Below are positions 1 to 64,000 of a stretch of DNA of 64,000 bases, one piece after another. Numbering within the stretch: the stretch's first letter is position 1; every line of letters begins with the position of its first letter. The notes beneath the pieces are model-generated. The model did not search any database. It saw nothing but the letters and a program-made list of their open reading frames with translations, and was not told the DNA's origin. The stretch lies in assembly GCA_035310145.1 (NCBI GenBank), contig DATGEL010000017.1, positions 1-64,000 on the forward strand. Direction: 5' to 3'. The DNA is from Dehalococcoidia bacterium. GTDB taxonomy: Bacteria; Chloroflexota; Dehalococcoidia; CAUJGQ01. The translations under genes were made by a program, and so were the position numbers.

Positions 1-122
1 GGGAACTGCCGCCATCGGGGGACGGCCTTGAAGGGGGGAACGGTCTGCGGGGATTGGTTCGGCAACCATCAGGCGTTTCTCTCCCCGCCCTACACTAATT
101 TCGAGACTTCGATTGTCTCACC

Positions 123-1049
123 TTAGGTTGGCAGAGAGGGGAGAGGCGACGTGCCCGTGCGCAGCTCCGGGATGTCCCACTCAAGGGGAGCGAATGACAC
201 AGTGTTCGTGCGGACTTGAAGTCGCAGCAGATCCGAAGATTGCTCGATCAGATCCGAAATGATGGTCAACGGGCGCGATTCCAGGCTCGGTCGGTACTGG
301 ATTATGAGTTCAAGCGCCCGGCGATGCTTCTGGTAGATACGTCGACAAAGGTCACCGATCTCAGAGTCGTTCACAATGTATCTCCGAAGCATTCGCGTAT
401 AGTGACGAAGCGATGTCTGCACGTCTGCGCCAAGAGACGCCGCTCGGCTCTCCAGCAAGGCTTCAATGAGGTTGATGACGAGGGCATAGTCACCCGGTAG
501 ATACGCCCGATGTTTCGGCGCTGCGCCGTCCGGGGTCAGGTAGATTCCGAGTTGCGTCCAGCCGGGATGTTGCGCCGCGATGGCCTTCCAATAGCGATCG
601 AGCTGGTCGTCGTGCTCGCCGCTGTCGATCTTGTTCTCGATGATCACGGCGAGCTTGTGCGTTTCGTCCAGCAGCAGGATGTCGATTCTCTGCCACTCGC
701 GCAGCACCAGCAGGCCGTCGAGGCTCCAGAGGTCCAGCTCGATCGGGCTGATCGGCAGTTGGGCGCCGCCGGCTCCTTGCAGCACGCGCTGCAGGAAGCG
801 CTTCACGAAGGTGTCGCCGAGGCCATGCGTCTGGCGCGGGTCGAGCAGGAAGGCGAGGAAGTCGGAGTGGCGCGCCTCCTGCCGCGTCCAGCCGGCGGCC
901 TCGAAGATGTTGAACTCGTCCAGCAGCACCTCCAGCCACTCGAGGTCCGGATTGTCGATCACCAGCGCTTCGAGCGCGCGGCGATCGGCGGCCTCGTCGC
1001 CGGCAGCGGGTTCTGCTCCCGCGTCAAAAGCCATCTTGGCCCGTCGCAC
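123..1049 (-). CDS. PD-(D/E)XK nuclease superfamily protein
   Basis: 308 aa. The central segment carries a nuclease-type motif: Asp123 in RIDILLLDE, then a hydrophobic strand and Glu138-Asn-Lys140 (IIENK), the D...ExK arrangement of the PD-(D/E)XK fold. The N-terminal part (ARHSDFLAFLLDP) and the Q-x-D-R-Y-W segment after the motif resemble the PDDEXK_4 group of uncharacterised proteins often found near defence genes. The molecular role is probably metal-dependent DNA cleavage, but this is inferred from the motif only. A second start (Met6) lies at 1034. No partner methylase or defence gene adjoins it; the next gene on the same strand is plsY, 21 bases upstream. Confidence 0.75.
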   Translation of the reverse strand: MRRAKMAFDAGAEPAAGDEAADRRALEALVIDNPDLEWLEVLLDEFNIFEAAGWTRQEARHSDFLAFLLDPRQTHGLGDTFVKRFLQRVLQGAGGAQLPISPIELDLWSLDGLLVLREWQRIDILLLDETHKLAVIIENKIDSGEHDDQLDRYWKAIAAQHPGWTQLGIYLTPDGAAPKHRAYLPGDYALVINLIEALLESRAASLGADVQTSLRHYTRMLRRYIVNDSEIGDLCRRIYQKHRRALELIIQYRPSLESRPLTIISDLIEQSSDLLRLQVRTNTVSFAPLEWDIPELRTGTSPLPSLPT

Positions 1050-1070
1050 GGAGGATATTTTGCTGGTTGA

Positions 1071-1730
1071 TTACGGCCGGCTGTCGGCCTGGCCGGGGCG
1101 GCGCCGGCCGCCGTGGCCGAACTTCGGCTCGGTGCCGGCGCGCAGCCGCTGGATGTTGTCCCGGTGCAGCACCACGATCATCGTCGCGGCCACCACGCCG
1201 AAGACGCCGTAGGCGTGCGGCACGCGCAGCTCAGGCGGCACGCGGTCGAGGAAGGCGAGCGCGGCGATGATCCCCGCCATCACGCCGCTGCCGACCACCG
1301 AGGCGAGCGAGATGTAGCCGAACGGCAGGGCGATGGCGAGGCCGATCGCAATCATGATCGGCCCCAGCAGCGGCATCATCACCGTCGTGGCGGCGAAGGC
1401 GACCAGCACGGCGCGGCCGCCGCGGAAGCCGACGTACACCGGCCAGATGTGGCCCACCATCGCGGCGATCCCCGCCACGGCCTGTACCGGCGCCCCGGCG
1501 AAGAAGCTGCGGGCGATCAGCACCGGCACGGCGCCCTTCGCCAGGTCGAGCAGGAAGACGACGGCGGCGAGCTTCCAGCCGAGCACGCGCATGCTGTTGG
1601 TGAAGCCCGTCTTGCCGCTGCCGTACTCGCGGATGTCGATGCCGCGCGCGAGCTTGCCGACCCACACCCCAGACGGCACCGCGCCGCAGAAGTAGCCGAT
1701 CGCCGCGACGAGGACGTACTGCCAGGTCAT
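1071..1730 (-). CDS. plsY: glycerol-3-phosphate acyltransferase PlsY
   Basis: 219 aa integral membrane protein, normal length for PlsY, which transfers the acyl group from acyl-phosphate to glycerol-3-phosphate in the first step of phospholipid synthesis at the inner membrane. Family motifs visible are the N-terminal GAVPSGVWVGK, the GSGKTGFTNSMRVLG loop (normally GSGNxGATN) and the LLDLAKGAVPVLIA segment, plus a later G-F-R-G-G-R-A-V motif. About five hydrophobic segments are present. Its ATG overlaps the stop of der (ATGA), so the two are translationally coupled. The Asn of the usual GSGNxG loop appears as Lys, which is unusual. Confidence 0.92.
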   Translation of the reverse strand: MTWQYVLVAAIGYFCGAVPSGVWVGKLARGIDIREYGSGKTGFTNSMRVLGWKLAAVVFLLDLAKGAVPVLIARSFFAGAPVQAVAGIAAMVGHIWPVYVGFRGGRAVLVAFAATTVMMPLLGPIMIAIGLAIALPFGYISLASVVGSGVMAGIIAALAFLDRVPPELRVPHAYGVFGVVAATMIVVLHRDNIQRLRAGTEPKFGHGGRRRPGQADSRP

Positions 1731-3088
1731 TCGGCGCCGCTCCTGCCCTTAAACGTGAGCTTGATCGGGGTGCCGCGGAAGGCGAACGCCTCGCGCAGGC
1801 AGTTCTCAAGGTACCGCGCATACGAGAAATGAACCAGATCCGGGTTATTCACAAAGAACACAAACGTCGGCGGCTGCGTCTCCGCCTGCGTGACGTAGAA
1901 CACGCGCAGCCGCTTGCCGCTTACCGCCGGCGGGCTGTGCTTCACCAGCGCCCGCTTCACGATCTGGTTGAGCCGCGGCGTGCCGATGCGGCCGTTGCGC
2001 GCCTCCCCGGCGGCCACGGCGTCGCGCAGCAGCTCGTCAATGCCCAGCCGCTCGCGCGCCGAGACGAAGACGACCTCCGCCCAGGGCGCAAACTTCACGC
2101 GCCGGCGGATCAGCCGCGTCAGGTCCGCCCGCCACTCGCCCACGCGCTCGATCAGGTCGATCTTGTTGAGCACGATCACCAGCGAGCGGAGCGATTCTTC
2201 GGCGAAGCCGATGATGTGGCCGTCCTGCGCGGTCAGCATTTCCGTCGCATCCATTACAGCCAGCACCACGTCGGCCCGCTCGATCGCCTCCTGCGCCCGC
2301 AGCACGCTGTGCTTCTCCACACCCGGATCAATGTGGCCGCGGCGGCGGATGCCGGCCGTATCGACCAGCACGAGTTCATGGCCTTCGAAGCTGAAGGCCG
2401 TATCGATCGCGTCGCGCGTGGTGCCCGGCACGCTGCTGACGATCACACGCTCTTCGCCGAGGATCGCGTTGAGCAGCGCCGACTTGCCCACGTTGGGCCG
2501 GCCGACGATGGCGATGCGCAGCGTTTGCGCGTCCGCCGGCGCCTCGGCCGCGGGCAGATACGGCTCCAGCGCGTCGAGCAGGTCGGGAATGCCGCTGTCG
2601 TGGTAAGCGCTGACGGCGATCGGCTCGCCGAAGCCGAGGCCGTAGAACTGCGCCAGGTCGGCGCGGCGGGCCGCGTTGTCCGCCTTGTTGGCGACGAGCA
2701 CGACCGGGCGATCGGCGCGGCGCAGCAGCTCGGCGGCTTCGAGATCGGCCGCGGTGAGGCCGTCGCGGGCGTCTACCGCGAAGACGATCACGGCGGCCTC
2801 GTCGATCGCCCGCCGGATCTGCATACGGATCAGCGCCGGGTAGCCGCCGGCGGCGCCGTCTTCGAGGCCGCCGGTGTCGATCAGGCGGAAGGGGCGGCGC
2901 GGCCAATCGACGGAGCCGTAGATGCGGTCGCGCGTGGTGCCGGGCAGGTCTTCCACCAGCGCCACGCGCCCGCCGACGAGCCGGTTGAAGAGCGCCGACT
3001 TGCCCACGTTGGGCCGGCCCACGATGGCGACGACGGGCAAGGCCGCGCCGCTCTCGGCCGGGGATGGAGGAGAATGCTGTACAGTCAC
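1727..3088 (-). CDS. der: ribosome-associated GTPase Der (EngA)
   Basis: 453 aa with the diagnostic double GTPase architecture: a first G domain with GRPNVGKS at residues 24-31, DLPGTTRDR and NKAD, a second one starting near residue 190 with GRPNVGKS, SVPGTTRDA, DTAGI and NKID, and a C-terminal KH-like domain ending near FRGTPIKLTFKGR. Der acts in maturation of the 50S ribosomal subunit. The length is typical. It is followed by plsY with a 4-base overlap, a pairing seen in other bacteria. The start chosen is the first ATG before a short disordered leader. Confidence 0.97.
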   Translation of the reverse strand: MTVQHSPPSPAESGAALPVVAIVGRPNVGKSALFNRLVGGRVALVEDLPGTTRDRIYGSVDWPRRPFRLIDTGGLEDGAAGGYPALIRMQIRRAIDEAAVIVFAVDARDGLTAADLEAAELLRRADRPVVLVANKADNAARRADLAQFYGLGFGEPIAVSAYHDSGIPDLLDALEPYLPAAEAPADAQTLRIAIVGRPNVGKSALLNAILGEERVIVSSVPGTTRDAIDTAFSFEGHELVLVDTAGIRRRGHIDPGVEKHSVLRAQEAIERADVVLAVMDATEMLTAQDGHIIGFAEESLRSLVIVLNKIDLIERVGEWRADLTRLIRRRVKFAPWAEVVFVSARERLGIDELLRDAVAAGEARNGRIGTPRLNQIVKRALVKHSPPAVSGKRLRVFYVTQAETQPPTFVFFVNNPDLVHFSYARYLENCLREAFAFRGTPIKLTFKGRSGAE

Positions 3089-3179
3089 CCTCCCATCCTA
3101 CCGCGCTGGCAGCGCCAGAGGCGCACTCGGACGCCCGGCGGCGCGGTCGGTCCAGAGACGGATGCGGTGGGCCAGGGCG

Positions 3180-3914
3180 CTACTCGTCGTCGCGACCTTC
3201 ACCACGGATGTCGGTGATCAGGCCGTGTGAGACGGCGAAGGCCGCGAGTTGCTGGCGGTTGCGCAGCTCCAGTTTCTCCAGCGTATTGCGCAGATGCACC
3301 TTCACCGTGTTGACAGCGACGACCAGCTTGTCCGCGATCTCCTGGTTGCTCTGGCCCATCGCCACCAGCTCCAGCACCTCGCGCTCGCGCGCCGTGAGCT
3401 TAGCAACCTCCTCCTCACCGCCCGCGCGGCGGCCGGCGGTGAGCCGGTTGAACTCTTCGAGCAGCCGCCGCGCCAGGTGCGGCGTGATCGTCGTGCCGCC
3501 CTCGTAGAGCGTGTGCAGCGCCTCGTGCAGCTCCTCGATGCCGACCGTCTTCAGCAGATAACCGCGTGCGCCGGCGCGGATCGCGCCGAAGAGGTCGTCG
3601 TCCTGGTCGGAGACGGTGAGCATGGCGATCGGCACGTGCGGCACCTCCTGATGGATGTGCTGCGCCGCCTCGACGCCGCCCATGTTGGCCATGGAGATGT
3701 CCATCAGGATCACGTCGGGCCGCACCAGCGTCGCCTTGCGCACGGCGTCGTGGCCGTTGGTGGCCTGCCCGGCGATCATGATGTCGTCGTACTGCTTGAG
3801 CAGGGCCACCAGCCCTTCACGGAAGAGCACGTTATCATCCACGACAAGCACGCGAATCTGGTGAGGAGCCTGGGACGTGGCGGGGTGCAGGGAGTCGCCT
3901 GTCGGGCCTGCCAT
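3180..3914 (-). CDS. NarL/FixJ-family response regulator
   Basis: 244 aa from the ATG at 3914. A receiver domain starts at IRVLVVDDNVLFREG (acidic pair DD), has the phosphoacceptor Asp in VILMDISM and the conserved Lys in YLLKTVG. A LuxR-type HTH follows (LTAREREVLELVAMGQSNQEIADKLVVAVNTVKVHLRNTLEKL). It is therefore a DNA-binding two-component output protein. No cognate kinase is adjacent; a GAF/PAS kinase lies 53 kb away. The reading frame stays open 33 codons further upstream to 4013, but that part encodes low-complexity sequence produced by 11-bp repeats, so the internal ATG is preferred. Confidence 0.93.
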   Translation of the reverse strand: MAGPTGDSLHPATSQAPHQIRVLVVDDNVLFREGLVALLKQYDDIMIAGQATNGHDAVRKATLVRPDVILMDISMANMGGVEAAQHIHQEVPHVPIAMLTVSDQDDDLFGAIRAGARGYLLKTVGIEELHEALHTLYEGGTTITPHLARRLLEEFNRLTAGRRAGGEEEVAKLTAREREVLELVAMGQSNQEIADKLVVAVNTVKVHLRNTLEKLELRNRQQLAAFAVSHGLITDIRGEGRDDE

Positions 3915-3942
3915 GAGCGTCTGCCTTTCGACCGTGGAACCA

Positions 3943-3993
3943 GTTGACCGTTTGAGCGCCGTTTGACCACTGTTTGACCACTGTTTGACCAAT
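3943..3993 (-). promoter_or_regulatory. four phased 11-bp repeats upstream of the response regulator
   Basis: Units starting GTTTGA begin at 3950, 3961, 3972 and 3983, exactly 11 bases apart; 3961 and 3972 are identical (GTTTGACCACT), and a partial GTTGACC sits at 3943. The spacing is close to one helical turn, so a protein could bind all copies on one face. On the gene strand a TATTAT hexamer lies just upstream (about 4012-4017), so the repeats may sit in the leader or over the promoter. Binding is inferred. Confidence 0.5.
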
Positions 3994-4251
3994 GAGAACT
4001 GTTCCGCGCACATAATACGCGTGCCGTGCCGGCGTCGATCATGACCGAAACAGGCGAGCGCCGCGCTACTCCCGCCCTAGTACTCGCGAAGTCTGCCGCT
4101 CATACCCGGCAGACCAAACGGGGGATTGACCGTACACGAACAGCATATCGCGGGTCCGCGGCATTCGAAACACCACGACTGCGGGCGCAAGCCTGACCGC
4201 GCGATCACGCGGGACCGGCCCCGCCGAGCCACGACTCTGGAGACGTGCTTC

Positions 4252-5823
4252 ATGCGCTTCGTCAACTGCCGCATCTACACCCAGGCCCGCGCCGGCACAC
4301 TGGCCGCCGCGATGTCCGCCGAGGGTGGGCGCTTCACCGCCGTCGGCGCGGCCGACGAACTGCCGCCGCGCGGCGACGAGATCGACCTGCGCGGCCGCAC
4401 GGTGCTGCCCGGCCTGATCGACGCGCACGCGCACCTGCGCAACCTGGCAGAGTCGCGGCTGAACGTCGACCTGAGCGGCGCCGCCTCGGCCGAGGACGCC
4501 GCGAGCCGTGCGGCCGCCCGCGCCGCCGAGCGGCCGCACGGCGCCTGGGTCACGGGCCGCGGCTGGGACCAGACCACCTGGCCCGGCGGCGCCTTCCCGA
4601 CGATCGCCGCGCTTGACCACCTCACGCTGCACAACCCCGTCGCGCTCACCCGCGTCGACGGCCACGCGCTCTGGGTGAACTCGCCGGCGCTGAAGGCGGC
4701 CGGCATCGACGACGGCACGCCCGATCCGCCCGGCGGCCGCATCCTGCGCGACGCCGGCGGCCACGCCAGCGGCGTGCTGATCGATCAGGCGATGGGGCTG
4801 GTGCGCGAGCTGATTCCCCCGCTGGGCGACGATGACCTGGGCGTGGCGGTCGAGGCGGCGGTGCAGGAGTGTCTGCGCTTCGGCCTGACCGGCGTTCACG
4901 AGATGGGCGTGGACGAGCGCACGATCGCGACGTATCAGGGCCTGATCGACGCCGGCCGTTTCCCGCTGCGCGTGCTGGGCGCGATCAACGGGCCGGGCAA
5001 GACCTGGCAGGCCTGGCGCGAGCGCGGACCGGAGCGGCGCTACCGCGACCGGCTCTCGATCAGCGCGATCAAGCTCTACGCCGACGGCGCCCTCGGCTCA
5101 CGCGGCGCGGCGCTGCTCTCGCCCTACTCCGACGACCCCGAAAACAGCGGCCTGGAGCTGGCGTCAAGCGCCGACCTGGAGCGCTGGGCGAGCGACGCCA
5201 TCCAGCACGGCTTCCAGGTCTGCACGCACGCGATCGGTGACCGCGCCAACCGCAGCGTGCTCGACGCTTACGAGCGGGCGCTGGCCGGCGACCGCGACAA
5301 ACGGCCGCGGGTGGAGCACGCGCAGATCCTGGCGCCGGCCGAGATTCCGCGCTTCCGCCGCCTGGGCGCGATCCCTTCGATGCAGCAGACGCACTGCACC
5401 TCGGACTCGGCCTGGGCGGACAAGCGGCTGGGCAACCGCGTGACCGGCGCCTACGCCTGGCGGTCGCTGTTGGACAGCGGCGTGACGATCGCCGGCGGCT
5501 CGGATTTCCCCGTGGAGTCGCCGAATCCGCTGCTGGGCATCGCCGCGGGCGTGACGCGATCGCGCCCCGGCGGCCCGCTGCAGCCCTGGCGCCCGGAGCA
5601 GTGCATGACGCGGGCCGAGGCGGTGCTCTCCTTCACGCGCTGGGCGGCCTACGCCGGCTTCGACGAGGACGTGGCCGGCGCGATCGAGCCGGGCAAGTAC
5701 GCCGACTTCGTCGTGCTGGACCGTGACATCTACACCTGCCCGCCGGAGCAGATCGCTCAGGCGCGCGTGCTGCTCACCGTCGTCGGCGGTGAGAACGTCT
5801 GGCAGGCGCCCGGCGCCTGGTGA
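4252..5823 (+). CDS. YtcJ-like amidohydrolase (Amidohydro_3)
   Basis: 523 aa from ATG 4252, chosen because the protein then begins directly with the beta-sandwich strand (MRFVNCRIYTQ). The metal-binding His-x-His is in GLIDAHAHL; later motifs are DGALGSRGAAL, HAIGDRANR, RVEHAQIL, the GGSDFPVES aspartate and the C-terminal GKYADFVVLDRDIY of the composite sandwich domain. This is the YtcJ/exoenzyme-regulatory AepA group of cytosolic metal-dependent amidohydrolases; substrates are mostly unknown. Monocistronic on the plus strand between oppositely oriented genes. Confidence 0.9.
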   Translation: MRFVNCRIYTQARAGTLAAAMSAEGGRFTAVGAADELPPRGDEIDLRGRTVLPGLIDAHAHLRNLAESRLNVDLSGAASAEDAASRAAARAAERPHGAWVTGRGWDQTTWPGGAFPTIAALDHLTLHNPVALTRVDGHALWVNSPALKAAGIDDGTPDPPGGRILRDAGGHASGVLIDQAMGLVRELIPPLGDDDLGVAVEAAVQECLRFGLTGVHEMGVDERTIATYQGLIDAGRFPLRVLGAINGPGKTWQAWRERGPERRYRDRLSISAIKLYADGALGSRGAALLSPYSDDPENSGLELASSADLERWASDAIQHGFQVCTHAIGDRANRSVLDAYERALAGDRDKRPRVEHAQILAPAEIPRFRRLGAIPSMQQTHCTSDSAWADKRLGNRVTGAYAWRSLLDSGVTIAGGSDFPVESPNPLLGIAAGVTRSRPGGPLQPWRPEQCMTRAEAVLSFTRWAAYAGFDEDVAGAIEPGKYADFVVLDRDIYTCPPEQIAQARVLLTVVGGENVWQAPGAW

Positions 5824-5889
5824 GCGCCATGAGCGACGAACGCTTTGCCTGCCCTACCGGGGCTGCCTCTGGCCCGGCGGTGAGGAGGA

Positions 5890-6282
5890 TCAGCGGATTA
5901 CGCGGAAGCTCGTTTCTCCGATCTCGATCATCAAGCGCTTGTCGCTGCGCCTTTGCACTTGCTCGAACTCAAACTCGATCCATTCGATTAGCGCTTCGGC
6001 GCGCCGGCGGCCATGCGCCTCGTTGCAGCGGAAGTTGATGCGGCCCAGATGGTGGAAATGCAAGCGCTCGCCGACCGGGATGCGCGCGGCAAGGCGCTTG
6101 AAGTCCTTATGATTCCAGGTCACCACGATCGCATGCTCGCGATCGCCGGCAAGGGCAATGACCTGATCGGGTGTGGCGGGGGGAAACAGGTCACGAACGA
6201 GATGGACTTCATGCCCGCGCTCACGGAAGAAGGCCGCGACCGAGTCCGGCACATTCTCGTCCATGAGCAGCAGCATCGGCAC
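5890..6282 (-). CDS. DUF5615 PIN-like toxin
   Basis: 130 aa. The N-terminus LLLMDENVPDSVAAFFRERGHEVHLVRD and the later IVVTWNHKDFKRL match the DUF5615 PIN-like family: early acidic DEN, then a T-x-N-x-D-F segment. Such proteins are considered ribonuclease-type toxins of type II toxin-antitoxin systems. It starts 5 bases after the stop of the MerR/DUF433 gene on the same strand, so the two form an operon with antitoxin first. Toxicity is inferred from family and context. Confidence 0.8.
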   Translation of the reverse strand: MPMLLLMDENVPDSVAAFFRERGHEVHLVRDLFPPATPDQVIALAGDREHAIVVTWNHKDFKRLAARIPVGERLHFHHLGRINFRCNEAHGRRRAEALIEWIEFEFEQVQRRSDKRLMIEIGETSFRVIR

Positions 6283-6287
6283 CGCGG

Positions 6288-6935
6288 TTAGCCGGCGCGG
6301 AGGTGGCGTTTGGTTTCGTAAGCGAGCGCTCCCTCCACGTCTTCTGCATGGAGACGGGGATACTCGCGGACGATCGCGGCGGCATCGTAGCCCGCCTTCG
6401 CCAGGTTCCAGACGGCGGAAGTCGGGATGCGGGTGCCTGCGAGCACCGGCGCATTGTGCGCCACGTAGCGGCGCCGCTCGACCCGGCCGATCATGTCCGG
6501 CGTACGTTGCTTGAGGCTCTCAATCTCTGCTCGCATCTCGGCCATGATCGGGGCCATGCTGATGGGCAGCACGCTCTGGCCCTTCGGTCTGGCCGCGAGC
6601 CGGACACCGCTTTCAGGATCGTCGAAGTACACGTGCTTGCCGGCGATGAAAAAGACCAGGCTGGGCCAGGACTCGGCAGGATGTTGATCGAGCCAGGATG
6701 CCACCTGGCGCAGCTCCCGCAGGTGGATGCTGTGCGGCGCCTTGCGAAGCCGCGCAATCGTCCGCAAACCCACCACATCCTTGAACGTGTACACGCGGCT
6801 GTACGGTGCGCTCCGGTTTTCTGAAGCGCAAGCAGGAGAGAAGAAGCCGGTGCGATCCCAGTACGCGAGCTGCCGGCGCGTCAGCCCTGTGAGCCGGCAG
6901 ACTTGATCGAGCGTGTAAGCAGAAAAATCGCGCAT
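6288..6935 (-). CDS. MerR-type HTH / DUF433 antitoxin
   Basis: 215 aa. The N-terminal 70 residues form a MerR-like winged helix (YTLDQVCRLTGLTRRQLAYWDRTGFF ... YTFKDVVGLRTIARLRK). The C-terminal 60 residues match DUF433 (APVLAGTRIPTSAVWNLAKAGYDAAAIVREYPRLHAEDVEGALAYE). DUF433 proteins pair with DUF5615 toxins as antitoxins; the MerR domain probably gives autorepression. The middle region (about residues 75-140) is unassigned. It directly precedes the toxin gene, and a promoter with the long spacer typical of MerR regulation lies upstream. Confidence 0.8.
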   Translation of the reverse strand: MRDFSAYTLDQVCRLTGLTRRQLAYWDRTGFFSPACASENRSAPYSRVYTFKDVVGLRTIARLRKAPHSIHLRELRQVASWLDQHPAESWPSLVFFIAGKHVYFDDPESGVRLAARPKGQSVLPISMAPIMAEMRAEIESLKQRTPDMIGRVERRRYVAHNAPVLAGTRIPTSAVWNLAKAGYDAAAIVREYPRLHAEDVEGALAYETKRHLRAG

Positions 6936-6970
6936 CGCCAGCCCTCGCCCGCTCGCCTCGCGGTATCGCG

Positions 6971-7000
6971 ACTATACGTTTCGCGCAGAAATCGCGTCAA
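6971..7000 (-). promoter_or_regulatory. sigma70-type promoter of the toxin-antitoxin operon
   Basis: On the minus strand TTGACG (6995-7000) and TATAGT (6971-6976) are separated by 18 bp, each hexamer 5/6 to consensus, about 35 bases before the MerR/DUF433 start. GC-rich TCGCG/CGCGA elements flank and fill the spacer, possible autoregulator contacts. Seen directly; activity inferred. Confidence 0.6.
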
Positions 7001-7022
7001 ACGATGCCGGCCTCTGCCTCTT

Positions 7023-7607
7023 CTATTCGGCCAGCGCGAGCTCCAGGCTGATGTCCAGCGCGGGGGCGAAGAGCCGCGTCAGGAGCTGGGGTCGGGAGCG
7101 GGTGGTGTCCTCGGTGGCACAGATGACCCGCTGGCCGTGGGCGGTGAGCCGGGCGGCGCAGCGCCGCATGTCGGCGACAATCTGGTCTTCGCTCCAATCC
7201 TCAGCGGCGAGGCGCAGGTCGCTGCTGCCGCGAAAGAGGATGGCTGAAAGGGGGCCGCCGATTTGACTGGCGAAGTCGAGGGTGGCATCGATGTCGCTGG
7301 CCAACGTGCGTGCGAGCACCACAACATCGATGGCTGGATAGCGCGCACGCACGTAGCGTGCACACTCCACGCCCTCGGCGAAATACTGGCCGCCGACGCC
7401 GGGCAGGCAGAGGTCGATGGCGGCGATGCCCAGCACCGCGTCGAAGTCAATGATGCGCAGCTTCTCGGCTAGGGTCGGTTGGCGGATGTGCGGCGCCTGG
7501 ACGCCATCGCGCAGCGTCGTGTCGAGCAAGCGGAAGCGCCGCTGGCGCAGCGTCGGCGCCGACCAGCGATGGACGGCTGGGGCGGCGGGTGATGATGAGA
7601 CAGCCAT
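7023..7607 (-). pseudogene. HMGL-like (DRE-TIM) enzyme truncated and fused to the nadC 3' end
   Basis: 194 aa from the ATG at 7607. RFRLLDTTLRDGVQAP is the first-strand signature of the HMG-CoA lyase / isopropylmalate synthase family (PF00682), followed by barrel strands through VICATEDTTRSRP. The family barrel is about 270 residues; here it stops near strand 5 and the last 14 codons (APALDISLELALA plus one) match the NadC C-terminus encoded at 12244. The enzyme is therefore probably inactive. It is last in an operon with a small membrane protein (25-base gap) and a YrdC-like protein. Confidence 0.75.
7030..7069. repeat. nadC: 40-bp direct repeat of the nadC 3' end (distal copy)
   Basis: Positions 7030-7069 match 12251-12290 (the true nadC 3' end) in the same orientation at 36 of 40 positions, in the same reading frame. 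Similarity stops abruptly on both sides. The two copies bound a 5.2-kb accessory segment, which looks like an integration or a recombination scar. Confidence 0.8.
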
Positions 7608-7632
7608 GGCAGGCCTCACGGTGCGTTTGAAC

Positions 7633-7863
7633 TCAGGTCCACAGGCGGACGAGGGCGTAGCAGGCGACGAGCGCGAAGGCGTCGGCGCTCCGGCGAAAAA
7701 GCCAGCGTTTCGCTGGGTGGGCGCCTTCGGCCGCCGTGTAGCTGGCGGCGTGAAACCAGGCGGCGGCGATGACGGCGAGCGCCGCGACGACCAGGCGCTC
7801 ATCGAGCCGCAAGCGGCCACTGCCAAACACGCTGAGTGGTGGTGAAGCGGACAGTCTCCTCAT
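7633..7863 (-). CDS. small membrane protein of the YrdC-like operon
   Basis: 76 aa. The ATG at 7863 overlaps the stop of the YrdC-like gene (ATGA), strong evidence for translational coupling. One clear hydrophobic segment (RLVVAALAVIAAAWFHAASY) and a second weaker one near the C-terminus (DAFALVACYALVRLW). No family recognised. Its position between a YrdC-like protein and an HMGL-like enzyme suggests a shared pathway or complex, but no function can be assigned. Confidence 0.65.
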   Translation of the reverse strand: MRRLSASPPLSVFGSGRLRLDERLVVAALAVIAAAWFHAASYTAAEGAHPAKRWLFRRSADAFALVACYALVRLWT

Positions 7864-8849
7864 GCGCTGCGCCACGCCCGCAGCCGTTCCAGCCCGGCGC
7901 GCAGCTCCGCGTCCGTCAGACCGGGCGAGCGCGAGGCAACCCCGGCGCTGCCGAGGACGCGCACTGGGTAGCCGGTACTGTCGGCTAACCATTCGGGGCT
8001 CACGGCACCACGGCGGACCACCACGAGTTCGGCTGGCTCGTCGACCAGGGGCAGCCGAACTTGGGTGTGCGAGCTGAAGGCACCGGTCCGCTCGTACAGC
8101 TCGTCGTTGATGACGAGGTCGAATTGGTTCCCTTCTGTTCCTTCAACGTAGCTGGCGAGCTGGGCAAAGGTGTACGGCGGCGGCTGGCCGTGTTCGTTGA
8201 ACGACGACGCACCGTAGAACGCCCGCGCGGTGCTGAAGAGTTGGGTAAAGGTAGCGAGGTCTTCCCAGGTTGGGTCGGCCATCCAGAAGAAGCTGGCCGT
8301 CGGCGCGGCCACAGCTCGGTCGACGGCCCGGGCATCGTCTCGTCGGTAGGCGTCGAGGTCTGCCGGCGAGGTGACGAAGGCCGGGTCGAGAAAGCGGAGC
8401 GGCTGTCGCAACGGCGCGATGACGTGGAGTGGTGCGCCGTGGCTCGTCCACAGCCGCTCGAAGCGGTCGCGCCGGGCCAGATGTCGGAAGGCGGGGTGGA
8501 CGGGCACAAAGTCAATCAGCCGGAGCGCCTGCTGCGGTTTGGCGAGCAGCGGCACCTTGGCGTAGCGTGGTCGCCCGGCCTTGATCCGCCAGTAGGTTTC
8601 GGCGGCGTCGTGGGCGACCCACGCTGCCCGGACGGCCTTGACGATGCCGTACAGACCAACGTAGAAGGCTGCGGTTTGGCCTGTGGCCAGGGCCCGCCCA
8701 ATCGGCTCGTGGTGCTGGGGATTGCGCAGGGAGTAGACAGGGACCGCGCGACAGCCACTCACGGTCCTGATCAGCAGAGTCTGCATACCTACCGGATAAC
8801 GCGGCGCCGTTCCGTCGGCACCGGCATGCGATGCAAGCTTGCGCATCAC
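7860..8849 (-). CDS. Sua5/YciO/YrdC-like domain protein
   Basis: 329 aa starting GTG-ATG behind GAGGA. Residues about 45-115 (RALATGQTAAFYVGLYGIV ... YWRIKAGRPRYAKVPLLAKP) follow the YrdC pattern of a strand, a V-x-G turn and the K-x-R-P loop. GASSFNEHGQPPPYTFAQL matches the S-A-N-x-S-G-x-P-P region, and ELVVVRRGAVSPEWL the final R-x-G-A-I motif. YrdC proteins bind ATP/threonylcarbamoyl-adenylate for tRNA t6A, but the canonical Thr-Glu/Asp-x-V-Y-G and SAN motifs are degenerate here, so a diverged role is likely. First gene of a three-gene operon divergent from an XRE regulator. Confidence 0.6.
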   Translation of the reverse strand: MMRKLASHAGADGTAPRYPVGMQTLLIRTVSGCRAVPVYSLRNPQHHEPIGRALATGQTAAFYVGLYGIVKAVRAAWVAHDAAETYWRIKAGRPRYAKVPLLAKPQQALRLIDFVPVHPAFRHLARRDRFERLWTSHGAPLHVIAPLRQPLRFLDPAFVTSPADLDAYRRDDARAVDRAVAAPTASFFWMADPTWEDLATFTQLFSTARAFYGASSFNEHGQPPPYTFAQLASYVEGTEGNQFDLVINDELYERTGAFSSHTQVRLPLVDEPAELVVVRRGAVSPEWLADSTGYPVRVLGSAGVASRSPGLTDAELRAGLERLRAWRSA

Positions 8850-8935
8850 GCGGAGTCCTCATCGCGACTTGGGCGGCGCGGCTGTGCGCACGGCCGCTGC
8901 ACGATTGGTGACGAATTGGTGAGCGATGCTGTTCA

Positions 8936-9009
8936 TGTTCCTCTGGTGGAACAAAAATGCAAGGCGTGGGCATAGGATTGCCGGGCATTTTGGTTCCCTG
9001 CACGGAACA
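8936..9009. promoter_or_regulatory. twin palindromic operators between the YrdC-like operon and the XRE gene
   Basis: Two copies of one dyad: TGTTCC-N6-GGAACA at 8936-8953 and GGTTCC-N6-GGAACA at 8992-9009, centres 56 bp apart. Both lie in the divergent intergenic region just upstream of the XRE start (9022). The symmetry and duplication suit binding by a dimeric XRE/Cro-type repressor controlling both directions. Palindromes are seen directly; the binding protein is inferred. Confidence 0.7.
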
Positions 9010-9021
9010 TGCACTGAATCT

Positions 9022-9321
9022 ATGCCCGCTCGTAACCTGGTCGGCCCGCGGGTGCGCGAAGCACGGTATCGCCACCTGCCTCGCCTCACGCAATTGCAGC
9101 TCGCCGCGCGGCTGCAGGTCGCCGGCTATCCCCTCGACCAGGTGGCGGTGGCCAAGATTGAAATCGGCCTGCGCGAAGTGACGGACATCGAGCTGGTGGG
9201 CTTGGCCGCAGCGTTGCGGGTCTCCGCGGGGTGGCTCTTGGGTGAGCCTGGCGCATGGCCACGCGAGACGCAGTCACAGCGTAAGGCACCGTCGCCACGG
9301 CCGACCACGTCATACTGCTGA
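9022..9321 (+). CDS. XRE-family HTH regulator
   Basis: 99 aa from ATG 9022. The protein is nearly all HTH: VGPRVREARYRHLPRLTQLQLAARLQ then AVAKIEIGLREVTDIELVGLAAALRVSAGWLLGE, the helix 2-4 pattern of XRE/Cro repressors. The start was chosen because upstream in-frame sequence contains the operator palindromes. It is divergent from the YrdC-like operon and probably represses it and itself. The right flank is an IS21 element inserted 65 bp downstream. Confidence 0.85.
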   Translation: MPARNLVGPRVREARYRHLPRLTQLQLAARLQVAGYPLDQVAVAKIEIGLREVTDIELVGLAAALRVSAGWLLGEPGAWPRETQSQRKAPSPRPTTSYC

Positions 9322-9529
9322 GGGGCAGCTCACAGGAGCCATGCTGCGGCTGCAGAGTCGTTCGCCCCTCCGGCTGGTGAAGGGGGTGTAGATTCCGCGT
9401 GAAACTTGACCCGTGCGTCCGCCTGAAAAGTGACCCCCCTCCTTGGTCTCTGGGTACCGGCTCCTTCGAAATTTCGAAGTGTCGAAAGCGTACACCTCCT
9501 GCGCCACGCCGTGGCGCCGGGCGCGCCGG

Positions 9530-10321
9530 TTAGGCCGCCGGGGGGCTGGCCGTGGGGTCGGGCGGCTCGCCGAGCATGGCCTGTTTGTCCCGCATCCGGT
9601 AGCTCGGGCCCGTAATCAAGAAGACGTGGCTGTAGTGCAGCAGCCGGTCCAGAATCGCCGCGGCGATCAGCTCGTCCCCACCGAAGACCCGGCCCCAGCC
9701 CTCGAACGCCACGTTGCTGGTGACGATCACCGCCGTGCGCGTGTACAGATGACTGATCAGCTGGAAGAACAGCGTCGCCCGCTGGCTGTCCATGGGCAGA
9801 TAGCCGAGTTCATCCACGACCAGCAGGTGCAGCCGCCCGTAGGCTTCGAGCTGCTTGGCCAGCCCGTGCGCGACCGCGGCCGCCAGCAACTGGTCCAGCA
9901 AGAGCGGCGCCGGCACGAACTGCACCCGCTGGGAGACCTGGCAGGCCTTCATCGCCAGCGCTGTGGCCAGATGGGTTTTGCCCACGCCCGGCCGGCCGAC
10001 CAGGACGACGTTCTCCTTGCGCTCCACGAAGCCGAGGCTCGCCAGCTCGCGGATGCGGGCGGCGGGCAGGGTGGGCTGGAAGCGGAAGTCGAACTGCTCC
10101 AGCGTCTTGAGCGCCGGGAAGCCGGCTTTGCGCAGGCGGAGGCTCACGCCGCGGTCGTGCTTGCTCGCCAGCTCCTCGTCGGCCAGCCGTGCCAGGAAGG
10201 CGGTGTAGCTCAGCTCGCTCTTCGCCGCAAGCAATGCGGCCTCCTCGAAGTGCGCCGCCATCGTCGACAGCCCCAGCCGCTTGAGCTGACTCCGCAGCCG
10301 CTCGCTCTCACTCTCGCTCAT
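9530..10321 (-). CDS. istB: IS21 helper ATPase IstB
   Basis: 263 aa DnaC-like AAA+ ATPase that assists IS21 transposition. Walker A is in LVGRPGVGKTHLATAL and Walker B in LHLLVVDELGYLP; the C-terminal segment GDELIAAAILDRLLHYSHVFLITGPSYR is characteristic. The ATG at 10321 overlaps the istA stop. Length is normal and the frame is intact. Confidence 0.96.
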   Translation of the reverse strand: MSESESERLRSQLKRLGLSTMAAHFEEAALLAAKSELSYTAFLARLADEELASKHDRGVSLRLRKAGFPALKTLEQFDFRFQPTLPAARIRELASLGFVERKENVVLVGRPGVGKTHLATALAMKACQVSQRVQFVPAPLLLDQLLAAAVAHGLAKQLEAYGRLHLLVVDELGYLPMDSQRATLFFQLISHLYTRTAVIVTSNVAFEGWGRVFGGDELIAAAILDRLLHYSHVFLITGPSYRMRDKQAMLGEPPDPTASPPAA

Positions 10322-11791
10322 CGCCGCCCCTCCAACACCGCCTGGTAGACGCCCAGGTCGGCGGTCATGCTGCCACGTGGTGCGCGCGGCGGTCCCGTGC
10401 TCGGCACCGGCGGTGTGGCCGTGCTCCCCCCGGCTTCCAGTACCCCGCGCACAAACGCGTGATTGAAGCTCTGGTACTGGCGGGCTGCGGCGAAGGCGGC
10501 GCAGAGCGCCTCGCCGGGATAGAGCTCGGCGAGCCCGAGGATGGCGCGCAGGTGGGCCGTGCCGTTGGGGACGTGCTGCGTGTACAGCCCCTCCAGGAAC
10601 CAGTCGTACTCCGGGAAGCGCGTGCCGGAAGGCCTGCGTCGCCAAGGCGCGTGTCTTGGGCAAGCGCGGGGCGAGGCCGTCGTAGTGCGCCGGGTCGCTG
10701 ACCGTGCTGCCCTTGACCGTCGCCAGGAGATGCGTGGCGATGACGGCACCCTGCTGATTGCGTGCGCTGAGCCGCATACCCTGGGAGCTGCGTACCCAGA
10801 CCGGCTGGCCGGCGTAGGCCCAGGGCACCGAGTAGCGGCTGCCGGCGAAGGCGACGAGGCAGTCCCAGCTCACGGTCCGGGTGTGCTCGTGCGTCCCCAC
10901 AAACGCCGTCGCCGGCAACGGGGTGAGCTGCGGCTGCTCGCGCACGAAGCGGTCGAGCGGCCGTTCTCGGGTCGTGCCGTGGACGCGGACATCCAGGTCT
11001 TCGGCGACGAACTGGGCCAGGTCAGCGCTGAAGGCCTCGAAGCTGGCCCAGCTGCCGCCCTTGATGAAGTGCTGCTCCAGATAGAAGAAGGGCCGCTCGA
11101 CCTTGCCCTTGGTGCGCGGCCAGTAGGGTGCACAGGCGATGGGCTCGACGCGGTAGTGCCCGCAGAAGGCGAGGAAGTGCGGGTTCCAGGTGAAGCGCTC
11201 GGGCTGCGCCTGCTGCACGAAGACCCGGGCGTTATCGACGAGCAACTCCTTGGGCACGCCGCCGAAATGTTGGAAGCCGGCCGCGAGCGCTTCGAAGACC
11301 GAACTCTGCGTCTCGTCACAACTCACCCAGTGATGCTTGCGCCGGCTGTAGCCCAGCGTCAGCCCGAAGGCGACGATGCTGGTCGGCTGCTCGCCGAGGG
11401 TGACGGTGTAGGGCGACCAATCGAACTGGCCCTGCTCGCCCGGTGCCGTCTCGAAGCGGACCGTCACGCGGGGGTCGGGCTGGGTGGCGGTGAGCGTGTG
11501 CAAGGAGCGGTAGAGCGCGGTCTTGCCGCCGGTGTAGCCCTGCGCCTGCAGCTCGCGCAGGATGCGGGTGCCAATCAGCCCTTGCTCCAGGGCCATGCGG
11601 CGAATCGCCGTGTGGAACGGCACGAGCTGCGGATTGGGCTTTGGCGGGCGGGTGTAGTGCGGCGGCGTGTCGCCCTTGAGCGCGGCGCGGACGGTGTTGC
11701 GGGCCAGCCGCAACTCGCGGGCACTGGTGCGAATCGGCTTGCCCTGGGCGTGCAGGTAGCGAATCGTGGTCCAGGCGTCCAACGGCAGCAT
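10318..11791 (-). pseudogene. istA: IS21 transposase IstA, single-base frameshift
   Basis: N-terminal HTH (IRTSARELRLARNTVRAALKG) and DDE-type core with QFDWSPY, KELLVDNARVF and GKVERPFFYLE supplying the three acidic residues. Near 10618 the frame breaks: codons for AFRHA should continue FPEYDWFLEGLYTQHV, which is found one base out of register, ending QAVLEGRR at 10318. One extra C on the gene strand at 10618 explains it. Uncorrected, the frame runs on into istB and would give a long hybrid with about 100 nonsense residues. Sequence error remains possible. Confidence 0.85.
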
Positions 11792-11902
11792 CTCCTCAGT
11801 GGTCTCCTCGCTGTGGTCTCACAGCGAGGGTCGGCGTCCTGGGGAGACGGGTCAGGTTTCCGGCGGACGGTGGGTCAGTTTTCAGACGGAATCAACAGGG
11901 GG

Positions 11903-12118
11903 CGAGAGATCGACAGAAGTTCCAGCGGTTGTACGGATCGGTCAGCATTGCCGTGGGTGGTGAGGGCGATAAGCTGGCAGAGGCCGACGTACACGGCATC
12001 TTCCACAGCTCCGCGGACCAGTTTGCAGAAATCGCAAGACGAGATCGGAGCGACGCGGAAGGGCACCACTCATGTTGCACCGGGAACGGATCGCGGCTGT
12101 TAGAAGCTCCCGCCCTGA
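11903..12118. other. non-coding remnant between IS21 and the inverted-repeat element
   Basis: About 215 bp without a convincing gene; short frames on both strands have no recognisable domain and no ribosome binding site. Base composition is lower in GC than the nadABC operon. It may be a remnant of the accessory segment interrupted by IS21. Confidence 0.4.
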
Positions 12119-12226
12119 CAGGGTGCTGAAAACCCCTCCGGAACGCCAGGAGGTCTTGACAAGACACGCCTGCAGCTCGCCATAACGACGCTGGATTTGG
12201 CCCGCCGGGGACTTTTCAGCAGCCTG
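12119..12226. mobile_element. 108-bp MITE-like element with IS-type inverted ends
   Basis: CAGGGTGCTGAAAACCCC at 12119-12136 is mirrored by GGGGACTTTTCAGCAGCCTG at 12207-12226; the complement of the latter reads CAGGCTGCTGAAAAGTCCCC. Ends of this GGxTGCTGAAAA form are common in insertion sequences. No coding capacity inside, so it is probably a non-autonomous or internally deleted element. No clear target duplication was found. Confidence 0.55.
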
Positions 12227-12243
12227 CCAAAGCTCGCGGTCGC

Positions 12244-13170
12244 TCAGTCCGCCAGCGCCAACTCCAGGCTGATGTCGAGCGCGGGGGCGGAGTGGGTGAG
12301 GGCGCCGAGCGAGATCAGGTCGACGCCGGTTTCGGCGGCGGCGCGCGCCGTGTCGGGCGTGATGCCGCCGGAGGCCTCGGTCAGCGCCCGGCCGCGGGAG
12401 CGGCGCACCGCCTCGGCCATCTCCGCGGCAGGCATGTTGTCCAGCAAGATGATCTCCGCGCCCGCGGCCAGCGCCTCGTCCAGCTCGGCCAGCGTCGTCA
12501 CCTCCAGCTCGACGCGCAGCGTATGCGGGGCGCGCTGCCGCGCCAGCCGCACCGCGTCGGCGATGCCGAGCCCGCGCGACCGCAGCGCCGCCAGGTGGTT
12601 GTCCTTGACCAGCACGCCGTCGGTGAGGTTGAAGCGGTGGTTATGGCCGCCGCCGGCGCGCACGGCGTACTTCTCCAGCGCCCGCAGGCCGGGCGTCGTC
12701 TTGCGCGTGTCGACGATGCGCACCGGCAGCCCCTCGACCGCCGCGACCGCCCGCGCCGCGGCCGTGGCCACGCCGGAGAGCCGCTGCAGCAGGTTCAGCG
12801 CCGTGCGCTCGCCGCGCAGCATCGCCGCGAAGCAGCCCTCGATCGTGGCGATCCGGTCGCCGCGCCGCACGCGCTCCCCGTCCAGCCGCAGCGGCGTGAA
12901 CGCGAGCTGCGCATCGACCTCCGCGAAGACGGCGGCCATCACCGGCAGGCCGGCCAGCACGCCCTCGGCCTTCGCCAGCACCGTGCCCGTGCCGCGCTGC
13001 CACGGCTCGACCGTCGCCGCGGTCGTCACGTCCTGGAAGGCGCCGTCCTCGGCCAGCGCCCGCCGCGCCAGATCGGCGAGCAGCGCCGGGTCGAGCGTGC
13101 CGGCCTCCGGCGCGGCGCCGAGGCGCGGATCGATCAGCGTCGCGTTGGGTGGTGGTTCAGTCGCGGGCAT
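12244..13170 (-). CDS. nadC: nicotinate-nucleotide pyrophosphorylase (carboxylating)
   Basis: 308 aa quinolinate phosphoribosyltransferase, third step of de novo NAD synthesis. Visible features: DVTTAATV near the N-terminus, ERTALNLLQRLSGVATAAARAV, RIVDTRKTTPGLRALEKYAVRAGGGHNHRFNLTDGVLVKDNH, ILLDNM and GVDLISLGALTHSAPALDISLEL. Full length with intact active-site Lys/His/Arg segments. Overlaps nadB by 14 bases. Its 3' end is duplicated 5.2 kb away at 7030-7069. Confidence 0.97.
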   Translation of the reverse strand: MPATEPPPNATLIDPRLGAAPEAGTLDPALLADLARRALAEDGAFQDVTTAATVEPWQRGTGTVLAKAEGVLAGLPVMAAVFAEVDAQLAFTPLRLDGERVRRGDRIATIEGCFAAMLRGERTALNLLQRLSGVATAAARAVAAVEGLPVRIVDTRKTTPGLRALEKYAVRAGGGHNHRFNLTDGVLVKDNHLAALRSRGLGIADAVRLARQRAPHTLRVELEVTTLAELDEALAAGAEIILLDNMPAAEMAEAVRRSRGRALTEASGGITPDTARAAAETGVDLISLGALTHSAPALDISLELALAD

Positions 13171-14728
13171 CGGCGTCCCTCCGCCAGGTGAAGTGCCGCA
13201 GCCCTGCGGGCGAGGGCAGCGGGAAGTCGCTGCGGAAGTGGGCGCCGCGGCTCTCGCGCCGCCGCAGCGCCGCCTCGCTCAGCAGCCGCCCAACCAGCAG
13301 CAGGTTCGCCAGCTCGTGGGCGGCGCGATCCCCGGCCGGCGGCAGGCTGCACTGCCAGGCGCCGAGCACGTTGCAGGCGTACGCCAGCCTCTCGCCGCGG
13401 CGCACGATGCCGGCCTCGTCCCACAGCAGCCGTTGCAATTCATCAAGCGCCGGCGGCCCGGCCTCGCCCGGCCGCGCGGCCGGCAGCGCCCGCGCCTCCG
13501 CTGCCGGCACGGCGGGCTCGACGTTCTCCAATGACCGCTTTAGCGCCCGCTCACCGAAGACCAGCCCCTCGAGCAGCGAGTTGCTGGCGAGGCGGTTGGC
13601 GCCGTGCACGCCCGTGCAGGCGACTTCGCCGCAGGCGAACAGGCCGCGCACGTTGGTCTCGCCCCAGGGCGTGGTGCGCACGCCGCCCATCAGGTAGTGC
13701 GCGGCGGGCGCGACGGGGATCGGCTCGCGGGTGATGTCCAGCCCGTAGCCGAGGCAGGCGGCGGCGATGCCGGGGAAGCGCGCCCTGATGCGCTCGGCCG
13801 GCAGGTGTGTGAGGTCGAGGTACACGCGGTCCGCGTCCTCGCGCGTCATCTCCTCGTGGATCGCGCGGGCGACCACGTCGCGCGGCGCCAGCTCGGCGCG
13901 CGCGTCGTACTCGGCCATGAAGGCGCGGCCGGCGGCGTCGCGCAGGATCGCGCCCTCGCCGCGCACCGCCTCGGAGATCAGGAACGTCGGGGCGCCGGAC
14001 AGGCGCAGCGCCGTGGGGTGGAACTGGAAGAACTCAAGGTCCTGCACTTCGGCGCCGGCCCGATACGCAAGCGCCACGCCATCGGCGGTGGCAACGGCGG
14101 GATTGGTCGTGTAGCGGTAGAGCTGACCGGCGCCGCCCGTGGCCAAAATCACCACCGGCGCCGCGATCTGTTCCAGCCGGCCCGTGCGGCCGTCGAGCGC
14201 CTCCACGCCGCCTACCCGGCCATGCTCGACCAGGATGCGCGTGACCAGCGTCTGCTCGCGCAGCTCGACGCCCGCGGCCTCGCGCACGCGGCCGGCCAGC
14301 GTCTCCTCCAGGCGGGCGCCGGTGCTGTCGCCGCCCGCGTGCACGATGCGGCGGGCGCTGTGCGCCGCCTCGCGCCCCAGCGCCACGCGGCCGCCTTCAT
14401 GGCTATCTCGATCGAAGGGCACGCCCAGCGCCAGCAGTTCGTCGATGCGCCGCGGCGCGGCGGCGGTGAGCACGGCTGCCGCCGGCTCGTCCACCAGGCC
14501 GGCGCCGGCCGCCAGCGTGTCGCCCAGGTGCAGGGCGGGCGAATCGTCGGCGCCGAGCGCCGCGGCGATGCCGCCCTGGGCGTAGCGCGTGTTCGATTCT
14601 TCAAGGGCATCCTTGGCGAGCAGCAGCGTACGCCCCTGCCCCCGCGCCGCCAGCGCGGCGCTCAGCCCGGCGACGCCGGAGCCGACAATGATCCGATCGA
14701 AGCGGTCGTAGGTGCTCATGGCGTTCAC
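13157..14728 (-). CDS. nadB: L-aspartate oxidase
   Basis: 523 aa FAD enzyme oxidising L-aspartate to iminoaspartate for quinolinate synthesis. N-terminal FAD fold IIVGSGVAGLSAALAA, NTRYAQGGIAAAL, the HAGGDSTGARLEETL segment, the FHPTAL motif, LISEAVRGEGAIL and PVAPAAHYLMGGVRTTPWGETNVRGLFACGEVACTGVHGANRLASNSLLEGLVFG. The start overlaps the nadA stop (ATGA); an internal ATG at 14719 is an alternative. Middle gene of nadA-nadB-nadC. Confidence 0.97.
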   Translation of the reverse strand: MNAMSTYDRFDRIIVGSGVAGLSAALAARGQGRTLLLAKDALEESNTRYAQGGIAAALGADDSPALHLGDTLAAGAGLVDEPAAAVLTAAAPRRIDELLALGVPFDRDSHEGGRVALGREAAHSARRIVHAGGDSTGARLEETLAGRVREAAGVELREQTLVTRILVEHGRVGGVEALDGRTGRLEQIAAPVVILATGGAGQLYRYTTNPAVATADGVALAYRAGAEVQDLEFFQFHPTALRLSGAPTFLISEAVRGEGAILRDAAGRAFMAEYDARAELAPRDVVARAIHEEMTREDADRVYLDLTHLPAERIRARFPGIAAACLGYGLDITREPIPVAPAAHYLMGGVRTTPWGETNVRGLFACGEVACTGVHGANRLASNSLLEGLVFGERALKRSLENVEPAVPAAEARALPAARPGEAGPPALDELQRLLWDEAGIVRRGERLAYACNVLGAWQCSLPPAGDRAAHELANLLLVGRLLSEAALRRRESRGAHFRSDFPLPSPAGLRHFTWRRDADARD

Positions 14729-15930
14729 CGCACCTGCAGCATGCGCTCGAGCGCAATGCGCGCCCAGTGGGCCGTCTCATCGTCGACCTGGATGCGGTTG
14801 ACCACACGGCCCTCGGCCAGCTCTTCCAGCACCCAGCAGAGGTAGGCCGGGTGCACGCGGTACATGGTCGAGCAGGGGCAGAAGATCGGGTCGAGGCAGA
14901 AGACGGTCTTCTCCGGGTGCTCGTTCGCCAGGCGGTTGACGAGGTTGATCTCGGTGCCGATCGCCAGCACGCTGCCGGCCGGCGCCTCCGCCACCTGCCG
15001 CGCGATGAACTCGGTCGAGCCGGAGGCGTCGGCCGCGGCCACGACCTCGCGCGTGCACTCCGGGTGCACGATCACGCGCACGTTGGCATAGTCGCGCCGC
15101 GCCTGCTCGATCTGCGGCACGCTGAAGCGCGCGTGCACGTTGCAGTGGCCCTGCCAGAGAATCACGCGGCTGCGGCGCAGTTGCTCGACGCGGTTGCCGC
15201 CCAGGTCGTCGAAGGGCCAGTCATAGTCCCAGAGCGCCATCTCATCGTCGGGAATGCCGAGCTTGAGCGCCGTGTTGCGGCCCAGGTGCTGGTCGGGGAA
15301 GAAGAAGACGCGCCTGCCGCGTTGAAACGCCCATTCGATCACGGCGCCGGCGTTGCTGGAGGTGCAGACGATGCCGCCGTTGCGCCCGACGAACGCCTTG
15401 AGCGCGGCGGCGGAGTTGATGTAGGTGACGGGCACAATGCCGTCGATGCCCTCGCGCTGCAGGCTCGCCCAGGCCTTGAGCACGTCGCCCGGCTGCGCCA
15501 TGTCGGCCATCGAGCAGCCGGCGGCCAGGTTGGGCAGGATCACCTGCTGCTCCGGCGCGGTGAGGATGTCGGCGCTCTCGGCCATGAAGTGCACGCCGCA
15601 GAAGACGATGTACTCGACGCCGCGTTGCTCCGCCGCCCACTGCGCCAGCTTGAACGAGTCGCCGCGCACGTCGGCGAACTGGATGATGTCCTCGCGCTGG
15701 TAGTGGTGGCCGAGGATCACGGCGCGGCTGCCGACGGCGGCCCGGGCGGCGCGGATGCGCGCCGTCAACGCGTCGATACCGACGCCGCGGTAGCGGGCGG
15801 GAATCTCGACCTGCCACTGGCGGAAGCTGCGTTCTTCGACCAGCGGCACGGTGGCGATGCCCGTTTCACAGGCGGCGTCGGGGATGCCCGCGCCGTCCTT
15901 CGCAGCGTCCAAAGAGATGGTGGTGACCAT
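14725..15930 (-). CDS. nadA: quinolinate synthase
   Basis: 401 aa radical-free [4Fe-4S] enzyme condensing iminoaspartate with dihydroxyacetone phosphate. AVILGHHYQREDIIQFADVRGDSFKLAQ is the N-terminal signature. Cluster cysteines appear in VFCGVHFMAESADIL, NLAAGCSMADMA and the CPCSTMYRVHP segment, with HPECTREVV near the centre. Long-form NadA. First gene of the operon; a perfect TTGACA promoter with a palindrome at the predicted transcription start lies upstream. Confidence 0.97.
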   Translation of the reverse strand: MVTTISLDAAKDGAGIPDAACETGIATVPLVEERSFRQWQVEIPARYRGVGIDALTARIRAARAAVGSRAVILGHHYQREDIIQFADVRGDSFKLAQWAAEQRGVEYIVFCGVHFMAESADILTAPEQQVILPNLAAGCSMADMAQPGDVLKAWASLQREGIDGIVPVTYINSAAALKAFVGRNGGIVCTSSNAGAVIEWAFQRGRRVFFFPDQHLGRNTALKLGIPDDEMALWDYDWPFDDLGGNRVEQLRRSRVILWQGHCNVHARFSVPQIEQARRDYANVRVIVHPECTREVVAAADASGSTEFIARQVAEAPAGSVLAIGTEINLVNRLANEHPEKTVFCLDPIFCPCSTMYRVHPAYLCWVLEELAEGRVVNRIQVDDETAHWARIALERMLQVR

Positions 15931-15960
15931 GGTTGCCCTCCGACCCGCGGCCGACCGCAG

Positions 15961-16010
15961 TAAGTGTTATCTACACACTAAGTACTATCACCAGCGGCAC
16001 TTGGTGTCAA
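15961..16010 (-). promoter_or_regulatory. nadABC promoter with dyad at the start site
   Basis: On the minus strand TTGACA (16005-16010) is followed after 17 bp by TAGTAC (15982-15987), preceded by TG, giving a weak extended -10. Immediately downstream AGTGT-N7-ACACT (15963-15979) forms a dyad over the expected start site, 33 or more bases before the nadA ATG. This is the position of a repressor operator; NAD-responsive control is plausible but unproven. Confidence 0.55.
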
Positions 16011-16230
16011 GATATACACGAACTCGGCGTGGCGGGCGAAATCGTGGCAATCGCGGTGGGCCTCATCCTCACCACCGTCCCTGCGCCCGCTCCTGGCTCA
16101 CGGAGAGGCGACGGTCGTGCTAGGTGGGGCGCGAACCCGGGCGCGGGCAGGTAGGCCCTGGGACCCTACCAGGCATGGGAACGACCGACACGGAGAGGGC
16201 GGCGAGGAGAGCGGCGGGGCCGGCCGTCGC
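16011..16230. other. intergenic region upstream of nadA
   Basis: GC-rich stretch between the nadA promoter and the Nudix gene. Apart from the hairpin at its right edge no gene, RNA or repeat was recognised; frames on either strand lack ribosome binding sites and family motifs. Confidence 0.4.
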
Positions 16231-16253
16231 GCGGCGCGGTCGAACCGCGCCGC
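16231..16253 (-). terminator. hairpin downstream of the Nudix gene
   Basis: GCGGCGCGGT (16231-16240) and ACCGCGCCGC (16244-16253) form a perfect 10-bp stem with a 3-nt loop, 20 bases beyond the Nudix stop. No T-run follows, so termination may be partial or factor-dependent. Confidence 0.45.
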
Positions 16254-16273
16254 CAAAGACGAGCAGCCCGTCA

Positions 16274-16762
16274 CTACACCGATATGGGGATCAGGTCCGC
16301 GAACGCCCGCGCCACGGGCCACTCCGCCGGCCAGCGCGGCAGCGCGTCCAGCGGAAACCAGCGGGCGTCGTCCAGCTCTTCGTCCACGCGCAACTCGCCG
16401 CCCCACAGCCGCGCGACACAGACGATGAAGACCATGTTCTTGCCGATCGGCCGGCAGGAGTAGCTGCCGAGGATACGCTCGATCGCCACCTCGAAGCCTG
16501 TCTCCTCGCGCACCTCGCGCACGGCGGCCATCTCCACCGACTCGAACGCTTCCAGAAAGCCGGAGACGAGCACGTACTCCTGCCCGCCGCGCGGCTTCGC
16601 CAGCAGCACCTCGTCGCCGCGGCGCACGATCACGCCGGCCACGGCAACGGGGTTGTCGAAGTGCACCCAGGCGCAGGCGGTACAGCCAAGCCGTGGCTCG
16701 CCGTCGACCAGCCGTTCGGCCAGGGCGCCGCCACAGAGCAGACAGAAGGCGGGAGCGGGCAT
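16274..16762 (-). CDS. Nudix hydrolase with N-terminal zinc ribbon
   Basis: 162 aa from the ATG at 16762. An N-terminal zinc ribbon CLLCGG...CTAC precedes a complete Nudix box, G-F-L-E-A-F-E then REVREETGF (Gx5Ex7REUxEExGU). This is the NudC/NADH-pyrophosphatase-like or ADP-ribose pyrophosphatase-like subgroup acting on nucleoside diphosphate derivatives. It lies upstream of nadABC on the same strand, so NAD metabolism is an attractive but unproven link. It lacks an HTH and is therefore not the NrtR regulator. Confidence 0.9.
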   Translation of the reverse strand: MPAPAFCLLCGGALAERLVDGEPRLGCTACAWVHFDNPVAVAGVIVRRGDEVLLAKPRGGQEYVLVSGFLEAFESVEMAAVREVREETGFEVAIERILGSYSCRPIGKNMVFIVCVARLWGGELRVDEELDDARWFPLDALPRWPAEWPVARAFADLIPISV

Positions 16763-16855
16763 CGCCGCAACCTCGTGCAGGTTGTTGCATTCGGCGGCTC
16801 CAAAGTACAACAAAACAACCTGGCGAGGCCGCCGGGTTACCGGCAAAACAGAAAA

Positions 16856-16886
16856 GGGCGGGCGGTCCGCCGTGGACCGCCCGCCC
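16856..16886 (-). terminator. rho-independent terminator of the pirin gene
   Basis: GGGCGGGCGGTCC (16856-16868) pairs perfectly with GGACCGCCCGCCC (16874-16886), a 13-bp stem with a 5-nt loop. In the minus direction it is followed by TTTTCTGTTTT. It lies 23 bases after the pirin stop. Confidence 0.85.
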
Positions 16887-16908
16887 TGCTACGCTGGTCT
16901 GCCAGAGG

Positions 16909-17871
16909 CTACGCCTCAAGCTCCGTCGCTGGGATCGTGCCCATGCGGCCGGCGCGGTAGTCGGCGAAGGCCTGCACGATCTCTTCGTGCGTGTTCATCA
17001 CGAAGGGACCGTACGAGGCGACCGGCTCGCGGATCGGCTGGCCGCCGAGGATCAGCAGCTCCAGGTTGGGCGAGCGGCTCTCCTGCGTCGCGTCCGCGGC
17101 GATCGTGATCGCATCGCCCGCGCCGAAGACGGCGAGCTGGCCCTCGCGCAGCGCCACGCCCTCCGCGCCCACCGAACCGCTGCCGGAGAGGGCGTAGATC
17201 ATGGCGTTGAACTCCGGCCGCCACGGCAGGCTCAGCCGCGCGCCGGGCGAGATCGTGGCGTGCGCGTAGGTGATCGGCGTCCAGGTCACGCCCGGCGCGG
17301 CGTAGCCGCCCAGCTCACCCGCGATCAGCCGGATGAGGGCGCCGCCGTCGTCGGAGCTGAGCAGCCGCAGCCGGCTGCCGGCGATGTCCTGGTAGCGTGG
17401 CGGCGTCCACTTCAGGTTCTGCGGCAGGTTGACCCAGAGCTGCACGCCGTGGAAGAGGCCGCCCTTCTGCACCAGCTCCTCGGTCGGCATCTCGTCGTGC
17501 AGAATGCCGGCGCCGGCCGTCATCCACTGTGTGGCGCCGTCCGTGATCACGCCGCCGCCGCCGGTGGAGTCGTGGTGGGCGAGCGCGCCGTCCATCACGT
17601 AGGTCACGGTCTCGAAGCCGCGGTGCGGGTGCCAGGGCGCGCCCTTCGCCTCGCCCGGCGCATATTCGACGGCGCCGAGATGGTCGAGCAGCAGGAACGG
17701 ATCGGTGAGGCGCAGGTCGATGCCGGGGAAGGGGCGGCGCACCCGGAAGCCGGCGCCCTCCAGCATGCTGGGCGCGGCGACGATGCCCGCGACGGGGCGC
17801 TGGCGCTGCGCGGCGTCGGGCCGGGCGATGCGCGGCAGGGCGAGAATGTTTTCGGTGGATGCGGCTGGCAT
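16909..17871 (-). CDS. pirin family protein
   Basis: 320 aa bicupin. The metal-binding motif HPHRGFETVTYVMDGALAHHDSTG and LHDEMPTEE in the first cupin, and FHGVQLWVNLP, define pirins; the second cupin ends GGQPIREPVASYGPFVMNTHEEI, the usual C-terminal signature. Pirins are iron proteins; some act as quercetinases or redox sensors. Preceded by a strong promoter with a palindromic operator and followed by a terminator, so it is probably a single-gene unit. Confidence 0.95.
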   Translation of the reverse strand: MPAASTENILALPRIARPDAAQRQRPVAGIVAAPSMLEGAGFRVRRPFPGIDLRLTDPFLLLDHLGAVEYAPGEAKGAPWHPHRGFETVTYVMDGALAHHDSTGGGGVITDGATQWMTAGAGILHDEMPTEELVQKGGLFHGVQLWVNLPQNLKWTPPRYQDIAGSRLRLLSSDDGGALIRLIAGELGGYAAPGVTWTPITYAHATISPGARLSLPWRPEFNAMIYALSGSGSVGAEGVALREGQLAVFGAGDAITIAADATQESRSPNLELLILGGQPIREPVASYGPFVMNTHEEIVQAFADYRAGRMGTIPATELEA

Positions 17872-17927
17872 GGAGCGAGACCTTTCGAGCGCGGCCCCCG
17901 GCCGTGCTCACTACTGGGATACGCCCC

Positions 17928-17957
17928 ATTTTAGTTGTCTAAACAACTAGTTGTCAA
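17928..17957 (-). promoter_or_regulatory. pirin promoter with MarR-like palindrome
   Basis: Minus strand: TTGACA (17952-17957), 18-bp spacer, TAAAAT (17928-17933). The spacer contains TAGTTGTCTAAACAACTA (17932-17949), two 7-bp arms around CTAA, and an adjoining third TAGTTGT half-site (17948-17954). A repressor bound here would block both hexamers. TAGTTG-type dyads are typical of MarR-family redox/quinone regulators; no such gene lies in the window. Confidence 0.7.
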
Positions 17958-18015
17958 GCCGGCCATGCCGAAAGGCGCGATCGTCTCAACGCCGCGGCCG
18001 AGCGCACAGGTGGCC

Positions 18016-18567
18016 CTAGGCAACGCCCCTGATCCCGAAGCGCCAGCGCGTGGCGCTGACGGGGTAGTTCGCCTCGCGCCAGGCCTGCGCCAGGCGCGGG
18101 CGCAGGCAGTAGACGCCACTGTCGCCGCCTTCCACCTGGGCCAGGTGGAAGCCCTCGCCCGTGGCCGGGTCGATGTATTTAGCCAGGTAGGCCGCATCGC
18201 CCTTCGCCAGCAGCGCCGCGTCGCGCAGCTCCTCGACCACGCCTTCGACCATCACGGCGTCGTCGCCGCTCTCCAGGTGCATGGCGACGTGCGGATTGGC
18301 GGCGATGTTGCGCGCCTTGCGCGTGTCGCGGCCAGTGCCGAAGAGCAGCACGTCGTCCACCCACACGCCCCAGACCGGCATGGCGTGCGGCCGTCCGTCC
18401 GGGCGCGTGCTGCAGATCCAGTAGTTCTGCGCGACTTCCAGCCGGCGGCGCGCCCAGGCCCAGGGCAGCATCCCCTCCTCGCCGCTCTGAATGCCGTAGC
18501 TCTGCGGAATGCCGGGCCGGTCGCGGACGAGTTCGGGCGGCGTGGTCACGGTTTGCTGCTCGGTCAT
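18016..18567 (-). CDS. PPOX-class flavin-dependent oxidoreductase
   Basis: 183 aa. Split-barrel flavoprotein of the pyridoxamine 5'-phosphate oxidase family: YWICSTRPDGRPHAMPVWGVWVDDVLLFGTGRDTRKARNIAANPHVAMHLESGDDAVMVEGVVEEL. The RPDGRPHxxPVW motif and the S/T-R-K-x-R-N segment resemble the F420- or FMN-binding subgroup found in high-GC bacteria. Substrate unknown. It is divergent from a WYL regulator, which may control it. Confidence 0.85.
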   Translation of the reverse strand: MTEQQTVTTPPELVRDRPGIPQSYGIQSGEEGMLPWAWARRRLEVAQNYWICSTRPDGRPHAMPVWGVWVDDVLLFGTGRDTRKARNIAANPHVAMHLESGDDAVMVEGVVEELRDAALLAKGDAAYLAKYIDPATGEGFHLAQVEGGDSGVYCLRPRLAQAWREANYPVSATRWRFGIRGVA

Positions 18568-18630
18568 CGATCGCCCTCCTCATGCGGGCGCCGTTCCTCC
18601 GGCGCCCGCTCGCTTCAGCGTATCTGCTAA

Positions 18631-18650
18631 AAGATGTCAACCGATGTCTT
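18631..18650. promoter_or_regulatory. operator-like repeat between the PPOX and WYL genes
   Basis: AAGATGTCAACCGATGTCTT contains a direct repeat of GATGTC 10 bp apart and is also an imperfect inverted repeat. A TTGACA hexamer for the minus-strand gene lies inside it. It sits in the only gap between two divergent genes, one encoding a WYL regulator. Confidence 0.45.
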
Positions 18651-18698
18651 ATTTTCGCGTTATGCTGGACTCTGCGATCTCTGGAGGACCGGCCGCCG

Positions 18699-19706
18699 AT
18701 GCGCGCCGACCGTCTGCTCTCGATCCTGCTGCTCTTGCAGGCGCAGCGCCGCCTGACCGCGCGGGCGCTGGCCGAGCGGCTGGAAGTCTCCGCCCGCACA
18801 ATCCACCGCGACATGGAGGCGCTGGGCGCCGCCGGCGTGCCGGTCTACGCCGAGCGCGGCCGCGGCGGCGGCTGGGTTCTGGCGGAAGGCTACCGCATCG
18901 ACGTGCCCGGCCTGAGCGAGGCGGAGGTGCAGGCGCTCTTTCTCAGCATGCCGCCCGCCGTGCTGGCCGACCTGGGCCTGCAGGGCGCTTCGGAGAGCGG
19001 CTTGATCAAGCTGCTGCTGGCGCTGCCCTCGCTGCGCCGGCACGACGCCGAGTACGCGCGGCAGCGCTTCCACGTGGACACCAGCGGCTGGCGGCGCGGC
19101 GCAGAGCCCGTGCCGCTGCTGCCGGCGCTGCAGGAGGCGGTCTGGCAGGACCGGCGTCTGGAGCTGACCTACGAGCGCGGCGACGGCGCAACGGTGCGGC
19201 GCATCGTCGATCCGCTCGGCCTCGTCGCCAAGGGGCGGGTCTGGTATCTCGTCGCCGCGGTGGAGGGAGAGCCGCGCACCTACCGCGTCTCGCGTGTGCG
19301 CGCGGCGGCGGTGCTGGCGGAGCCAGCGGTGCGGCCGCCCGGCTTCGACCTCGCCGCCCACTGGGCCGCGTCGAGCGCGACGTTCGCCGCGAACCTGCCC
19401 CGCTTTCCGGTGACGCTGCGTGTCGCGCCGGAGATGCTGGCGCGCCTGGGCAGCGTCGGCGCCTACCTGCGCCTGGAAGCGCAGGCGCCGCCAGGGGATG
19501 ACGGCTGGAGCGTGCTGCGGCTCTCCTTCGAGTCCGAGGCGGAAGCGTGCGGCTACATCCTCTCCTTCGGCGCCCTGGCCGAGGCGCTTGAGCCGCCGGA
19601 GCTGCGCGGGCGCCTCGTTGCCCTGGCTCGCGACACGCTCGCCAGGTACGGCGGCAGCGCACGGGCCGCGGCCCTGCCCTCCGCTTCCGCGGCAGACGCT
19701 CCGTAA
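18699..19706 (+). CDS. WYL-domain transcriptional regulator (YafY type)
   Basis: 335 aa from ATG 18699 behind GGAGGA. N-terminal winged HTH (ADRLLSILLLLQAQRRLTARALAERLEVSARTIHRDMEALGAAGVPVYAERGRGGGWVLAEGY), then a WYL domain with RIVDPLGLVAKGRVWYLVAAVEGEPRTYRVSRV, and a C-terminal extension. Such regulators sense ligands, often nucleotides, and act as activators or repressors. The divergent PPOX gene is the likely target. Confidence 0.92.
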   Translation: MRADRLLSILLLLQAQRRLTARALAERLEVSARTIHRDMEALGAAGVPVYAERGRGGGWVLAEGYRIDVPGLSEAEVQALFLSMPPAVLADLGLQGASESGLIKLLLALPSLRRHDAEYARQRFHVDTSGWRRGAEPVPLLPALQEAVWQDRRLELTYERGDGATVRRIVDPLGLVAKGRVWYLVAAVEGEPRTYRVSRVRAAAVLAEPAVRPPGFDLAAHWAASSATFAANLPRFPVTLRVAPEMLARLGSVGAYLRLEAQAPPGDDGWSVLRLSFESEAEACGYILSFGALAEALEPPELRGRLVALARDTLARYGGSARAAALPSASAADAP

Positions 19707-19782
19707 ACGAAGAGCCTCTTGCGGATCGGAGAGCAGGGCCGCACAGGCGCTGAAGCCACCCGCGCCCTGCGGCCCGCGACGG

Positions 19783-22700
19783 TTACGCGGACCGCCCGTC
19801 GCCCGCGCCAGCGCTCGCCTTCGCCTTGTCGTCCAGCGAAGGCGGCGCCACCGGATCGAGGCTGGCGGCGCGGATGGCGGCATTCAGCTCCGCGACCTCG
19901 TTGGCCAGCAGATCGCGCAGCTTGCCCAGCTGCACCTCGAGCTGCGCCGAGAGTTCGGCGAAGACCTCGCGCGACTGCCTGGTCGGCGCGGCGTCGGCGC
20001 TGGCGATCACGGGCGGCAGGCCGGCCAGCTTCGGCACCAGCTTCGCCGGGTAGTTCAGCCGGTCCAGCGCCCCTTTCGCGCGGCTGTCGATCAGCTCCGC
20101 CTCGACTTCCGAAAGCCGCTTCTTCAGCGCCGTCGCGGCACGGCGCAGCGCCGTGCCGTTGGCGTCGCCCTGCGCCCGCGCCAGCCAGCGGTCGGCCTGG
20201 TCGCGCAGGTCGCGGATCTGGATTACGGCGCCGTTCGCCTCGGAGATGCGGTCGCGCACTTCGCTTGCGAAGGCGTACTGCGCCTCGAGGTCGGCCTGCG
20301 AGGCGGCCACGCGCGGGTCCTTGAGGATCTCGAAGGACTGCGTCTGGCTCTCGCCGTTCACGCTCAGCCGCACCTGGTAGCTGCCGGGCGGCACCGCGGG
20401 GCCGGCCACCTGCACGTCGGTCAGCGTCTCGCCGGGCAAGCGGCGGGCGTCGGCGGCGCGCAGGTTCCAGAGGAAGCGGTTGGCGCCGGCCCGTTTCGGC
20501 ACGCGCAGCTCTTCCGGCGCCTCGGCCGCGGGCGCCTCGACGCCTTCCTCGCCCTCCTCGCCCTCGGCCGGCGCCTCCGCGACCGGCTGCTGCACGGCTT
20601 CGTCCGGCTTGCTGGTAAAGCTCTTCAGCTCGTTGCCCGTCGCGTCGAGGAAGGTGAGCGTGACGGGGCTCTTCGGCTCCTCTTTGAGCCAGTAGGTGAC
20701 GATCACGCCGTCCGGCGGGTTCTTGCCGGCGTCGATCGGGGTGCGGATCAGCTCGCCGTGCTCCCCCTTCTTCTCGGTGAAGGTGACGGCCCAGCCGAGA
20801 CCCATGTTGTAGTTCTTGCCCGGATCGGCGGGCCGGCCGGCGCCGGGCAGCGGCCGCGTGCGATATGTGGGCCGCGGCTGGAAGAGGTGCGAGGCCTTGC
20901 CGGCGATCTCGCCCGCAAGTTGCCGCAGCGGCGAGAGGTCGTCCAGCACCCAGAAGGAGCGGCCGTGCGTGGCGGCCACCAGGTCCGAGTCTTTCACCTG
21001 CAGGTCGTGCACGGGCACGGCGGGCAGGTTGCCCTGCAGCGGCTGCCACTCGTTGCCGTCGTCGAAGCTGACGTAGACGCCGCGCTCCGTGCCGCAGTAG
21101 AGCAGGCCGCGCCGGGTTGGATCCTCGCGGATCACGCGGGTGATGTCGCCGTCGCCCAGGCCATTGGTGATCGGCTGCCAGCTCTTGCCGTAGTCGCCGG
21201 TCTTGAGCAGGATCGGGCGGAAGTCGTCGAGTTTGTAGCGCGTGGCGGCGAGGTAGGCCACGGCGGCGTCGTGCGGCGAGGGCTCGATCGTGCAGATCGT
21301 GCTCCACTCGGGCAGCTCTGGCGGTGTGAGGTTCTGCCAGCTGCTGCCGTCGCGCGAGAGGTGAATCAGGCCGTCGTCGGAGCCTGCCCAGAGCAGACGG
21401 CGCTCAAGCGGCGACTCGGCCAGGGCGAAGACGGTGCAGTAGTGCTCGGCGCCGGTCGTGTCCTTGGTGATCGGCCCGCCGGAGGGGCCGAGCTTGCTGG
21501 CGTCGTTGCGGGTGAGGTCCGGGCTGATCGGCTCCCAGCTCGAGCCTTCGTCGAACGACTGGAAGACGCGCTCGCCGGTGGCGTAGAGCGTATTCGGGTC
21601 GTGCGGCGAGATCAGGATGGGGAAGGTCCACTGGAAGCGGTGCTTCAGGTCCTTGGCGCCGTAGCCGCTGTAGACCTCCGGCCAAACGGTGATGATGCGC
21701 GTCTGCGCCGTGCCGTGGTCGTAGCGCAAGAGCGAGCCGCCGCCGCCCGGCGAGCTGCCCACGGCGCCGCTGATCACGACGTTGGGGTTATCGGGCCGCA
21801 CCTGGATGTGCCCGCTCTCCGAGCTGCCGACGGCGTAGCATTCGCCCCAGGGGATGGCGCCGGCGGCCGAGCGGCTGGGCACGGAGATCGCGGAGTTGTC
21901 CTGCTGCGTGCCGTAGACGCGGTAGGGAAACTGTGTGTCGATCGCGACGTGGTAGAACTGCGCGGTTGGCTGGTTGTAGATCGTGGACCAGCTGGCGCCG
22001 CCGTTGTAGCTGACGCAGGCGCCGCCGTCGTTGCCCTCGATCATGCGCTGCGGGTCGGCCGGGTCGATCCAGAGGTCGTGGTTGTCGCCGTGCGGCGTGG
22101 TCACGGGCGTGAACGTCTTGCCGCCGTCGCTGGAGCGCCACATTTTCAGATTGAGGCTGTAGACCGTCTCGGCGTCCTGCGGGTCGGCGAAGATGTGCAT
22201 GTAATACCAGGGCCGCTGGCGGATGTCGCGGTCCTCGCAGACGCGCTGCCAGCTCTCGCCGGCGTCGTCCGAGCGGAACAGACCGCCCTCTTCCGCCTCG
22301 ACGATCGCCCAGACGCGCCCCGCCTTCGCCGGCGAGACGGCGACCCCGATGCGGCCCTTGATCCCCTTCGGCAGGCCGGGCCTGTCGGAGAGGTCGCTCC
22401 ACGTCTCGCCGCCGTCGCTGGAGCGGTAGAGGCCGGAGTCCGGCCCGCCGCTCTCCAGCGTCCAGGGCGTGCGGAGCGCCTGCCAGATGGCGGCGAAGAG
22501 CAGGCGCGGGTTGTGCGGGTCCATCGAAAGGTCGGCGGCGCCGGCGCGCTCGCTCACGAACAGCGACTGCTGCCAGCTCTTGCCGCCGTCGCTGGAGCGG
22601 AAGACGCCGCGCTCCTTGTTCGGCCCGAAGGCGTGGCCCAGCGCCGCGACGTAGACCGTGTCCGGGTCGTTGGGATGCACGCGCACGCGGCTGATGTGGC

Positions 22701-23058
22701 GCGTGTCGGCCAGGCCGAGGTGCTGCCAGTTGCGGCCGGCGTCGGTGGAGCGGTAGACGCCATCGCCGTGGATCACGTTGCCGCGGATGCAGGCCTCGCC
22801 CGTGCCGGCGTAGATCACGTTCGGATCGGCCTCGGAGACGGCGAGCGCGCCGACCGGCGCGGTCTTGAAGAAGCCGTCGGAGACGTTCTCCCAGTAGGTG
22901 CCGCCGTCCGTGCTCTTCCAGACGCCGCCGCCGCAGGCGCCGAAGTAGAAGGTCGCCGGCTCGGCCGGGTCGCCGGCCACGGCGACGACGCGGCCGCCGC
23001 GCGGAGGGCCGATCATCCGCCACTCCATGGTTTTGAGCAGAGCCTGGTCCACCGCCAT
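19783..23058 (-). CDS. BNR/VPS10-sortilin-like beta-propeller protein
   Basis: 1,091 aa from the ATG at 23058 (MAVDQALLKTMEWRMIGPPRGG). Many Asp-box repeats of the S-x-D-G-G-x-T/S-W type occur from residue 40 to 650 (for example VWKSTDGGTYWENV, VFRSSDGGKSWQQ, LYRSSDGGETWSDL), the pattern of sortilin/VPS10 and exo-sialidase-like propellers. The C-terminal third holds an Ig/FN3-like segment and a helical tail. Relatives are usually secreted and annotated as glycosyl hydrolases, but enzymatic activity is rarely shown. No signal peptide is visible here, which is odd. Monocistronic. Confidence 0.88.
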   Translation of the reverse strand: MAVDQALLKTMEWRMIGPPRGGRVVAVAGDPAEPATFYFGACGGGVWKSTDGGTYWENVSDGFFKTAPVGALAVSEADPNVIYAGTGEACIRGNVIHGDGVYRSTDAGRNWQHLGLADTRHISRVRVHPNDPDTVYVAALGHAFGPNKERGVFRSSDGGKSWQQSLFVSERAGAADLSMDPHNPRLLFAAIWQALRTPWTLESGGPDSGLYRSSDGGETWSDLSDRPGLPKGIKGRIGVAVSPAKAGRVWAIVEAEEGGLFRSDDAGESWQRVCEDRDIRQRPWYYMHIFADPQDAETVYSLNLKMWRSSDGGKTFTPVTTPHGDNHDLWIDPADPQRMIEGNDGGACVSYNGGASWSTIYNQPTAQFYHVAIDTQFPYRVYGTQQDNSAISVPSRSAAGAIPWGECYAVGSSESGHIQVRPDNPNVVISGAVGSSPGGGGSLLRYDHGTAQTRIITVWPEVYSGYGAKDLKHRFQWTFPILISPHDPNTLYATGERVFQSFDEGSSWEPISPDLTRNDASKLGPSGGPITKDTTGAEHYCTVFALAESPLERRLLWAGSDDGLIHLSRDGSSWQNLTPPELPEWSTICTIEPSPHDAAVAYLAATRYKLDDFRPILLKTGDYGKSWQPITNGLGDGDITRVIREDPTRRGLLYCGTERGVYVSFDDGNEWQPLQGNLPAVPVHDLQVKDSDLVAATHGRSFWVLDDLSPLRQLAGEIAGKASHLFQPRPTYRTRPLPGAGRPADPGKNYNMGLGWAVTFTEKKGEHGELIRTPIDAGKNPPDGVIVTYWLKEEPKSPVTLTFLDATGNELKSFTSKPDEAVQQPVAEAPAEGEEGEEGVEAPAAEAPEELRVPKRAGANRFLWNLRAADARRLPGETLTDVQVAGPAVPPGSYQVRLSVNGESQTQSFEILKDPRVAASQADLEAQYAFASEVRDRISEANGAVIQIRDLRDQADRWLARAQGDANGTALRRAATALKKRLSEVEAELIDSRAKGALDRLNYPAKLVPKLAGLPPVIASADAAPTRQSREVFAELSAQLEVQLGKLRDLLANEVAELNAAIRAASLDPVAPPSLDDKAKASAGAGDGRSA

Positions 23059-23142
23059 CGCAATCCTCCCGCGTGGCTGTCTCGGCCACCGCGCAGAGAA
23101 TACAATTTCCGAGTGCGATGTGGCAGCTTTCGCGCAGAATAC

Positions 23143-23171
23143 CGAGGGGTTTCGGCACGATGGCGCGCAGT
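23143..23171 (+). repeat. partial duplicate of the AhpD-gene start region
   Basis: GAGGGGTTTCGGCACGATGG and the next nine bases match 23791-23819, the ribosome-binding and start region of the AhpD-like gene, at about 26 of 29 positions. The copy here leads into no conserved protein. The cupin gene lies between the two copies. Confidence 0.6.
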
Positions 23172-23251
23172 CCGGCGGCATTACGTCCGCGGCATGCCAT
23201 CGGGTTCGTTGCACAGCGAGCGCGAAGGAGTCGTCTGTAGGAGGCGAGGCG

Positions 23252-23776
23252 ATGCCGGACGGCTTCATCGTCCCACACGGAGGTGGGAGCAAAGTCGGGG
23301 CGGCTGGTTTGGAAGTGAGCGCGAAGGTAATCGCCGATCAGGCACGCAGCGCTTCAAGCTTCGAGCTGACGATCTGGCCTGGCTTCGACGTGGGCGCCCA
23401 CGTGCATAGCCGGCTGGAGGAGCTGTTCTATATCGTCGAGGGCGAACTCGATCTGCTGGCGTTTGAACCGCGCGTGCGAACGGCGACGGACTGGCGGCTG
23501 TGGGAATCACACACCGGCGAGCGAGTCATACGCGGCGACCCGGGCACCTTGATGTTCGTGCCGCTTGGCTGTCCGCATGCCTTTGCGAACCCGGGCACGA
23601 GCCCGGCGCGGGTCTTCTTCCAGGCGGCGCCTCCCGGACACGAGCGTTACTTCGAGGGGCTCGGTGAGATTCTTTCTGGCGGCGGTCCTCCTGACCATGA
23701 AGCGATTGCGGAGCTGCGTCGCCGCTACGACACAGAGCAAATTACGCCGCTGGTGCCTGGTCGCATGCCGTCCTGA
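23252..23776 (+). CDS. cupin-domain protein
   Basis: 174 aa from ATG 23252 behind GGAGGCGAGG. A single cupin: FDVGAHVHSRLEELFYIVEGELDLLAFE is motif 1 (H-x-H with a Glu), and GTLMFVPLGCPHAFANPG is motif 2 with the third His. It resembles small quercetinase/oxalate-type cupins of unknown substrate. It ends 28 bases before the AhpD-like gene on the same strand, so the pair may be cotranscribed. Confidence 0.88.
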   Translation: MPDGFIVPHGGGSKVGAAGLEVSAKVIADQARSASSFELTIWPGFDVGAHVHSRLEELFYIVEGELDLLAFEPRVRTATDWRLWESHTGERVIRGDPGTLMFVPLGCPHAFANPGTSPARVFFQAAPPGHERYFEGLGEILSGGGPPDHEAIAELRRRYDTEQITPLVPGRMPS

Positions 23777-23804
23777 GCCCGGCGTCTGCGAGGTTTTCGG
23801 CACG

Positions 23805-24416
23805 ATGGCGCGCATTCCTCTGGTCGAGTATGAAACGGCCCCACCCGAGGTCCGCGCCTTGTTCGATGCGCACGGCGGGCGGGGGCAGCGCAACGTGGCG
23901 CGGCTCTTCGCCAGCCAGGCCGACTTCCTCGCCGGCTTCTACGCCTTCGTGGACGGCCTGTACCGGCACAACGCGTTGCCGCCGCGCCTGCGCGAGCTGG
24001 CCTATCTGCGCGCCTCGCAGCTCAACGGCTGCCACTACTGAGTGCCCACGCATCTTGCGCTCGGGTCGAGCGCCGGCATCTCGGACGAAGAGCTTTCGTG
24101 GCTGAACGGCTGGGAGGCGGCGCCCGTCTTCGACGAGAGCGACCGCCTGGCGCTGCGCTACGCCGACGCACTGACCCGGGAGAACCGCGTGGACGCCGAG
24201 CTGTACGCGGCGCTCGAAGCCCGCTTTGCGCCGCGCCAATTGTTCGAGCTGTGCATGGCCGTCAGCCTCGCCGCGCTCGTCAACCGCGTACACGCGACGT
24301 TTCTGACGGACGTGGATGAGCGCACGTCCGCGCGTGTTTCGCAGCTCGAGCTTCGCGATCGACGCGCCGAGGGAGCAGACGGCGGCGGAGACAGCCGATC
24401 GTCGGCCAATGCCTAG
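23805..24416 (+). CDS. AhpD/CMD-family peroxidase-type protein with in-frame TGA (candidate selenoprotein)
   Basis: 203 codons from ATG 23805 with one in-frame TGA at 24039-24041 (codon 79). Upstream reads LRELAYLRASQLNGCHY, downstream VPTHLALGSSAGISDEE, with conserved family sequence continuing to residue 203 (RLALRYADAL, LFELCMAVSLAALVNRVHATF). In AhpD/carboxymuconolactone-decarboxylase-like proteins the redox site is C-x-x-C-x3-H; here it is Cys76-His-Tyr-TGA79-x3-His83, so the TGA replaces exactly the second cysteine. CxxU forms of this family are known selenoproteins. A hairpin with a GGGTC loop follows at a suitable distance. A nonsense mutation is the alternative; selA/B/C/D are not in the window. 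Confidence 0.75.
24042..24079 (+). promoter_or_regulatory. SECIS-like hairpin after the TGA codon
   Basis: GCGCTC (24057-24062) and GAGCGC (24068-24073) form a perfect 6-bp stem closing a GGGTC loop, 21 bases after the TGA. A lower helix is possible between GTGCC (24042-24046) and GGCAT (24075-24079). Bacterial SECIS elements place such a minihelix 16-37 nt from the UGA, and the E. coli fdhF loop also contains GGTC. In a 70% GC genome short GC stems also arise by chance. Confidence 0.5.
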
Positions 24417-24495
24417 AATCGACCACGTTGGCTCTCCATGCCGAGCGAGTGCCTTATGATCACCGTCCCTGGAGCGACGCAGTGCCCCAGACCCT

Positions 24496-25500
24496 ATGAT
24501 GGAGCAGGCTCATCGCCACAAGGGGACCGTGTTGGCGCCTGTTTGCTTCGATGACCGTTTGCTCGACAAGCTGGTGCCTGGCGAGGCGCGGGCATTGGTG
24601 AGCAAAGATAACCAGAGAGCCATTCCTGCCATCGCGAAGGATCCGACGTTACTCCGTGGAATCGAGGAGGCCATCCGATCCTTGCCTACCTCGCATGACC
24701 TGCTACTCAGTGACGGCCGGGCGATGGCTGAAATCGCGGATGCGAGCGTTCACCTCGTCGTAACGTCTCCGCCGTATTGGACGCTCAAGGAGTATGTCGA
24801 CCACCCCGCGCAGCTCGGCCATGTCGATGACTACACAGACTTTTTGAGTGAGTTGGACAAGGTATGGCGTGAAGTCTATCGAGTACTTGTACCGGGCGGG
24901 CGTCTCGTCGTCGTCGTCGGCGATGTGTGCCTGCCGCGCCGTCGATTCGGCCGCCATGTGGTGTTTCCCCTGCACGCCAGTATTCAGGAACGATGCAGAG
25001 TCATTGGATTCGATAACCTCGCGCCGATCATTTGGCACAAGATCGCCAATGCAAAGCTCGAGGTCGAGAACGGCTCAAGCTTTCTTGGCAAACCGTATGA
25101 ACCGAATGGCATTGTCAAGAACGATATAGAATACATCCTCTTTCAAAGGAAATCAGGCGGTTACCGTCAACCGTCCGTCCCGGCGCGCGTGCTGTCGGTG
25201 ATTCCGGCGGATGCCCACAAGGAGTGGTTTCAGCAGATCTGGACGCTTGCCGGCGCGTCGACGCGGAGGCATCCGGCGCCGTTTCCGCTCTCGCTTGCTG
25301 AACGCCTTGTGCGGATGTTTTCATTCGTGGGAGATACCGTGCTCGACCCGTTCATGGGCACGGGGACGACGAATCTGGCCGCCCGCCGCTGGGGCAGGAA
25401 TAGCATTGGCATGGAGATCATCGCGGAGTACTACGACATCGCGCAGCGCAGGATGGCCGCGCATGACGGTGTCCAGCTGTCACTCGCCGCGGGAGACTGA
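24496..25500 (+). CDS. DNA methyltransferase of an XhoI-type restriction-modification system
   Basis: 334 aa beta-class amino-methyltransferase. Catalytic motif IV is TSPPYW (residues near 90), followed by the target region, and the SAM motif I is LDPFMGTGTTNLAARRWGRNSIGME near the C-terminus, the order that defines the beta group. SPPY favours N4-cytosine methylation, though N6-adenine cannot be excluded. Six bases separate it from the endonuclease gene. GC content is visibly lower than in neighbours, a sign of transfer. Confidence 0.9.
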   Translation: MMEQAHRHKGTVLAPVCFDDRLLDKLVPGEARALVSKDNQRAIPAIAKDPTLLRGIEEAIRSLPTSHDLLLSDGRAMAEIADASVHLVVTSPPYWTLKEYVDHPAQLGHVDDYTDFLSELDKVWREVYRVLVPGGRLVVVVGDVCLPRRRFGRHVVFPLHASIQERCRVIGFDNLAPIIWHKIANAKLEVENGSSFLGKPYEPNGIVKNDIEYILFQRKSGGYRQPSVPARVLSVIPADAHKEWFQQIWTLAGASTRRHPAPFPLSLAERLVRMFSFVGDTVLDPFMGTGTTNLAARRWGRNSIGMEIIAEYYDIAQRRMAAHDGVQLSLAAGD

Positions 25501-25505
25501 TCGGC

Positions 25506-26264
25506 ATGTTTCTCGTACCCTCGAACGTCTTCACAGATGCTGTGCGCACGTTTTGGGGAACTCGCACTGCCCAGTCCGGCGCTCAGATAGCTCGTGGGGC
25601 CACCGATCAAGGCAAACGCGGATCGGTGACGGGCGGCGCCCACCTGCACGGCTTTGCGCGGACCATCATCACGCTGCTGGTGAACATTGGCGTGAGGCCA
25701 GAGCACATTTTTGCCGCGCGTGGATCGCTTCCTGAAGACGTTGCGGTACGCAGCACTATGAGCTTGCCAGGTTTCTATCGAGCAACCAAGAACTGGGATC
25801 TATTGGTTGTCGTAGATGGAAATCTGGTAGCGGCACTTGAACTCAAGTCTCAGGTTGGGCCGTCGTTCGGGAACAATTTCAATAACCGATCTGAAGAGGC
25901 AATCGGGACGGCCGCCGATATCTGGGTGGCCTACCGCGAAGGTACATTTGGGTCGTCACCCACGCCTTGGCTTGGATACGTATTCTTGCTGGAAGACTGT
26001 GAAGCCTCTCGGCGACCGATCTTAACCATCTCGCCACACTTCGCGATCCTTCCAGAATTTGCAGGAGCGTCCTATGCCCGTCGCTACGAGTTACTGTGTC
26101 GGAAACTGGTACGCGAGCGCCAGTATAGCGCTGCGTGCTTCCTCATCTCCGACCCAACCAGGGCTGACGCAGAGCCCAACTACCTCGAACCTGCTCCGGA
26201 TTTGAGTGGCGAACGCTTTCTGACGCAGTTGCTGGCACACGTTTCCGGTAGTGTTCGACCATAG
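25506..26264 (+). CDS. XhoI/PaeR7I-family type II restriction endonuclease
   Basis: 252 aa. ATDQGKRGSVTGGAHLHGF, MSLPGFYRATKNWDLLVVVDGNLVAALELKSQVGPSFGNNFNNRSEEAIGTAADIWVAYREG and PWLGYVFLLED reproduce the XhoI/PaeR7I signature, including the nuclease core D...E-x-K (WDLLVVV...ALELKSQ). Characterised members cut CTCGAG. Paired directly with its methyltransferase. Uncleaved CTCGAG sites are present (for example 24345, 25057, 39184), so protection must rely on methylation if the enzyme is active with that specificity. Confidence 0.9.
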   Translation: MFLVPSNVFTDAVRTFWGTRTAQSGAQIARGATDQGKRGSVTGGAHLHGFARTIITLLVNIGVRPEHIFAARGSLPEDVAVRSTMSLPGFYRATKNWDLLVVVDGNLVAALELKSQVGPSFGNNFNNRSEEAIGTAADIWVAYREGTFGSSPTPWLGYVFLLEDCEASRRPILTISPHFAILPEFAGASYARRYELLCRKLVRERQYSAACFLISDPTRADAEPNYLEPAPDLSGERFLTQLLAHVSGSVRP

Positions 26265-26267
26265 CAT

Positions 26268-26591
26268 CGCGCAGTTGGTCCTGTATGCGCGGCGGCTGAG
26301 CGCTTCCTGGTCGCGCCGTACGGCGAGAGGGAGTGGGTTAAGAACGCCCAGTCGAGCGGACGGGTGCAGCTGCGGCGTGGCAAGAGGGTTGAGACGCTCG
26401 GTCTCGTTGAGCTGCCGCTGGAAGAGGCCGCTCCGGTGTTGCAGCAGTACCTGCGCGAGACCCCGATTACGAAACAGTACTTCGACGCGCAGGCAGACTC
26501 GCCGCTCGACGCCCTCGTGCGCGAGACGCCGCGGCACCCGGTCTTTCGGCTGAGCCCTTCGCCCGGCGTCACGCACAGCGGAACGGCCTGA
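26268..26591 (+). pseudogene. 5'-truncated deazaflavin-dependent nitroreductase-family gene
   Basis: Starts four bases after the endonuclease stop with no start codon or ribosome binding site. From AAERFLVAPYGEREWVKNAQSSGR through RHPVFRLSPSPG the frame reads like the C-terminal half of the F420-binding DDN/nitroreductase family (YGE-x-x-W-V-x-N motif). The N-terminal half is missing, suggesting that arrival of the restriction-modification genes deleted it. Confidence 0.7.
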
Positions 26592-26628
26592 TCCCGCGGC
26601 GGCCGCGTTTCGCTCGGACCGCGCAGGG

Positions 26629-27537
26629 TTACGCGCCGCGGCCGGCGCCGGCCGACGCCTGCAGCATCGCCACGAACGCCGCGGCGGCCGGCGAGGGCCG
26701 CACGCCGGCGCGCTGCAGCAGGTACCACGGCCGGCGCAGGTCCAGGCCGGCGACGCGCCAGCCACGCAGCCGGCCGGCGGCGATCTCCTCCGCCACGGCG
26801 TAGCGCGAGATGAACGAGGCGCCGAGCCCGGCGGCTGCCGCCTGCTTAATCGCCTCGATGTTGCCCAGCTCCATCGCCGGCCGCCAGGCGACGCCGCGCG
26901 CCCGCAGCCGCTCGTCGACCAGCGTGCGCGTGAAGGCGTCCGGCTCACGCGCGAGGTAGCGCAGGCGCGGCAGTTCGTCTAGGGCCAGCACGCCGTCCCT
27001 GTCGGTTCGCTCTGGTACAAAGGCCGGCGGCGTCACCAGCAGCAGCTCGTCTTCGAGCAGCGGCGTGGCGTTGAGACGGATGTCCTCCGCCAGACCTTCG
27101 ACTACGCCGAGCGCCGCTTCGCCGTCGGCCACGCGCTGCGCCGCGCGGGCGCTGACATCGACATCGAGCAGCACCTCGATCGCGGGATGCCGGCGGGCGA
27201 AGGCGCCGAGCAGCGGCGGCAGCAGGTAGGTCGCCGGCGTCGGACTGGCCGCCACGCGCAGCCGGCCGCGGGCCACACCGCGCACCTCGGCCAGGGCGTG
27301 GCCCGCCTCCTCCAGCAGCGCGGTGACGCGCTCGGCGAAGGGCAGCAGCGCCTCGCCCGCGTCGGTCAGCTCGATGCGCCTCGGCAGGCGCTCGAACAGA
27401 CGCAGGCCGTGCTCGCGCTCCAGCGCCTCGATCTGCTGGCTGACGGCGGACTGCGTCAGGTGCTCCGCCTCGGCGGCGCGGCTGAAGCTGCGCTGCCGCG
27501 CCACGGCGAGGAAGAGGCGCAGTTGGTGGCTGTTCAT
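26629..27537 (-). CDS. LysR-family regulator
   Basis: 302 aa from the ATG at 27537 (MNSHQLRLFLAVARQRSFSRAAEAEHLTQSAVSQQIEALEREHGLRLFERLPRRIELTDAG, the LysR HTH). The C-terminal part is a periplasmic-binding-like effector domain. Closest in type to CysL/CbbR-like regulators. It is divergent from a TauE/SafE transporter gene, the probable target; the 132-bp gap between them is AT-richer and holds T-N-A type elements typical of LysR binding. Confidence 0.93.
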   Translation of the reverse strand: MNSHQLRLFLAVARQRSFSRAAEAEHLTQSAVSQQIEALEREHGLRLFERLPRRIELTDAGEALLPFAERVTALLEEAGHALAEVRGVARGRLRVAASPTPATYLLPPLLGAFARRHPAIEVLLDVDVSARAAQRVADGEAALGVVEGLAEDIRLNATPLLEDELLLVTPPAFVPERTDRDGVLALDELPRLRYLAREPDAFTRTLVDERLRARGVAWRPAMELGNIEAIKQAAAAGLGASFISRYAVAEEIAAGRLRGWRVAGLDLRRPWYLLQRAGVRPSPAAAAFVAMLQASAGAGRGA

Positions 27538-27669
27538 CGGCAGGTCCGAGATTCTAGAAGCACGGCTGATGCTATGCATTATTAGTACGAGTTTGTCTTA
27601 TTGCCAGCCGTGCCCGACACTGAAGACACGGAGCCACGGCGCGGCGCCGGCACAGCAAGGAGCGAGAGG

Positions 27670-28035
27670 GTGGACGCGAACCTGGCCGCGTATGCGGCGT
27701 TGGGGCTTTCGGCGGGCGTGCTCAGCGGCATGGTCGGCATCGGCGGCGGCATCCTGATCGTGCCGGCGCTCGTCTTCCTCTTCGGCCTCACGCAGCACCA
27801 GGCACAGGGCACCACGCTGGCGCTGCTCGTGCCGCCGATCGGCTTGCTCGGCGCCTGGACGTACTACCGGCAGGGCTACGTCGATCTGCGCCTCGCCGCG
27901 CTGATCGCCGCGGGCTTCTTCTTCGGCAGCCTGCTCGGGGCGCGCTTCTCGGTCGGCCTCTCCGACCGCATGCTGGCCCGCGTCTTTGGCAGTGCCGTGG
28001 TGCTGATCGGCGCCAAGATGCTGATCGGGCGGTAA
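27670..28035 (+). CDS. TauE/SafE-family permease (short, half-size form)
   Basis: 121 aa from GTG 27670, preferred because AAGGAGCGAGAGG lies just upstream; the frame is open further to a TTG at 27601. Four hydrophobic segments and the family motif GVLSGMVGIGGGILIVPALVFLFG followed by QGTTLALLVPPIGLLGAWTYYR. Full TauE/SafE proteins have two such repeats; half-size forms exist and probably dimerise. Substrates are sulfonates, sulfite or similar anions. Divergent from a LysR regulator. Confidence 0.88.
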   Translation: MDANLAAYAALGLSAGVLSGMVGIGGGILIVPALVFLFGLTQHQAQGTTLALLVPPIGLLGAWTYYRQGYVDLRLAALIAAGFFFGSLLGARFSVGLSDRMLARVFGSAVVLIGAKMLIGR

Positions 28036-28090
28036 GCCGCGCCGCCGCCGGCTGCACAGCGGCGATCGCACAGTCTCCGGGAAGAGAAAT

Positions 28091-28118
28091 GGCGGAGGCC
28101 GCTTGAACGGCCTCCGCC
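28091..28118. terminator. strong hairpin between the permease and ferredoxin genes
   Basis: GGCGGAGGCCG (28091-28101) and CGGCCTCCGCC (28108-28118) form a perfect 11-bp stem with a 6-nt loop followed by TCATTGGTT on the plus strand. It is placed 55 bases after the permease stop and 140 after the convergent ferredoxin stop, so it may serve the plus strand mainly. Confidence 0.7.
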
Positions 28119-28257
28119 TCATTGGTTGTGCAGGCTGGCAAGGCGGTCCCGCAAACGGGCCGCGTATGGACGGCCGCGGCCGCAGCTTCGCGTTCCTGCC
28201 CGAGCGGCGCCGGCCCCGACGCGAGCTGCTGCGGGACCGCCGGTCGCGCGAACCCGG

Positions 28258-28542
28258 CTATCCGGCCAGCGCGTCCACCTTGGCGCGTGCGGCCGCCTTG
28301 TCCGTGTACCAGAGGGTGTTCACTTCGATGTAGCCCTTCTGGTCGTCGGGCACATCGTCTTCGGCGTAGATGGCGGTGACGGGACAGGCCGGCTCGCAGG
28401 CGCCGCAGTCGATGCACTCGTTCGGGTCGATGTAGAGCATCTTGTCTTCGTCGCCGTCGTCGTGGATGCAGTCCACCGGGCAGACCTCGACGCACGACTT
28501 GTCCTTGGTGCCGATGCAGGGATTGGTAATGATATAGGTCAT
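28258..28542 (-). CDS. fdxA: 7Fe (3Fe-4S/4Fe-4S) ferredoxin
   Basis: 94 aa. [26 protein letters not shown] holds the C-x7-C-x3-C-P cluster region and [19 protein letters not shown] the C-x2-C-x2-C-x3-C-P region, the arrangement of FdxA-type seven-iron ferredoxins that supply electrons to P450s, oxidoreductases and other enzymes. Acidic overall. Monocistronic with an upstream dyad. Confidence 0.93.
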
Positions 28543-28636
28543 TGCCGCTGCTCCTGAGGCTCGCGGTGCGAGCAGATTTGGGCTGCTGCCGGACTTCCTG
28601 CGGCCATCCTACAGGCGTGCGCGGCGCCATTCAACG

Positions 28637-28664
28637 AATTAACGAAGTGATTGCTTCGCTAATT
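28637..28664. promoter_or_regulatory. dyad upstream of the ferredoxin gene
   Basis: AATTA-A-CGAAG, a 6-nt centre, CTTCG-C-TAATT: perfect 5+5 base arms, AT-rich in a GC-rich genome. It lies 95 bases upstream of the ferredoxin start and 46 beyond the stop of the MBL gene. A regulator site is more likely than a terminator because no T-run follows. Confidence 0.5.
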
Positions 28665-28709
28665 TGGAAAAATGTTCCCTGCATCACCAGATCGTAATTG
28701 CCGGCGACG

Positions 28710-29378
28710 CTAGCCGCGGCCGCGCAGCTCTTGCAAAACGAAGGGGTTGGTCTGGCGCTCACGGCCGATCGTCGTTTCCAGCATGTGGCCGGGCAGCACG
28801 CGCGTCTCGTCCGGCAGCGCCAGCAGCTTCGTGATGATGCTGTCCATCTCCTGCGCATAGTCGCCGCCGGGCAGATCCGTGCGGCCGATCGAGCCCATGA
28901 ACAGCGTGTCGCCGCTGAACAGCAGCTTCGCGTCGGGCTGGTAATAGCTGAGGCTGCCGCGCGTGTGGCCCGGCGTGTGCAGCACCTGCAACCGCACACC
29001 GGCGACCTCGACCACGTCGCCGTCGGCGGGCGCGGCGTCGGGTGCGGGCGGCGGCTCGACACGCATGCGCAGCATGCGCTCGGCCTGGCCGGCGGCCTGC
29101 GCGGCCAGCGCGTGGTCCTCGGCGTGCAGCAGGAAACGGGCGCCGCTTGCGGCCTGCACGCCGCGCACGCCGAGGATGTGGTCGATGTGCGCGTGCGAGT
29201 TGGCGATCAGCTTGATCGTCACGCCCAGCTCGCGGGCCAGCGCCAGGATCTCGTCCGGCTGGTCGCCGGGGTCGATGCAGATCGCCTCACCCGTGCGGCG
29301 CGAGCCGATCACCCAGCAGTTCTCTTGAAAGACGCCGACGACGATGCCGCCGACCAGCAGCTCGTTGGCGACCTCCAT
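28710..29378 (-). CDS. MBL-fold hydrolase (glyoxalase II-like)
   Basis: 222 aa from the ATG at 29378. Metal motif NSHAHIDHILG (H-x-H-x-D-H), then HTPGHTRGSLSYY, LFSGDTLFMGSIGRTDLPGGD and VLPGHMLETTIGRERQTNPF, diagnostic of small glyoxalase II/hydroxyacylglutathione-hydrolase-like zinc enzymes. Starts 5 bases after the alpha/beta hydrolase stop on the same strand, so they share an operon. Substrate not predictable. Confidence 0.92.
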   Translation of the reverse strand: MEVANELLVGGIVVGVFQENCWVIGSRRTGEAICIDPGDQPDEILALARELGVTIKLIANSHAHIDHILGVRGVQAASGARFLLHAEDHALAAQAAGQAERMLRMRVEPPPAPDAAPADGDVVEVAGVRLQVLHTPGHTRGSLSYYQPDAKLLFSGDTLFMGSIGRTDLPGGDYAQEMDSIITKLLALPDETRVLPGHMLETTIGRERQTNPFVLQELRGRG

Positions 29379-29383
29379 CGGTG

Positions 29384-30247
29384 CTACGCCTCCCCGCGCA
29401 GGAACGGCAGCAGGATGGTGAGAAACGCGTCGAGCTGGTCGTGGTGCACCCAGTGGCCGGCGTCCGCGATCTGCACGGAGCGGTACTGGTGGAAGGCGCT
29501 GGCCTTGCCGTCCGTCTCCGGGTCTTTGGCCCAGGACTTGTCGCCGCGGATCAGCAGCACGGGGCAGCGGATCTGGTTCCACAGCTCGCGCGCGTCGTGC
29601 AGCGCGAACTCGTAGGGCGAGTGCATGCGCACGTAGTTGTCGAACTTCCAGGTGTAGGACCCGTCCTCGTGGCGGCGCACGCCGTGCTCGGCCAGGTGTT
29701 GCGCCATGTCGGGCGTCAGGTGCGGGTTCGCCTCCTGCATGCGCTGCACGGCGTCTTGCAGCGCGCGGTAGGGGCGCGGCCGGCGCTGCTCGAAGTCGCG
29801 CACCTGCTCGATCCATTCCGCCATGCGCAGGTGCGCCGGCCGCGGCTCGCGCACGCCCGGCCCCAGCCCTTCGACGGCGGCCACGCGCGTGACGTTGCTG
29901 GGAAAGGTGCCGGCGTACTGCAGCACGATCGCGCCGCCCAGCGAGTGACCGACCAGCGGCAGCGGCCCGCGGTCCAGGTGATCGACGAAGGCGGCGACGT
30001 CCGCCGTGAACTCCGGCAGGCTGTACATGCTGCCGAAGGCCCAGTCGCTGTCGCCGTGGCCGCGCAGATCGACGGCGTAGACGGCGTATTCGGGGAGGAG
30101 CGCCGCGGCCACGAAGTCCCAGTTGCGCGCATGATCGCGGCCGCCGTGCACCAGCAGCACCGGTAGCTTGGTCTCGTCGCCCCAGACGACGTAGTTGAGC
30201 CGCAGGCGCTGCGAGGTGTAGCTGCGCGCGATCGGTTCCATTGCCAC
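29384..30247 (-). CDS. alpha/beta fold hydrolase
   Basis: 287 aa. LLVHGGRDHARNWD oxyanion region, VDLRGHGDSDWAF, nucleophile Ser in LVGHSLGGAIVLQYA, acid in LLIRGDKSWA and catalytic His in DAGHWVHHDQ. No lid features point to a substrate. Cotranscribed with the downstream MBL hydrolase. Confidence 0.92.
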   Translation of the reverse strand: MAMEPIARSYTSQRLRLNYVVWGDETKLPVLLVHGGRDHARNWDFVAAALLPEYAVYAVDLRGHGDSDWAFGSMYSLPEFTADVAAFVDHLDRGPLPLVGHSLGGAIVLQYAGTFPSNVTRVAAVEGLGPGVREPRPAHLRMAEWIEQVRDFEQRRPRPYRALQDAVQRMQEANPHLTPDMAQHLAEHGVRRHEDGSYTWKFDNYVRMHSPYEFALHDARELWNQIRCPVLLIRGDKSWAKDPETDGKASAFHQYRSVQIADAGHWVHHDQLDAFLTILLPFLRGEA

Positions 30248-30351
30248 AGTGTGCGGGCGAGCGGCGCATGTGGCAAGCGCGGCGCTCTGGCGCGCCGCAT
30301 CGCCCCGGCGAGGGTGCGGCTCGCGGGGCGATGGCGGTCTGTCCGTCGCGC

Positions 30352-30471
30352 TTACAGCGGGCGGATGTGGATGGGCGCCGGCTCGAACGGCCCGTACGGG
30401 AAGGGGAAGGGATACGGGTACGGGAAGGGGAACGGATACGGGTACGGGAACGGGTACGGCAACGGGCGCAT
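30352..30471 (-). CDS. 39-residue Pro-Tyr/Pro-Phe repeat peptide
   Basis: The ATG at 30471 follows a perfect AGGAGG with 6-nt spacing, which supports expression. After MRPL the peptide alternates Pro with Tyr or Phe for about 22 residues (PYPFPYPYPF, then again) and ends GPFEPAPIHIRPL. No signal peptide, Cys or charge cluster. No family recognised. The DNA is a degenerate tandem repeat of GGGTAC/GGGAAC units. It stands alone between a hydrolase and a haloalkane dehalogenase. Confidence 0.6.
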   Translation of the reverse strand: MRPLPYPFPYPYPFPFPYPYPFPFPYGPFEPAPIHIRPL

Positions 30472-30640
30472 GGTGGCCTCCTCATCATGCTGGGCCGGGA
30501 GAACGTCTCCCGCGTCTCCTTCAGCATGCCGGAGGTTGCACACGGCGTCTGCGAGGCAGCGTATCCGTCCGCGGCCGCGAAGCTGGCCGCGGGCGATATC
30601 CAGCATCACAGCCGGAATGTGAAGCGCCCCACACGGCGGC

Positions 30641-31528
30641 TCAGAGCGCTGCGTACCAGCGCGCGAGCGCCTCGCCGATGCCGTGCGGGTTGTCCTCCTG
30701 AAGGAAATGCAGGCCCGGCCCGAGATCGGCCGTCGTCAGGTTCTTGAGGCTCTGGCGGCACCACGCGACCAGCGGCGCGCCGAGCGTGACGCCGGGCGTG
30801 GCGTGGAGCAGCAGCTTCGGCAGCTCCGTTTGCTGCAGCCAGGCGTTGTAGGCGGCCACGGCGGCGGCCACGTCTGCCGGCTCGCCGGCGATCGGGATCT
30901 CGTTCGGCCAGCGCCAGAGCGGCGTGCGGCTGGCCGGATCGGTGAACGGCTGGCGGTAGCGGTTCATCTCCTCCTCGCTCAGCCCGCGCAGCACACCGCC
31001 GGGCAGCACCTGCTCCACGAACACGTTCTGGTTGACGCTCAGCTCCCAGCCGGCCTCCGGCGTGCGGAACGCCTGGAACAGGGTGCGGACCTCGTCCGGC
31101 AGCAGCTCCCAGCCCGGCAAGGGCATGAGGATCGCCTCCATGAAGGCGAGCGCCCGCACGTTCGCCACGTTGCGGCTGGCGTAGTGAAAGCCCAGGGCGC
31201 TGCCCCAGTCGTGCAGGACGAGGGTGAGGTTGCGCAGCCCCAGCGCCGCGATGAAGCCCTCGACGTAGCGCACGTGGTCGAAGAAGCGGTACTCGCTCCG
31301 CGGCTTCTCGGATTTGCCCATGCCGGCGAGGTCCAGCGCGAGGCAGCGGCCCTGCGCCGTGAGATGGGGGATGACATTGCGCCAGAGATAGCACGAGGTC
31401 GGGTTGCCGTGCAGGAAGAGGATTGGCTCCCCCGCGCCTTCGTCGATGTAATGCAGTTTGGTGCCCGCAACCTCGACGTAGTGCGACGCGTACGGAAAGG
31501 CCGGAGAGATCGCCGGTTCGGATGTCAT
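30641..31528 (-). CDS. haloalkane dehalogenase
   Basis: 295 aa. Alpha/beta hydrolase with LHGNPTSCYLWRN (Asn for halide binding), ALDLAGMGKSEKP, nucleophile Asp followed by Trp in LVLHDWGSALGFHYA, the second halide ligand, and the catalytic His in FLQEDNPHGIGEAL. Asp nucleophile plus Asn/Trp halide pair fits HLD subfamily II (DhaA/LinB-like) better than epoxide hydrolase. Hydrolyses carbon-halogen bonds to alcohols. Probably monocistronic. Confidence 0.88.
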   Translation of the reverse strand: MTSEPAISPAFPYASHYVEVAGTKLHYIDEGAGEPILFLHGNPTSCYLWRNVIPHLTAQGRCLALDLAGMGKSEKPRSEYRFFDHVRYVEGFIAALGLRNLTLVLHDWGSALGFHYASRNVANVRALAFMEAILMPLPGWELLPDEVRTLFQAFRTPEAGWELSVNQNVFVEQVLPGGVLRGLSEEEMNRYRQPFTDPASRTPLWRWPNEIPIAGEPADVAAAVAAYNAWLQQTELPKLLLHATPGVTLGAPLVAWCRQSLKNLTTADLGPGLHFLQEDNPHGIGEALARWYAAL

Positions 31529-32037
31529 GGCTCGGTGCCTCCTGCGGAGACGCGGTGCTGGTGACGCCCGGCAGCGCCGGCGCCACGGCGCCTCTACTCA
31601 GACGACGAACGAGCGGGCGGCAAATCGACAAGAATCGCGTCGGGATGGACGAGGGCGCGCACGATCGCGCTCTCGCGCGTGCAGCGCGCCCCGCGCTGCC
31701 GGAGATCCACGCTCACATCAGCGCTCCCGGCCGTCGGCGCTTACGCGTCGTACAGGCGACACGGTTACGGCTCCTGGGCGGCTGCCCGCGCGATTCGAGG
31801 CCCGACGGCTAGCCGTCACCGAGCGCCGGCGTCGGCATCACTATGCTTCGCTGAGGGTTCATTCTGATCCATCCCTTTGTCTTCTTACATGCGGTGCGCC
31901 GACCTGCGGTCCGCTCCGTGGCTTGCAATCTGCTCACAAACGCGCGGATGTGTTCTGCTGCCGCCGGTGGCGGCGCGTATACTCCATATGGTCTTTGGCT
32001 TCTGGCTTTGGGGATGTGGTGCGGGGAGGGGATAGCC
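31529..32037. other. 509-bp non-coding stretch
   Basis: No convincing gene on either strand. A TATACT hexamer at 31978-31983 lies 55 bases before the secreted-protein start and could be its -10 element, but no good -35 is seen. No repeat or RNA motif recognised in the rest. Confidence 0.4.
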
Positions 32038-32418
32038 ATGGGGAAGACCCTGTTGCGGACGGCACTGCTCGCTTCCAGCCTGCTCGTGGCGGTCTTTGTC
32101 GTCGGTGCATTCAGCAGCGGCACGGCGCACGCGCAAACCGGCGTCACCTGTGTGCAAAACCCGTTCACCGGCGTGGTCACCTGCTTCCAGACCGTCAATC
32201 CGTTCACGCCGGCGCAGACCCAGTCGCCGGTGCCCGGCTGCACCTTCGACGCCTTCGGCGACCTGCTCTGCGCGAACGGCGCCTCGCCGTTTGCGCCGGC
32301 GCAGCCGCTTCTCGTCGCCCAGCAGCAGCCCGTGGTCTTCGTGCAGCAGCCGTTCTTCCCCTTCGTCTTGCCGCCCGGCTGCTTCTTCACGATCTTCGGC
32401 ACGATCATCTGCATCTGA
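32038..32418 (+). CDS. secreted small protein with three Cys-pair repeats
   Basis: 126 aa behind GGGGAGGGGATA. A Sec signal peptide (MGKTLLRTALLASSLLVAVFVVGAFSSGTAHA then QTG). The mature part has three similar units: CVQNPFTGVVTC, CTFDAFGDLLC and CFFTIFGTIIC, a C-x4-F-(x)-G-x3-C pattern, joined by Pro/Gln-rich linkers. Each pair could form a small disulfide loop. No family recognised. Stands alone. Confidence 0.65.
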   Translation: MGKTLLRTALLASSLLVAVFVVGAFSSGTAHAQTGVTCVQNPFTGVVTCFQTVNPFTPAQTQSPVPGCTFDAFGDLLCANGASPFAPAQPLLVAQQQPVVFVQQPFFPFVLPPGCFFTIFGTIICI

Positions 32419-32439
32419 CGTGGCACGGCGCGGACGGCT

Positions 32440-32787
32440 TCAGACGGGCATCAGGCCGCCGCGCCGGCGATGGCAGGTGAGATAGGCGAAGGGGCCGCCC
32501 GCGCTGCGGATGGCCCGGCGCGCCCCCAGCGGCACCAGGCAGAGCTGCCCGGCGCCGAACGGCCGCGCTACGCCCTCGATCTCCAGCACGCCCTGGCCGG
32601 CGATGCCCAGCAGCAGCACGTCCAGCTCGGCGTTGACGTGCTCCGGCACACCGCGTCCGGCATCGAAACGCACGAGATTGACGTTCAGGTCGCCGCTGCT
32701 CAGCGAGAAGGCGGGGCCGTCCGGCCCGCGATCCGCCGCCAGCCGCTCGGCCAGCGTCACGATCGCCGGAAGCTGCGGCGCCGTCAT
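32440..32787 (-). CDS. small cupin protein
   Basis: 115 aa from the ATG at 32787. One cupin: VNLVRFDAGRGVPEHVNAELDVLLLGIAGQGVLEIEG and GAGQLCLVPLGARRAIRS. Motif 1 has a single His in PEHVN with Glu/Asp nearby, and motif 2 lacks the His, so metal binding may be lost. Convergent with the secreted protein and divergent from the FeS-NrfD gene. Confidence 0.8.
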   Translation of the reverse strand: MTAPQLPAIVTLAERLAADRGPDGPAFSLSSGDLNVNLVRFDAGRGVPEHVNAELDVLLLGIAGQGVLEIEGVARPFGAGQLCLVPLGARRAIRSAGGPFAYLTCHRRRGGLMPV

Positions 32788-32903
32788 TACTGTGCCTCCT
32801 CCGGATAGACTCCATGGGCGCGGCGCAGACCATGCCCGCTGCCCCATACCCTCTGCCCTGCCCCTTCGCGTATGCTCGGAAGCACCCCCCGCGGAGGCAC
32901 GGC

Positions 32904-34442
32904 GTGCGCTACGGCTTCGTCATCGACCAGACCCGCTGCATCGGCTGCCACGCCTGCACGGTGGCCTGCAAGGCCGAGCATAACGTGCCCGTCGGCGTCT
33001 TCCGCACCTGGGTGCAGTACGTCGAGCGCGGGCGCTTTCCCGATACCTCGCGCCACTTCGCCGTGCTGCGCTGCAACCACTGCGACAACGCGCCCTGCAC
33101 CACGATCTGCCCCACGCGGGCGCTCTACCGCCGCGCCGACGGCATCGTCGACTTCGACAACAGCCGTTGCATCGGCTGCAAAGCCTGCATGCAGGCCTGC
33201 CCCTACGACGCGATCTATCTCGATCCCAACACGCACACGGCGGCGAAGTGCAACTACTGCGCCCACCGCACCGAACGCGGGCTGGAGCCGGCCTGCGTGG
33301 TCGTCTGCCCGGTGAACGCGATCATCCCCGGCGACCTTGACGACCCGGAGAGCCGCATCGCGCAGATCGTGGGGCGGCAGAAAGTCGCCGTGCGCAAGCC
33401 GGAGCAGGGCACGCGGCCCAAGCTGTTCTACGTCGGCGTGGACGAGATCGCGCTGCAGCCCGGCGCCCTGCGCGACGACGGCGCTTATCTCTGGGCCGAG
33501 CGCCCGGCCGCCGCGCCGATTCCCATCCAGCCCGCCCCGTCCGCCTACGGCACGGCCGCGGGCGCCGTCGGCCGCAAGGTCTACGACGTGACACACGCCA
33601 AGCCCTGGGGCTGGAAGGTCGCGGCGTACCTCTGGACGAAGGGCGTGGGCGCGGGCGCGGCGCTGGTCGCCGCCTTCCTGCTCGCCTTCGGCTTGCTGCC
33701 GCGCTCCTGGCTGCTGGACGGCGCGGCGCCGGCGCTGGCCGTCGTCTTCACCGCGCTGACGGCCGGGCTGCTGGTCTGGGATCTGAAGCGGCCGGAGCGC
33801 TTCCTCTACCTGCTGCTCAAGCCCAATCCGGGTTCGTGGCTGGTGCGCGGCGCCTGGTGTCTGATCGCCTTCGGCGGTTTCGCCGGCCTCTGGTTCCTGC
33901 TGAACCTGGCCGGGGCGCGCGGCGCCCTGCCCGTCTTCTGGTGGCTGAGCGGGCTGAGCGCGATCGCGGCCGCGGGCTACACCGGCTTTCTCTTCGGGCA
34001 GGCAGAAGGGCGCGACCTCTGGCAGAGCACCCTCTTCCTGCCGCACCTGATCGCCGCCGCCGTCGCGGGCGGGGCGGCGCTGCTGATCATCGCCGCGTTG
34101 CTCGGTGGCGAGGGGCGCGAGACGCTGCTGCCGCTGGCGCGTGCGCTGGCGCTGGGCGCGCTGGCCACCGGCCTGTTGGCGCTGGCGGAGGCCGTGAGCC
34201 GTCATGCCACGGCCGATGCGGCCCGCGCCGCGCACGAGCTGGCCTTCGGCCGCTTCCGCCGCTGGTTCTGGCTCGGCGCCGTGCTCTGCGGCGCGGCCCT
34301 GCCGCTGCTGGCGGCGCTGCTCTACCTCTCGGCAGGCGCCGCGGGCGCGCTGCTGGCCATCGGGGCGCTGGCGGCGCTCGCCGGCCTCGCCGCCTTCGAG
34401 TGGGCCTGGGTGGAGGCCGGCCAGGTGGTGCCGCTGAGCTGA
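32904..34442 (+). CDS. fused DmsB-type 4x[4Fe-4S] protein and NrfD-type membrane anchor
   Basis: 512 aa from GTG 32904 behind GGAGG (6-nt spacing). N-terminal 200 residues carry four ferredoxin motifs: CIGCHACTVACKAEHN, CNHCDNAPCTTICP, CIGCKACMQACPY and CNYCAHRTERGLEPACVVVCP. Residues about 240-512 hold eight or so membrane helices of the NrfD/PsrC type. The two are normally separate subunits of DMSO/polysulfide-reductase-like complexes moving electrons between quinol and a molybdopterin subunit. No catalytic subunit adjoins, so the partner must be encoded elsewhere. Confidence 0.88.
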   Translation: MRYGFVIDQTRCIGCHACTVACKAEHNVPVGVFRTWVQYVERGRFPDTSRHFAVLRCNHCDNAPCTTICPTRALYRRADGIVDFDNSRCIGCKACMQACPYDAIYLDPNTHTAAKCNYCAHRTERGLEPACVVVCPVNAIIPGDLDDPESRIAQIVGRQKVAVRKPEQGTRPKLFYVGVDEIALQPGALRDDGAYLWAERPAAAPIPIQPAPSAYGTAAGAVGRKVYDVTHAKPWGWKVAAYLWTKGVGAGAALVAAFLLAFGLLPRSWLLDGAAPALAVVFTALTAGLLVWDLKRPERFLYLLLKPNPGSWLVRGAWCLIAFGGFAGLWFLLNLAGARGALPVFWWLSGLSAIAAAGYTGFLFGQAEGRDLWQSTLFLPHLIAAAVAGGAALLIIAALLGGEGRETLLPLARALALGALATGLLALAEAVSRHATADAARAAHELAFGRFRRWFWLGAVLCGAALPLLAALLYLSAGAAGALLAIGALAALAGLAAFEWAWVEAGQVVPLS

Positions 34443-34546
34443 CGCCGCGCCCTCGCCCGCACGGTGTATGCGCAGCCGCCCGCGGCAGCCGACACTGGAA
34501 GCGGGCGCCGCGCACCACGGCGCGGCAGCCGCACGGAGCGATCGGC

Positions 34547-34786
34547 ATGCGACGGCAACCAGTTACCTCAGAGAGTCTGAAATCGGTCGGTTTCCAGCCC
34601 GCCGGCGGCGTGCTCGAGGTCGAGTTCAACAACGGCCACGTTTACCGCTATCTGCGCGTGCCGCGGCGCGTCTATCAGGGATTGCTGCGGGCGCCGTCGC
34701 TCGGCGTCTACTTTAACGAGTGCATCAAGAGCGACTACACCTACACTCCCGTGCCCGCGCCGGCCTACGCCGGGCAGGAGGGCTGA
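34547..34786 (+). CDS. KTSC-domain protein
   Basis: 79 aa. SLKSVGFQPAGGVLEVEFNNGHVYRYLRVPRRVYQGLLRAPSLGVYFNECIKSDYTY matches the KTSC domain, a short beta-rich module of unknown function, often with RNA-related partners. Preceded by a purine-rich GGAGCGATCGGC. It precedes a hypothetical gene by 32 bases. Confidence 0.82.
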   Translation: MRRQPVTSESLKSVGFQPAGGVLEVEFNNGHVYRYLRVPRRVYQGLLRAPSLGVYFNECIKSDYTYTPVPAPAYAGQEG

Positions 34787-34817
34787 GCGCCACGCCCGGC
34801 CGCCATACAATCGGCGC

Positions 34818-35180
34818 ATGAGTGAGCAACCGCCGCGACCACCGCTCTCCCAGGCAACGCTCGCGGAGGCGATCGCCGCCTTCGACGCGGGCAACCACGC
34901 CTGGGGCCGCTTCCGGCACTTCGTGCTGCCAACGGCGCCGGCGGCGCTGGCCGTCTCCACCGCGTCCGTGCGCGAGGCGCTGAGCGAGGCGGCGATCTGC
35001 GTGCCCGACACCCGGCCGGGCGAGCACCAGGCGCTGCTGGCCGCGCTGCGGCAGACGCGCGAGCGGCTGGACGCTTACGCCGCGGCGCTGCCCGCCGCGG
35101 TGCCGCGCACGGAGCTGGACCAGGCCGCCGAGGATTTTGGCGAAGCGATCGCGCTGCTGGAGGGCCAGGGGGCGGCGTAG
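34818..35180 (+). CDS. helical hypothetical protein
   Basis: 120 aa, nearly all predicted helix, Ala/Leu-rich (TLAEAIAAFDAGNHAWGRFRHFVLP ... LLAALRQTRERLDAYAAALPAAVPRTELDQAAEDFGEAIALLEG). No recognised domain. Codon pattern and position after the KTSC gene support a real gene. Function unknown. Confidence 0.6.
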   Translation: MSEQPPRPPLSQATLAEAIAAFDAGNHAWGRFRHFVLPTAPAALAVSTASVREALSEAAICVPDTRPGEHQALLAALRQTRERLDAYAAALPAAVPRTELDQAAEDFGEAIALLEGQGAA

Positions 35181-35189
35181 CGCCGTGAG

Positions 35190-35415
35190 CCCTCATCCCC
35201 CAGCCCCTTCCCCCAATACTAGGGGAAGGGGAGATCATGGCGCGGGGGTCCGGGGCTGAAGGCGAAACGCTGCGGGCGCCGGTCAGGGTGCACCCCGCGT
35301 GTCCTTCGCGGCAGCAGCCTTGCCACACGGCGCTTGACTCACCCGACTCGGCTCCGGAACCCCCGCCGCAGGATCGCCCTTCCCCAGGATTGGGGGAAGG
35401 GACGGGGATGAGGGC
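35190..35415. repeat. two inverted copies of a dispersed C-rich palindrome
   Basis: 35190-35232 reads CCCTCATCCCCC, then CCCCTTCCCCCA, then TAGGGGAAGGGG; 35375-35415 holds the same unit on the other strand ending GGGGATGAGGG. Each copy is itself a hairpin. They fill most of the 272-bp gap before the J-domain gene. The same family recurs at 60906. Confidence 0.8.
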
Positions 35416-35452
35416 CGAAGCCTGTCGTACGATGGAGGCGAGGTGAGGCCGG

Positions 35453-36214
35453 GTGGAGAACCTGTACGCGATTCTGGGGGTCGAGACCTCGGCGTCGGCC
35501 GAGGAGATCCGGGCGGCCTACCGCTCACTGGCGCAGCGCTTTCACCCGGACCATAACCCGCATGACCTGGCGGCGGCGCAGCGCATGCAGGAGATCAACG
35601 AGGCGTTCGCGGTGCTGAACGCGCCGGAGCGGCGCCGCGCCTACGACGCGACGCTGGCGGCAGCGGCGCCCGCCAACGGCGCCACGCCCGCGCACGGCGC
35701 CGGCCGCGGGCAGCGGCCCTACTTCCGCGGCAACAACTGGGGGCTGCACGAGGGCGCCGAGGCGCCGCCCGAGCACATCGTGCGCGCCGCGCCCGGCGCC
35801 TTCAACCTCGCCGTCATCAGCGTGGAGCGGCCGCCGGCGCGCATTGTCACCCTGCACAGCGACGCGCCCTTTGCCGTGACGCTGCGCGCGACCTGCTCGC
35901 CCTGGCTGGAGGTGTCGCGGCCGGAGCTGGAGATGCCGCGGCGGGGCAGCGTCGATCTGACGATCGCGGTGACATCGGAAGCGGCGCGCGAGCTGCGCGG
36001 CTGGCGCGATGGCGGCGTCTCCTTCATCAGCGACGACCCGCGCGTCTACGCCCCCGACGTGCGCGTGACGACGATCTTCATGGCGCAGGGCCCCGTGACG
36101 GCGGCGCAGGCCCGGCCGCAGGACGAGCTGGCCCGCGAGCGGCGCGAGGACGACCTGCGCGCGGCGAGCACGGAGGAGCCGCGCGGCTGGCTGCGGCGGC
36201 TGTTCGGCGGCTGA
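35453..36214 (+). CDS. J-domain protein with C-terminal beta-sandwich
   Basis: 253 aa from GTG 35453. N-terminal J domain YAILGVETSASAEEIRAAYRSLAQRFHPDHNP ... RMQEINEAFAVLNAPERRRAYDA with the HPD motif. Residues about 115-205 look like an Ig-like beta-sandwich (FNLAVISVERPPARIVTLHSDAPFAVTLRATCSPWLEVSRPELEMPRRGSVDLTIAV). No zinc or DnaJ C-terminal domain, so it is a specialised DnaK co-chaperone rather than DnaJ. Isolated between repeat-rich gaps. Confidence 0.88.
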   Translation: MENLYAILGVETSASAEEIRAAYRSLAQRFHPDHNPHDLAAAQRMQEINEAFAVLNAPERRRAYDATLAAAAPANGATPAHGAGRGQRPYFRGNNWGLHEGAEAPPEHIVRAAPGAFNLAVISVERPPARIVTLHSDAPFAVTLRATCSPWLEVSRPELEMPRRGSVDLTIAVTSEAARELRGWRDGGVSFISDDPRVYAPDVRVTTIFMAQGPVTAAQARPQDELARERREDDLRAASTEEPRGWLRRLFGG

Positions 36215-36257
36215 GCGCGGCCTCATTCAAAGTCTCCGACGGTCGCGCTGCGCTCTG

Positions 36258-36293
36258 GCCCTGGCCCCCTCTCCAGGAACTGGAGAGGGGGGA
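36258..36293. repeat. dispersed palindrome, TGGCCCCCTCTCC family
   Basis: CCCTCTCCA, a short loop, then TGGAGAGGGG, preceded by CCCTGGCC. Matches copies at 36867, 41226, 43922 and 60973. Located between the J-domain and SET genes and could fold as a hairpin in either transcript. Confidence 0.8.
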
Positions 36294-36332
36294 AGCTGTA
36301 GATTGAGTTGTTTGGAGAGACCGAGGACCGCC

Positions 36333-36358
36333 CTCCTATTCTCTATTCCCTGTTCCCT
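36333..36358. repeat. heptad repeat at the SET gene 3' end
   Basis: Minus strand reads GGGAACAGGGAATAGAGAAT: GGGAACA, GGGAATA, GAGAATA units of 7 bases. The SET stop codon TAG is inside the second unit, so the repeat supplies the protein's C-terminus. Confidence 0.7.
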
Positions 36359-36847
36359 GATCCGGGCAGCTTCGCCAGCAGGTAGGCGGAGAGATAGGAG
36401 CCGTAGCGGGCCTGAAGCTCGGGGCGGCGCCAGTCGCGGCCGCCGATCGTGCCGCGGCAGCTTGCTCTGCCGCAGCGGCAGGTCAACTCGCCGTCTTCGT
36501 CGTCGATCATGGCGTAGTCGCTTGTCAGCTCCTCGCCGGCCGCGATCGGGCGCATAGCGACGAAGAGCACGTTGCCGCGTACGCCGACGTTCGGCTCGCA
36601 GGAGTGGTTGAGGAAGAGCATCACGCGCTCGACCTCTTCGGGCAGAAGTGGCGCGAGAAAGGCGTCGTCCGCGATCTGGATGTAGGAGTCGCCGATCAGC
36701 GCGGCTTTGGCGTCGAGCGTGGCGCGGTCGATGATGTGCCCGCCCTTGATCGCGACCAACTCGCCCGCGGCGATCGGCGCGACGGCGCACAGCCCGCGGC
36801 CTTCGATGCCGCTGCGCCGGCCCTTCGCCGTCTTCGGCGATGTCCAT
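36343..36847 (-). CDS. SET-domain protein with probable single-base frameshift near its start
   Basis: Core SET motifs are present: GIEGRGLCAVAPIAAGELVAIKGG (motif I), LFLNHSCEPNVGV (N-H-S-C-x-P-N) and PIAAGEELTSDYAM, then a post-SET-like cysteine group CRCGRASCRGT. It is thus a candidate protein-lysine methyltransferase. The natural ATG appears to be at 36847 (MDIA), but one extra base near 36835 throws it out of frame; removing it gives MDIAKTAKGRRSGIEGRG. Without that, only a late GTG at 36759 could start and motif I would be lost. The last codons (GNRE) come from a heptad repeat. Confidence 0.7.
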
Positions 36848-36866
36848 GATGAGGCAAGCGGCGTGG

Positions 36867-36906
36867 TCTCACCCCCTGGCCCCCTCTCCGGGAACTGGAG
36901 AGGGGT
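36867..36906. repeat. dispersed palindrome, TGGCCCCCTCTCC family
   Basis: CTCACCCCCTGGCCCCCTCT continues CCGGG-AACTGGAGAGGGG. Near-identical to the copy at 36258. It lies between the SET start and the dnaA stop. Confidence 0.8.
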
Positions 36907-36934
36907 AGGCAGGAAGTAGTTCGTTTGAAGAGGA

Positions 36935-36982
36935 ATCGCTCCTTCTAATCCCTGTTCCCTACTTCCTAACCCCTGTTCCCTA
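36935..36982. repeat. heptad repeat at the dnaA 3' end
   Basis: Minus strand carries GGGAACA, GGGGTTA, GGAAGTA, GGGAACA, GGGATTA units. The dnaA stop TAG (36966-36968) and its last codons (GNRG) fall inside it, as at the SET gene. Confidence 0.7.
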
Positions 36983-38513
36983 GCGCGGCGCGGAGGTCGG
37001 CGAGCTGCTGGCGCAGCTCGGGGTCGAGCAGGCGGGCGTCTTCGATCTTCTTGCTGCCGTACATCACCGTCGTGTGGTCGCGCTTGCCGAGGATGCGGCC
37101 GATCTCGGTCAGCGGCCGGCCGGCGTCCTCGCGCAGCAGGTACATCGCGATCTGGCGGGCGTGGGCAATGCGTTTGTCGCGCCCCTGGCCGGCGAGCTGC
37201 GTCTGCTTCACACCGTAGTACTCGGCCACGGCGTCGAGGATCTCCTCGGGCTGCGGGGCGCGGCGGCGCGTGGCGGCGGGCGCCTCGCCCAGCGCCTTCA
37301 GGGCCAGGTCAAGCGTGATCGCGCCGCCGGTCAGGTCGGCGTACGCGATCACGCGGTTGAGCGAGCCTTCCAGCTCGCGCACGTTCTCGCGGTTGCGGTC
37401 CGCGATGAAGACCAGCACGTCTTCCGGCACGCCGCGGCCGGAGACGTGCGCCTTCTCCTGCAGGATCGCCAGCCGCGTCTCCGGGCTGGGCGGCTGGATG
37501 TCGGCGATCAGCCCCCACTCGAAGCGCGAGATCAGCCGGTCTTGCAGGCCGGTCACCTTCTTCGGCGGCTGGTCCGAAGTGAGCACGATCTGGCGGCCGT
37601 GCGCGTGCATGTCGTTGAATGTATGGAAGAACTCTTCCATCGTTCCCTCTTTGCCGGCGATAAACTGGATGTCGTCGATCAGCAAGAGGTCGGCGCTGCG
37701 GTAGCGGCTGCGAAACTCCTCGTTGCGGCCGGAGCGGATCGCGGCCACCATGTCGTTGGTGAACTGCTCGGAGGTGACGTAGATCACGCGCAGGCCGCGG
37801 GCGAGCAGCGCGTGGCCCATAGCGTGCAGCAGGTGTGTCTTGCCCAGGCCCACGCCGCCGTAGAGAAAGACGGGGTTGTAGGTCTGGCCGGGACGCTCGC
37901 AGGCGCCGACGCAGGCGGCGAGCGCCAGGCGGTTGTTGTCGCCCTCCACGAAGGTCTCGAAGGTGTAGCGCTCGTTCAGCCGCGGCGGCGCGTAGGGCGC
38001 ATCGGTGTAGGTGTCGCGCAGGCGGCCGCCGTCGCCGGCGCCGAAGAGGCTGCTCGCCGGCTCGGAGGCCGGCTGCGCGGCCGTGCCAGCAGCAAGCGGC
38101 GCCGGCTGAGCTGGACCGGGCGCGCCCAGCACTTCGAAGGTCACGTCGAGCGGCTCGCCCGCAATCTGGGCCAGCGCCTGGCGGATGGTGGGGCGTAGCT
38201 TCAGCGCCAGGTACTCGGTGGCGAAGTCCGAAGGCGCGGCTACGGTCAGCATGCCGGCGGCGAGGCGCAGGCCCTGCGTCTCGCGCAGGAACATCTCGTA
38301 GATCGGCTGCGTCACCTGCATCTGCAACTGGCCGAGGGCGGCCTGCCAGAGCTGCGGCACGGCCGGCGCCTCGCCGCCGGCACCGTCGCGCACGGCGTTC
38401 GTCGTACCGCTCTGCATGCCGGCGTCGCCGAAGTCGGCATCGCTGAGCAGGCGCGGGCGCGCGGGCGCCGGCCGCGGCTCCTCGCCTGCGTCGTCGTAGC
38501 GGCGCTGCTGCAT
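36966..38513 (-). CDS. dnaA: chromosomal replication initiator DnaA
   Basis: 515 aa from the ATG at 38513 (MQQRRYDDAGEE). Domain I: LWQAALGQLQMQVTQPIYEMFLRETQGLRL; domain III AAA+ with YTFETFVEGDNNRLA, VFLYGGVGLGKTHLLHAMGH and LLLIDDIQFIAGKE; domain IV ends with the DnaA-box-binding LTEIGRILGKRDHTTVMYGSKKIE. A Pro/Ala-rich linker separates I and III. dnaN, gyr and rpmH are not adjacent and no clustered TTATCCACA boxes were noticed, so the gene is not in the usual origin context. Confidence 0.97.
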   Translation of the reverse strand: MQQRRYDDAGEEPRPAPARPRLLSDADFGDAGMQSGTTNAVRDGAGGEAPAVPQLWQAALGQLQMQVTQPIYEMFLRETQGLRLAAGMLTVAAPSDFATEYLALKLRPTIRQALAQIAGEPLDVTFEVLGAPGPAQPAPLAAGTAAQPASEPASSLFGAGDGGRLRDTYTDAPYAPPRLNERYTFETFVEGDNNRLALAACVGACERPGQTYNPVFLYGGVGLGKTHLLHAMGHALLARGLRVIYVTSEQFTNDMVAAIRSGRNEEFRSRYRSADLLLIDDIQFIAGKEGTMEEFFHTFNDMHAHGRQIVLTSDQPPKKVTGLQDRLISRFEWGLIADIQPPSPETRLAILQEKAHVSGRGVPEDVLVFIADRNRENVRELEGSLNRVIAYADLTGGAITLDLALKALGEAPAATRRRAPQPEEILDAVAEYYGVKQTQLAGQGRDKRIAHARQIAMYLLREDAGRPLTEIGRILGKRDHTTVMYGSKKIEDARLLDPELRQQLADLRAALGNRG

Positions 38514-38760
38514 GCGCGTCCTCGTCGCTTCGCCGGAAGCGTTGTTATAGCGTAACAGCAGGGTTGGGGCCTGACAAGCGCGAGGGAGGCGGTGCAGCGC
38601 GCCGCCGGGCAGTTTATGTCTCCGGTCCAGATGCAGCTCGCGTGCCGCCGGCGCACGCCGTTGCGCCCAGCGTTCCAGCCGGTACCATGCAAGCAACCCA
38701 CCACGCTTCGCCGCGACCGTCGACAGAAGACGGCGTGGACACCTGTTCAGGAGGGCCTGC

Positions 38761-38982
38761 ATGCGCTGCAGTCACCCCGCCGCTGCCATCACCGACCGCG
38801 CCGTGCACGCGCTGGAGGGCGATACCGTGCGCTACGCCTGGCGCGGCGCCTGCACGAGCTGCCGCCACGGCGTGGTCGGCGTCACCAGCGTGCCCGCCGG
38901 CCTGGCGCCCGAGCACGTGAGCCTGCTGCTGGCCAACGAGCTGAAAAGCTATCTCAGCCAGGTCGCCGCGCAGCACGCCTGA
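38761..38982 (+). CDS. small Cys-containing protein
   Basis: 73 aa with C3-x-H5 near the N-terminus and C31-x2-C34-x-H36 (CTSCRH), possible zinc ligands, then a helical C-terminus (APEHVSLLLANELKSYLSQVAAQ). No family recognised. The coding frame, GAGGGCC upstream and a strong terminator downstream support expression. Divergent from dnaA. Confidence 0.6.
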   Translation: MRCSHPAAAITDRAVHALEGDTVRYAWRGACTSCRHGVVGVTSVPAGLAPEHVSLLLANELKSYLSQVAAQHA

Positions 38983-39006
38983 CGCGCCGCGCACCCGTCC
39001 ACGCCG

Positions 39007-39048
39007 CCGGCCACCCGGCCTGTCCACAAGGACAGGCCGGGTGGCCGG
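39007..39048 (+). terminator. strong terminator after the small Cys protein
   Basis: A perfect 19-bp stem, 39007-39025 with 39030-39048, closes on ACAA and is followed by TCTCTTT. It is 25 bases past the stop. Confidence 0.85.
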
Positions 39049-39134
39049 TCTCTTTGCGAGTGGCCCGCCGTGGCCTTCGGCCGTCGTCGCGTCGGAGGGC
39101 GGCGTCTACGATCGAATTGGGCGAATCTAAGACA

Positions 39135-39204
39135 TGGTTTCAAAACCAGCGTTCAGGTGCGATCGCACACCTACAAGCGGGAACTCGAGCCGGTTTTGAA
39201 ACCA
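39135..39204. promoter_or_regulatory. nested dyads upstream of the 39.2-kb operon
   Basis: Outer inverted repeat TGGTTTCAAAACC (39135-39147) and GGTTTTGAAACCA (39192-39204), each nearly palindromic by itself, enclosing the perfect palindrome GTGCGATCGCAC (39157-39168). The structure ends 33 bases before the start of the first gene of the hypothetical-SDR-queA group. Regulator binding or an RNA structure are both possible. Confidence 0.55.
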
Positions 39205-39237
39205 CCTGTAAGGCCCGCCCGATCGAGGCACGGCGCG

Positions 39238-40308
39238 ATGGCAGCGCGAACAGAGCAAGCGAAGAACGAGACAACGGATGCGGCCGACGCCGCCTACGAC
39301 GCGGCGCTGCGGGCCGTTGTCGCCGGGACGAGCGGCGGACTCAACCCCACGGCGCTCGCGGTGCTCGCCCCGCTGAACGCGGTCTTCTACCTGCGCGACT
39401 ACCTGCCCGCCAACGAGCACGCCGCCGTAGTGGCCAGCGCTGCCCGCCGCCTCATCTCCGAGGTATCGACGCCGAACGCCGAGCCGGCAGCAGTACAGCC
39501 ATGGCGCGGCAGGCGCCGGCCGTCGATCACCGCGTTGGCTCGACTGGCCGGCACGCGGACCGATACCTCGCGGGCGGTGACGCTGCTGCAACACCTGCTG
39601 GAGCTTGAACCGCGGCTCGACCACAGATCCGTCCGCGGGCTGCGCCTCACCGCGCACAGCCTGCTGCTTGGCATGCCGGCGGCGCCCGAACGCATCGCCT
39701 GGGCAAGCAGCGCGGCCCGCGGTGGCCTGAATGCCTGGGCGGCAGGCAACGCCCGTCCGCCGCGCGATGGCGAGACGGCGAGATGGGCGGGCTGCCTCGG
39801 GCAGCCGCCGCTGGAGCCGGCGCGGCAGGCGCTCGCCGGCGGCCTGCGCTTCGCCGCGCTGGTCGACGCGCTGAGCGTGGCCGCGGCGTTGCGCCTGCAT
39901 GCCCGGCCGAATGCTGATGAAGCCACGGGGCTGATCGCCGCCCATGCCGTGCGCCGGCTGGCGGAGATCGGCGGCGCCCCGGCCCTGGCCGCCTGGCTGG
40001 GCGTCGCGGCCGAGCTTTCACCCACGCCGGACCGCGGACTGCTGAAGGCGCGCGAGCCCGCGCCGGAACCGCGGGCGCTGGCGCTTGCCGCCGTCCGCTC
40101 GGGCGAAGCGCTGCTCATCCAGGCGGCCGAGGCGGCGCTGATGGAAGCCGAGGCGCTGCCGCCGGAGCTGCGCCACGTGCCGCTCTCTGCGCTTGCTGCT
40201 CTGCTGCGGGCGCACAGGGCGATGGCCGCGGAGCCAGGTTCGGCGCAACTTCATGCAGCACACGAAGAGTGCGCGGCGGCCACCGCCGCCGCTGGAGGAA
40301 TTCGATGA
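39238..40308 (+). CDS. helical hypothetical protein
   Basis: 356 aa from ATG 39238, Ala/Leu/Arg-rich and mainly helical with no recognisable motif. Segments such as AALRAVVAGTSGGLNPTALAVLAPLNAVFYLRDYLP and TLLQHLLELEPRLDHRSVRGLRL suggest helical repeats. Its stop overlaps the SDR start (ATGA), so it is a genuine first gene of an operon with an SDR and queA. Function unknown. Confidence 0.65.
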   Translation: MAARTEQAKNETTDAADAAYDAALRAVVAGTSGGLNPTALAVLAPLNAVFYLRDYLPANEHAAVVASAARRLISEVSTPNAEPAAVQPWRGRRRPSITALARLAGTRTDTSRAVTLLQHLLELEPRLDHRSVRGLRLTAHSLLLGMPAAPERIAWASSAARGGLNAWAAGNARPPRDGETARWAGCLGQPPLEPARQALAGGLRFAALVDALSVAAALRLHARPNADEATGLIAAHAVRRLAEIGGAPALAAWLGVAAELSPTPDRGLLKAREPAPEPRALALAAVRSGEALLIQAAEAALMEAEALPPELRHVPLSALAALLRAHRAMAAEPGSAQLHAAHEECAAATAAAGGIR

Positions 40309-41114
40309 CCGAGAAGACGAACCGCGACGGCGACCTGCACGGCCGCGTGGCGCTGATTACCGGCGCCTCGCGCGGGCTGGGTGCCGCGCTGGCGCTGGAA
40401 CTGGCGAAAGCGGGCATGAAGCTGGTGCTCGCCAGCCGCGAGGGCAGCCGCGCCGAGCTGGAGCGTGTGGCCGAACAGGCACGGGCGCTGGGCGCCGAAA
40501 CGCTGGCCGTATCGGCCGACGTGGCCGACCGCGCCGATGTCGAACGGCTGGCGGCGGAGGCGCTGGGCCGCTTCGGCCGCGTCGATCTGCTGGTGAACAA
40601 CGCCTCGACGCTGGGACCGCTGCCGCTGCCGCTGCTGCTGGACACGCCGGTGGAGGGCTTCCGCGCGGCGCTGGAGACCAATCTCTTCGGACCGTTCCTG
40701 CTGACGCGGGCGCTGGCCGGCCAGATGCTGGCGCGCGACGCCGGGCTGATCATTAACGTCACGTCCGACGCCGCCGCCGTAGGCTATCCGCACTGGGGCG
40801 CCTACGGCGTCTCCAAGGCGGCGCTCGACCAGCTCACCCGCGTCTGGGCGGCCGAACTGGAAGGCACCGGTGTCGGCATCGCCGCCATCGACCCCGGCTC
40901 GATGAACACCGTCATGCACCGCGACGCCGAGCCGGACGAAAATCCCGAGGAGTGGGCCGATCCAGCCGCGATCGCGCCGGCGCTGGCGCTGCTGGCGCGG
41001 GCCGATCCGCGCCGCGTCAACGGCCGTCGCTTCGAGGCGCAGGATCGCGCCGCGCTCGCCGAGTTGCGTGAGCTGGCGGCATCAGGAGTACAAACGGAGA
41101 CCAGCCATGTTTAG
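40305..41114 (+). CDS. short-chain dehydrogenase/reductase
   Basis: 269 aa. Classical SDR: ALITGASRGLGAALALELAKAG (TGxxxGxG), NNAS in DLLVNNASTLGP, then NVTSDAAAVGYPHWGAYGVSKAAL giving the Ser-Tyr-x3-Lys catalytic set, and AIDPGSMNT. NAD(P)H-dependent reductase or dehydrogenase; substrate unknown. Coupled to the gene before it (ATGA) and overlapping queA by 8 bases. Confidence 0.93.
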   Translation: MTEKTNRDGDLHGRVALITGASRGLGAALALELAKAGMKLVLASREGSRAELERVAEQARALGAETLAVSADVADRADVERLAAEALGRFGRVDLLVNNASTLGPLPLPLLLDTPVEGFRAALETNLFGPFLLTRALAGQMLARDAGLIINVTSDAAAVGYPHWGAYGVSKAALDQLTRVWAAELEGTGVGIAAIDPGSMNTVMHRDAEPDENPEEWADPAAIAPALALLARADPRRVNGRRFEAQDRAALAELRELAASGVQTETSHV

Positions 41115-42297
41115 CCTGCCCACACTCGACGGCTACGTGAACGAAGAGATTCGTCACCTCGAAACTGCCCGCCGGCGCCACGACCCCGCCCTCATCCACC
41201 GCGCCAATCAATTTCCCACCACAATCTCCCCCTCTCCAGCCTTGCTGGAGAGGGGGCCGGGGGGTGAGGCCGCCCCGCCCATCAGCTTCACCCTCCCGCA
41301 CGAGCTGGAGGCTTCCGGTCCGCCCGAGCGGCGCGGCTTGCGCCGTGACCAGGTGCGGCTGATGCTGCTCAACCGCCGCAGCGGCGCCACCCTGCACACG
41401 CGCTTCGACCGCATCGGCGAGCTGCTGCAGCCCGGCGATCTGCTCGTCTTCAACGACAGCCGCACCCTGCCGGCCCTGCTGCCCGGGACCTTCGGGGACG
41501 GTACGCCGATCGAGGTGCGCCTGGCGCGGCAGCTCGATGCCAACACCTGGGACGCGCTCTTGCTGCCGCACGGCGGCGAGCACGCCGGAAAGCGCATCGC
41601 CTTCCGTGCGGGGCTGCACGCCGACGTGAGCGAGCGCAGGCCCGATGTGCCCTGGCTCTGGCGGCTGCGTTTCGACGCGGCCGGCGCCGAGCTTTTAGAC
41701 CGCGTCTACCGTGCCGGCGAGCCGGTGCGCTACACCTACGTGCCGCAGATCTTGCCGATCGAGGACTACCAGACGGTCTACGCCGCCGAGCCGGGCTCGG
41801 TCGAGATGCCCTCCGCCGGGCGGCCCTTCACCTGGGAGCTGCTGCTGGCGCTGCGCCGGCGCGGCGTGCAGACCGCGTTCATCACCCTGCACACCGGCCT
41901 CAGCAGCGTGCGCGACGATGCGCTGGATGCGCTGCGCCTGGGCCACGAGGAGCACTACCGCATCGGGCCGGCGGCGGCCGCGGGGGTGAACGAGGCGCGG
42001 GCGCACGGCCGCCGCGTGATCGCCGTGGGCACGACGGTGGTGCGCACGCTGGAGACGGTGGCCGACGCCGGCGGTCGCGTGCACGCGGCCGCCGGCACGA
42101 CGGGCCTTTACATCTCCGCCGCGCACAAGCTGCGGGCGGTGGACGGCCTGCTGACGGGCCTGCACGAGCCGCGGGCCAGCCACCTGGACCTGCTCAGCGC
42201 CTTCGTCTCGCCGGCGCTGCTCGGCCCCGCCTACCGGCAGGCGCTGGCCGCGGGCTATCTCTGGCACGAGTTCGGCGACGTGAACCTGATCGTGTAA
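41107..42297 (+). CDS. queA: S-adenosylmethionine:tRNA ribosyltransferase-isomerase
   Basis: 396 aa from ATG 41107 behind GGAGACC. From residue 58 the QueA fold is clear: FTLPHELEASGPPERRGLRRDQVRLMLL, GDLLVFNDSRTLPALLPG, YVPQILPIEDYQTVYAAEPGSVEMPSAGRPFTWELL, FITLHTGLSSV, EEHYRIG and VGTTVVRTLETVA. It makes epoxyqueuosine in the tRNA wobble base. The first 57 residues are not typical of the family and include a copy of the dispersed palindrome, so the N-terminus is unusual or the start lies later. Confidence 0.88.
   Translation: MFSLPTLDGYVNEEIRHLETARRRHDPALIHRANQFPTTISPSPALLERGPGGEAAPPISFTLPHELEASGPPERRGLRRDQVRLMLLNRRSGATLHTRFDRIGELLQPGDLLVFNDSRTLPALLPGTFGDGTPIEVRLARQLDANTWDALLLPHGGEHAGKRIAFRAGLHADVSERRPDVPWLWRLRFDAAGAELLDRVYRAGEPVRYTYVPQILPIEDYQTVYAAEPGSVEMPSAGRPFTWELLLALRRRGVQTAFITLHTGLSSVRDDALDALRLGHEEHYRIGPAAAAGVNEARAHGRRVIAVGTTVVRTLETVADAGGRVHAAAGTTGLYISAAHKLRAVDGLLTGLHEPRASHLDLLSAFVSPALLGPAYRQALAAGYLWHEFGDVNLIV
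41226..41270. repeat. dispersed palindrome inside the queA reading frame
   Basis: CCCCCTCTCCAGCCTTGCTG then GAGAGGGGGCCGGGGGGTGAG. Same family as the copies at 36258, 36867, 43922 and 60973, but here in-frame, encoding SPSPALLERGPGGEA between residues about 40 and 56 of QueA. Confidence 0.8.
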
Positions 42298-42340
42298 AAT
42301 TGGCCGCACCGAAAGTTGCCCCTCGGCGCGAGGAGCCGCC

Positions 42341-42544
42341 ATGCTCGGCTATGTCTTGCTCACGTTTCGGGTTCGCGCCGAAGACGGCCAATTCGCCGCG
42401 TACTGCGACGAGCTGGGCGTGGCCAGTTGCGGTGACACGGTGCAGGACGCCTTCCGCGCGATCGAGGAAGCGACGCTGCTCTATCTGAACGTCCTGAACG
42501 TCATCGAGGATGGGGGCGAGCGCGAGAATCGGCTCAGCCCTTGA
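42341..42544 (+). CDS. HicB-like protein without HTH
   Basis: 67 aa. LLTFRVRAEDGQFAAYCDELGVASCGDTVQDAFRAIEEATLLYLNVL matches the partial RNase-H-like fold of HicB antitoxins. The usual C-terminal DNA-binding domain is missing and no HicA gene follows, so it is an orphan or a housekeeping HicB-like protein. Confidence 0.75.
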   Translation: MLGYVLLTFRVRAEDGQFAAYCDELGVASCGDTVQDAFRAIEEATLLYLNVLNVIEDGGERENRLSP

Positions 42545-42730
42545 GCCGTTCGGTCCTTGCACGCGTCGTTATGCGGAGTCACAACAATATTCGCGGCGGC
42601 GGGCAGATTTAATCGGCGCAATCGTTGATACTGATGACATCAACGGCGGATCCCTGGCGTTTGCTGCAACGCCCGGTCCATCCGCTGTACGGCGTGCGCT
42701 GAGCGCTGGCGCACACGGCGTTGTCAACGA

Positions 42731-42768
42731 CGAAGGGCGGGCCATCCGCAACGATGGCCCGCCCTTCG
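42731..42768 (-). terminator. terminator of the LLM oxidoreductase gene
   Basis: A perfect 16-bp stem, CGAAGGGCGGGCCATC (42731-42746) with GATGGCCCGCCCTTCG (42753-42768), 6-nt loop, 18 bases beyond the LLM stop. In the minus direction TCGTTGACAA follows, not a strong T-run. Confidence 0.75.
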
Positions 42769-42786
42769 TGTGCTCAGGCCGCCGCC

Positions 42787-43791
42787 TCAGGCGACCAGCC
42801 GCTCGTAGAGCTTCTGCATCTGGGCGGGGGTTTCCGCCTGCACCTCGAGCGCGTGCAGATCGATGCCGGCCGCCTCTTGCGCGGCCAGCCGCTCGCGCGC
42901 CGCGTCCACCGAGTCGGTGACGAAGCCCACGGCCTGCTGCAGATCCTCGGAGATCAGCGCCGTGGCCGCGCCGGAGCCGCTCTCGTCGAACGCCTTCTTG
43001 ATCGCCGCCGCCTCGTCGGCGTAGCCCAGGCGCGAGACGTGCTCGTAGTAGAACGTGCCCATCCGCGCCACGTAGAAGGCGAGGCCGCCGGCCACGCCCT
43101 GCTTCGCCCGCTCGACGTTCTTGCTGTCGGTGAGCACGATGCTGCCCGGCGCCCGCACGCTGAGCGCGGCCGGGTCGCGCCCCGCCGCCTTCGCCGCCGC
43201 GCGGAACGCCCGCACCTCGGCGGCGATGTTCTGCAGCGGCGTCCAGATCGGCAGCCAGCCGTCGGCGATCTGCGCCGTCTGCTCCACGCTCTTCGGCGTA
43301 AGCGAGGCGATGTAGATGGGGATGTGCGGGCGCGGCACGTCGAAGCGCAGCGTGAAGCCACGGTTGAGCTTGAAGATCTTGCCGTTGTAGACCAGCTTCT
43401 CGTTGCGCATGAGCATGTTGATGATCTCGACGTACTCCTTCATGCGCGCCAGCGGGTATTTGAAGGGCACGCCATGAAAATGCTCGATCACGTTGGCGCC
43501 GCTCGTGCCCAGGCCGATGATCATGCGCCCGCCGGAGAGCGCATCGAGCGTGCCGAAGGTCTGCGCCATCAGCCCGGGCGTGCGCGAGAAGATGTTCAAA
43601 ATACCCGTGCCCACCTGGATCTGCGTTGTGCGCTCCACGATCTGCGTCAGCATCGGCACGGCGTCGTAGCCCCAGGCCTCGGCCACCCAGACCGAATGCA
43701 CGCCCGCCTCGTCCGCCGCGCGCACGCGATCGAAGGCCGCGTCGCGGTCGCCGCCCGACCAGTTCACCCCGACCGAGAGTTTGAAGCCCAC
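42787..43791 (-). CDS. LLM-class F420-dependent oxidoreductase
   Basis: 334 aa from GTG 43791, behind GGGAGG. Luciferase-like TIM barrel: FDRVRAADEAGVHSVWVAEAWGYDAVPMLTQIVERTTQIQVGTGILNIFSRTPGLMAQTFGTLDALSGGRMIIGLGTSGANVIEHFHG and IPIYIASLTPKSVEQTAQIADGWLPIW. The VGTGILNIFSRTP and GLGTSGANV segments fit the F420 (Mer/FGD-like) branch. Substrate unknown. The frame continues upstream through repeats, which argues for the GTG start. Confidence 0.92.
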   Translation of the reverse strand: MGFKLSVGVNWSGGDRDAAFDRVRAADEAGVHSVWVAEAWGYDAVPMLTQIVERTTQIQVGTGILNIFSRTPGLMAQTFGTLDALSGGRMIIGLGTSGANVIEHFHGVPFKYPLARMKEYVEIINMLMRNEKLVYNGKIFKLNRGFTLRFDVPRPHIPIYIASLTPKSVEQTAQIADGWLPIWTPLQNIAAEVRAFRAAAKAAGRDPAALSVRAPGSIVLTDSKNVERAKQGVAGGLAFYVARMGTFYYEHVSRLGYADEAAAIKKAFDESGSGAATALISEDLQQAVGFVTDSVDAARERLAAQEAAGIDLHALEVQAETPAQMQKLYERLVA

Positions 43792-43857
43792 CGTTCGCCT
43801 CCCGCACCGCCCTGGTGCCTTGATTTTGTGCAGCCATCGCTGGTCTGGTGGTAGCAC

Positions 43858-44072
43858 ACGGGGAGGGAACAGGGAACAAGGAAGAGGGCGTAGGGCGTAG
43901 GTCGCAGCGCGAAGCCAAGAACTCCCCCTCTCCATGAAATGGAGAGGGGGCCGGGGGGAGGCCACGCGCCCTTCGCGCCGCGGCCGCGACACCCTGCTGG
44001 CCAGGTGACAGGTTCCAGGGCAGGAAACAGAGGAACGTCCCCTATTTCCTATTTCCTCGTTCCTCTTTCCTC
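43858..44072. repeat. heptad repeats flanking a dispersed palindrome
   Basis: 43860-43890 holds GGGAACA-type units on the plus strand; 43922-43962 is a CCCCCTCTCC...GGAGAGGGGG palindrome followed by CCGGGGGGAGGCC; 44020-44072 holds TTCC-rich units (minus strand GGAAATA, GGAAATA, GGGGACG). The block fills the gap between two minus-strand genes and touches the stop of the gene at 44073. Confidence 0.75.
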
Positions 44073-44564
44073 CTACAGGGCGAAGCCGGGGAAGGCGTGG
44101 CGGGCGGCGGTGCGCAGCGGGCCGGCCCGGCGCGCCTGCTCGATGCCGGCCGCGAGCGCGGCCGGGCTGGCGTCCTCGGTCTTCACGGTGATCGCGGCGT
44201 CGATCACGAAGCAGCGCGGGCGGTCCTGCTCGTCGAAGGCGAGGGCCACGCTGTAGGAGGCGATCTGGTGGCTGAGCAGGCCGAAGCGGCGGTTGGCCAG
44301 CGTCCAGAAGCCGCCGATCTCGGGCGTGGCCGCGTAGATCGCGTCGTAGACGGTCAGCTCCTGCGTGCTGAAGGGCACGCCGCCCAGCCGCGCCAGCAGG
44401 GGGCGGACGGCGCCGCCCAGCGCCGCGAACGCCGCCCGCCGGCGCTCGATGCGCTCCTGCTGCGCCAGCGGCCGCGGCGGGTGCAGCTCGGCGATGCCGG
44501 CCTCGCTCCGGCCGGCGCCGGTTGCGATCGTGTAGATGGGCTCGACCGTGGCAAGACTCGTCAT
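44073..44564 (-). CDS. hypothetical protein
   Basis: 163 aa. Recognisable only as a probable alpha/beta protein: PFSTQELTVYDAIYAATPEIGGFWTLANRRFGLLSHQIASYSVALAFDEQDRPRCFVIDAAITVKTEDASPAAL. No motif identified. Its stop lies at the edge of the heptad-repeat block. Codon pattern supports a real gene. Confidence 0.6.
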   Translation of the reverse strand: MTSLATVEPIYTIATGAGRSEAGIAELHPPRPLAQQERIERRRAAFAALGGAVRPLLARLGGVPFSTQELTVYDAIYAATPEIGGFWTLANRRFGLLSHQIASYSVALAFDEQDRPRCFVIDAAITVKTEDASPAALAAGIEQARRAGPLRTAARHAFPGFAL

Positions 44565-44836
44565 CGCCGTTCCGCCCTGGCGCTGATCGCTGCACGGGGT
44601 TGGCGCGCTGGCGCCGCTCCGCTTTCAGCCTAGCCGCGCCAGGTTACCGCGCTGTTGTGCGCACATGACGCTGCGAAGACGTTCGTGTTGCGCGGGGATT
44701 ACGCCGGCGCTGGCCGCTGCACGGTCGTGGTACGCGGCACGAGCCGGAATGCGCTAGAGTGCGCAACGGATCGCCGCGCCCTGGGCGATGCGTGCGCCCA
44801 CGGTGCGGCAAAGAGTCGGAGTGCGGGAGGCCCTTG

Positions 44837-45535
44837 ATGGCAGGGACAGCAGGGCAGATGGTCAGCTTTGCGCGGAACGGGGAGCAGACGGACGGCTACC
44901 TGGCGCGTCCTGATGGCGGCGGGCGGCATCCGGGCGTGATCGTCGTGCAAGAGTGGTGGGGGCTGGTGCCGCACATCAAGGACCTGGCCGACCGCCTGGC
45001 GGGCGAGGGCTTCGTGGCGCTGGCGCCGGACCTCTATCACGGCACGGCGGCGAACGAGCCGGACGAGGCCGGCAAGCTGATGATGGCGCTGCGCCTGGAG
45101 GAAGCGGCGAAGGATCTGGACGGCGCGGTGCGCTATCTGCTGGCGCACGAGGCGACCGGCGGGCAGAAGGCGGGCATCGTCGGCTTCTGCATGGGCGGCG
45201 GGCTGGCGCTGTACGAGGCCTGCCACAATGCCGGCGCGTTCGGCGCCTGCGTCGATTTCTACGGCGTGTTCGAGGGCAGCGACTCCCAGATCGAGCGGCT
45301 GCAGGCGCCGTTGCTCGGCATCTTCGCCGAGCACGACCAGTGGACGCCGCCCGCGCAGGTGCAGGCGCTCAAGGCGCGGCTGCAGGCGCTGGGCAAGCAG
45401 GCGGAGTTGCACGTGTACCCCGGCTGCGACCACGCCTTCTTCAACGACACCAGCGCGTCGGCCTACAAGCCTGAAGCGGCGCAGGACGCCTGGCGGCGCA
45501 CGCTCGCCTTCTTCCGCGAGCACCTGTCCGCGTAG
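44837..45535 (+). CDS. dienelactone hydrolase family protein
   Basis: 232 aa from ATG 44837. VIVVQEWWGLVPHIKDLADRLAGEGFVALAPDLYHG, the Cys nucleophile in GIVGFCMGGGLALY, LGIFAEHDQWTPP with the acid and YPGCDHAFFNDT with the His form a Cys-Asp-His triad typical of DLH enzymes (carboxymethylenebutenolidase type) in ring-cleavage product degradation. Monocistronic. Confidence 0.92.
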   Translation: MAGTAGQMVSFARNGEQTDGYLARPDGGGRHPGVIVVQEWWGLVPHIKDLADRLAGEGFVALAPDLYHGTAANEPDEAGKLMMALRLEEAAKDLDGAVRYLLAHEATGGQKAGIVGFCMGGGLALYEACHNAGAFGACVDFYGVFEGSDSQIERLQAPLLGIFAEHDQWTPPAQVQALKARLQALGKQAELHVYPGCDHAFFNDTSASAYKPEAAQDAWRRTLAFFREHLSA

Positions 45536-45589
45536 GCGCCGCAGCCGCGGGGCAGCGTATCGAGCCGCACGAGCAGATCGGCCCGGCGC

Positions 45590-45811
45590 CTATGCGGACC
45601 GGCGCAGGGGGAGCTGCTCGCTCTGGGAACGCCCCGGCTCGGCGCGGCGATCCGGTTGGCCGCCGCCCAGGGGGAGATCGTAGGCGGCGCACAGTTCGGC
45701 AAACGTCGGCATCGCCTGGGCGAAACCGCCGCCGCAGGAGCGGATCAGGGCGTGCTGCTGCAGCACGCGCTCCAGGCGTTCAGTGCCCGTTGTGGCTGTC
45801 AACCCGCTCAT
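45590..45811 (-). CDS. possible small protein
   Basis: 73 codons from the ATG at 45811 (SGLTATTGTERLERVLQQHALIRSCGGGFAQAMPTFAELCAAYDLPLGG). The middle part looks protein-like, but there is no ribosome binding site or family match, so it may be a chance frame. Confidence 0.3.
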   Translation of the reverse strand: MSGLTATTGTERLERVLQQHALIRSCGGGFAQAMPTFAELCAAYDLPLGGGQPDRRAEPGRSQSEQLPLRRSA

Positions 45812-46235
45812 GCGCGTTCGCTTTCCCGCAGCCTCACCGCGTTCCGTCCCATCTCTCCGATCTGAGTATCGAAGCGCGCCGGCGCGCCTGAAGGGCCGCG
45901 GCCCGTGGGTGCGGCGGAGCCGCGGGCTCGCATTGTTCTTGCAGATCATTTTCTTCGGCGAATTTCTGAAGCGAATCACGAATCGGCGCGCGGCCCCCGT
46001 TGATATGGATACCGAACCATGGCCCGCGCTGCCCGCCGGCGGTAGGCGCGGCCGGGCCGGTCGGGCAGAAGGCTCCATCCCGCATGGCCGCAACAGCGTG
46101 AGGGAGCAGGGCGCAGCAGAAAGGAGCCAGCGCTGGAGAGCGCACTCGCGCCGAGCAGATTCCGGCCATCCAGGCACGGGGCACGTGCCCCGGCGGCTTC
46201 CGTGGCAATCACCAGGCAACAGAAGGAACACTGAG
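45812..46235. other. non-coding stretch before the first membrane/LuxR module
   Basis: About 420 bp with no supported gene. AT-rich segment around 45935-45985, possible promoter region, but no clear hexamer pair. AAGGA lies 9 bases before the next start. Confidence 0.35.
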
Positions 46236-46829
46236 ATGAGCACACAAACCCCCGTCGTCCCCGCCCGCGGCGCCGCTCGCAGGCTGCGCCTGCCCTGGTG
46301 GGTGGCCGTGGCGGCGCTCGCCGCCTTCGCGGCCGGCCTGGGCATCGGCATCTGGCAGATCCACGAGCACAACAGCGGCGGCCACCACGCCGTCGTGGCC
46401 GGCAGCGTGGCCGGCGGCGCCAGCGGCGCTCCCTTCGTCAGCGACGGGGCCGTCGACAGCGTCAACAGCGGTGCGGTCGTCGGCGCTCAGGCTGCTGAGC
46501 CGCGTGGCGGCCAGGCTGAGGCGATCGATTTCGGCCGGCCGGCGGCCGCGACCCAGCGCCAGGGCGTCGGCGAAGACCTCCCGGCAGACGCCGCCACCGG
46601 CAGCGTCACCACGTCGCCCGCCCTGACCGTGTACCTCGTCGCCAGCGAGGATCAGCGGCAGGCCGTCCAGGGCGAGCTGGACGATGCGGCGGCGATCGCC
46701 TCAGCGAATGCTGTGGCGCCGCAGCAGACGGTCGTCGTCGTGGACGACGGCGGCGGCGATACGCAGGCGGACCTGCAAAGCGTCTACCCGCAGTTCCAGG
46801 TGAGCGTGGTCGATCTGCGGCAGCCGTAG
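46236..46829 (+). CDS. single-pass membrane protein, paralogue 1
   Basis: 197 aa. N-terminal MSTQTP and an Arg-rich stretch precede one transmembrane helix (LPWWVAVAALAAFAAGLGIGIW) and IHEHNSG; the rest is predicted outside. The final 70 residues (ALTVYLVASEDQRQAVQGELDDAAAI ... SVVDLRQP) look like a compact alpha/beta domain. A paralogue with the same N-terminus and the same ending lies at 49946. It precedes a LuxR-type STAND regulator. No known family; a sensor or partner role is inferred from the paired context. Confidence 0.65.
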   Translation: MSTQTPVVPARGAARRLRLPWWVAVAALAAFAAGLGIGIWQIHEHNSGGHHAVVAGSVAGGASGAPFVSDGAVDSVNSGAVVGAQAAEPRGGQAEAIDFGRPAAATQRQGVGEDLPADAATGSVTTSPALTVYLVASEDQRQAVQGELDDAAAIASANAVAPQQTVVVVDDGGGDTQADLQSVYPQFQVSVVDLRQP

Positions 46830-47030
46830 CTGCCGCGCACTCCACCAAGCCGGCGTCGGAGGCGGCAGAGCCGTCTCCCGGCGCCGGCGCTCAGCATCGC
46901 CGTCGAGTCAGCGGTGTTACGATGACACGCAACCAGACGATGCTGCCACGCCAGGCAGCCGCCGCCGGCGATCCAAACAACGGCCGACACCTGGCGGACA
47001 GCCACGACAAGCACGCTGGAGCGCTACGCT

Positions 47031-49565
47031 ATGCCCGCCAGCGCCGGCCGGCCGTATGAGGCTTCCGCCAGCGGGGCAGTCGCTGCGCCCGGCGCCGCAC
47101 TGCCGCGGCCGCCCACGCCCTTGCTGGGCCGCGAGGCGGAGCTGACCGCCGCGCGGTCGCTGCTGCGGCGCGACGAGATCGCGCTGCTGACGCTGACCGG
47201 CGCCGGCGGCTCCGGCAAGACGCGGCTGGCGCTCGCCCTCGCCGCCGGCGTGCGGGAGGAGTTTCCCGGCGGCGTGGTCTTCGTCTCGCTCGCGCCCGTG
47301 GCAGACCCGGCGCTGGTAGCGGCCACGATCGCCACGGCGCTGGGCGTCCGAGAGGCGGGCGGTCAGCCGCTGCTGGCAACGCTGCTGGCCCACCTGCGCC
47401 ACTGCGAGCAGCCGCTGCTGCTCGTGCTCGACAACTGCGAGCACCTGCTCGCCGCGGCGCCGCTGGTGGCGGAGCTGCTCGCCGTCTCGCCCACGCTCAC
47501 GGTGCTGGCAACCAGTCGTGCGGCGCTGCGGCTCTCCGGCGAACACGAGTTCCCGGTTCCTCCGCTCGCTCTGCCGGCGGAGGGCGAAACGGCGACCGCG
47601 GCGCTGGCCGAATCGCCCGCGGTGGCCCTGTTCTGTGCGCGGGCGAGCGCCGTGCGCCCCGACTTTGCGCTCACGGCGGCGAACGCGGCCGGCATTGCCG
47701 CGATCTGCCGCCGGCTGGACGGGCTGCCTTTGGCGATCGAGCTAGCAGCCGCCCGTGTGCGTGTGCTGCCGCCGGCGGCGCTGCTGGCACGGCTGGATCA
47801 TGCGCTCGCCGTACTCACCGCAGGCCCGCGCGACCTGCCGGGACGCCAGCAAACCCTGCGCGACACGATCGCCTGGAGCTATCACCTGCTCAGTCCGGAG
47901 GAGCAATCGCTCTTCCGCCGTCTCGCCGTCTTCGCCGGCGGCTGCACGCTTGCAGCCGTCGCCGCCGTCTGCCTGCCGGACGCGCCCGACGAGATGACGG
48001 CGCTGAGCGGCGTCACAGCGCTGGTGGAACAGCATCTGCTCGTGCGCCAGCCGGGCGCCGCGGCCGAGCCGCGCTTTCACATGTTGGCCACGATTCGCGA
48101 CTTCGGCCTGGAGCAGCTCACCGCTTCCGCGGAATACGATGCCCTCCGGCAACGCCACGCCGCGTGGCTGCTTACGCTCGCCGAGTGCGCCGAAGCAGGC
48201 CTTCAGGGCGCGCGCGCCGCCGACTGGTTGCGGCGGATCGACCGCGAACTCGCGGAGACGCGCGCGGCGCTCGCATGGTCGGTCGAGCACGGCGCGACCG
48301 AGACCGGCCTACGGATCGTGAGTGCCTTGATCGACTATTGGGAGCTGCGCGCGGTCTTCACCGAAGCAGCCACCTGGGCGGAGACGTTGCTCGCGCAGCC
48401 GAGCTCAACGGATGACATGCTGGCGCGGGCGCGCGGCCTGTGTGTGCTCGGGGTAATGCGTGCGAATCAAGGCAGGCTCCCCGACGCCGAAGACGCACTG
48501 CGGCGGAGTGTCGCGGCCTTTCGCGAACGCGGCCATCGTGGCTGGTGGCTGGTTATGGCGCTGGGCTGGTTCAGCAGCAACATCGCCGCACAGGGTGACA
48601 CGTCACGCTTCGAAGCGGCACGCGCGGCGGGCGATGAGGTGGTAGCGCTGATGCGCGCGGCAGGCGATGTGCGCGGTCTCGGCGGAGCCCTGTCCGGGCG
48701 TGGCTACGTGGCCCTCTTCACCGGCGAGCGAGAAGCGGCGCACCGTTTCTTTGCGGAGAGCGAACCGCTGCTGCGGGCGAGCGAGGACAGTCACCTGCTT
48801 GCGCGCGTCCTTAACCAGACCGGAGCGTTGGACCTTCAGCAGGGCGACGGCCGCACGGCGCAGGCACGCTTCGCCGAGGCCCTGGCGCTGGCGACGGCGT
48901 TGGATGACAAGGGAAATGCAGCATTCGCCCGCCTTGGCCTCGGCTACGTCGCCCTAAATGGTCTGGATCTGCCCGCGGCGACGGCGTGCTTCGCGCAGAG
49001 CCTCGCGCTCGCCCGCGAGCTGGGCAGCGCCTACTTCCTCGTCCCAGCGCTGGAAGGGTGGGCCAGTCTGTGCAGGCTGGACCAGCGATTCGAACAGGCG
49101 GCCGGGATCATTGGAGCGGCCGCGGCGGTCCGTGAATCGAGCCACGCGCCCCACTGGCCGGGCTCTGAGGCGCGTTACGAGCAAGACGTGCAGCTCGTGC
49201 AGGCACGTCTCGGTGAGGAAGCGTTCAATACCCTCTGGGCGGCGGGGCGGGCGCTTTCGCCCGGCCAGGCGGCAGCCGCGGCGCTGCGGCAGGCGCAAGC
49301 GGAGCGGTGGCTGCATGACGCGCCCCCTGACCAGCAGTCAGTGGCGGCGTTGCCGCCGCATCATCTAAGCGTCCGCGAGGCCGAGGTGCTGCGGCTGATC
49401 GCGGCGGGCAAGGGCACACGCGAGATCGCCGCGGCGTTGACCATCGCCGAGGGCACCGTCGAGCGCCACGTCACCAACCTCTACAGGAAGATCGGCGCGG
49501 CGAATCGTGCCGAGGCCACGGCTTATGCTTTCCGCCACGGCCTCGACCGTTCCTCGCAACCGTAG
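47031..49565 (+). CDS. LuxR-type regulator with STAND ATPase and TPR domains
   Basis: 844 aa. P-loop GAGGSGKT at residues 57-64, Walker B in [12 protein letters not shown] and the [19 protein letters not shown] sensor form an AfsR/NB-ARC-like ATPase (about residues 30-300). Then helical TPR-like repeats, and a C-terminal LuxR HTH ([60 protein letters not shown]). Predicted ligand- and ATP-gated transcription factor. It directly follows a membrane protein gene. Confidence 0.93.
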
Positions 49566-49945
49566 CGCCTACGGGCTTTCCTCATTCCCCGTTGATGCTG
49601 CCCCTGCACGGAAATGCGGGCTTTCCGCGACGGCAGCGCGCGGCGGATCACAACTATCTTGCATTCCGTGCACGAGATCATGCGTAACAGCATCAATCGT
49701 GAGCGCGTCAGCAGAAAACGTTGAATGCCTTCGTTGATGCGTGCAGAGGAACATGGCCCATCCCTCCGCCGGCAGCGGGTCCGGCCATGTTTCCCTGGTG
49801 CAGAGCCTTCGCACCGCAAGGCGCGGAGCCAGCCCGAAAGGAGTCGCCGTGAAGATGAAGCTGGGTCGGGAGAGCCCTGGACCGCGCCGCCGCGCATGGC
49901 GCGGGCACCCGCGTATTCGCGCACCATTCAGCAAGGATCAATGAG
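49566..49945. other. non-coding stretch before the second membrane/LuxR module
   Basis: 380 bp with no supported gene on either strand; only AAGGATCAATGAG as a ribosome binding site for the gene at 49946. No repeat recognised. Confidence 0.4.
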
Positions 49946-50650
49946 ATGAGCACGCAAACCCCCGCCGCCCCCGCCCGTGGCGCCGCCCGCCGGACATGGC
50001 TGCCCTGGTGGTTAGCCGCCGCGGCGCTCGTCGCCTTTGCGGCCGGCCTGGGCATCGGTATCTGGCGGATCCACGAGCACAACAGCGGCAGTGGCCACAG
50101 CGCCCTGGCCACGAACGGCCGCGGCTGGGAGATCCCGAACTCCGGCGGCTTCGCGGGCACCGACGTGGCTCCCGCAGATGTCGCCGCCGCCAGTCAGCCG
50201 ATCGGCGCCGTGGTCAACGGGCCGGTGACGGACGCCGTGCAGCAGGCGCACCTGCGCCAGGAAGCGGCGGCCGAAGCGGCGCAAATCACGGCTGCCCAAC
50301 CGGCGGCTGCGAGTCAGCCGATTCCCCGCGGCGGCGAGGCCGAGGCGATCGACGCCGCCAACGCGGCCAGCGCTACGCTGACGCCCCTGGCGCCGCTGAC
50401 GCTTCGTGCCCTGGCGCAGACCGACACCAGCGCCACGGCGCCGCAGTTGGCGCTCTACATCGTCAACACGCAGGCAGACGCCAACGACCTGGAAACGGGC
50501 CTGACAGCGGACAACGCGATCCGCGCCACAGGCGGCGTGCCCGCGTTGCAGTTCGCCATCGTCGTCAGCAGCGCCGATGCCGGCAGCGTGCTGAACGACT
50601 ACATGTCCGCGGCAGACGGGGTCTCGGCGCAGGTGATCGATCTGCGCTAG
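49946..50650 (+). CDS. single-pass membrane protein, paralogue 2
   Basis: 234 aa. Starts MSTQTPAAPARGAAR and shares the transmembrane segment with paralogue 1 (LPWWLAAAALVAFAAGLGIGIWRIHEHNSG). Middle part Ala/Gln-rich, end LALYIVNTQADANDLETGLTADNAI ... AQVIDLR, aligned with the ending of paralogue 1. It precedes a hydrolase-LuxR fusion instead of a STAND-LuxR. Function unknown; the repeated pairing suggests a functional link. Confidence 0.65.
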   Translation: MSTQTPAAPARGAARRTWLPWWLAAAALVAFAAGLGIGIWRIHEHNSGSGHSALATNGRGWEIPNSGGFAGTDVAPADVAAASQPIGAVVNGPVTDAVQQAHLRQEAAAEAAQITAAQPAAASQPIPRGGEAEAIDAANAASATLTPLAPLTLRALAQTDTSATAPQLALYIVNTQADANDLETGLTADNAIRATGGVPALQFAIVVSSADAGSVLNDYMSAADGVSAQVIDLR

Positions 50651-50859
50651 CAGAACGCACCTGGTAGCCATTGGTGAGACGCCGCGATGGCGGCGCGACG
50701 GGCGGCGGCTTCGTCTCGAAGCTGCCGCCTTGCCGCGCCTACCGGAGTCGGCATGAGCGCCGCCGCGATGCAGCGGCGGCCGGTGCCTTCCGCGCTCGCG
50801 GCGCATGCGGGCATTGCAGCGCCGCCAACTGCCCTGCAACCGCGCTATACTACGACGCA

Positions 50860-51933
50860 ATGCAGGAAACGATCCGCTACTGCACAACCGCAGACGGCGT
50901 GCGCATCGCCTTCGCCACAAGCGGCGAGGGCTATCCGGTCGTGCGCGTGCTCGGCTGGCTCACGCACCTGGAGTTCGAGCGCGGCGGGCCGTTGTGGCAG
51001 CCGTGGGTGCGGCACCTGGGCGGCCGCCACCGGCTTGTGCGCTATGACATGCGCGGCATCGGCCTCTCCGACCGCGAGGCTACAGACTTCACCCTGGAAG
51101 CCCGTATCGCGGACCTCTCCGCGGTCGTGGACGCGCTGGCGCTGGAGCGGTTCGCCCTCGTCGGCAGCTCCGACGGCGGCTACACCGCGATTGCCTACAC
51201 GGCGGCACACCCCGAACGGGTGAGCCACCTCGTCCTGTATGGCGCACTCGCGCACCAACGACTCGACCCCGCATCGTTGGAGCAGTTCGAAGGCTTGCAG
51301 ATGCTGGTGCGGCACCTGTGGGGCCAGAACAGCCCCGCGCTGCGCCAGCTGTTTGCCACCCTCTTCCACCCCGATGCAGACAGCGCCTTCTACGACTGGT
51401 TCAACGAGCTGCAGCGCGTCTCGATCGATCCAGCCGCGGCCGCCGCGTACATCGCGTCACTGCCCACCATCGATGTTCGCAGCCTGCTCCCATCGATCTG
51501 TGTGCCAACGCTTGTGATCCACCGGCGCGATGACCAGGGCGTTCCCTTCGACCTTGGCCGCGAGCTGGCCGCGACGATTCCCGGCGCGACGTTCTTGCCG
51601 CTGGCCGGCCGTAATCACATTCCGCAGCCGCAAGAGCCGGAAACGGCGCAGATATTCGAAGCGATCGCCGCCTTCGTTGCCGGCGCTGGCGCACAGGATG
51701 GCAAGGTTGCACAGACCACCGACGCCGCCGGCGCCAAACTCTCGCCGCGCGAGTGCGAGGTCTTGCAGCTCATCGCCGCGGGCTGCAGCACGCACGAGAT
51801 CGCGGCCAGATTGGTGATCAGCGAAGGCACGGTCGAGCGCCACGTCACCAACCTCTACAGCAAGATCGGCGCGGTAAACCGGGCAGACGCCACCGCCTTC
51901 GCCTACCGTAACGGCCTCGCCTCGGCCGAGTGA
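50860..51933 (+). CDS. alpha/beta hydrolase fused to LuxR HTH
   Basis: 357 aa from ATG 50860. Residues 1-270 are an alpha/beta hydrolase (YCTTADGVRIAFATSGEGYPVV, VRYDMRGIGLSDRE, nucleophile region LVGSSDGGYTAIAY, LVIHRRDDQGVP, GRNHIPQ). Residues about 290-355 are a LuxR HTH nearly identical to that of the STAND regulator ([31 protein letters not shown]). Probably a one-component sensor that binds or hydrolyses a small molecule. The Ser/Asp/His set looks intact, so catalysis is possible. Confidence 0.9.
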   Translation: MQETIRYCTTADGVRIAFATSGEGYPVVRVLGWLTHLEFERGGPLWQPWVRHLGGRHRLVRYDMRGIGLSDREATDFTLEARIADLSAVVDALALERFALVGSSDGGYTAIAYTAAHPERVSHLVLYGALAHQRLDPASLEQFEGLQMLVRHLWGQNSPALRQLFATLFHPDADSAFYDWFNELQRVSIDPAAAAAYIASLPTIDVRSLLPSICVPTLVIHRRDDQGVPFDLGRELAATIPGATFLPLAGRNHIPQPQEPETAQIFEAIAAFVAGAGAQDGKVAQTTDAAGAKLSPRECEVLQLIAAGCSTHEIAARLVISEGTVERHVTNLYSKIGAVNRADATAFAYRNGLASAE

Positions 51934-51986
51934 GCATGCGTGCAGCTCATCGGGCCCGGCGTAGACTGGCAGCAGGGGGAAACGCC

Positions 51987-52301
51987 ATGCGCCGGGACGA
52001 AGCGCTGCGCATCCTGCGCGAGCACCGGGCGGAGCTGGCGGCGCTGAAGGTGGCCAGCCTGCGCCTGTTTGGCTCCGTCGCCCGCGACGAGGCCCGCCCC
52101 GACTCCGACGTCGATCTGCTGGTGACGTTCAGCGCGCCCGTGGGCTACTTCCACGTCTTCCGCGTGCAGGACGAGATCGCCGCGATGCTCGGGCGGCCGG
52201 TGGACCTGATCGTTGAGGACGGCCTAAAGCCGCGCTACCGAGAGCACATCATGAGGGAGGCGATCCCTGCAACCGAGGGACTGGAGAGATCGGATCGATG
52301 A
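51987..52301 (+). CDS. mntA: MNT nucleotidyltransferase antitoxin (MntA), copy 1
   Basis: 104 aa. Minimal nucleotidyltransferase with the G29-S30-x10-D41-x-D43 motif (GSVARDEARPDSDVD). MntA antitoxins AMPylate the HepT toxin. The first 147 bases are almost identical to those of copy 2 at 52667, whereas the C-terminal half (APVGYFHVFRVQDEIAAML) differs. Overlaps its HepT gene by about 35 bases. Confidence 0.9.
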   Translation: MRRDEALRILREHRAELAALKVASLRLFGSVARDEARPDSDVDLLVTFSAPVGYFHVFRVQDEIAAMLGRPVDLIVEDGLKPRYREHIMREAIPATEGLERSDR

Positions 52302-52611
52302 CATTCTGGAGGCCATCGAGAACATTCGGCAGTTCGTAGAAGGGATGACCGTTGAGGATTTTCGCGGTGATCTGCGGACGCTTCACGCAGTCGCATACAA
52401 TTTTGGCGTGCTGGGCGAGGCCGCTTCGCATGTTCCGCTGGCGCTTCGGCGGCGATATCCCGCCGTTCCCTGGCAGGAGATACGCGGAATGCGCAATATT
52501 GTGGTTCATATGTACTTCGGTATAAGCGTCGATACTCTCTGGAACACCCTGACTGATGACTTTCCAGTGGTCACACCGATTCTGGAACGCATGCTTCGAG
52601 AAGAGCCGTGA
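52267..52611 (+). CDS. hepT: HEPN toxin HepT, copy 1
   Basis: About 114 aa. RDWRDRIDDILEAIENIRQFVEGM ... FGVLGEAASHVPLALRRRYPAVPWQEIRGMRNIVVHMYFG carries the HEPN Rx4-6H motif (RNIVVHMY) including the Tyr that MntA modifies. No ATG precedes helix 1; the first in-frame codon that works is a CTG at 52267 (the same position as in copy 2), while the ATG at 52345 would remove helix 1. RNase toxin by family. Confidence 0.82.
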   Translation: MQPRDWRDRIDDILEAIENIRQFVEGMTVEDFRGDLRTLHAVAYNFGVLGEAASHVPLALRRRYPAVPWQEIRGMRNIVVHMYFGISVDTLWNTLTDDFPVVTPILERMLREEP

Positions 52612-52666
52612 GCGTCATTCCCCATCGGGCTGTTGTCCTCAGATCATTGCAGGAGTTGCACTCATA

Positions 52667-52957
52667 ATGCGCCGGGAGGATGCGCTGCGCATCCTGCGCG
52701 AGCACCGGGCGGAGCTGGCGGCGCTGAAGGTGGCCAGCCTGCGCCTGTTTGGCTCCGTCGCCCGCGACGAGGCCCGCCCCGACTCCGACGTCGATCTGCT
52801 GGTGACGTTCAGCCAACCGATCGATCTCTTCGATCTTGCCGATGTCAAGCTCTTGCTTGAAAAGCTGCTTGGCCGGGAGGTCGACCTAGTGTTGGAGCGA
52901 AGTGTCAGGCCGCAACTCCGGGAGCGAATATTCGCGGAGGCAATCCCTGCCGAGTAG
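52667..52957 (+). CDS. mntA: MNT nucleotidyltransferase antitoxin (MntA), copy 2
   Basis: 96 aa. Same catalytic half as copy 1 (145 of 147 bases identical, GSVARDEARPDSDVD), then a different C-terminal half (QPIDLFDLADVKLLLEKLLGREVDLVLERSVRP), which probably contacts the partner toxin. AGGAG lies 13 bases upstream. The pattern indicates recent duplication or gene conversion limited to the catalytic half. Confidence 0.9.
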   Translation: MRREDALRILREHRAELAALKVASLRLFGSVARDEARPDSDVDLLVTFSQPIDLFDLADVKLLLEKLLGREVDLVLERSVRPQLRERIFAEAIPAE

Positions 52958-53291
52958 AGAATGGAAGCTGTACATCGAAGATATGCTGCGCAGCGTCGAG
53001 CGGGCGCTGGCCTACACGCAGGCCGTCTCGTACGACGCCTTCGTCGCGAATCAGGAGAAGGTCGACGCAGTGGTGCGCAACATCGAAGTCATCGGCGAGG
53101 CAGCCGGACGAGTGCCCGCGGAGATTCGCGATCACTATCCCGCGGCGCCCTGGGCTACGATTCGAGCGATGCGCAATATTCTTGCCCACGGTTACTATGC
53201 GGTCGATCTCGAACTCGTCTGGGGCGTTGTGCAGAATCGCCTCGAACCGTTGAGCCGCGACCGGCGCAACATCCTGCAGCGCGAGCCGTAG
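52947..53291 (+). CDS. hepT: HEPN toxin HepT, copy 2
   Basis: About 114 aa with apparent CTG start at 52947 overlapping the MntA stop. REWKLYIEDMLRSVERALAYTQAVSYDAFVANQEKVDAVVRNIEVIGEAAGRVPAEIRDHYPAAPWATIRAMRNILAHGYYAVDLELVW has the Rx4H-x-Y motif (RNILAHGY). Diverged well from copy 1, unlike the antitoxin N-terminal halves. An upstream GTG at 52902 is an alternative start. Confidence 0.85.
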   Translation: MPSREWKLYIEDMLRSVERALAYTQAVSYDAFVANQEKVDAVVRNIEVIGEAAGRVPAEIRDHYPAAPWATIRAMRNILAHGYYAVDLELVWGVVQNRLEPLSRDRRNILQREP

Positions 53292-53339
53292 CTCCTGCGG
53301 TGCAGGCAGGCGCAGGCGATACCCGCCCCAGCACGCGTC

Positions 53340-53459
53340 TTGCGCCGAGACGACGCGCTGCGCACCCTGCGTGAGCGGCTGCAGGACGCCGCCGCGTTGC
53401 TGAAGACGGACGCGGCCACCCGCTCCACCCTGCGCTCGCGGCTATGCCGGCGGCTCTGA
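53340..53459 (+). pseudogene. third MntA N-terminal relic
   Basis: A TTG-initiated 39-codon frame starts LRRDDALRTLRERLQD, matching MRRDEALRILREHRAEL of the two MntA copies, then diverges and stops before the GSx10DxD motif. It follows HepT copy 2 by 48 bases and runs into the P450 3' end. A decayed third copy. Confidence 0.6.
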
Positions 53460-54827
53460 ACGCGCGTGCGCGATGATGCGCAGCCCGCCCCGCGGCCGCA
53501 GCGCGAGCTGCGGGTCCAGCGCGATCGCCTGGCCCGGCGCCAGCTCCCAGTCGTAGCGCTGCAGCAGCATCGGCAGCACCAGCCGCGCTTCGAGCAGGCC
53601 GAACTGGCTGCCCACGCAGCCCCACGGCCCGCTGCCGAAAGGCATGTACACCGGCGGCGCGGGCGCGGCGAAGCGCTCCGGCAGGAACGCCTCGGGCTGC
53701 TGCCAGTAGGCGGCATGGCGGTGCAGCACGTACGGGCTGATCAGCACCATCGAGCGGGCGGGAATGCGGAAGCCCTCGATCGTGTCGTCGGCGGCGGCCA
53801 TGCGCGGCGCAAACATCCACACCGGCGGGTAGAGGCGCAGCGCCTCCTGCACGACCATGTGTGTGAAGCGTAGCCGCGGCAAGTCCGCCAGGGTGGGCAC
53901 GCGCCCCGCCAGCACCGCATCGACCTCGCGCTGCGCCTGCCGCATCGCCTCGCGGTGCTGCGCCAGCAGGCAGCAGGTCCAGGTCAGGGCGCTGGCGATC
54001 GCCGTATGCCCCGCGATCAGGAAGACCGTGACCGCCTCCCACAGCTTCTGCGGCGGCAACGGCTCCCCCGTCACCTCGTCCTCGTCGAAGATCAGGATCG
54101 AGAGCAGATCGCGCGCGCTCGGCCCGCGCTCGCGGCGCTCCGCGATCAGGCGGGTGACGAAGCGATCCACAGCCGCCATCGCCGCATGCCAGGCGCGCTC
54201 CTCCTCCTCCGACGAGCGTTCCAGCCGCTGAAAGAGCGAGACGCGCAGTTGCGGCGCGGAGCGGTCGAGCAGGCCGCCGAGCGCCAGGCCGACCTCGCCG
54301 AGGTCGGCGTGAAAAAGCGTGTCGCCGAGGATCGTCTGCGTCAGGCGCAGCAGCTCGGCCTCGACATCGAAGGCCGCGCTGTCGCGTGCTCGTTCGCGCC
54401 AGCCGTCGAGCAGCGCCGCGCTGCCGGCGGTCATCGTTTCCGCGAAGCTCTCGACCTGCTCGCGGTGGAACACCTCGCGCCCCAGCTTCTCCATGCGCCG
54501 GGTGAGCACGAACAGGTCATCGGAGAGGCTGTGCATGCCGCCGCTCAGCAGGCGCTGGCGGTCGCGCAGGCGGCCGCGCTGCGCAGCGGGCGGACCGTGG
54601 TAGTTGCCGGCGTGCGTCGAAAGCACGTGACGGATGCCGCCGGGGCTGCTGATCAGGTGAAAGACCTGGGGCCAGAGGCGCAGGCGCACGACATCGCCGT
54701 AGCCGCGCTGCATCTCCAGCAGAAAGCGCAGCGGGTCTTCCTCGAAGGGGCGCAACTGGGTGGTGATCGGATTGCCCGTCGGGCCGGGCGCCAGGTTGGC
54801 GGTCAGCGCATCCGGCAGCCCTGCCAT
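53442..54827 (-). CDS. cytochrome P450
   Basis: 461 aa from the ATG at 54827. I-helix FLIAGHTAIASALTW (AGxxT), EALRLYPP (ExxR), FAAPAPPVYMPFGSGPWGCVGSQFGLLEARL around the heme Cys. The heme loop reads F-G-S-G-P-W-G-C-V-G; the position normally Arg or His (heme propionate contact) is Trp. Class I-type bacterial P450, needing ferredoxin; a 7Fe ferredoxin lies 25 kb away. It is divergent from a Tyr-rich small protein, which may be its substrate. Confidence 0.93.
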   Translation of the reverse strand: MAGLPDALTANLAPGPTGNPITTQLRPFEEDPLRFLLEMQRGYGDVVRLRLWPQVFHLISSPGGIRHVLSTHAGNYHGPPAAQRGRLRDRQRLLSGGMHSLSDDLFVLTRRMEKLGREVFHREQVESFAETMTAGSAALLDGWRERARDSAAFDVEAELLRLTQTILGDTLFHADLGEVGLALGGLLDRSAPQLRVSLFQRLERSSEEEERAWHAAMAAVDRFVTRLIAERRERGPSARDLLSILIFDEDEVTGEPLPPQKLWEAVTVFLIAGHTAIASALTWTCCLLAQHREAMRQAQREVDAVLAGRVPTLADLPRLRFTHMVVQEALRLYPPVWMFAPRMAAADDTIEGFRIPARSMVLISPYVLHRHAAYWQQPEAFLPERFAAPAPPVYMPFGSGPWGCVGSQFGLLEARLVLPMLLQRYDWELAPGQAIALDPQLALRPRGGLRIIAHARSEPPA

Positions 54828-54852
54828 GCGTGTTCCTCCCGCGGCCCCGTGT

Positions 54853-54873
54853 GGCCGGCCGGTATGGCCGGCC
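54853..54873. promoter_or_regulatory. GGCCGGCC dyad upstream of the P450 gene
   Basis: GGCCGGCC, a GGTAT centre, GGCCGGCC in the P450 leader region, 26 bases before its start. Can form an 8-bp stem and may be a regulator site or leader hairpin. Confidence 0.4.
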
Positions 54874-54986
54874 GCCGTATTCAGGATAGGCCACCGCCGC
54901 CGCCGCTGTGCCGGCGGGAACCTGGTGTGCACGGGCGAATCGTGCGTCTTCGCAACTGTCGTACGGCTGCACGGATTCTACCGGCC

Positions 54987-55014
54987 CTGAAAACGCTCCA
55001 CGGCTGAATATACT
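54987..55014 (+). promoter_or_regulatory. promoter of the Tyr-rich small protein
   Basis: CTGAAA (54987-54992), 16-bp spacer, TATACT (55009-55014), 60 bases before the ATG. The -10 is 5/6 to consensus, the -35 is 4/6. Confidence 0.5.
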
Positions 55015-55073
55015 GGCTCTGTGCTCGGCCGCGGCGCCGCGCAACACGGGAAGTGGATGACGGAGGACGGGCA

Positions 55074-55385
55074 ATGACCACGCAGATCCAGCCGGCCAGC
55101 GAGGGGGAGCTGGTCACGTTTCTGGAGAAGCTCGCACAGTTCCACGGCACGCTGTCACCGCGCGAACAGGCGCTGCTGGACGAGATGACGGCGACGGCCC
55201 TGATCGCGCCGCAGCTCTCTCAGGAAGAGGTGCAGGGCTACACCAGCGGCCCGACCTACTACCAGACGTTCCTCACGCTGAACCAGCCGGGCAGCGCGTA
55301 TTACAGCTACTATTCGGCGGTGGGGCAGTACTACAACACGCTGGGCACGTACTACAAGCTGCCCGGATTCGGGTATGCCCGATAG
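55074..55385 (+). CDS. 103-residue protein with leader-like N-terminus and Tyr-rich C-terminus
   Basis: GGAGG lies 8 bases before the ATG. Residues 1-50 form an amphipathic helical region (ELVTFLEKLAQFHGTLSPREQALLDEMTATAL) of the kind found in RiPP leaders. The last 50 residues are rich in Tyr pairs with Gly/Ser/Asn: PTYYQTF, AYYSYYS, QYYNTLGTYYKLPG, ending FGYAR. No signal peptide. No family recognised. Divergent from a P450 gene; P450s cross-link Tyr or Trp in several RiPPs (biarylitides, cittilins, atropopeptides). The precursor role is inference. Confidence 0.6.
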   Translation: MTTQIQPASEGELVTFLEKLAQFHGTLSPREQALLDEMTATALIAPQLSQEEVQGYTSGPTYYQTFLTLNQPGSAYYSYYSAVGQYYNTLGTYYKLPGFGYAR

Positions 55386-55416
55386 TGGTGGGGCAAGGGC
55401 TCAGGTTTCCCGTTCG

Positions 55417-56946
55417 CTAGCGCGCCCAGGCGCCCTTCCGCTCCCGGTAGCGTTTGCCGGCGAGGAACGCGGCGGGCGGATAGGTCCAGAACTGCGAGAC
55501 GCCGGCGAAGGTGTCGGCATCGCGCAGCAGGTTGCCGGGTTTGCCGCCCGGCAACTGCTGCGTCTGGCGCACGGAGAGATCGAACACGCCCTGCTGATCG
55601 TCGTCGAAGGCGAAGGCGCCGCCACCCGGCGTGCTCGCCAGCTTCACCCCGCGCAGGGCGTCGCGCAGCGCCGCCGGGTTCACCGCCGCCTGCGTGCCCG
55701 CCGCCAGCAGCGCCACATCCAGCGCCTCGGCGGCCAGGTAGCCGTTCGCGGCTCCCACGCCGGCCGGTGCTCCGCCGTACGCCGCAGCGTAGGCCCTGAC
55801 GAACGCCTGTGTGGCCGGGTCGGCCAGCGCCGCGCTGAAGGCGGCGGCGCTGATCACGCCGTTCGCCGTATCGCCCTCCCGCGCCAGCAGCGGCTCATCC
55901 ACCAGCTCGCCGGCGCCCAGCAGCGGCAGCGTCATGCCCGCGTCGCGGTAGGCCTTCAGAAAGCGTGGGGCGGCGTCGCCCTGCACCGCGGCGAACACGG
56001 CATCCGCGCCGCCCTGCTTCAGCTTCTGCACGAAGGGCGCCCAGTTGCTCGTGCCCCCCGGCACGTACTGCTCTTGCGCGATCGTGCCGCCGCAATCCGT
56101 AAACGTATGGGCGAAGCCGCCGGCCGCCTCCCAGCCGAAGCTGTCGTCCTCGGCGATCAGCGCCGTGCGCTTGAGGCCGAGCATTTTGCAGGCGTAGGCG
56201 CCGAGCGGCTGTGTAGCCTGGCTGTTGCTGGCCGAGACGCGGAAGATCCAGTTGCTCTTGTCGCGCTGGGTGAGGTCGTCCAGCCCGGCGCCGGCGATCA
56301 CGGCGGGCAGCCTGCGGCCGTCAAGATCGTCGCGCAGCGCCGCGGCCACGGCGTCGGAGGCGACGCCGGCGATCGCGGCGGCCTTGTCCTTTTCGGCCAG
56401 TGTGCGTAGCTTCGCCCGCGCCGTGGCCGGGTCGGAGGCCGTGTCTGCCGTGGCGAGCGTGATCGCGAAGCCGCCCAGCCGGCCGTTGTGCTGGCTCAGG
56501 TAGAGCTGGAAGCCCTGGCTCAGCTCCTTGCCCGCCGCCGCGTTGCCGCCGCTTAAGGGCGCCAGCAGCCCGATCGTCAGCGGGCCGTTGTCCACGTTCG
56601 GCGGCGTGGCCGCGGGGCCGCGCGGGGACTCCGGCGTCGTCTCACCCAGGGCGGGGAAGCCCGACGGCGTGGCCGGCGGTCGAGGCGTGCCGCCGGCCGG
56701 GATGGGCGGCGGGGTCAGCAGCGGCCCGCGCACCGGCGGCAGTGGCGGGCCGGTCACCACCGGCAGCGTCGGGTTGCCCGGCGTTGGTGTGGCCGCCGTC
56801 TTGTTGTGCTTGTGGCCGCCGGCGCAGGCCAGGGGCAGCAGTGCGGCGCACAGCAGCAGCCAGAGCGGAACGCGGCGCACCGCGGCTTGTTTCTCTCCCC
56901 GCAAGCCAAACTCCCCGCCGTCGGCCGCGCCGGAACGGATGCGCAC
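55417..56946 (-). CDS. substrate-binding lipoprotein, branched-chain amino-acid type
   Basis: 509 aa. Lipoprotein signal RRVPLWLLLCAALLPLACAGG with the acylated Cys; a GTG at 56880 would start exactly there and may be the real start. A Pro/Thr-rich linker of about 80 residues precedes a type I periplasmic binding fold (LTIGLLAPLSGGNAAAGKELSQGFQLYL ... GGFAITLATADTASDPATARAK ... AAAIAGVASDAVAAAL). LivJ-like family binding amino acids, amides or aromatic acids. No permease or ATPase adjoins. Confidence 0.88.
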   Translation of the reverse strand: MRIRSGAADGGEFGLRGEKQAAVRRVPLWLLLCAALLPLACAGGHKHNKTAATPTPGNPTLPVVTGPPLPPVRGPLLTPPPIPAGGTPRPPATPSGFPALGETTPESPRGPAATPPNVDNGPLTIGLLAPLSGGNAAAGKELSQGFQLYLSQHNGRLGGFAITLATADTASDPATARAKLRTLAEKDKAAAIAGVASDAVAAALRDDLDGRRLPAVIAGAGLDDLTQRDKSNWIFRVSASNSQATQPLGAYACKMLGLKRTALIAEDDSFGWEAAGGFAHTFTDCGGTIAQEQYVPGGTSNWAPFVQKLKQGGADAVFAAVQGDAAPRFLKAYRDAGMTLPLLGAGELVDEPLLAREGDTANGVISAAAFSAALADPATQAFVRAYAAAYGGAPAGVGAANGYLAAEALDVALLAAGTQAAVNPAALRDALRGVKLASTPGGGAFAFDDDQQGVFDLSVRQTQQLPGGKPGNLLRDADTFAGVSQFWTYPPAAFLAGKRYRERKGAWAR

Positions 56947-57054
56947 GGCATGGGCCGATCGTAGCGTGTGACCGGTGTACCGGTCACGGCGGCACGGCGC
57001 CGGGCGAGCGGCGGGCGAGGTCCGGGTCAGACCACAAACGCGCTGCTGCCGGCG

Positions 57055-59505
57055 CTACGCCCGCGGCTCGGCGCCGCCGTGCAGCGGCAGGCAGACGGTG
57101 AAGCGGGCGCCCTGCCCCTCCGTGCTGGCGACGGAAACCGAGCCGCCGTGCTGCTCCGCGATCTGGCGCACGCCGGCGAGGCCGATGCCGGTGCCGCCGA
57201 TCCGCCCTTCAACATTCGAGCCGCGGAAGAAGCGCTCGAACACACGCGGCAGGTCGGCGGCGGGGATGCCCATGCCCTGGTCCCGCACTTCGAGCACCGC
57301 ATGGGCGTCCGCGCCGGCGCCTTCCTGGCGCACGCGCACCTGGATCACGCCGCCGTTCGGGCTGTACTTGATCGCGTTGGAGAGCAGGTTGCCCAGCACG
57401 CGTTCGAGGCGGACCGCGTCCCACATGCCCACGGGCTCCGGCGCCGGCGTCTCCAGGGTGATCGTCGCATTTTCGACGACGGCGCGCTGCTCCTCCACGA
57501 CACCGCGGGTCAACGCCGCCAGGTTGACCTGCTGGCGGTCGAGCGCCAGCGGCTCGCCGGCCTGCAGGCGTGCGGCGTCGAGCAACTGGCCCACCAGTGC
57601 CCGCATGCGCGTGGCGGCCGCGTCGATCGAGGCCAGACCCTCACGCACCCAGGTCAGATCCTCCCCGCCCGACGCCGCGCGGCGGCCCAGCAACTGCGCC
57701 AGGCCCTTGATCGTGGTCAACGGCGTGTTGAGGTCGTGGGAGACGGTAGAGAAGAAATCGTCGCGCTGGCGCAGCGCATCGCGGGCTTCGCCGTAGAGGC
57801 GGGCGTTCTCGGCGGCGAGCGTTTCGATCTGGCGGCGGGCCTGCACCTGCGCCGTGACCTCAACGGCGTGTACGAGGATGCCCTCCACGGCGCCTGCCTC
57901 GTCGCGCACCGGCTGGCAGACGACGTTGAAGAAGGCCTCCTCGCGGGCGCCATCGGCGCCGGTGATCAAGGCGCGTGCCTCGTTGGCGCTGAAGGGCTTG
58001 CCCGTGCGAAAGGCGTGATCGAGCACCAGCAGGTAGCCCGAGCCGGCGGCCAGCGGCGCCAGCGCCTCGCGCACGGGCAGGCCGGTCGGATCGCCGCCCA
58101 GAAAGCGGATGGCGCCGGGGTTGACGAATTCGACGCGATGATCGGGACCGTTCAGGTAGGCGATCGCCGCCGGCGTTTGCATGAACAGGCCGAACAGCCG
58201 CTCGCGCTCGCCCTCGACGGCGTCCAGGGCGCGATCGCGGGCGGCCAGCGCCGCTTGCACCTCGTGATAGAGGCGGGCGTTGTCGGCGGCCAGGGCGGCG
58301 CGGCGGGCGATCTCCTCGGCCAGCGCCAGCTGGGCCGGGCCGTACTGCCGCTCCGGCGTGGAGGAGACGAAGTTGAGCGTGCCCAGCGTATGCCCGCGCG
58401 CCCGCAGCGGCACGCACATGTAGGAGCTGATGCCGGCGGCGCGCAGCCGCGGCAGCCGCCGCTTGTCCACCGCCAGGCCGGACAATTCGGCCTCGCCCAC
58501 GTTCGCCAGGAGCTCGGGGTGGCCGCTGCGCAGCACGCGGGCGATGGGGTGCGGCGCATCGGGCGCAAGCGGGAAGCCGCCGCCCAGCTCTTCCACGGCG
58601 GCGCGGCGGGCGGGGTCCGCCGCGGCGAAGGCGCGGCGCTCGATCAGGCCGGCCTCGTTCAGCACGCAGACGCTGCACCAATCGGCCAGCGCCGGCACGG
58701 CGAGCCGGGCGACCTGGGCCAGCGTCTCGTCGTAGTCCAGCGTCGCGGAGAGCGTATCGCCCGCCTCGGCGAGAAAGCGCAGCCAGCGCTGGGCAGCCTC
58801 GGCCTCGGCGCGGGCGTCGCGCTGCGCCTGGTAGAGCCGGGCACGCAGCAGGGCCAGCGCGAACTGCTGCGCCAGCGCCGCGAGAAAGGCCTCATCGGCG
58901 CCGTCGAAGCTGCGCGTGCGCTCGTAGCTGAGGCCAATCGCGCCGATCGTGACGCCGTCCACGATCAGCGGCACGGCCGCGAGGGCGCCCGTGCGACCAT
59001 CCGGCCAGACCGCATCAGGCATGAGGCCGCGGCTGCGCCCCTCCGCGGCCGAGGCGACGAGATACGGCTTGGCCGAGCGGATCGCCTCGGCCAGCGGCGC
59101 CGCCGTGGAAAGCGGAAAGCGCTGCCAGTGCTTCACCAGCGGCGCCGCATAGCCGCCGGCGCCGACGATCTCGACCGTGTCGCGCGCCTCGTCGAGCAGG
59201 GCCAGCGTGCCTGCGACCGCGTCGGTGGCGGCGACGCCCTGCTCCACCATGACCTCGGCCACCTGCACCGGCGTGAGCGCCTCGGAGAGGGCGGCAGTGA
59301 TGGCCTGCAGGCGCACGGCCTGGCTGCGGTCGCGCACCGCGGCCGGCTGCGCGGCGTAGTCCGCCGTCACGCCGTCGAGCAGCTGCACGAGACCGGCGAT
59401 CTCGGCCGCGGCGGCCTTGCCCCCCGCACGTCGCACGCGCCGCTCCAGGTCCGCCAACCCGTCGCGCGCGGCGGCGAGGCGCTGTGCCAGGGGCGAATCG
59501 GCCAT
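57055..59505 (-). CDS. GAF-GAF-PAS sensor histidine kinase
   Basis: 816 aa, no membrane helix, so soluble. Two GAF domains (about residues 60-230 and 240-415), a PAS domain (about 430-550, MQTPAAIAYLNGPDHRVEFVNPG), a HisKA domain with phosphoacceptor His near 589 in FFSTVSHDLNTPLTTIKGLAQLL, and a HATPase domain (NLLSNAIKYSPNGG, DQGMGIP, GGTGIGLAGVRQIAEQHGG). Its response regulator is not adjacent. Confidence 0.95.
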   Translation of the reverse strand: MADSPLAQRLAAARDGLADLERRVRRAGGKAAAAEIAGLVQLLDGVTADYAAQPAAVRDRSQAVRLQAITAALSEALTPVQVAEVMVEQGVAATDAVAGTLALLDEARDTVEIVGAGGYAAPLVKHWQRFPLSTAAPLAEAIRSAKPYLVASAAEGRSRGLMPDAVWPDGRTGALAAVPLIVDGVTIGAIGLSYERTRSFDGADEAFLAALAQQFALALLRARLYQAQRDARAEAEAAQRWLRFLAEAGDTLSATLDYDETLAQVARLAVPALADWCSVCVLNEAGLIERRAFAAADPARRAAVEELGGGFPLAPDAPHPIARVLRSGHPELLANVGEAELSGLAVDKRRLPRLRAAGISSYMCVPLRARGHTLGTLNFVSSTPERQYGPAQLALAEEIARRAALAADNARLYHEVQAALAARDRALDAVEGERERLFGLFMQTPAAIAYLNGPDHRVEFVNPGAIRFLGGDPTGLPVREALAPLAAGSGYLLVLDHAFRTGKPFSANEARALITGADGAREEAFFNVVCQPVRDEAGAVEGILVHAVEVTAQVQARRQIETLAAENARLYGEARDALRQRDDFFSTVSHDLNTPLTTIKGLAQLLGRRAASGGEDLTWVREGLASIDAAATRMRALVGQLLDAARLQAGEPLALDRQQVNLAALTRGVVEEQRAVVENATITLETPAPEPVGMWDAVRLERVLGNLLSNAIKYSPNGGVIQVRVRQEGAGADAHAVLEVRDQGMGIPAADLPRVFERFFRGSNVEGRIGGTGIGLAGVRQIAEQHGGSVSVASTEGQGARFTVCLPLHGGAEPRA

Positions 59506-59650
59506 GCAGGGACTCCTGGCGGACCCGGATCGAGCGGGGTGCAGGGATTGTAGCAGCTTTTACAAGATTACAAGCTGCGGCGCGCCTATCCCTGCCTCGC
59601 TCAGGCTCGGCTGCGCATTGCGGGTCTCCCACGGTTGCGCGGCGCTCTGG

Positions 59651-59717
59651 CCCGACACGGGAAGGGGTGGTTCGAAGGCTACCGGATCTCCTCGCACCCC
59701 ACCCTTCCCGTGTCGGG
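59651..59717. repeat. long inverted repeat with heptad-like arms
   Basis: CCCGACACGGGAAGGGGTGG (59651-59670) mirrored by CCCCACCCTTCCCGTGTCGG (59697-59716), 26-nt loop. Lies in the gap between the kinase promoter region and the acyl-CoA dehydrogenase stop, same style as the other dispersed palindromes. Confidence 0.75.
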
Positions 59718-59745
59718 AAGGGAGACGCGGCGTGCTGTGGCGGGG

Positions 59746-60891
59746 TCAGGCCCCACGCTGCCGCGCGAGCAAGCCGCGGGCGATCGTCAGGCGCAGGATC
59801 TCCGTGGTGCCTTCGGCGATGCGCCAGGCGCGGATCTGGCGGTAGAGCCGCGCCAGCGGATGCCCCTCCACCACCGCCGCACCGCCCGTGAGCTGGATCG
59901 CGCGGTCGACGATGCGCGTGATCGCCTCGGTGGCGAGCGACTTCGCCATCGCCACCTCGACCTCCCTGCTCTCACCCTCCTGTGCCGCCCGCGCCGTGGC
60001 GTACAGGGCGCTGCGCGCCGCGTAGAGGTCGGTTGCGCTCTCGGCCAGCATCGCCTGCACCTGCTCGCGCTCGGCCAGCGGCGTGCCGCTGCGGTGCGGC
60101 TGGTCGATCTGGGCGAGCGTGTAGGCCAGCGTCCAACGCCCGGCGCCGCAGGCCGAGGCCGCCACACCGAGCCGCATGCCGGTGATGTCTTCCAGGGCCC
60201 GCGGCAGCCCCTGGCCGATGCCGCCGATGATCGCTTCCTCCGTTGCCGGCACGCCTTCGTAGGCGAACTCGCCGTGCAGGCCGCCGTCGAGCGTGCGCAG
60301 CTCACGCCGCAGCGTCAATCCGGGCGCACCGCGCGGGACGACGAACACGGCCGAGCCGACCGGACCGCCGGGGTTCTCCGTCACGTTGGCCACGGTCAGC
60401 AGCAGATCGGCGTGCGGTCCGCCGGTGACGAACGCTTTGACGCCGTTCAGGGCGAACGCCTCGCCCTGGCGCACGGCCGTGGTGCGCGGACCTTCGCGGG
60501 CGTCGGTGAAGGCGAAGGCCGCCGTCAGCTTGCCGCGCAGCACGGGCGCCAGAAAGCGTTCACGCTGCGCGGGCGTGCCGTGGCGCAGCAGACCGCCGGC
60601 ACCGCCCAGCACCAGCCGGCCAAGCGCGGCGCCGGAGGCGGCGATCTCCTCGCGCAGCGCCACCTGGCCGAGCGGACCGAGCCCGCCGCCGCCCAGCTCC
60701 GCTGGCTGCAGCAGGCGGAAGAGGCCGAGCTCGTGCGAGCGCGTGCGCACCCAGCGGCGCAGCTCGGCCGGCGCCTCGGCCTCCTCCTGCACGCCGGCGA
60801 CGCGCTCGGCGGGCAGCAGCTCATCGTCAAGAAAGGCGCGCAGCCGCTCGCGCAGCACGGCGAGGTCGGGCGGCAGGGCATCGAGCGGCAT
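59746..60891 (-). CDS. acyl-CoA dehydrogenase
   Basis: 381 aa. N-terminal helical domain (FRLLQPAELGGGGLGPLGQVALREEIAASG), middle strand domain with AFAFTDAREGPRTTAVRQGEAFALNGVKAFVTGG, and the C-terminal helical domain with QLTGGAAVVEGHPLARLYRQIRAWRIAEGTTEILRLTIARGLL, where Glu of AEGTTEI is in the catalytic-base region. FAD-dependent alpha,beta-desaturation of an acyl-CoA. Monocistronic. Confidence 0.95.
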   Translation of the reverse strand: MPLDALPPDLAVLRERLRAFLDDELLPAERVAGVQEEAEAPAELRRWVRTRSHELGLFRLLQPAELGGGGLGPLGQVALREEIAASGAALGRLVLGGAGGLLRHGTPAQRERFLAPVLRGKLTAAFAFTDAREGPRTTAVRQGEAFALNGVKAFVTGGPHADLLLTVANVTENPGGPVGSAVFVVPRGAPGLTLRRELRTLDGGLHGEFAYEGVPATEEAIIGGIGQGLPRALEDITGMRLGVAASACGAGRWTLAYTLAQIDQPHRSGTPLAEREQVQAMLAESATDLYAARSALYATARAAQEGESREVEVAMAKSLATEAITRIVDRAIQLTGGAAVVEGHPLARLYRQIRAWRIAEGTTEILRLTIARGLLARQRGA

Positions 60892-60905
60892 CGGGTGGCC
60901 CCCAT

Positions 60906-61011
60906 CTCATCCCCCGACCCTTCCCCATTCGTTGCATGATGGGGGAAGGGCGATCCGGCGTCAGGCGCGTGGCCTCACCCCCGGCCCCTCTCCATGGAAT
61001 GGAGAGGGGAG
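60906..61011. repeat. two dispersed palindromes, one of each family
   Basis: 60906-60951: CTCATCCCCCGACCCTTCCC, loop, ATGATGGGGGAAGGG (first family). 60973-61011: CTCACCCCCGGCCCCTCTCC, loop, GGAGAGGGGA (second family). A degenerate third, TTCCCCTAGAATTGGGG, at 61082. All in the gap upstream of the acyl-CoA dehydrogenase gene. Confidence 0.8.
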
Positions 61012-61086
61012 CTTCGGACCGGAGCTGGGGAGGTACTGCGTCACGCGCTCAGCCCTAACCGCTCCGTGCGTCGATCTCCCCTTCCC

Positions 61087-61722
61087 CTAGAATTGGGGCC
61101 AGGGCACGCTGCCGTCCCAGCGATCGTAGGCGCAGACCTCGGTCAGTGGCCTGCGCGTGGTTGGCCCGAAGCGGCCGCGCGGGTAGCCCAGCGGCAGGCA
61201 GTAGACGATCTGCGCCGTGTCGGGGATGCTGAAGAGGGCGCGCACCCGTTCGTCTACCACGGCGTGCAGCGTGGTGATCGTGCCGCCGATGCCCAGCGCC
61301 CGCGCCGCCAGCAGCAGGTTCTCCACGGAAGGGATCACCGGGCCCATCGCACCGGCGCCTTTCGCCGTGGCGCAGACGAGCACGATCACCGGCACCTCAC
61401 CGAGCGTCTCCGCCAGGCGCATGGCCGACTGCGCCACCTTGTCGTTGGGTGAGATGTCCTGCGGACCGTTGATGCCCTGGTCCTTGCGCTTGGCCCACCA
61501 GGCTTCGCGGTAGAGCGGCGCCAGGCGGGCGCGCTGCTCTGCATCCTTGACCACGATGAAGCGCCAGGGCTGGGCGTTGCCGCCGTTGGGCGCGTGGATC
61601 GCCGCCTCCATGATCGCGTGCAGGTCATTGTCGGCGATCGGATCGGGCTTGAAGCGGCGGATCGCTCGCATGCTGAAGATCGCTTCGCCCAGCGGCATGG
61701 CCAGGCGGTCGCTTGCCGTCAT
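61087..61722 (-). CDS. nitroreductase family FMN oxidoreductase
   Basis: 211 aa from the ATG at 61722. FSMRAIRRFKPDPIADNDLHAIMEAAIHAPNGGNAQPWRFIVVKDAE is the FMN-binding N-terminus (RAIRRF, AP-x-x-x-N-x-Q-P-W), and SVENLLLAARALGIGGTITTLH the central motif; IVYCLPLGYPRGRFGPTTRRPLTEV at the end. Reduces nitro groups, quinones or flavins with NAD(P)H. Divergent from the xanthine-dehydrogenase-type gene. Confidence 0.92.
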   Translation of the reverse strand: MTASDRLAMPLGEAIFSMRAIRRFKPDPIADNDLHAIMEAAIHAPNGGNAQPWRFIVVKDAEQRARLAPLYREAWWAKRKDQGINGPQDISPNDKVAQSAMRLAETLGEVPVIVLVCATAKGAGAMGPVIPSVENLLLAARALGIGGTITTLHAVVDERVRALFSIPDTAQIVYCLPLGYPRGRFGPTTRRPLTEVCAYDRWDGSVPWPQF

Positions 61723-61863
61723 CGTCGTTGCTCCTCGCCGGCATCGCGCCGGCCAGCGGCAGCATAGCGCCTTTCGCGATCCGTTGCGCGGGGACGCGCC
61801 GACGCCACAGTGTACAGTTGCACGGGGCAACGCCCCTTATGCATCTGCTGGAGGAAGCCGACC

Positions 61864-64000
61864 GTGGCCGACGATCACTCGACCAGGCCGTTTTTGCACG
61901 CGCGCTGGTTCGGCACGCCGGTGAAACGGCGCGAGGACCCGCGCCTGATCACCGGCAGCGCGAGCTACATCGACGACCTGCATCTGCCCGAGCTGCTGCA
62001 CCTCGCCTTCGTGCGCTCGCCGCACGCCCACGCGCGCATCGTCTCGATCGACGCGAGCGCGGCGTTGGCGCTGCCCGGGGTCTTCGCCGTCGTCACCGGG
62101 GCCGAGGCGGCCGAGTTCGCGCCGCCCTTCCCGCCGAACCCCGGCCCGCCGCAGCCGCCGCGCTTCGTGCTGGCACGGGAGAAGGTGCGGCGCGTGGGCG
62201 AGTCGGTTGTGGCCATACTGGCCGCCGATCGCTACCTCGCGGAGGACGCGGTCGACCTGGTCGCCGTCGAATACGAAGAGCTGCCCGCCGTGGTCGATCC
62301 CGAAGCGGCGCTGGCGCCCGGCGCACCGCAACTGTGGGACGAGTTTCCCGACAACGCCGTGCTGCGCGATGTGCCCTTCGGCGCCTCCGAAGAGGCGATC
62401 GAGGCCGCGTTCGCGCAGGCCGAGGTGACCGTGAAGCAACGCATGCGCGCCGCCCGCCTCGCGCCCTCCGCGATCGAGACGCGCGGTGTCGTCGCCCGCT
62501 ACGAGCGCTGGGACGACCGGTTCACCATCTGGTCCACCTCGCAGGCGCCACACCGCGTGCGCGCCGTGCTCTCGCGCATGGGCGGCATCCCCGAGGGGCG
62601 CATCCGCGTGATCGTTCCGGAGATGGGCGGCGGCTTCGGCGCCAAGGGCAACGTCTACTCTGAAGAGGCCTGCGCCGCCTTCCTGGCGCGGCGCTTCGAG
62701 CGGCCGGTCAAATGGATCGAGACGCGCATGGAGTCGTTCACGACCACCAGCCACGGTCGCGGCCAGACGGGCACGATCGAGCTGGCGGCGAAGCGCGACG
62801 GCACGCTGCTGGGGCTCAGGCTCAACATCATCGCCGACCTGGGCCACACCTGCGACGCCAGCACCGTCGGCCTCTACGGCAACACGCAGCGGCTCTGCAC
62901 CAACGTCTACCGCTTTCCCGCCGCGCGCGTGCTGCTCAGCGAGGCGCTGACCAACAAGTCGCCCACGGCGGCCTACCGCGGCGCCGGCCGGCCGGAGGCG
63001 ACCTACTTCTGCGAGCGGGCGATGGACCTGCTGGCGCGCGAGCTGAACATGGACCCGATCGAGCTGCGCCGCAAGAACTTCATCCCCGCCGACGCCTTCC
63101 CGTATCGGACGGCCACCGGCCTGCTCTACGACAGCGGCGACTACGCGAAGGCGCTGAACACGCTGCTGGAGAACGTGGACTATGCCGCGCTGGTGCGCGA
63201 GCGCGAGGCGGCACGCGCCGAAGGGCGGCTGGTCGGCATCGGCATCTGCTCATATGTAGAGAGCTGCGGGCCGGGCGCGGCGAGCGAGGGCGGCGGCGCC
63301 GCGGCCTGGGAGTACGGCGCCGTGCGCGTCAACCAGAGCGGCGCGGTGGAGCTGCTGACGGGGGTCTCGGCGCATGGCCAGGGGCACGAGACGGTCTTCG
63401 CCCAGCTCGCCGCCGAGGTGCTGGGCGTCGATCCGGACACGGTGACGCTGCACGAGCACGACACCGCCGTCGTGGCGCAGGGCATCGGCACGTTCGGCAG
63501 CCGCAGCATGATGATGGGCGGCTCGGCGGTCTACCAGTGCCTGCGCGAGATCGAGGCGAAGATGCGCCGCATCGCCGCCAACATGATCGAGGCGAACGAG
63601 GACGATCTGCTCTTCCGCAACGGCCGCATCGAGCCGGCGGACGCACCCGACCGCGGCCTCGCCTTCCAGCGTGTGGCCGCGCACGCCTACGCCGCGCCCG
63701 CGCCCGGAGACGAGCCGGGACTAGAGGCGCAGCACTTCTTCGGCTCGCAGGGCATGACCTTTCCCTTCGGCGCCTATCTGGCGATGGCCGAGGTCGACCG
63801 CGACACGGGCGCCGTGAAGCTGCTGCGCTTCGACGGCGTGGACGACTGCGGCCCGGTGATCAACCCGCTGATCGTGCGCGGCCAGGTGCACGGCGGCATC
63901 GCCCAGGGCGTGGGCCAGGCGCTGCTGGAAGAGGTCGTCTACGACGAGAACGGGCAACTCGTCTCCGGCAGCTTCATGGACTACGCGATTCCGCACGGCG
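61864..64000 (+). CDS. xanthine-dehydrogenase-family molybdopterin-binding subunit (form II CoxL-like), partial
   Basis: Starts GTG 61864 behind GGAGGAAG and is open to the window end (712 codons seen of about 770-780). VKRREDPRLITGSASYIDDLHLPELLHLAFVRSPHAHARI, EYEELPAVVDPE, VPEMGGGFGAKGNVYSEE, AYRGAGRPEATYF and GQGHETVFAQLAAEVLGV are family motifs. The active-site loop is AYRGAGR, not AYxCSFR, so it belongs to form II and is not a proven CO dehydrogenase. Partner FAD and 2Fe-2S subunits are expected beyond the window. Confidence 0.93.
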   Translation, partial: MADDHSTRPFLHARWFGTPVKRREDPRLITGSASYIDDLHLPELLHLAFVRSPHAHARIVSIDASAALALPGVFAVVTGAEAAEFAPPFPPNPGPPQPPRFVLAREKVRRVGESVVAILAADRYLAEDAVDLVAVEYEELPAVVDPEAALAPGAPQLWDEFPDNAVLRDVPFGASEEAIEAAFAQAEVTVKQRMRAARLAPSAIETRGVVARYERWDDRFTIWSTSQAPHRVRAVLSRMGGIPEGRIRVIVPEMGGGFGAKGNVYSEEACAAFLARRFERPVKWIETRMESFTTTSHGRGQTGTIELAAKRDGTLLGLRLNIIADLGHTCDASTVGLYGNTQRLCTNVYRFPAARVLLSEALTNKSPTAAYRGAGRPEATYFCERAMDLLARELNMDPIELRRKNFIPADAFPYRTATGLLYDSGDYAKALNTLLENVDYAALVREREAARAEGRLVGIGICSYVESCGPGAASEGGGAAAWEYGAVRVNQSGAVELLTGVSAHGQGHETVFAQLAAEVLGVDPDTVTLHEHDTAVVAQGIGTFGSRSMMMGGSAVYQCLREIEAKMRRIAANMIEANEDDLLFRNGRIEPADAPDRGLAFQRVAAHAYAAPAPGDEPGLEAQHFFGSQGMTFPFGAYLAMAEVDRDTGAVKLLRFDGVDDCGPVINPLIVRGQVHGGIAQGVGQALLEEVVYDENGQLVSGSFMDYAIPHG

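Follow-up and report, generated by a model that had tools for sequence, protein, structure and literature searches.

Within the window (the whole 64,000-nucleotide stretch of DNA analysed here), a predicted gene for an AhpD-like protein is preceded by a cupin-domain gene and contains one in-frame TGA, followed closely by a hairpin (Table 1). Translation confirmed that, as the initial annotation had claimed, the frame runs for 203 codons with this single internal TGA, at codon 79, before it ends at TAG. The protein reads QLNGCHY immediately before the TGA and VPTHLALGSSAG after it, the local residues being N-G-C76-H-Y-U79-V-P-T-H83. The TGA thus falls exactly on the second cysteine of the C-x-x-C-x3-H site, where it had been placed, and the complete AhpD signature becomes E64-x11-C76-H-Y78-U79-x3-H83. 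The G+C content of third codon positions is 0.91 before the TGA and 0.89 after it, so that both halves look coding. Genetic code table 11 alone yields two ORFs.

Table 1. Features of the locus and of related predicted genes (window positions for the first five rows)
Feature	Coordinates	Strand	Details and evidence
Cupin-domain gene	23252..23776	+	28 nt 5' of the Sec gene; PF07883, 42 bits
Possible Shine-Dalgarno sequence, GAGG	23790..23793	+	11 nt 5' of ATG; sequence inspection
AhpD-like/CMD-fold selenoprotein CDS (predicted)	23805..24416	+	203 aa, ATG start, TAG stop; translation with TGA as Sec, profile matches, same-TGA orthologues
Sec codon U79 (predicted)	24039..24041	+	In-frame TGA, site C76-x-x-U79-x3-H83; TGA in 4/4 orthologues, Cys in more distant relatives
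Candidate bacterial SECIS hairpin	24057..24073	+	Loop GGGUC at 21 nt 3' of UGA; stem of 6 bp, or 7 with further closure of the loop; fold, four orthologues, bSECIS model
L019, second CxxU AhpD-like paralogue, same genome (predicted)	1501-1971 (G000:C38:2393-2863)	-	In-frame TGA, GCPFU-VDINAAGGSNAG
L045, CxYU-TRSH AhpD-like (predicted)	1501-2001	+	Other family of the phylum; TIGR01926 passed
L047, CxYU-TRSH AhpD-like (predicted)	1501-2022	+	Other family of the phylum; TIGR01926 passed
L039, SelD, predicted selenoprotein itself	G000:C119, 309-1241	-	In-frame TGA in SCGGU-ASK

The cupin gene and the AhpD-like gene are possibly co-transcribed. Gene context was compared across three orthologues, and the neighbours were found to differ in each genome (by reading of their sequences, nitronate-monooxygenase-like, RraA-like and helicase-like proteins, against a cupin here); therefore, there is no conserved link to the cupin and the context gives no substrate. 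Elsewhere around the locus, an N6/N4 DNA methylase gene (24496-25500) and a gene for a XhoI-family restriction endonuclease (25506-26264; Pfam XhoI, 262 bits) form a type II restriction-modification pair (24496-26264) directly 3' of the selenoprotein gene, and a large protein with Sortilin-Vps10/BNR repeats is encoded on the minus strand at 19783-23292.

Searches with the read-through protein gave a match to the Pfam CMD family (PF02627; 64.5 bits, cut-off 23, E 9e-18) and to the AhpD core domain (TIGR00778; 42.5 bits, cut-off 27.8). The latter is the sole NCBIfam model passed, the protein lying below the full-length NCBIfam models compared: 38.7 bits against a cut-off of 81.8 for the peroxidase-related enzyme model TIGR01926 (44–53 bits for the orthologues), and 64 against 310 for NF053654 (GroundWater_YciW). 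An AlphaFold2 model built from three sequences has a mean pLDDT of 72.6, with values of at least 80 in each ten-residue block of residues 61–160. Its best structural matches are Pseudomonas aeruginosa PA0269 and Atu0492 (TM to target ∼0.8), which are also the best sequence matches. The AhpD-like assignment made in the initial annotation is thus borne out by both the Pfam match and the AhpD-type crystal structures. The proton relay of PA0269 consists of Glu36, Cys48, Tyr50, Cys51 and His55, and that of Mycobacterium tuberculosis AhpD of Glu118, Cys130, His132, Cys133 and His137 (PMC3141380). Residues E64, C76, Y78, U79 and H83 conform to the pattern Glu-x11-Cys-x-His/Tyr-Cys/Sec-x3-His and match the PA0269 relay in identity (Sec for Cys51) and spacing.

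Orthologues were sought in 393 genomes of the same class, which yielded two (L027 and L028, from two other families, with 63% and 43% identity across the aligned region), and in 400 genomes of the phylum, which added one more (L043). All four genes, including the one described here, carry TGA at exactly this codon, in one shared column of the codon alignment, and they represent four families of one phylum. The motifs of the other three are CHYU-VPTH (L027), CYYU-IPTH (L028) and CHYU-IPTH (L043). A sequencing or assembly error that turned TGC or TGT into TGA might be suspected in a draft of 148 contigs, yet the same TGA in three independently assembled genomes of other families, together with a Sec-competent genome, leaves this explanation with a practically negligible probability. 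In all orthologues homology extends past the TGA to residue ∼176, the end of the domain, so the downstream half has not been lost, and V159-N160-R161 and H163-A164-T165-F166 are common to the first three aligned sequences. The gene therefore combines an in-frame UGA at a redox cysteine position with homology on both sides, as expected of a bacterial selenoprotein. Splitting of the gene into two ORFs by table 11 alone is also what a pseudogene would give, with the TGA as a true nonsense mutation and a dead downstream half. However, this reading is very improbable and, as judged from the sequences, already refuted by the TGA conserved across four families and by the conserved downstream half, in which dN lies well below dS relative to the nearest orthologue (0.37 and 1.10, NG86) and third-position G+C is unchanged.

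The initial annotation had asked whether cysteine occurs at this codon in AhpD homologues. It does so in distant relatives from Alphaproteobacteria, Bacteroidota and Actinomycetota (L029, CHYC; L030, CHYC; L031, CAYC). Among close orthologues none with a Cys codon here came to light, the Cys forms being ∼30% identical overall, and a scan of genome contigs returned only distant Cys relatives. Plasmid matches were all below 35% identity among the matches listed, and a search of viral contigs revealed no relatives. A tree built from 27 proteins places the four orthologues in a single group (support 91/82) and separates all Cys and Sec forms from paralogues with Glu at the site (100/99). The orthologue subgroup, defined by CxYU-[VI]-P-T-H, is patchy in the phylum.

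Downstream of the TGA, the hairpin that had been described was confirmed exactly, with arms at 24057-24062 (GCGCTC) and 24068-24073 (GAGCGC), a GGGTC loop at 24063-24067, and the stem lying 15 nt and the loop 21 nt from the TGA. It conforms to the published bSECIS constraints (PMC13188914; −10.7 kcal/mol, 7 bp, 22 nt), as do the hairpins of the three orthologues, but so do 199 of the 1191 TGAs on both strands of the GC-rich window, a background rate of ∼17%; 5.5% of window TGAs have a hairpin at least as stable. The folding z-score of the region is only −1.5. Taken by itself the hairpin is consequently not remarkable, whereas the position and conservation of the TGA are; given the background rate, the hairpin supports the selenoprotein case and does not carry it. 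All four orthologues have the 6-bp helix at an identical offset, with standard pairs in 24 of 24 cells and two pairs changed on both sides, and sliding the helix partners destroys the pairing. Covariation is not significant with four sequences only, since 61 of 500 shuffles reached the observed value. Resampling of synonymous codons gave a chance of ∼8% for such a helix per gene, with a product of 4.6e-5 if the genes were independent, which relatives are not.

Absence of selB or selC had been named as grounds for rejecting the selenoprotein. All four components that a genome requires for bacterial selenoprotein synthesis were found in the assembly (5.32 Mb, 99.8% complete): a tRNA-Sec (74 bits; ARAGORN anticodon TCA, i.e. 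UCA) and, by profile search, SelA (520 bits, cut-off 268), SelB (325 bits, cut-off 242) and SelD (366 bits, cut-off 125). The Sec genes lie on contigs other than that of the selenoprotein gene (C17), which in a draft with 3.6% estimated contamination we count against the case. The hairpin 3' of the TGA in the selD gene (CGGU) fits the bSECIS model and served as a positive control. SelA is encoded in all three other orthologue genomes. Of 15 further genomes tested, for which no CxxU homologue was available, 8 encode it too; its co-occurrence is therefore a check of consistency, with no enrichment implied.

The UGA might also be read by another route, through reassignment to Trp or suppression, or the two halves might be translated separately, the second half starting from the GTG at 24042; we regard these options as scarcely probable. 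A GTG does stand directly after the TGA, and L027 has it too, but L028 and L043 have ATA and ATC at that codon, so the putative start is not conserved. Reading as Trp would give a CxxW site devoid of a catalytic residue that relatives have as Cys. Other decoding is further opposed by the remaining genes of the window, which are read normally by table 11, and by the presence of a dedicated UCA tRNA-Sec.

Comparison within the phylum shows that predicted CxxU AhpD-like proteins recur there, namely in L045, L047, L019 and L026 besides the orthologues. L026, from the genome of the nearest relative, is the TGA-bearing counterpart of L019, both having CPFU-[VM]DIN; they scored 133–140 bits against NF053654 (cut-off 310). 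L045 and L047 exceed the TIGR01926 cut-off with 83.8 and 82.9 bits; in L045 no hairpin conformed to the strict contiguous-stem SECIS model. Several other candidates were rejected: the in-frame TAG of L018, a paralogue from the same genome considered as a second recoded codon, is its terminator, as are the TGAs of L025 and L046, and L018, L020, L023 and L024, considered as Cys versions of the enzyme, have Glu rather than Cys at the site.

We are thus highly confident that the locus encodes a complete predicted CxxU selenoprotein of the AhpD/carboxymuconolactone-decarboxylase fold; with the full Sec machinery in the genome and the same TGA in three relatives, a selenium-containing redox enzyme is almost certain. 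The protein probably functions as a thiol/selenol peroxidase or a disulfide-relay protein. In such a scheme, a complex of SelB and Sec-tRNA would recognize the hairpin just 3' of the UGA and insert Sec, and the Cys76/Sec79 pair would act with Glu64, Tyr78 and His83 as an AhpD-type proton relay. By analogy with the family, C76 is expected to become linked to the second-position selenol as a selenenylsulfide in the course of turnover, and the outcome would be either reduction of a substrate, presumably peroxide, or electron relay through the selenenylsulfide. It is also conceivable, though unlikely, that the CxYU-[VI]-P-T-H group, for which only Sec forms have been observed so far, is a distinct, sporadic selenoprotein family of the phylum whose selenol acts on a non-peroxide substrate, e.g. 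in reductive dehalogenation as in the AhpD-fold debrominase Bmp8; Bmp8 is a weaker structural match. Since genes of this kind are split or truncated by standard annotation, the predicted enzyme would be overlooked or taken for a pseudogene. The Sec-competent genome would encode at least three selenoproteins (the CxxU AhpD-like protein, its CPFU paralogue and SelD).

As the initial annotation had stated, CxxU AhpD-like selenoproteins are established in other bacteria: they were reported by Zhang and Gladyshev from the Sargasso Sea in 2005 and from the GOS data in 2008 (PMC1088965, PMC2398784), and a 2026 review (PMC13188914) has several such entries, AhpD-like 1 (COG2128/TIGR01926), AhpD-like 2 and CMD-like (PF02627). 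The protein described here belongs to the same fold family as those of Zhang and Gladyshev and shares with them the CxxU motif with Sec in place of the second Cys and a SECIS-like hairpin just 3' of it. It differs from AhpD-like 1 in falling below the TIGR01926 cut-off and from NF053654, its best full-length NCBIfam match by score, which NCBI labels a YciW-related (seleno)protein, in falling far below that cut-off, to which the paralogue L019 comes closer. The subgroup therefore appears, as judged by profile scores, to be a separate branch, and it adds to the CxxU AhpD-like selenoproteins a patchily distributed group that lies under the full-length cut-offs compared. Among characterized structures, PA0269 (2O4D, 2IJC, 7XW1; PMC3141380) is the closest, with relay residues alike in kind and spacing, but has Cys instead of Sec and ∼30% identity. 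M. tuberculosis AhpD shares the Glu118/Cys130/Cys133/His137 spacing and differs in the position of its motif near the chain C-terminus, in His132 for Tyr and in being Cys-only. The mechanism would be nothing new; the type is already known and the branch is new.
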